Assembly: GCA_020631315.1 (NCBI GenBank)
Contig: JAHDHM010000083.1
Span: 1-11,157, forward strand
Source of the DNA: Acidimicrobiales bacterium
GTDB taxonomy: Bacteria > Actinomycetota > Acidimicrobiia > Acidimicrobiales > Poriferisodaliceae
Length of the DNA stretch: 11,157 bases
Direction of reading: 5' to 3'
The position numbers and the translations under genes were made by a program. Of the stretch, positions 1 through 11,157 are shown in pieces. Every line of letters starts with the position of its first letter. The stretch's first letter is position 1. The notes beneath the pieces are model-generated. The model worked only from the letters and a program-made list of their open reading frames with translations. It was not told where the DNA came from and did no database searches.

Positions 1-2928
1 CACGACCTCGTGTCGTTCCTTGAGGGTCTCGAACTCCTGGAGCGCCAACGGGTTGATCGGGCCCATCTGCTTGAGGTCGCGTTCGAGCTCGCGCACACGG
101 CCGGCAGCAGTGGCGCCTGCCGGCAGCTCCGGCAGTTCGGCGGCCAGTGCGGTGTCCGGATCGGCGTCGAGCTCGGTCCGGATGGCGTGGAGCAGGGTCT
201 CGAGGCGCAGGGTGAGCTCGGCGTCGCCGACGTCGAGCTTGGCGATGGCGTCACGATGGCGATCGAGCTCACCGTCGAGCTGCGAGCGTCGCCCTCGAAG
301 CCCGTCGAGTTCCGACGCGACGGCCCGTGTGGCCTCCGACGTGGCGCGACGCTTGGCCCGGAGGCGCTCGAGCTCGACCGTCACCACGGCGGTGCGGCCG
401 TCCACGAAGGTCGCGAGACGATCCACAGCGGCCAGACGACCGTCGAGCCGAACTCGGCGTTCGGCTGCGACGGCGACCTCGTGCTCGTGCTCGACGAGCC
501 GCTGACCGATCTCCTCGACGCGAGCGGTGAGGCCCTCGCGCCGCTCCTCCAGCGCCGCTGCTCGCACACCGAGGTCACTCCGCAGCGCCGCGACGGCGCG
601 AGCCCGGTCGTCGAGCTCACCGCGACGACGGTCGAAGTCGTCGGCGGTGGAGCGATCCGACTGTTCGCGCTCTTCGAGCGCCGGGAGCACCGCCTCCAGC
701 TCTGACACCTGCTCGGCGTCTCGACCGATCTGCTCGGTGAGCTCGTCGTGTCGTTCCTGAACGGTCGAGACCTCGTTCACCGCATCGGCTCGGGCCCGCT
801 CGGCCCGTTCGAGCGCTTCGGTGGCGCGGTTGACCGCAGCGTCGTGCTCGTCGAGCGCGCGACGTGCGTCGTCGCGAGCACCCTTGGCGGCGGCAACGCT
901 GACGCGGGCCGCCTCCGAGGTCATCGACGAGAGATCGAGGGCCTCGCGGGCCTTCTCGACCTCGGACATCGCTTCGTCGTGAGCGGCGCGCGTGGCACCC
1001 GAGCCGCCGGCGCCGATCCGCCAGCCAGTGGCACCGAAGCGGTCGCCCGCGGTCGTCACCACGACGGCTGCGGGGTTCCGCAGCGCGAGGTCGAGTGCAT
1101 CGGACCAGCGACCGTCGACCACGACAGCGCTGCCGACGAGGCGATCCACGAGCGGCCCGGCGGACGGGTCGATGGGCCGGACGTGCTCACGCAGTGACGC
1201 GCCGCCGTCGATGGCCGGCAGCGCAGGGACGGCGCCGCCGAGCGCCAACACGGCACCTCGCACCTCGGAGCGCTCCAGGTGCTCCAGGGCCTGCCGGGCG
1301 GCATCGCCGTCACGCACGACGACCGACGCCATCGCATCACCGACGGCGGCTTCGAACGCCTGCTCGTAGCCGGCGTCGATCTCCACCAGGTCGGCGACCG
1401 TGCCGACGACACCGTCGACACCGTCGAGCCGTTCGACACCTGCGTTGGCACGCACCTCGTCGAGCGCGAGACCGAGCGCCTCGGCACGAGCAGTCCACCG
1501 GTCGACCTCCGCCGTTGCCGCTCGGACTGCGTCGGACGCCGCCGAGGCAGCGGACTCGGCCTCGGCGAGCCCCTCGGTCGCGGTGTCGAGCGCAGTGACG
1601 AGGCCGTCCTCGGCCTCGGTCTGCTCGGCCAGCTTGCGCCGCAGCTCCTCGGCCTCCTGGCGTCGTTCGACCTGCGCCGTCTCGAGTGCCGCCATCTTCT
1701 CGTCGAGCCGGGCACGTTCGCGCTCGGCTCTGGCGACGGAGTCGCGGATGGCACGCAGCTGGCCTCGGACCTCGGCGGCCCGACCGGAGACGTCGGGGAT
1801 GAACCCCTCCCGCTCGTCCTCGAAGGCCTTCTGCTCGATGACGAGCTGCTCCTCGCGCTCCACGAGCTGGTCGACCTCGGGAGTCAGCGCGAGCGCAGCG
1901 TCCTCGACCACGGTCAGCTGGTGACGGACCTCGGCACGCTCGGCCTCGAGGCTCGCGACGAGATCGTCGGCCAGCGCAGCACTGCGGTCTCGTTCGAGGC
2001 CGCGGCGGCGTTCCGCGAGCACGGCGGTGAGGCCGAGGCAGCGTTCGCGCAGCGACTCGTAGCGCGGCAGTGCATCGCCGACGTCGTCGCCCACCGCCGC
2101 CAACCGAGCCTCGGCAGCGACGATCTTCACGTCGAGCTCGGCGAGTTCGGCACGGATCTTCGCGTCGTCCTCACGCAGCCGCGCACGCTCGGACTCGCTG
2201 GCCTCGAGCCGCTGACGCCGGTCGCGCAGCTCGCGTCCGGCGAGGTAGAGCTTCAGCGCCTGCAACTCGGCCAGCACATCACCATGGCGGCGAGCCGCGT
2301 CGGCCTGCTGCTCGAGTGGTCGGAGCTGACGACGCACCTCGCGCTGGAGGTCCTGCAGGCGCAGCAGGTTCGCCTCGGTCGCGTCGAGACGGCGCTGCGC
2401 CCGCTCCTTGCGACGTCGGTACTTGAGGATGCCGGCGGCCTCCTCGACGATCAGCCGCCGCTCCTCCGGTCGAGCATTGAGCGCCTGGTCGATCTGGCCT
2501 TGGGCGATGATGATGTGCTGCTGCCGGCCGACACCTGCATCCGACAGCAGCTCCTGGATGTCGAGCAGGCGACACGCCACACCGTTGAGCGAGTACTCCG
2601 AGTCACCCGAGCGGTACAGCACACGAGTGATGGTGACCTCGTTGAACTCGACCGGCAGCAGTCCCGCCGTGTTGTCGAGCACCATCGACACCTCGGCGCG
2701 CCCGAGGGCCGGCCGATTCGCCGTGCCGGCGAACACGACGTCGTCCATCTTCTGGCTTCGGACGGTGCGCGGGCCTTGGGCACCGAGCACCCAGGCGATG
2801 GCGTCGACGACGTTGGATTTGCCCGAGCCGTTCGGCCCGACGACCACGGTGACGCCTGGTTCGAAGTCCAGGACGGTGGTGTCGGCGAAGCTCTTGAAGC
2901 CCTTGATGGTCAGTGACTTGAGGAACAC
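1..2928 (-). CDS. smc: Chromosome segregation ATPase SMC (3' end outside window)
   Basis: This is the SMC subunit of condensin, a DNA-loop-extruding ATPase that compacts and segregates chromosomes with ScpA and ScpB. The window holds the first 976 codons, open to base 1 without a stop. The GTG start gives the usual opening VFLKSLTIKGFKSFAD. Walker A GPNGSGKS is at about residues 31-38. The Q-loop region and the conserved EEAAGILKYRRRKERA block follow. A long charged coiled coil occupies about 165-495, the hinge about 497-640 (GVVGTVADLV through GWRIGAGGSG), and the returning coil lies after it. The visible part ends just after GPINPLALQEF, so the signature motif, Walker B and D-loop lie to the left of the window. 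It begins 80 bp after the mutM-like gene, with no clear Shine-Dalgarno, and is probably cotranscribed with it. Confidence 0.97.
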   Translation of the reverse strand, partial: MFLKSLTIKGFKSFADTTVLDFEPGVTVVVGPNGSGKSNVVDAIAWVLGAQGPRTVRSQKMDDVVFAGTANRPALGRAEVSMVLDNTAGLLPVEFNEVTITRVLYRSGDSEYSLNGVACRLLDIQELLSDAGVGRQQHIIIAQGQIDQALNARPEERRLIVEEAAGILKYRRRKERAQRRLDATEANLLRLQDLQREVRRQLRPLEQQADAARRHGDVLAELQALKLYLAGRELRDRRQRLEASESERARLREDDAKIRAELAELDVKIVAAEARLAAVGDDVGDALPRYESLRERCLGLTAVLAERRRGLERDRSAALADDLVASLEAERAEVRHQLTVVEDAALALTPEVDQLVEREEQLVIEQKAFEDEREGFIPDVSGRAAEVRGQLRAIRDSVARAERERARLDEKMAALETAQVERRQEAEELRRKLAEQTEAEDGLVTALDTATEGLAEAESAASAASDAVRAATAEVDRWTARAEALGLALDEVRANAGVERLDGVDGVVGTVADLVEIDAGYEQAFEAAVGDAMASVVVRDGDAARQALEHLERSEVRGAVLALGGAVPALPAIDGGASLREHVRPIDPSAGPLVDRLVGSAVVVDGRWSDALDLALRNPAAVVVTTAGDRFGATGWRIGAGGSGATRAAHDEAMSEVEKAREALDLSSMTSEAARVSVAAAKGARDDARRALDEHDAAVNRATEALERAERARADAVNEVSTVQERHDELTEQIGRDAEQVSELEAVLPALEEREQSDRSTADDFDRRRGELDDRARAVAALRSDLGVRAAALEERREGLTARVEEIGQRLVEHEHEVAVAAERRVRLDGRLAAVDRLATFVDGRTAVVTVELERLRAKRRATSEATRAVASELDGLRGRRSQLDGELDRHRDAIAKLDVGDAELTLRLETLLHAIRTELDADPDTALAAELPELPAGATAAGRVRELERDLKQMGPINPLALQEFETLKERHEVV

Positions 2929-3008
2929 GGTGCAGCGGATCTCGGGGTCGGTTCGCCGCGGTCAGGGCGCGGCGGGTCAGTGAACGGGACGGGTCGGCGG
3001 GACGCCGC

Positions 3009-3845
3009 TCAGACCTGGTAGTCGCAGTAGTAGTGAGTTTGTCCGCCGGTGCGGAGCTTCTGGACCTCGCCACGGCCGTTGCGCGAACGCTGTCCGGCGC
3101 GCCCGTAGACCTCGAGGTACTCGGTGAAGCCACCGGGGTTCCCGAACACGTCGACGAACGGATCGTTCTCGAGCGTCGTGCCGCGCTGCTTGATGGCGTT
3201 GTGCATCATCTCGACGATCGCACGGTTGAGGCGTCGGATCTCCTGGATCGTGATGCTCTCGGCGGTGCGGTCGTAGCGCAGCAACGCTGCGTGGAGGATC
3301 TCGTCGGCGTACACGGGGCCGATGCCGACGATGAACGAGTCGTCCATGAGCAGAGTGCGCAGCTTCTGGTTGCCGCGTGCTCGGAGGTTCTGGCCGAAGG
3401 TCGTCCACGGAATCTGATCGTCGACCGGGTCGAAGCCCTCAGCCGCCGGGAGGATCTCGCCGAGGTCGTCGGTCGGGGCGAGCCGGACCGAGGTGCTCGA
3501 CTCGTCACCGGTGAGCAGACGCAGCTGGCCGCCCTGGGTGAATGTGATCGTCATCACGGTGCCGTCTTCGGCCGCGTCCTTGTTCGCGTGTCGGCGCAGC
3601 GAGCCGCCGGGGCCGAGCGTGAACAACAGCGAGTCGTCGTCGCTCAGGTCGACGATGATCGTCAAGCCCTGACGGCGGACACCGAGGACCTTGCGACCCG
3701 ACAGTGCGGTGGCGAAGGCCGGCCGCGAGGCCGCACCGTCGAACATCGACGCCGCGCCGGTGATCTCGGTCTCCTTGACCTTTCGACCAGCGATCTCCTT
3801 GTCGAGATCGCGGCGGACCAGTTCGGCCTCTGGAAGTTCGAGCAT
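3009..3845 (-). CDS. Fpg/MutM-family H2TH protein lacking canonical catalytic and zinc residues
   Basis: This is a 278-residue homologue of formamidopyrimidine-DNA glycosylase (MutM/Fpg), the normal length for the family. The N-terminus MLELPEAE aligns with MPELPEVE and keeps the Glu, but Leu2 replaces the proline that forms the Schiff base. The helix-two-turn-helix region is clear at about 164-184 (LLMDDSFIVGIGPVYADE). By alignment to E. coli Fpg, Lys56, His70, Asn168 and Arg258 correspond to Gly60, Thr76, Pro177 and Gln269. In the zinc-finger region (about 246-278) only Cys274 of four cysteines remains, with Ser254, Gly257 and Gln277 at the others. Its position between rnc and smc is that of fpg in related genomes. 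The ATG shares its A with the rnc stop (TGATG), implying translational coupling. Family membership is secure, but base-excision activity is doubtful. A DNA-binding or altered-specificity role is possible. Confidence 0.88.
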   Translation of the reverse strand: MLELPEAELVRRDLDKEIAGRKVKETEITGAASMFDGAASRPAFATALSGRKVLGVRRQGLTIIVDLSDDDSLLFTLGPGGSLRRHANKDAAEDGTVMTITFTQGGQLRLLTGDESSTSVRLAPTDDLGEILPAAEGFDPVDDQIPWTTFGQNLRARGNQKLRTLLMDDSFIVGIGPVYADEILHAALLRYDRTAESITIQEIRRLNRAIVEMMHNAIKQRGTTLENDPFVDVFGNPGGFTEYLEVYGRAGQRSRNGRGEVQKLRTGGQTHYYCDYQV

Positions 3846-4561
3846 CAGCGGGTTCCCGGGGTGTGTTGAGTCGATTCTTGTGCGAGCAAGGCAGCGTGGG
3901 CCGAGGCCGCGGCGTCCTGCTCCGCTTGTTTCTGGGTGCGTCCGCCGCCCTCGCCGTAGAGAGCACCGCCGAGCGACACCGTCGCCACGAACCAGCGTTC
4001 GTGGTCGGGTCCCTCGCCGGACACGCTATACAGCGGCGGAGCGTCGAAGTGCCGGGCCGCCAACTCCTGGAGCCGCGTCTTGTGGTCGTGGCCGCCTGGC
4101 CCGAGTGCGGCTTCGGCGATCCGGCTGCCGAGCACCGGCAAGACGAACGACTGTGCCGCAGCCCAGCCACCGTCGATGTAGACCGCTCCGACGACCGCCT
4201 CGAAGGCATCTGCGAGGATCGAGGTCTTGGTGCGACCCCCGCTGCGTTCCTCGCCGTTGCCGAGCAGCAAGGCCGTACCGATCTCGAGCTCGGCGGCCAC
4301 CGCGGCCAACGTGTGGGTGTTGACCACCGCGGCACGCAACTTGGCCAGCGAACCCTCGTGCAGGTCGGGGAACCTGCGATAGGTGTCGTCGGTCACGATC
4401 AGGCCGAGGACGCTGTCGCCCAGATACTCGAGGCGTTCGTTCGACGGCACGCCACCGTTCTCCGAACACCACGAACGGTGCGCCATCGCGCGCTCCAGCA
4501 GGCCCGGGTCGACGAACTCGTGACCCAGACGCGCAGCGAGCGACGCGAGCTGTTCGTTCAG
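3845..4561 (-). CDS. rnc: Ribonuclease III
   Basis: RNase III is a dimeric, Mg-dependent endonuclease that cuts double-stranded RNA, chiefly in rRNA precursors and structured mRNAs. The signature NERLEYLGDSVL is at residues 41-52, and the second acidic pair lies in SILADAFEAVVGAVYID. A C-terminal dsRNA-binding domain ends in YGEGGGRTQKQAEQDAAASA. The first in-frame ATG, at 4486, would remove the leading helix that the family has before AHRSW. I therefore extend to CTG at 4561, giving 238 residues. That codon overlaps the acpP stop (CTGA), and no ATG, GTG or TTG was found in frame between it and 4486 or just upstream. No Shine-Dalgarno is obvious, so coupling to acpP translation is the likely mode. 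Identity is certain; the start codon is an inference, and 4486 is the conservative alternative. Confidence 0.9.
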   Translation of the reverse strand: MNEQLASLAARLGHEFVDPGLLERAMAHRSWCSENGGVPSNERLEYLGDSVLGLIVTDDTYRRFPDLHEGSLAKLRAAVVNTHTLAAVAAELEIGTALLLGNGEERSGGRTKTSILADAFEAVVGAVYIDGGWAAAQSFVLPVLGSRIAEAALGPGGHDHKTRLQELAARHFDAPPLYSVSGEGPDHERWFVATVSLGGALYGEGGGRTQKQAEQDAAASAHAALLAQESTQHTPGTR

Positions 4562-4857
4562 CTGGACGACTCGAGCTTGGCCGTCACGTAGTCGACGGCG
4601 TCGCGAACGGTCTTCAGCTCTTCGAGGTCCTCGTCGTCGATGCGGAAACCGACGCTGCGCTCTCCCATCTCCTCCTCGAGGGCTTCGACGAGCTCGATCA
4701 GTGCGAGCGAGTCGGCATCGAGGTCGTCGGCGAAGGACGCGGACTCACTGATGCTGTCCGGCTCGATCTCGAGGATGTCCGCGAGCTGATCGCGGATGAT
4801 GGTGAAGACTTCGTTGCGGTCCATGGGGCTCTGTTCGACATGCGTCTCAGCTGGCAC
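4558..4857 (-). CDS. acpP: Acyl carrier protein
   Basis: ACP carries growing fatty acyl chains on a 4'-phosphopantetheine arm in type II fatty acid synthesis. The attachment site is Ser50 in DDLDADSLALIELVEALEEE, at the start of helix II. The GTG start at 4857 is preferred because AGGAG lies 5 bases upstream. An ATG at 4824 (MDRNEVF) would give a more usual length but has no good ribosome site. The chosen form has 99 residues, with an 11-residue N-terminal extension. About five extra residues (around ERSVG, 66-70) sit in the loop before helix III compared with E. coli ACP. It follows plsX by 93 bp and overlaps rnc. The plsX-acpP-rnc order resembles that of many bacteria, with the fab genes absent here. 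Confidence 0.95.
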   Translation of the reverse strand: MPAETHVEQSPMDRNEVFTIIRDQLADILEIEPDSISESASFADDLDADSLALIELVEALEEEMGERSVGFRIDDEDLEELKTVRDAVDYVTAKLESSS

Positions 4858-4862
4858 TTCAG

Positions 4863-4867
4863 CTCCT
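4863..4867 (-). promoter_or_regulatory. Shine-Dalgarno site of acpP
   Basis: AGGAG on the minus strand, 5 bases before GTG 4857. It decides the acpP start in favour of GTG over the internal ATG at 4824. Confidence 0.65.
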
Positions 4868-4950
4868 GACGAGGGTGGAAACGGGGCGAGTGTAGACGCT
4901 GACAGCCGATGGGCTCTCGGCCGCCGGCTCCGATCAGCGATGCGACCGGC

Positions 4951-5922
4951 TCAGTTCGCCGCGACCGCGGCACGCAGCGCGTCGACGAGGCCACGTTCGA
5001 CGAGGTCGGCGCTGGTCGCGACGGCGTTCACGATCGCCGTGGCCGACGAGGAGCCGTGGGAGATGATGCTCACGCCGTCGACGCCGAGCAGCATGGCGCC
5101 ACCGATGCTGTCGGGATCCATCTGACCCGCGAGGGGCAGCAGATGGCCGATCGCCTCGGCGCCGGCTTCTCCCGCTTCTTCGGTGGTGAGTGCGCCGAAG
5201 ATCGCGGAGACGAGCGCCCGCAGCGAACCCTCCAACGTCTTCAGGACCACGTTGCCGGTGAACCCGTCGGTGACCACGACGTCGACGTCGTCCGTCATCA
5301 CGTCACGGCCCTCGACGTTGCCGATGAACTCGATGCCGTCGAGCGCCTCGAGCAGCGGGTAGGTCTCCTTGACCAGGCTGTTGCCCTTGGCCGCTTCCTC
5401 ACCGATCGACAGCAGGCCGACCCGAGGACGCTCGAGTCCGTAGCGCTGCGTGGTGTAGGCCGAGCCCATCTGCGCGAACTGGACGAGCCATTCGGCCTGG
5501 CACTCGGCGATCGCGCCGGAGTCGAGCAGGACCGTCGGGGTGGACCCGGGAACGGGAATGGTGGTGGCGACCGCGGGGCGGGCCACGCCCTTGATGCGAC
5601 CCATGCGCAGCAACGAGGCAGCCACCATGGCACCGGTGTTGCCGGCGCTGATGAACGCATCGGCCTTGCCGTCGCGGACCATCTCCGCGCCGCGCACGAG
5701 CGACGAGTCCTTCTTGGTGCGCACGCTGCGCGCCGGGTCGTCGGCCATGCCGATGACCTCGGAAGCCGCGACGACCTCGAGATCGTCGGGGAGCAGGTCG
5801 GGCTGGCCGACGAGGATCACCTCGACGCCGTCGACCTCGTCCATGGCCCGGCGTGCGCCGGCGACGATCTCATCGGGGGCGTGATCGCCACCCATTGCAT
5901 CGAGGGCGATACGTCGCGTCAT
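4951..5922 (-). CDS. plsX: Phosphate acyltransferase PlsX
   Basis: PlsX converts acyl-ACP and phosphate to acyl-phosphate, the donor used by PlsY to acylate glycerol-3-phosphate at the start of phospholipid synthesis. It is a soluble, peripherally membrane-associated enzyme. The 323 residues match the family length. Conserved blocks are visible in order: ALDAMGGDHAP at 6-16, ISAGNTGAMVA at 91-101, LLDSGA at 132-137, GNVEGRD at 201-207, VVTDGFTGN at 216-224, and GVDGVSIISHGSSS at 280-293. The ATG lies 6 bases after the rpmF stop, so its ribosome site would fall inside the end of rpmF (GAGGTCGAG), suggesting coupling. It lies directly upstream of acpP, the carrier whose acylated form is its substrate. 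The call is firm. Confidence 0.97.
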   Translation of the reverse strand: MTRRIALDAMGGDHAPDEIVAGARRAMDEVDGVEVILVGQPDLLPDDLEVVAASEVIGMADDPARSVRTKKDSSLVRGAEMVRDGKADAFISAGNTGAMVAASLLRMGRIKGVARPAVATTIPVPGSTPTVLLDSGAIAECQAEWLVQFAQMGSAYTTQRYGLERPRVGLLSIGEEAAKGNSLVKETYPLLEALDGIEFIGNVEGRDVMTDDVDVVVTDGFTGNVVLKTLEGSLRALVSAIFGALTTEEAGEAGAEAIGHLLPLAGQMDPDSIGGAMLLGVDGVSIISHGSSSATAIVNAVATSADLVERGLVDALRAAVAAN

Positions 5923-5928
5923 GAGGGA

Positions 5929-6108
5929 CTACTCGACCTCGACGGCCTGACGACCCTTGTACCAACCGCACTCGGGGCACACGGTGTGCGGCACCTTGGT
6001 CGCCGAGCACCGCGGGCAGGTGCTGCGCGACGGTGCGTCGAGCTTCCAGGCGGCAGCACGGCGGCTGCGCGTCTTGGACTTGGAGGTCTTCTTCTTCGGG
6101 AGAGCCAT
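5929..6108 (-). CDS. rpmF: 50S ribosomal protein bL32
   Basis: This 59-residue large-subunit protein starts with the diagnostic MALPKKKTSKSKTRSRR. A four-cysteine zinc site follows: CPRC, nine residues, CPEC, then GWYKGR. Because all four cysteines are present, it is the zinc-binding (C+) form of L32. The frame is open further upstream to a GTG at 6177, but MALPKKK is the normal start and AGGA lies 7 bases before it. The yceD-rpmF-plsX arrangement is a classic conserved cluster linking ribosome assembly with lipid synthesis. The gene may have its own promoter in the 165-bp gap before it, or be read from upstream. Confidence 0.97.
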   Translation of the reverse strand: MALPKKKTSKSKTRSRRAAAWKLDAPSRSTCPRCSATKVPHTVCPECGWYKGRQAVEVE

Positions 6109-6273
6109 CGTCGTGTCCTGTGCGCCGATCCGCCGTCGGATGCGCGCGTCGATGAGAAACAGGGTGTGCCGGCGCACGAGGGGCTCGGCACGAAGGGTGC
6201 ATGGTAGCGGCTCGCACGCCGGCCTCGCTACCCCAGTTGCATTCCGCGGCGCCTCGCGCGGCGTCGGCGCTGC
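6109..6273. other. Intergenic gap before rpmF, largest spacer in the window
   Basis: This 165-bp non-coding stretch lies between the DUF177 stop and the rpmF start. On the minus strand it holds a TACCAT (6206-6201) that fits an actinobacterial -10 (TAnnnT), but I find no convincing -35 at 16-18 bases from it. A CCGCG/CGCGG dyad near the DUF177 end has no T-run, so it is not a recognisable terminator. An internal promoter for rpmF-plsX is plausible but unproven. Confidence 0.4.
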
Positions 6274-6828
6274 TCAGCCGTCGGTGCCGGAACCGAAGTC
6301 CAGTGCGTCGAGCGCCGCCCACCTCGGATCGGCGAGCTGTTCCTCGGGGCCGGCGATGTCGGCCTCCTCGCTCTCGTCGTCGGCCGGTTCGAGTTCGGCC
6401 GGCACGTTGGCGCACGAGCCGACACCACCGTTCGGGCACCGGGCGAGCAGCGGCAGCTCCAACATCAGGGCGTCACGCACCATCGGTTCGAGATCGACGT
6501 GATCACGGTCCAGTCGATAGGTGTCCTCGTCCACCGGACGATCGGCGAACACCTCGGCCACCGACGCGTCGAGCGTCCCTCCGACCTCGATCAGGCACAG
6601 GTTGCACGGTCCGCACCAGCGACCGGCGACGGTTCCTGTCGCGGTCACGCCGTCGGCGACCGATTCGAGTGTCACGTCGACCGACACGGGCTCTGCTGCG
6701 TCGAGCGACGTGTCGGCGACCGACAGACCCTCGAGCGGCGCGGTGAGCTGGACCTCGCGCCGTTGGTGGGTGAAGCGGCGGAGATCGTGGAGCGGAACGC
6801 AGAACTCGGAGCGTCGCGGATCGGCCAT
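6274..6828 (-). CDS. DUF177 / YceD family protein
   Basis: This 184-residue protein belongs to the YceD (DUF177) family, small proteins encoded next to rpmF across bacteria and tied by genetics in plants and bacteria to 23S rRNA accumulation. The start MADPRRSEF is chosen because it lies two bases after the preceding stop, although the frame is open further upstream. Features are the ARCPNGG segment (129-135) and a C-terminal ADPRWAALDAL block (167-177) typical of actinobacterial members. The expected central CxxC is C75-NL-C78. An additional Cys72 makes WCGPC at 71-75, identical to the thioredoxin active-site pentapeptide. C131 and C139 make a second cysteine pair, so metal binding is possible. 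An acidic segment (146-163) precedes the end. Confidence 0.9.
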   Translation of the reverse strand: MADPRRSEFCVPLHDLRRFTHQRREVQLTAPLEGLSVADTSLDAAEPVSVDVTLESVADGVTATGTVAGRWCGPCNLCLIEVGGTLDASVAEVFADRPVDEDTYRLDRDHVDLEPMVRDALMLELPLLARCPNGGVGSCANVPAELEPADDESEEADIAGPEEQLADPRWAALDALDFGSGTDG

Positions 6829-6830
6829 CG

Positions 6831-7409
6831 TCAGACGAGGTCGTCCTGGTCGAAGATGAGGGTCGCCTGCTCGGGGCGATCGGTGAGGTCGATGACCTCG
6901 TCGTCGGCACCTTCGACCGCCCGCGGCAGGGCCCGGAGACGCTCCCGGCCGCTCTGCACCGCGTCGGTCACCTTGGCCAGCGTCTCGTCGAACGCCGCCA
7001 GTCGTTGCTCGCACCAGTCCTCGGTCTCACGACGATGACGCCGCGCCTCGGCTTCGGCGTCGTCCACGATGCGTCGAGCACGGATCTCGGCCTGCCGTGT
7101 GATCTCGGTCCGCTGGACCATCTGTTCGACCTGCCGGCTCGCCTCGTCGACGAGGGCCTTGGCGTCGCTGCGCGCCTGCTCCAGGTACTCGTCGCGCTCC
7201 TTGAGGAGCCATCGGGCGGCCCGGACTTCTTCAGGGAGCTCGTCGAGTGCTGCCCGCAGCACCGCGCTCAGCTCGTCCCGGTTGACCACGACGGACGACG
7301 AGAGCGGCATCGGCCGCGCATCGCCCAGCAGATCCAGCACGTGTCGGATCCGCTGCTCGGCACCCGGCGAGGCGGTCACCTCGTCGCGAGGGTCGTCGAC
7401 GGCGGCCAT
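6831..7409 (-). CDS. DivIVA-like coiled-coil protein (Rv2927c-type)
   Basis: This 192-residue, highly charged protein resembles the conserved actinobacterial hypothetical at the same locus (Rv2927c in M. tuberculosis), often annotated as DivIVA-like or as an ATP synthase b-subunit-like coiled coil. Residues 30-60 form a conserved N-terminal block (ARPMPLSSSVVVNRDEL). A coiled coil rich in Glu, Arg and Ala follows at about 62-165 (RSDAKALVDEASRQVEQMVQR). The tail is acidic (ADDEVIDLTD to IFDQDDLV). There is no signal peptide or membrane helix. The ATG shares its A with the coaD stop (TGATG), and the stop lies two bases before DUF177, so all three are likely translated together. A role in polar growth or division is an inference from resemblance only. 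Confidence 0.8.
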   Translation of the reverse strand: MAAVDDPRDEVTASPGAEQRIRHVLDLLGDARPMPLSSSVVVNRDELSAVLRAALDELPEEVRAARWLLKERDEYLEQARSDAKALVDEASRQVEQMVQRTEITRQAEIRARRIVDDAEAEARRHRRETEDWCEQRLAAFDETLAKVTDAVQSGRERLRALPRAVEGADDEVIDLTDRPEQATLIFDQDDLV

Positions 7410-7885
7410 CAGGCGAACTTCTTCCGCAGGGCGGCAGCGACGGGCGCTGGCACGAGATCGGTGACGTCGCCACCCATCTTCGAGATCTCGCGGATGTACT
7501 TCGAGGCGATGTAGCTGTCCTCGGAGGTCGATGGGATGAAGAGCGAGACGATGCCCGACACGTGACGGTTCATCTGCGCCATCTGGAGCTCGTTCTCGAA
7601 GTCCGTCACCCCGCGGAGCCCTTTCACGATCATGTCGGCGCCGGCGTCGGCGGCCGCGTCCACGACCAGGCCGTCCATGCCGATCACCTCGACGTTGTCC
7701 AGGTGCGAGGTCGACTCGACGATGAGCGACATCCGCTCCTCACGATCGAAGAAGGGTTGTGCCTTCGACGGGTTGCGCATCGCCGCGACCACGACCGTGT
7801 CGAACAGGCCCGCGGCGGTCGAGATGATCTCGAGATGTCCGTTGTGCAACGGATCGAAGGTCCCTGGATAGAAGACGCGAGCCAT
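7409..7885 (-). CDS. coaD: Phosphopantetheine adenylyltransferase
   Basis: PPAT catalyses the fourth step of coenzyme A synthesis, transferring AMP from ATP to 4'-phosphopantetheine to give dephospho-CoA. At 158 residues it has the family size. The nucleotidyltransferase motif is YPGTFDPLHNGH (6-17), with H14 and H17 forming the HxGH signature. KGLRGVTDFENELQMAQMNR (88-107) is the conserved substrate-binding stretch, including Arg91. The second signature reads SYIASKYIREIS (124-135) in place of the commoner ISSTxVR. A strong ribosome site, GAGGAGG, lies just before the ATG. It follows rsmD by 23 bp, and rsmD-coaD is a widespread pair. The product feeds CoA, source of the ACP prosthetic group, whose gene lies further down the same chain. 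Confidence 0.97.
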   Translation of the reverse strand: MARVFYPGTFDPLHNGHLEIISTAAGLFDTVVVAAMRNPSKAQPFFDREERMSLIVESTSHLDNVEVIGMDGLVVDAAADAGADMIVKGLRGVTDFENELQMAQMNRHVSGIVSLFIPSTSEDSYIASKYIREISKMGGDVTDLVPAPVAAALRKKFA

Positions 7886-7889
7886 GGCA

Positions 7890-7896
7890 CCTCCTC
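7890..7896 (-). promoter_or_regulatory. Strong Shine-Dalgarno site of coaD
   Basis: GAGGAGG on the minus strand, 4 bases before ATG 7885. It is the best ribosome site I see in the window and confirms the coaD start. Confidence 0.75.
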
Positions 7897-7908
7897 GATG
7901 GCCGCCGG

Positions 7909-8523
7909 TCAGGCCGACGGTACCCCGTCGTCGGCACCAGACCCGGAATTGCGGCCAGAGCCGGAATCGTCGTCGGCGCTGGTGCCGTCGTCGGCCGCTC
8001 GTTCTGTGCGCTCCAGCACCGAGATCGTCGCCAGGCCGTAGCGAGCGGTCTTGATCTCACTCCAGCCGTCGCCGGGATCGATCTCCCGATTGCTCTCGAC
8101 GACCACGATCGACGCCGGCACCTTCTCGAGCAGCGCCGGCCAGTCCTCGAAGGCGTAGGGCGGATCGAGGAAGGCCACGTCGAACGACGTGCGAGCAGTC
8201 GACAGGAACGCCTCGGCGGTCGAGCGGATCACCTGAGCGTCGGCGCCGTCCAGACCGAGGTGTTCCAGGTTCGCCCGGATGCCGGCGACCGCTCTCGGTT
8301 CGTGATCGACGAACGTCGCCGAGGCCGCGCCACGAGACAGTGCCTCGATCCCGAGTGCACCGGTGCCGGCGAAGAGATCGAGCACCACGGCGCCGTCGAC
8401 GAGATCGTGGCTGTGGAGTCGGTTGAACACCGCCTCGCGAGCGCGATCCGACGTCGGCCGGATGTCGAGCCCGCGTGGCATCTCGATCCGGCGCCCACGA
8501 GCTGTTCCTGCGATGACCCTCAC
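7909..8523 (-). CDS. rsmD: 16S rRNA (guanine966-N2)-methyltransferase RsmD
   Basis: RsmD methylates G966 of 16S rRNA on N2 with S-adenosylmethionine during 30S assembly. The start is set at GTG 8523, because VRVIAGTARGRRI is the family's opening; a longer open frame upstream crosses the repeat region and is unlikely. The 204-residue protein has the SAM-binding motif VLDLFAGTGALGIEALSRGA (48-66, approximately) and the catalytic FLDPPY (118-123). The last 30 or so residues are a low-complexity tail rich in Asp, Gly and Ser, with no counterpart in compact RsmD proteins. No Shine-Dalgarno is visible. A TACCGT seven bases upstream of GTG suggests a leaderless transcript and makes this the probable first gene of the chain. 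Confidence 0.95.
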   Translation of the reverse strand: MRVIAGTARGRRIEMPRGLDIRPTSDRAREAVFNRLHSHDLVDGAVVLDLFAGTGALGIEALSRGAASATFVDHEPRAVAGIRANLEHLGLDGADAQVIRSTAEAFLSTARTSFDVAFLDPPYAFEDWPALLEKVPASIVVVESNREIDPGDGWSEIKTARYGLATISVLERTERAADDGTSADDDSGSGRNSGSGADDGVPSA

Positions 8524-8530
8524 GCCCCGG

Positions 8531-8536
8531 ACGGTA
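8531..8536 (-). promoter_or_regulatory. Putative -10 element of rsmD (leaderless)
   Basis: TACCGT on the minus strand matches TAnnnT and lies 7 bases before GTG 8523, the distance expected if transcription starts at the start codon. I see no clear -35. This is an inference from spacing and the absence of a ribosome site. Confidence 0.4.
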
Positions 8537-8540
8537 GCGC

Positions 8541-8610
8541 CCGATCCTGCTGTACCCACTCGGATCGGACCGAGTCCGATCCTGCTGTACCCACTCGGAT
8601 CGGACCGAGT
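8541..8610. repeat. Two perfect 35-bp tandem repeats with dyad symmetry
   Basis: Copy 1 is 8541-8575 and copy 2 is 8576-8610, identical over all 35 bases. Each holds ACTCGG and CCGAGT separated by 6 bases (8558-8575 and 8593-8610). Across the junction an 8-bp dyad, GGATCGGA / TCCGATCC with a 5-base loop, spans 8562-8582. The repeat fills the space between the divergent start regions of rsmD and the small plus-strand gene, so it could be a duplicated operator or simply a recent tandem duplication. No T-run accompanies the dyads, which argues against a terminator. Confidence 0.95.
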
Positions 8611-8620
8611 CCGGCCCTGG

Positions 8621-8626
8621 CATGCT
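8621..8626 (+). promoter_or_regulatory. Putative -10 element of the small CxxC gene
   Basis: CATGCT lies 6 bases before ATG 8633, with no ribosome site between them. It is an imperfect match to TAnnnT. The spacing and the similar arrangement before the next gene (CAGACT, 6 bases, ATG) support it. No -35 is convincing. Confidence 0.3.
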
Positions 8627-8632
8627 GTCGGC

Positions 8633-8809
8633 ATGGCTTCGCCGATTCCGACCACCATCCGCTGTGTCGACTGCGGCGGTACCTGCCACGTCATCTCGTT
8701 CGTCGAGCTCGCCGACCTGGTGCCCGGCGACGTGGTGGCGTTCCGCTGCGAGGACTGCATGGATCGCTGGGACATCGAGGTCACCGAAGAAGACCTCGCC
8801 GGAGGCTGA
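8633..8809 (+). CDS. Small CxxC protein of unknown function
   Basis: This 58-residue protein starts MASPIPTTIR and carries two CxxC pairs, C11-VD-C14 and C39-ED-C42, plus Cys18 and His19. That spacing fits a small zinc ribbon with a 24-residue loop between the knuckles. The second half is acidic (DIEVTEEDLAGG). There is no signal peptide or membrane helix. I do not recognise the family. The frame is open upstream to 8363, but that would run through the tandem repeat and antisense to rsmD, so the ATG at 8633 is chosen. It is the first plus-strand gene of the island, divergent from rsmD. Coding status rests on the paired cysteines and plausible composition. A role in RNA or protein binding would be a guess. 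Confidence 0.65.
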   Translation: MASPIPTTIRCVDCGGTCHVISFVELADLVPGDVVAFRCEDCMDRWDIEVTEEDLAGG

Positions 8810-8908
8810 ACGCCGAATCGTCGAGCTCGAACACATGACGCCGTGGGCGAGGGCGAACAGCCGCGCAGAGTTGGGCGAGCCGCTCCGCGGATCGGGCAGA
8901 CTGTCCGG
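8810..8908. other. Spacer between the two plus-strand genes
   Basis: Ninety-nine bases without a gene I can support. A GTG at 8843 could extend the next gene by 22 residues (MGEGEQPRRVGRAAPR), but that composition looks like read-through of non-coding GC-rich DNA. It appears to hold only the start region of the downstream gene. Confidence 0.45.
8897..8902 (+). promoter_or_regulatory. Putative -10 element of the membrane protein gene
   Basis: CAGACT sits 6 bases before ATG 8909. With the element before 8633, eleven of fifteen bases including the ATG match (CATGCTGTCGGCATG against CAGACTGTCCGGATG). No ribosome site is present. The promoter reading is an inference. Confidence 0.3.
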
Positions 8909-9349
8909 ATGTCCAACGACGCCGCAGCCGGCCACGAGCCGATGGAACCGCAGTACTTCCGACTCAAGCGCTGGATCCGCATCATCCAGATGGTGAGCGG
9001 CAGCCTCGTGATCGCTGTCGGTACCGCCAACATCGTCGGCGGCAGCCCGCTCATCGGCATCCTCTTCCTCGCGTTCGGCATCTACGCGATCGGCCAGGTC
9101 GTGTTCGCCGTCGTGATCGCCACCGAAGAGGGCCTGCACGTGCGGTTCAACTTCCCGAAGGCCAAGTTCCACGCCTGGGAGGACATCGCCTACGCGCCGG
9201 ACACCCGGGTCCTGATGATCCGCAAGACCGACGACACGATGGTGCGGGTGCCGCCCTACCTCGAAGACCTCGGCGAGCTGCGCTCCATGATCGACGACAC
9301 CGTGGGCCTGCCCCCGGCCGCCCAACCGTTGCGGCGCAAGAAGAAGTAG
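8909..9349 (+). CDS. Two-helix membrane protein with PH-like C-terminal domain
   Basis: This 146-residue protein has a short N-terminal cytoplasmic stretch (MSNDAAAGHE), two hydrophobic helices at about 25-45 (IIQMVSGSLVIAVGTANIVGG) and 48-71, and a soluble domain at about 72-135. That domain reads like a bacterial PH-like fold: alternating strands (LHVRFNF, VLMIRKTDDTMVRVPPY) with a conserved tryptophan in FHAWEDIAYA, and a terminal helix (LEDLGELRSMIDD). The tail is basic (LRRKKK). The ATG at 8909 is preferred over GTG 8843, because the extra residues look non-coding. The specific family and function are not recognised; similar two-helix PH proteins are common in Actinobacteria and lack an assigned role. 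The stop abuts the recG stop on the opposite strand with no base between. Confidence 0.82.
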   Translation: MSNDAAAGHEPMEPQYFRLKRWIRIIQMVSGSLVIAVGTANIVGGSPLIGILFLAFGIYAIGQVVFAVVIATEEGLHVRFNFPKAKFHAWEDIAYAPDTRVLMIRKTDDTMVRVPPYLEDLGELRSMIDDTVGLPPAAQPLRRKKK

Positions 9350-11157
9350 TCAGCCCTTCATCAGGTACTCGGCGTCGCCGCCCTCGTCGGTGAACCAGGC
9401 GAGCTCGTCGGCGAGATCGTCGAGTTGCTCGAGACCTGCAGCAACGACGTCGGCGGCAGCACGTCGCGCCCGGCCGACCCATTCGCGATCGCGCCGCAGC
9501 GACGCGAGCTTGAGGTCGTTTCGGCCCGACTGGCGCTGGTCGAAGATCGTTCCTTCGCCCCGGATGTCGAGGTCGATCTCGGCCAGCTCGAACCCGTCGG
9601 TGGTGGACACGAGCGCATCGAGACGCGTGTCACCGTCGTCGGTGACCTCTTCGCCGCTGACCAGATAGCAGCGCGATTCGTGGGCGCCTCGGCCGACTCG
9701 GCCGCGCAGCTGGTGCAGCTGGGCGATGCCGAACCGCTCGGCGGACTCGATCACCATGACCGTCGCGTTCGGGACGTCCACACCCACCTCGATGACCGTG
9801 GTCGCCACCAGCACCTCGGTCTGGCCGGTGCGGAAGGCCTCCATCACCTCGTCCTTCTCCTGGGACTTCATCCGCCCGTGGAGCAACCCGACCCTCCGGC
9901 CCGACAGCTCCCCTGTCACCAGCCGTTCGTGGGTCGATTCCGCCGACGCGGCCTCCAACTTGTCGGACTCCTCGATCAGTGGGCACACGACGAAGGCCTG
10001 GCGACCTGCGTCGAGCTCGGCCCGGATCTCCTCCCACATGAACGGTTCGTCGGCACCGTCGATGCGGCGGGTGACGATCGGCGTGCGACCTGGCGGCAGC
10101 TCGTCGAGGATCGAGACGTCGAGATCGCCATAGACCGTCATCGCCGCGGTGCGCGGGATCGGTGTGGCCGTCATGACCAGCACGTCCGGCGTGCGACCGT
10201 CCGACCGGCCCTTGTCGCGCAGCCACGCACGCTGTTCGACGCCGAACCGGTGCTGCTCATCGACCACCACCACACCGAGTGATGCGAAGCCGACACCGTC
10301 CTGGATGAGCGCATGCGTACCCACCACGAGGTCGACGGCGCCGCTCGCCACACCTTCGAGGATGCGTCGACGGTCCGCAGCGCCGACCTTGTTGGACAAC
10401 AGCTCGACGGTCACGGGGCGACGGCCGAGTAGCGTGCCCGGGTCATCGACCTCCATGCCCTCGACGAGAGCCCGGACGCCACGGTGATGCTGCTCCGCCA
10501 ACACCTCGGTCGGCGCCATGAAGGCCCCCTGGTGTCCGCCCTCGACGGCGGACAGCAGCGCATGGACGGCGACGAGCGTCTTGCCGGCACCGACATCGCC
10601 TTGGAGGAGGCGGTGCATCGGAGCGGGACGACCGAGGTCGGTGGCGATCTCGTCGATGGTGCGCTGCTGAGCACCGGTCAGCGCGAACGGCAGTGAGGCG
10701 ACGAACTGGTCGAGCAGCGGTCCGGTCGTGCGGTGTTCGATGCCGGTCGTGTGCAGATCCAGGACCCGTTTGCGTTCGAGGAGTGCCAGCTGGACACGGA
10801 AGAGCTCGTCGAACACGAGGCGGGTACGGGCCCGCATCGCACCCGCCGTCGACTCGGGAGCGTGGATGGCGTCGAACGCGGTGGATCGATCCATGAGTCC
10901 GTACTCGGTGAGCACGTGTGCGGGCACCGGGTCCGAGAGTCCTCGTGGCCGGCAGCGACGCAGCGCTTCGGCGACCATCGCCGCGATCTCCCAGGTGGTC
11001 AGACCCGCCTTCTCCGACTGCGGATAGATCGCCACGACCTTGCCGGTCCGGTTCCCCACGAGATCGACCACGGGGCTCGTCATCTGTGGCCGACCTCGGT
11101 ACTCGTCGACCTTGCCGAAGAACGCGGCCGTCACGCCCTCGGTCAGCTGCCGTGCCC
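9350..11157 (-). CDS. recG: ATP-dependent DNA helicase RecG (5' end outside window)
   Basis: RecG is a monomeric superfamily 2 helicase that reverses stalled replication forks and migrates branched DNA. The visible 601 residues start inside the wedge OB domain (FFGKVDEYRGRPQMTSPVVD), and the frame is open to the right edge. In fragment numbering, Walker A is GDVGAGKT (186-193), motif Ia is APTEVLAEQ, motif II is DEQH (299-302) and motif III is TATPIPRT (329-336). The second helicase domain has LLHGRMKSQEKDEVM and VATTVIEVGVDVPNA, then motif VI QLRGRVGRG (482-490). The C-terminal translocation motif is present (TDGFELAEIDLDIRGEG to RQSG). It ends LMKG with a TGA directly against the stop of the plus-strand neighbour. 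The length and motifs are normal for RecG. Confidence 0.97.
   Translation of the reverse strand, partial: ARQLTEGVTAAFFGKVDEYRGRPQMTSPVVDLVGNRTGKVVAIYPQSEKAGLTTWEIAAMVAEALRRCRPRGLSDPVPAHVLTEYGLMDRSTAFDAIHAPESTAGAMRARTRLVFDELFRVQLALLERKRVLDLHTTGIEHRTTGPLLDQFVASLPFALTGAQQRTIDEIATDLGRPAPMHRLLQGDVGAGKTLVAVHALLSAVEGGHQGAFMAPTEVLAEQHHRGVRALVEGMEVDDPGTLLGRRPVTVELLSNKVGAADRRRILEGVASGAVDLVVGTHALIQDGVGFASLGVVVVDEQHRFGVEQRAWLRDKGRSDGRTPDVLVMTATPIPRTAAMTVYGDLDVSILDELPPGRTPIVTRRIDGADEPFMWEEIRAELDAGRQAFVVCPLIEESDKLEAASAESTHERLVTGELSGRRVGLLHGRMKSQEKDEVMEAFRTGQTEVLVATTVIEVGVDVPNATVMVIESAERFGIAQLHQLRGRVGRGAHESRCYLVSGEEVTDDGDTRLDALVSTTDGFELAEIDLDIRGEGTIFDQRQSGRNDLKLASLRRDREWVGRARRAAADVVAAGLEQLDDLADELAWFTDEGGDAEYLMKG

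Follow-up and report, generated by a model that had tools for sequence, protein, structure and literature searches.

The window, by which we mean the whole 11,157-nucleotide stretch of DNA that was analyzed, carries a series of genes on the same strand that we recognized by their Pfam or NCBIfam matches: a RecG-like helicase, an RsmD-like methyltransferase, CoaD, a coiled-coil-like ORF, YceD, L32, PlsX, acyl carrier protein, RNase III (rnc), a gene with the Fpg fold (the slot gene), and smc (Table 1). Several of these names are what we presume from the matches. The ATG of the slot gene overlaps the stop codon of rnc (TGATG at 3847-3843), and smc begins 80 bases beyond the slot gene. A similar arrangement is found in mycobacteria, where fpg1 adjoins rnc (according to the accessible text of PMC2734929).

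Table 1. Positions of the slot gene, its notable residues, and its neighbors in the window
Feature	Positions	Strand	Details
Fpg-fold ORF without the standard active site	3009..3845	minus (3845 down to 3009)	278 aa, MLELPE...CDYQV
Leu2 codon, at the place of the Pro nucleophile	3840..3842	minus	
Leu61 codon, aligned with E. coli Lys56	3663..3665	minus	coordinate computed from the ORF start
Helix residues 201-219 (QEIRRLNRAIVEMMHNAIK), bearing the retained Q/E/R/R/R/E/K face	3189..3245	minus	predicted helix 200-219 and conservation
Zinc-finger region, three of four Cys lost (SRNGRG...YYCDYQV)	3012..3086	minus	
rnc (RNase III)	3845..4561	minus	TIGR02191 2.3e-60 for the ATG ORF 3845-4486; N-terminal homology by eye up to the CTG at 4561
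smc, downstream neighbor, cut by the window edge	1..2928	minus	SMC_N 8.4e-38

A few other features of the window deserve mention. No ATG, GTG, or TTG lies ahead of the N-terminal helix of rnc; the homologous frame, judged by eye, reaches a CTG that overlaps the stop codon of acpP (CTGA at 4558-4561), and this CTG may be the start of rnc. Beside the RsmD-like gene is a perfect 35-base direct tandem repeat (2.1 copies at 8541-8613), which is spanned by an imperfect inverted repeat. On the plus strand, a 168-amino-acid ORF (8843-9349) has no Pfam match, and a second plausible gene ends at 8809 in another frame.

The window protein has the Fpg fold, with an N-terminal sandwich and an H2TH domain, as indicated by Pfam (Fapy_DNA_glyco, 3.2e-15; H2TH, 8.5e-16) and by a predicted structure model. 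It scored below the curated cutoffs for Fpg (147.2 vs. 203.3 for TIGR00577 and 155.3 vs. 212 for NF002211) and for Nei (38.9 vs. 252; 29.4 vs. 400 for NF040775). It shares the whole fold (as predicted here), the length, the H2TH region, and the catalytic glutamate with canonical Fpg/MutM (E. coli MutM; structures 1r2y and 1k82), but it is acidic and lacks Pro1, Lys56, His70, Met73, Arg108, Phe110, Asn168, Arg258, and three of the four zinc cysteines.

In the sequence alignment with E. coli MutM, the N-terminal proline nucleophile is replaced by leucine (P1 to L2). No alternative start with an N-terminal proline lies nearby: the frame just upstream reads ...THPGNPLMLELPE, which rules out another start that would supply Pro2. 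The lesion-phosphate grip is absent (K56 to L61, H70 to T76, N168 to P177, and R258 to Q269), and so is the void-filling triad (M73 to P79, R108 to D114, and F110 to S116). Of the zinc ligands, C243, C246, and C266 have become S254, G257, and Y276, which leaves the counterpart of C263 (C274) as the only cysteine. The catalytic glutamate (Glu2 in E. coli) is present as Glu3, and Glu6 is present as well. A first-pass annotation of this DNA had reported Leu2 in place of the nucleophile, an unrecognizable void-filling loop, and the retention of Glu3, the H2TH region, and the full length, all of which agree with the alignment, the Pfam matches, and the predicted model. Its list of replaced grip residues was right for Thr76, Pro177, and Gln269 but off by one for Gly60, which is a conserved glycine directly ahead of the lysine position. 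It did not mention the loss of the zinc-finger cysteines.

With both the proline and the lysine lost, standard chemistry is very unlikely, and, as far as sequence can tell, the window protein has very probably given up the standard glycosylase/lyase activity. The broken finger by itself has parallels. Fpg/Nei proteins with a zincless finger, which are active enzymes with an N-terminal nucleophile, also have a finger without the four cysteines. Such fingers are described for plant and fungal Fpg, NEIL1, and Mimivirus Nei (in the accessible text of PMC3188539).

A protein search gave 1,104 matches, and we studied the best 120 of these, which include the window's own protein. The same losses recur across the 120 proteins, so they are not due to chance. 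Considering the six recognition residues (K56, H70, M73, R108, F110, and N168), 116 of the 120 have none and 4 have one. One zinc ligand is left in 100 of them and none in the other 20. Residue 2 is Leu in 59, Ala in 27, Phe in 12, Tyr in 8, Pro in 5, Arg in 5, Asn in 1, and Val in 1, with two gaps. NEIL3 also has no N-terminal proline in its reading frame, and it requires the removal of the encoded residue that precedes its valine. NEIL3 has valine at the place of the proline (according to the accessible text of PMC11323726), whereas, of 100 clean starts in these proteins, 75 have Leu, Phe, Tyr, Arg, or Asn as residue 2. Among the same 120 proteins, Glu3 is kept in 117, and Glu3, Glu6, and Glu8 are near-invariant. 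R193, E202, R204, R205, R208, and K219 (window numbering) are kept in all 120, D232 and R258 in 119, and E212 in 107.

Where the proteins have public names, these are formamidopyrimidine-DNA glycosylase, DNA-formamidopyrimidine glycosylase family protein, or hypothetical protein. These generic names, the only ones that public sources give, support the annotation's suggestion of a known but uncharacterized subfamily. In open-licence full text, we found no description of such a pseudo-Fpg family among the matches listed, and no paper that combines formamidopyrimidine with Acidimicrobiia. The taxa named for the family are Actinobacteria, Actinomycetota, Acidimicrobiaceae, Acidimicrobiales, and Poriferisodalaceae; from these names, the class that we surveyed is probably Acidimicrobiia.

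We searched 148 genomes of this class, which is the class of genome G001, with the family profile (122 matched) and with TIGR00577 (111 genomes over the cutoff, at 112 places, among the matches listed). G001 contains a relative that is 70% identical over the window protein, along with five other H2TH genes. The other five proteins all open with MPE, and one of them is a canonical Fpg; neither rnc nor smc was found near its gene in the stretch fetched. Across the class, we read slot proteins by residue in 78 genomes. All six recognition residues are present in 59 of them and none or one in the other 19 (the eroded proteins), with no intermediates. The eroded slot genes have rnc close upstream in 19 of 19 cases and smc downstream in 18 of 19 within the available stretch. 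In 17 of the 19 genomes, an Fpg encoded elsewhere also passes the model and has all six recognition residues, so the canonical mutM that might be expected at another locus was found in relatives. In the other two eroded genomes, G103 and G056 (1.5 and 1.7 Mb, of unstated completeness), we found no other model-passing Fpg.

Among the matches listed, none of the 94 noneroded genomes over the TIGR00577 cutoff has a second Fpg. We read all 94 of their single Fpg places (the 59 above and another 35). In every case, the fetched stretch includes rnc, smc, or both on the same strand as the Fpg gene, and in some cases the gap is wide enough to hold another gene. The remaining 35 of the 148 genomes comprise 19 without a TIGR00577 match, most of which are about 1 Mb; 9 that are just under the cutoff, 5 of which we read and found Fpg adjoining rnc; 6 with only weaker matches; and G116. 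We had considered G116 as eroded, but its slot gene is split between contigs and both pieces look canonical. No internal stops were seen among the listed genome matches to the family profile. We conclude that a pseudo-Fpg subfamily in the rnc-linked slot is real, conserved, and associated with a second Fpg elsewhere.

The survey also turned up several oddities. Five genomes (G039, G063, G099, G106, and G110) have no Fpg over the TIGR00577 cutoff and only other H2TH proteins; rnc was found in four of the five. The slot Fpg of G128 (L026 / L108) keeps the six recognition residues but only one of the four zinc cysteines, and in L054 and L059 the second zinc cysteine is replaced by Asp. A further Fpg-like subfamily (L004, L125, L126, L128, L133, and L134) opens with PE-[IM]-[LI]-E or MPELIE and has DPRRLG and GNL in place of the RRFG and GNI of Fpg.

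The second copies look canonical: all 17 have K56, H70, M73, R108, F110, N168, and the four cysteines. Arg258 is absent from four of them (G022, G017, G011, and G005), and the copy in G022 shows Thr at the place of the proline, so its start or its activity is unsure. A further, nonstandard Fpg homolog beside a canonical one is also known from mycobacteria, as Fpg2 (Rv0944). Rv0944 is truncated in M. tuberculosis, where it lacks the N-terminal part, and the M. smegmatis homolog is complete (accessible text of PMC2734929). Unlike Rv0944, the window protein is full length, sits in the rnc slot, and has point losses.

We read the order of loss from the proline and cysteine states of the 19 eroded slot proteins, of which 7 have lost Pro1 and 4 have lost the zinc finger. 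The proline and the four cysteines are all still present in G115, G111, G021, G017, G143, G025, G022, G011, G005, and also G103. Four cysteines are combined with Ala at the place of the proline in G016, G057, G107, and G119 and with Met in G056. The proline is kept and the finger is broken in G088 and G096, and both are lost in G001 and G076. The recognition residues seem to have been lost first, and the proline and the finger later, in either order.

In a 115-row tree that was built with the trait columns masked, the eroded proteins lie inside the slot lineage, with three changes of state, and the second copies fall in two other groups. Both its slot position and its placement in the tree put the window protein in the rnc-linked slot MutM lineage. 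A reduced tree of 84 slot proteins has four changes of state. On this tree, a single eroded clade (30 rows vs. 54) was rejected (p-AU, 0.028), but it was not rejected if G103 and G056 were left out (p-AU, 0.229). We therefore dropped the idea of three separate erosions, as only "more than one" is supported. A tree of rnc and smc (46 rows) needs eight changes, and well-supported branches force five of these; on this tree, a single eroded clade is rejected at 2e-39. The slot-protein tree and the rnc and smc tree thus disagree about kinship; this could reflect parallel erosion in which fast rows attract one another, or else an exchange of slot alleles. When kinship was taken into account, a test of whether erosion goes with a second copy gave four pairs for, none against, and one tied (P = 0.125), which is in the same direction as the co-occurrence but with too few pairs.

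What do the eroded proteins retain? The combination R193, E202, R204, R205, R208, and K219 is complete in all 19 eroded slot proteins and in 34 of 35 canonical sisters (29 of 30 sister rows and 5 near-duplicates, G097, G146, G085, G049, and G136, that were placed by resemblance and not by tree). Neither E. coli MutM nor any of the 24 distant canonical slot proteins or the 17 second copies has the complete combination. Since the combination is complete in nearly all of the sisters and in none of the distant slot proteins, it predates the erosion. E212, D232, and R258 accompany it in most of the nearest canonical slot MutMs; E212 is lost in 1 and D232 in 4 of the 19 eroded proteins. The single residues are not exclusive to the clade: every one of the 29 rows in the other-slot group (the 24 distant rows and the 5 near-duplicates, all of which were used for per-column frequencies and sorting) has R193, E. 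coli has R193, E202, and R208, and G060, which lies just beyond the clade, lacks only K219 of the six. From their spacing, residues 201, 205, 208, 212, 215, and 219 would share one face of the predicted helix 200-219.

We had also considered whether, on average, clade-specific residues persist better than universal ones, but across all columns both were retained at 0.66 (50 eroded rows), and in the rows from G107, G119, G103, and G056 the values were 0.58 for clade-specific and 0.68 for universal residues. Because the column averages are equal, the case for a second role rests on the residue subset. From the sequences, we would tentatively place such a role before the erosion. The retained patch may instead be an internal salt-bridge network.

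The window protein has a net charge of −7 and a pI of 5.3, as compared to means of +6.4 and 9.1 for 30 sister canonical proteins. The mean net charge is −3.9 for the window's family (35 rows) and −1.9 for the whole set of 50 main eroded rows, whose values run from −10 to +8, and it is +9.5 for the rows from G107, G119, G103, and G056, one of which has an untrimmed stretch. The acidic shift is not general among eroded slot proteins.

The probable explanation is that a slot Fpg with a second, noncatalytic role left repair to an unlinked Fpg and that the window protein is a pseudo-Fpg; among the readings that the first-pass annotation had offered, a pseudoenzyme fits best. The window protein would descend from the rnc-linked MutM of its class, whose nearest canonical members already bear the six residues, and in most cases E212, D232, and R258, mostly on one face of the long C-domain helix and in the finger loop, and the conserved combination would support a second role in binding. 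In a lineage with a separate canonical Fpg, base excision would be left to that copy, and the slot copy would then lose lesion recognition (K56, H70, M73, R108, F110, and N168). Some lineages would also lose Pro1 or the zinc finger, and the window's branch its basic charge; the slot copy would still have the fold, the second residue set, and a location close to rnc and smc. A broader version is conceivable but somewhat doubtful: across much of the class (probably Acidimicrobiia), the rnc-linked MutM would be bifunctional, with its second role on the C-domain helix face, and a separate Fpg would have taken over repair more than once, reducing the slot protein to the second role. As a guess, the partner would be an operon neighbor (RNase III or SMC) or nucleic acid outside the old cleft. 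One oddity for a dead active site is that Glu3 is so well kept (117 of the best 120 of 1,104 matches).

We weighed other explanations against the pseudo-Fpg. An unlikely one is that the protein senses lesions or structures, or binds nucleic acid, without cutting and that the retained Arg/Lys face binds the backbone. The H2TH region is kept, and R193, R204, R205, R208, K219, and R258 are basic, but conserved acids (E202, E212, and D232) lie in the patch as well, and the old DNA groove has lost its residues. In particular, the lesion sensor that the annotation had proposed is weakened by the loss of the grip and the triad and by the window protein's net charge. Nonlyase roles do exist in the superfamily, as mycobacterial Nei2 acts in psoralen crosslink repair without need for its AP lyase (accessible text of PMC11323726). 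M. smegmatis Nei2 is thus a precedent for a member that acts in vivo without AP lyase chemistry, but it keeps Pro2, Glu3, Lys51, and the four-Cys zinc site (same source) and belongs to another subfamily (for NF040775, the window protein reaches 29.4, and the cutoff is 400).

Slightly less plausible is the reading, also raised by the annotation, that the protein is still an active glycosylase but works differently, as a monofunctional enzyme in which Glu3 activates water, with no Schiff base, on another lesion or structure. The retention of Glu3 leaves some room for this, and it would suit the near-invariance of Glu3, Glu6, and Glu8. It fits poorly with the absence of the lesion-phosphate grip, the void-filling triad, and the zinc finger. 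The lesion-chemistry columns are relaxed in the eroded proteins, and no new residue dominates at the lost recognition positions: among the 50 main eroded rows, the commonest one reaches at most 60%, with the exception of Pro at the place of Asn168 (78%). We take Lys51 of Nei2 to be the counterpart of the lost Lys56. In the accessible text of PMC11323726, M. smegmatis Nei2 with P2A keeps 5-hydroxyuracil glycosylase activity, but P2C and K51A abolish glycosylase activity.

Finally, dN/dS, from simple NG86 counts with dS mostly above 1, was 0.231, 0.036, 0.041, 0.143, and 0.116 for five pairs of eroded proteins (a sixth pair was not computable) and 0.068 to 0.175 for six canonical pairs, and 35 columns are invariant across 27 diverse family members, with strong column conservation overall. 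Given these values (0.04 to 0.23 in five of the six eroded pairs), the conserved columns, and the lack of internal stops noted above, we reject a pseudogene, as the annotation had done, and it is very improbable that the gene, despite its many lost active-site residues, is on its way out and briefly held by its operon position.

Overall, the 59 intact and 19 stripped slot proteins of one class form a natural separation-of-function series for Fpg. If the second role of the pseudo-Fpg is real, it is testable in a protein that is usually treated as a pure base-excision enzyme, and the label DNA-formamidopyrimidine glycosylase, which these genes receive automatically, is misleading. If the rnc-linked MutM is indeed bifunctional, then the pseudo-Fpgs would reveal that a textbook repair enzyme has a hidden function, perhaps one that links RNase III, SMC, and repair.
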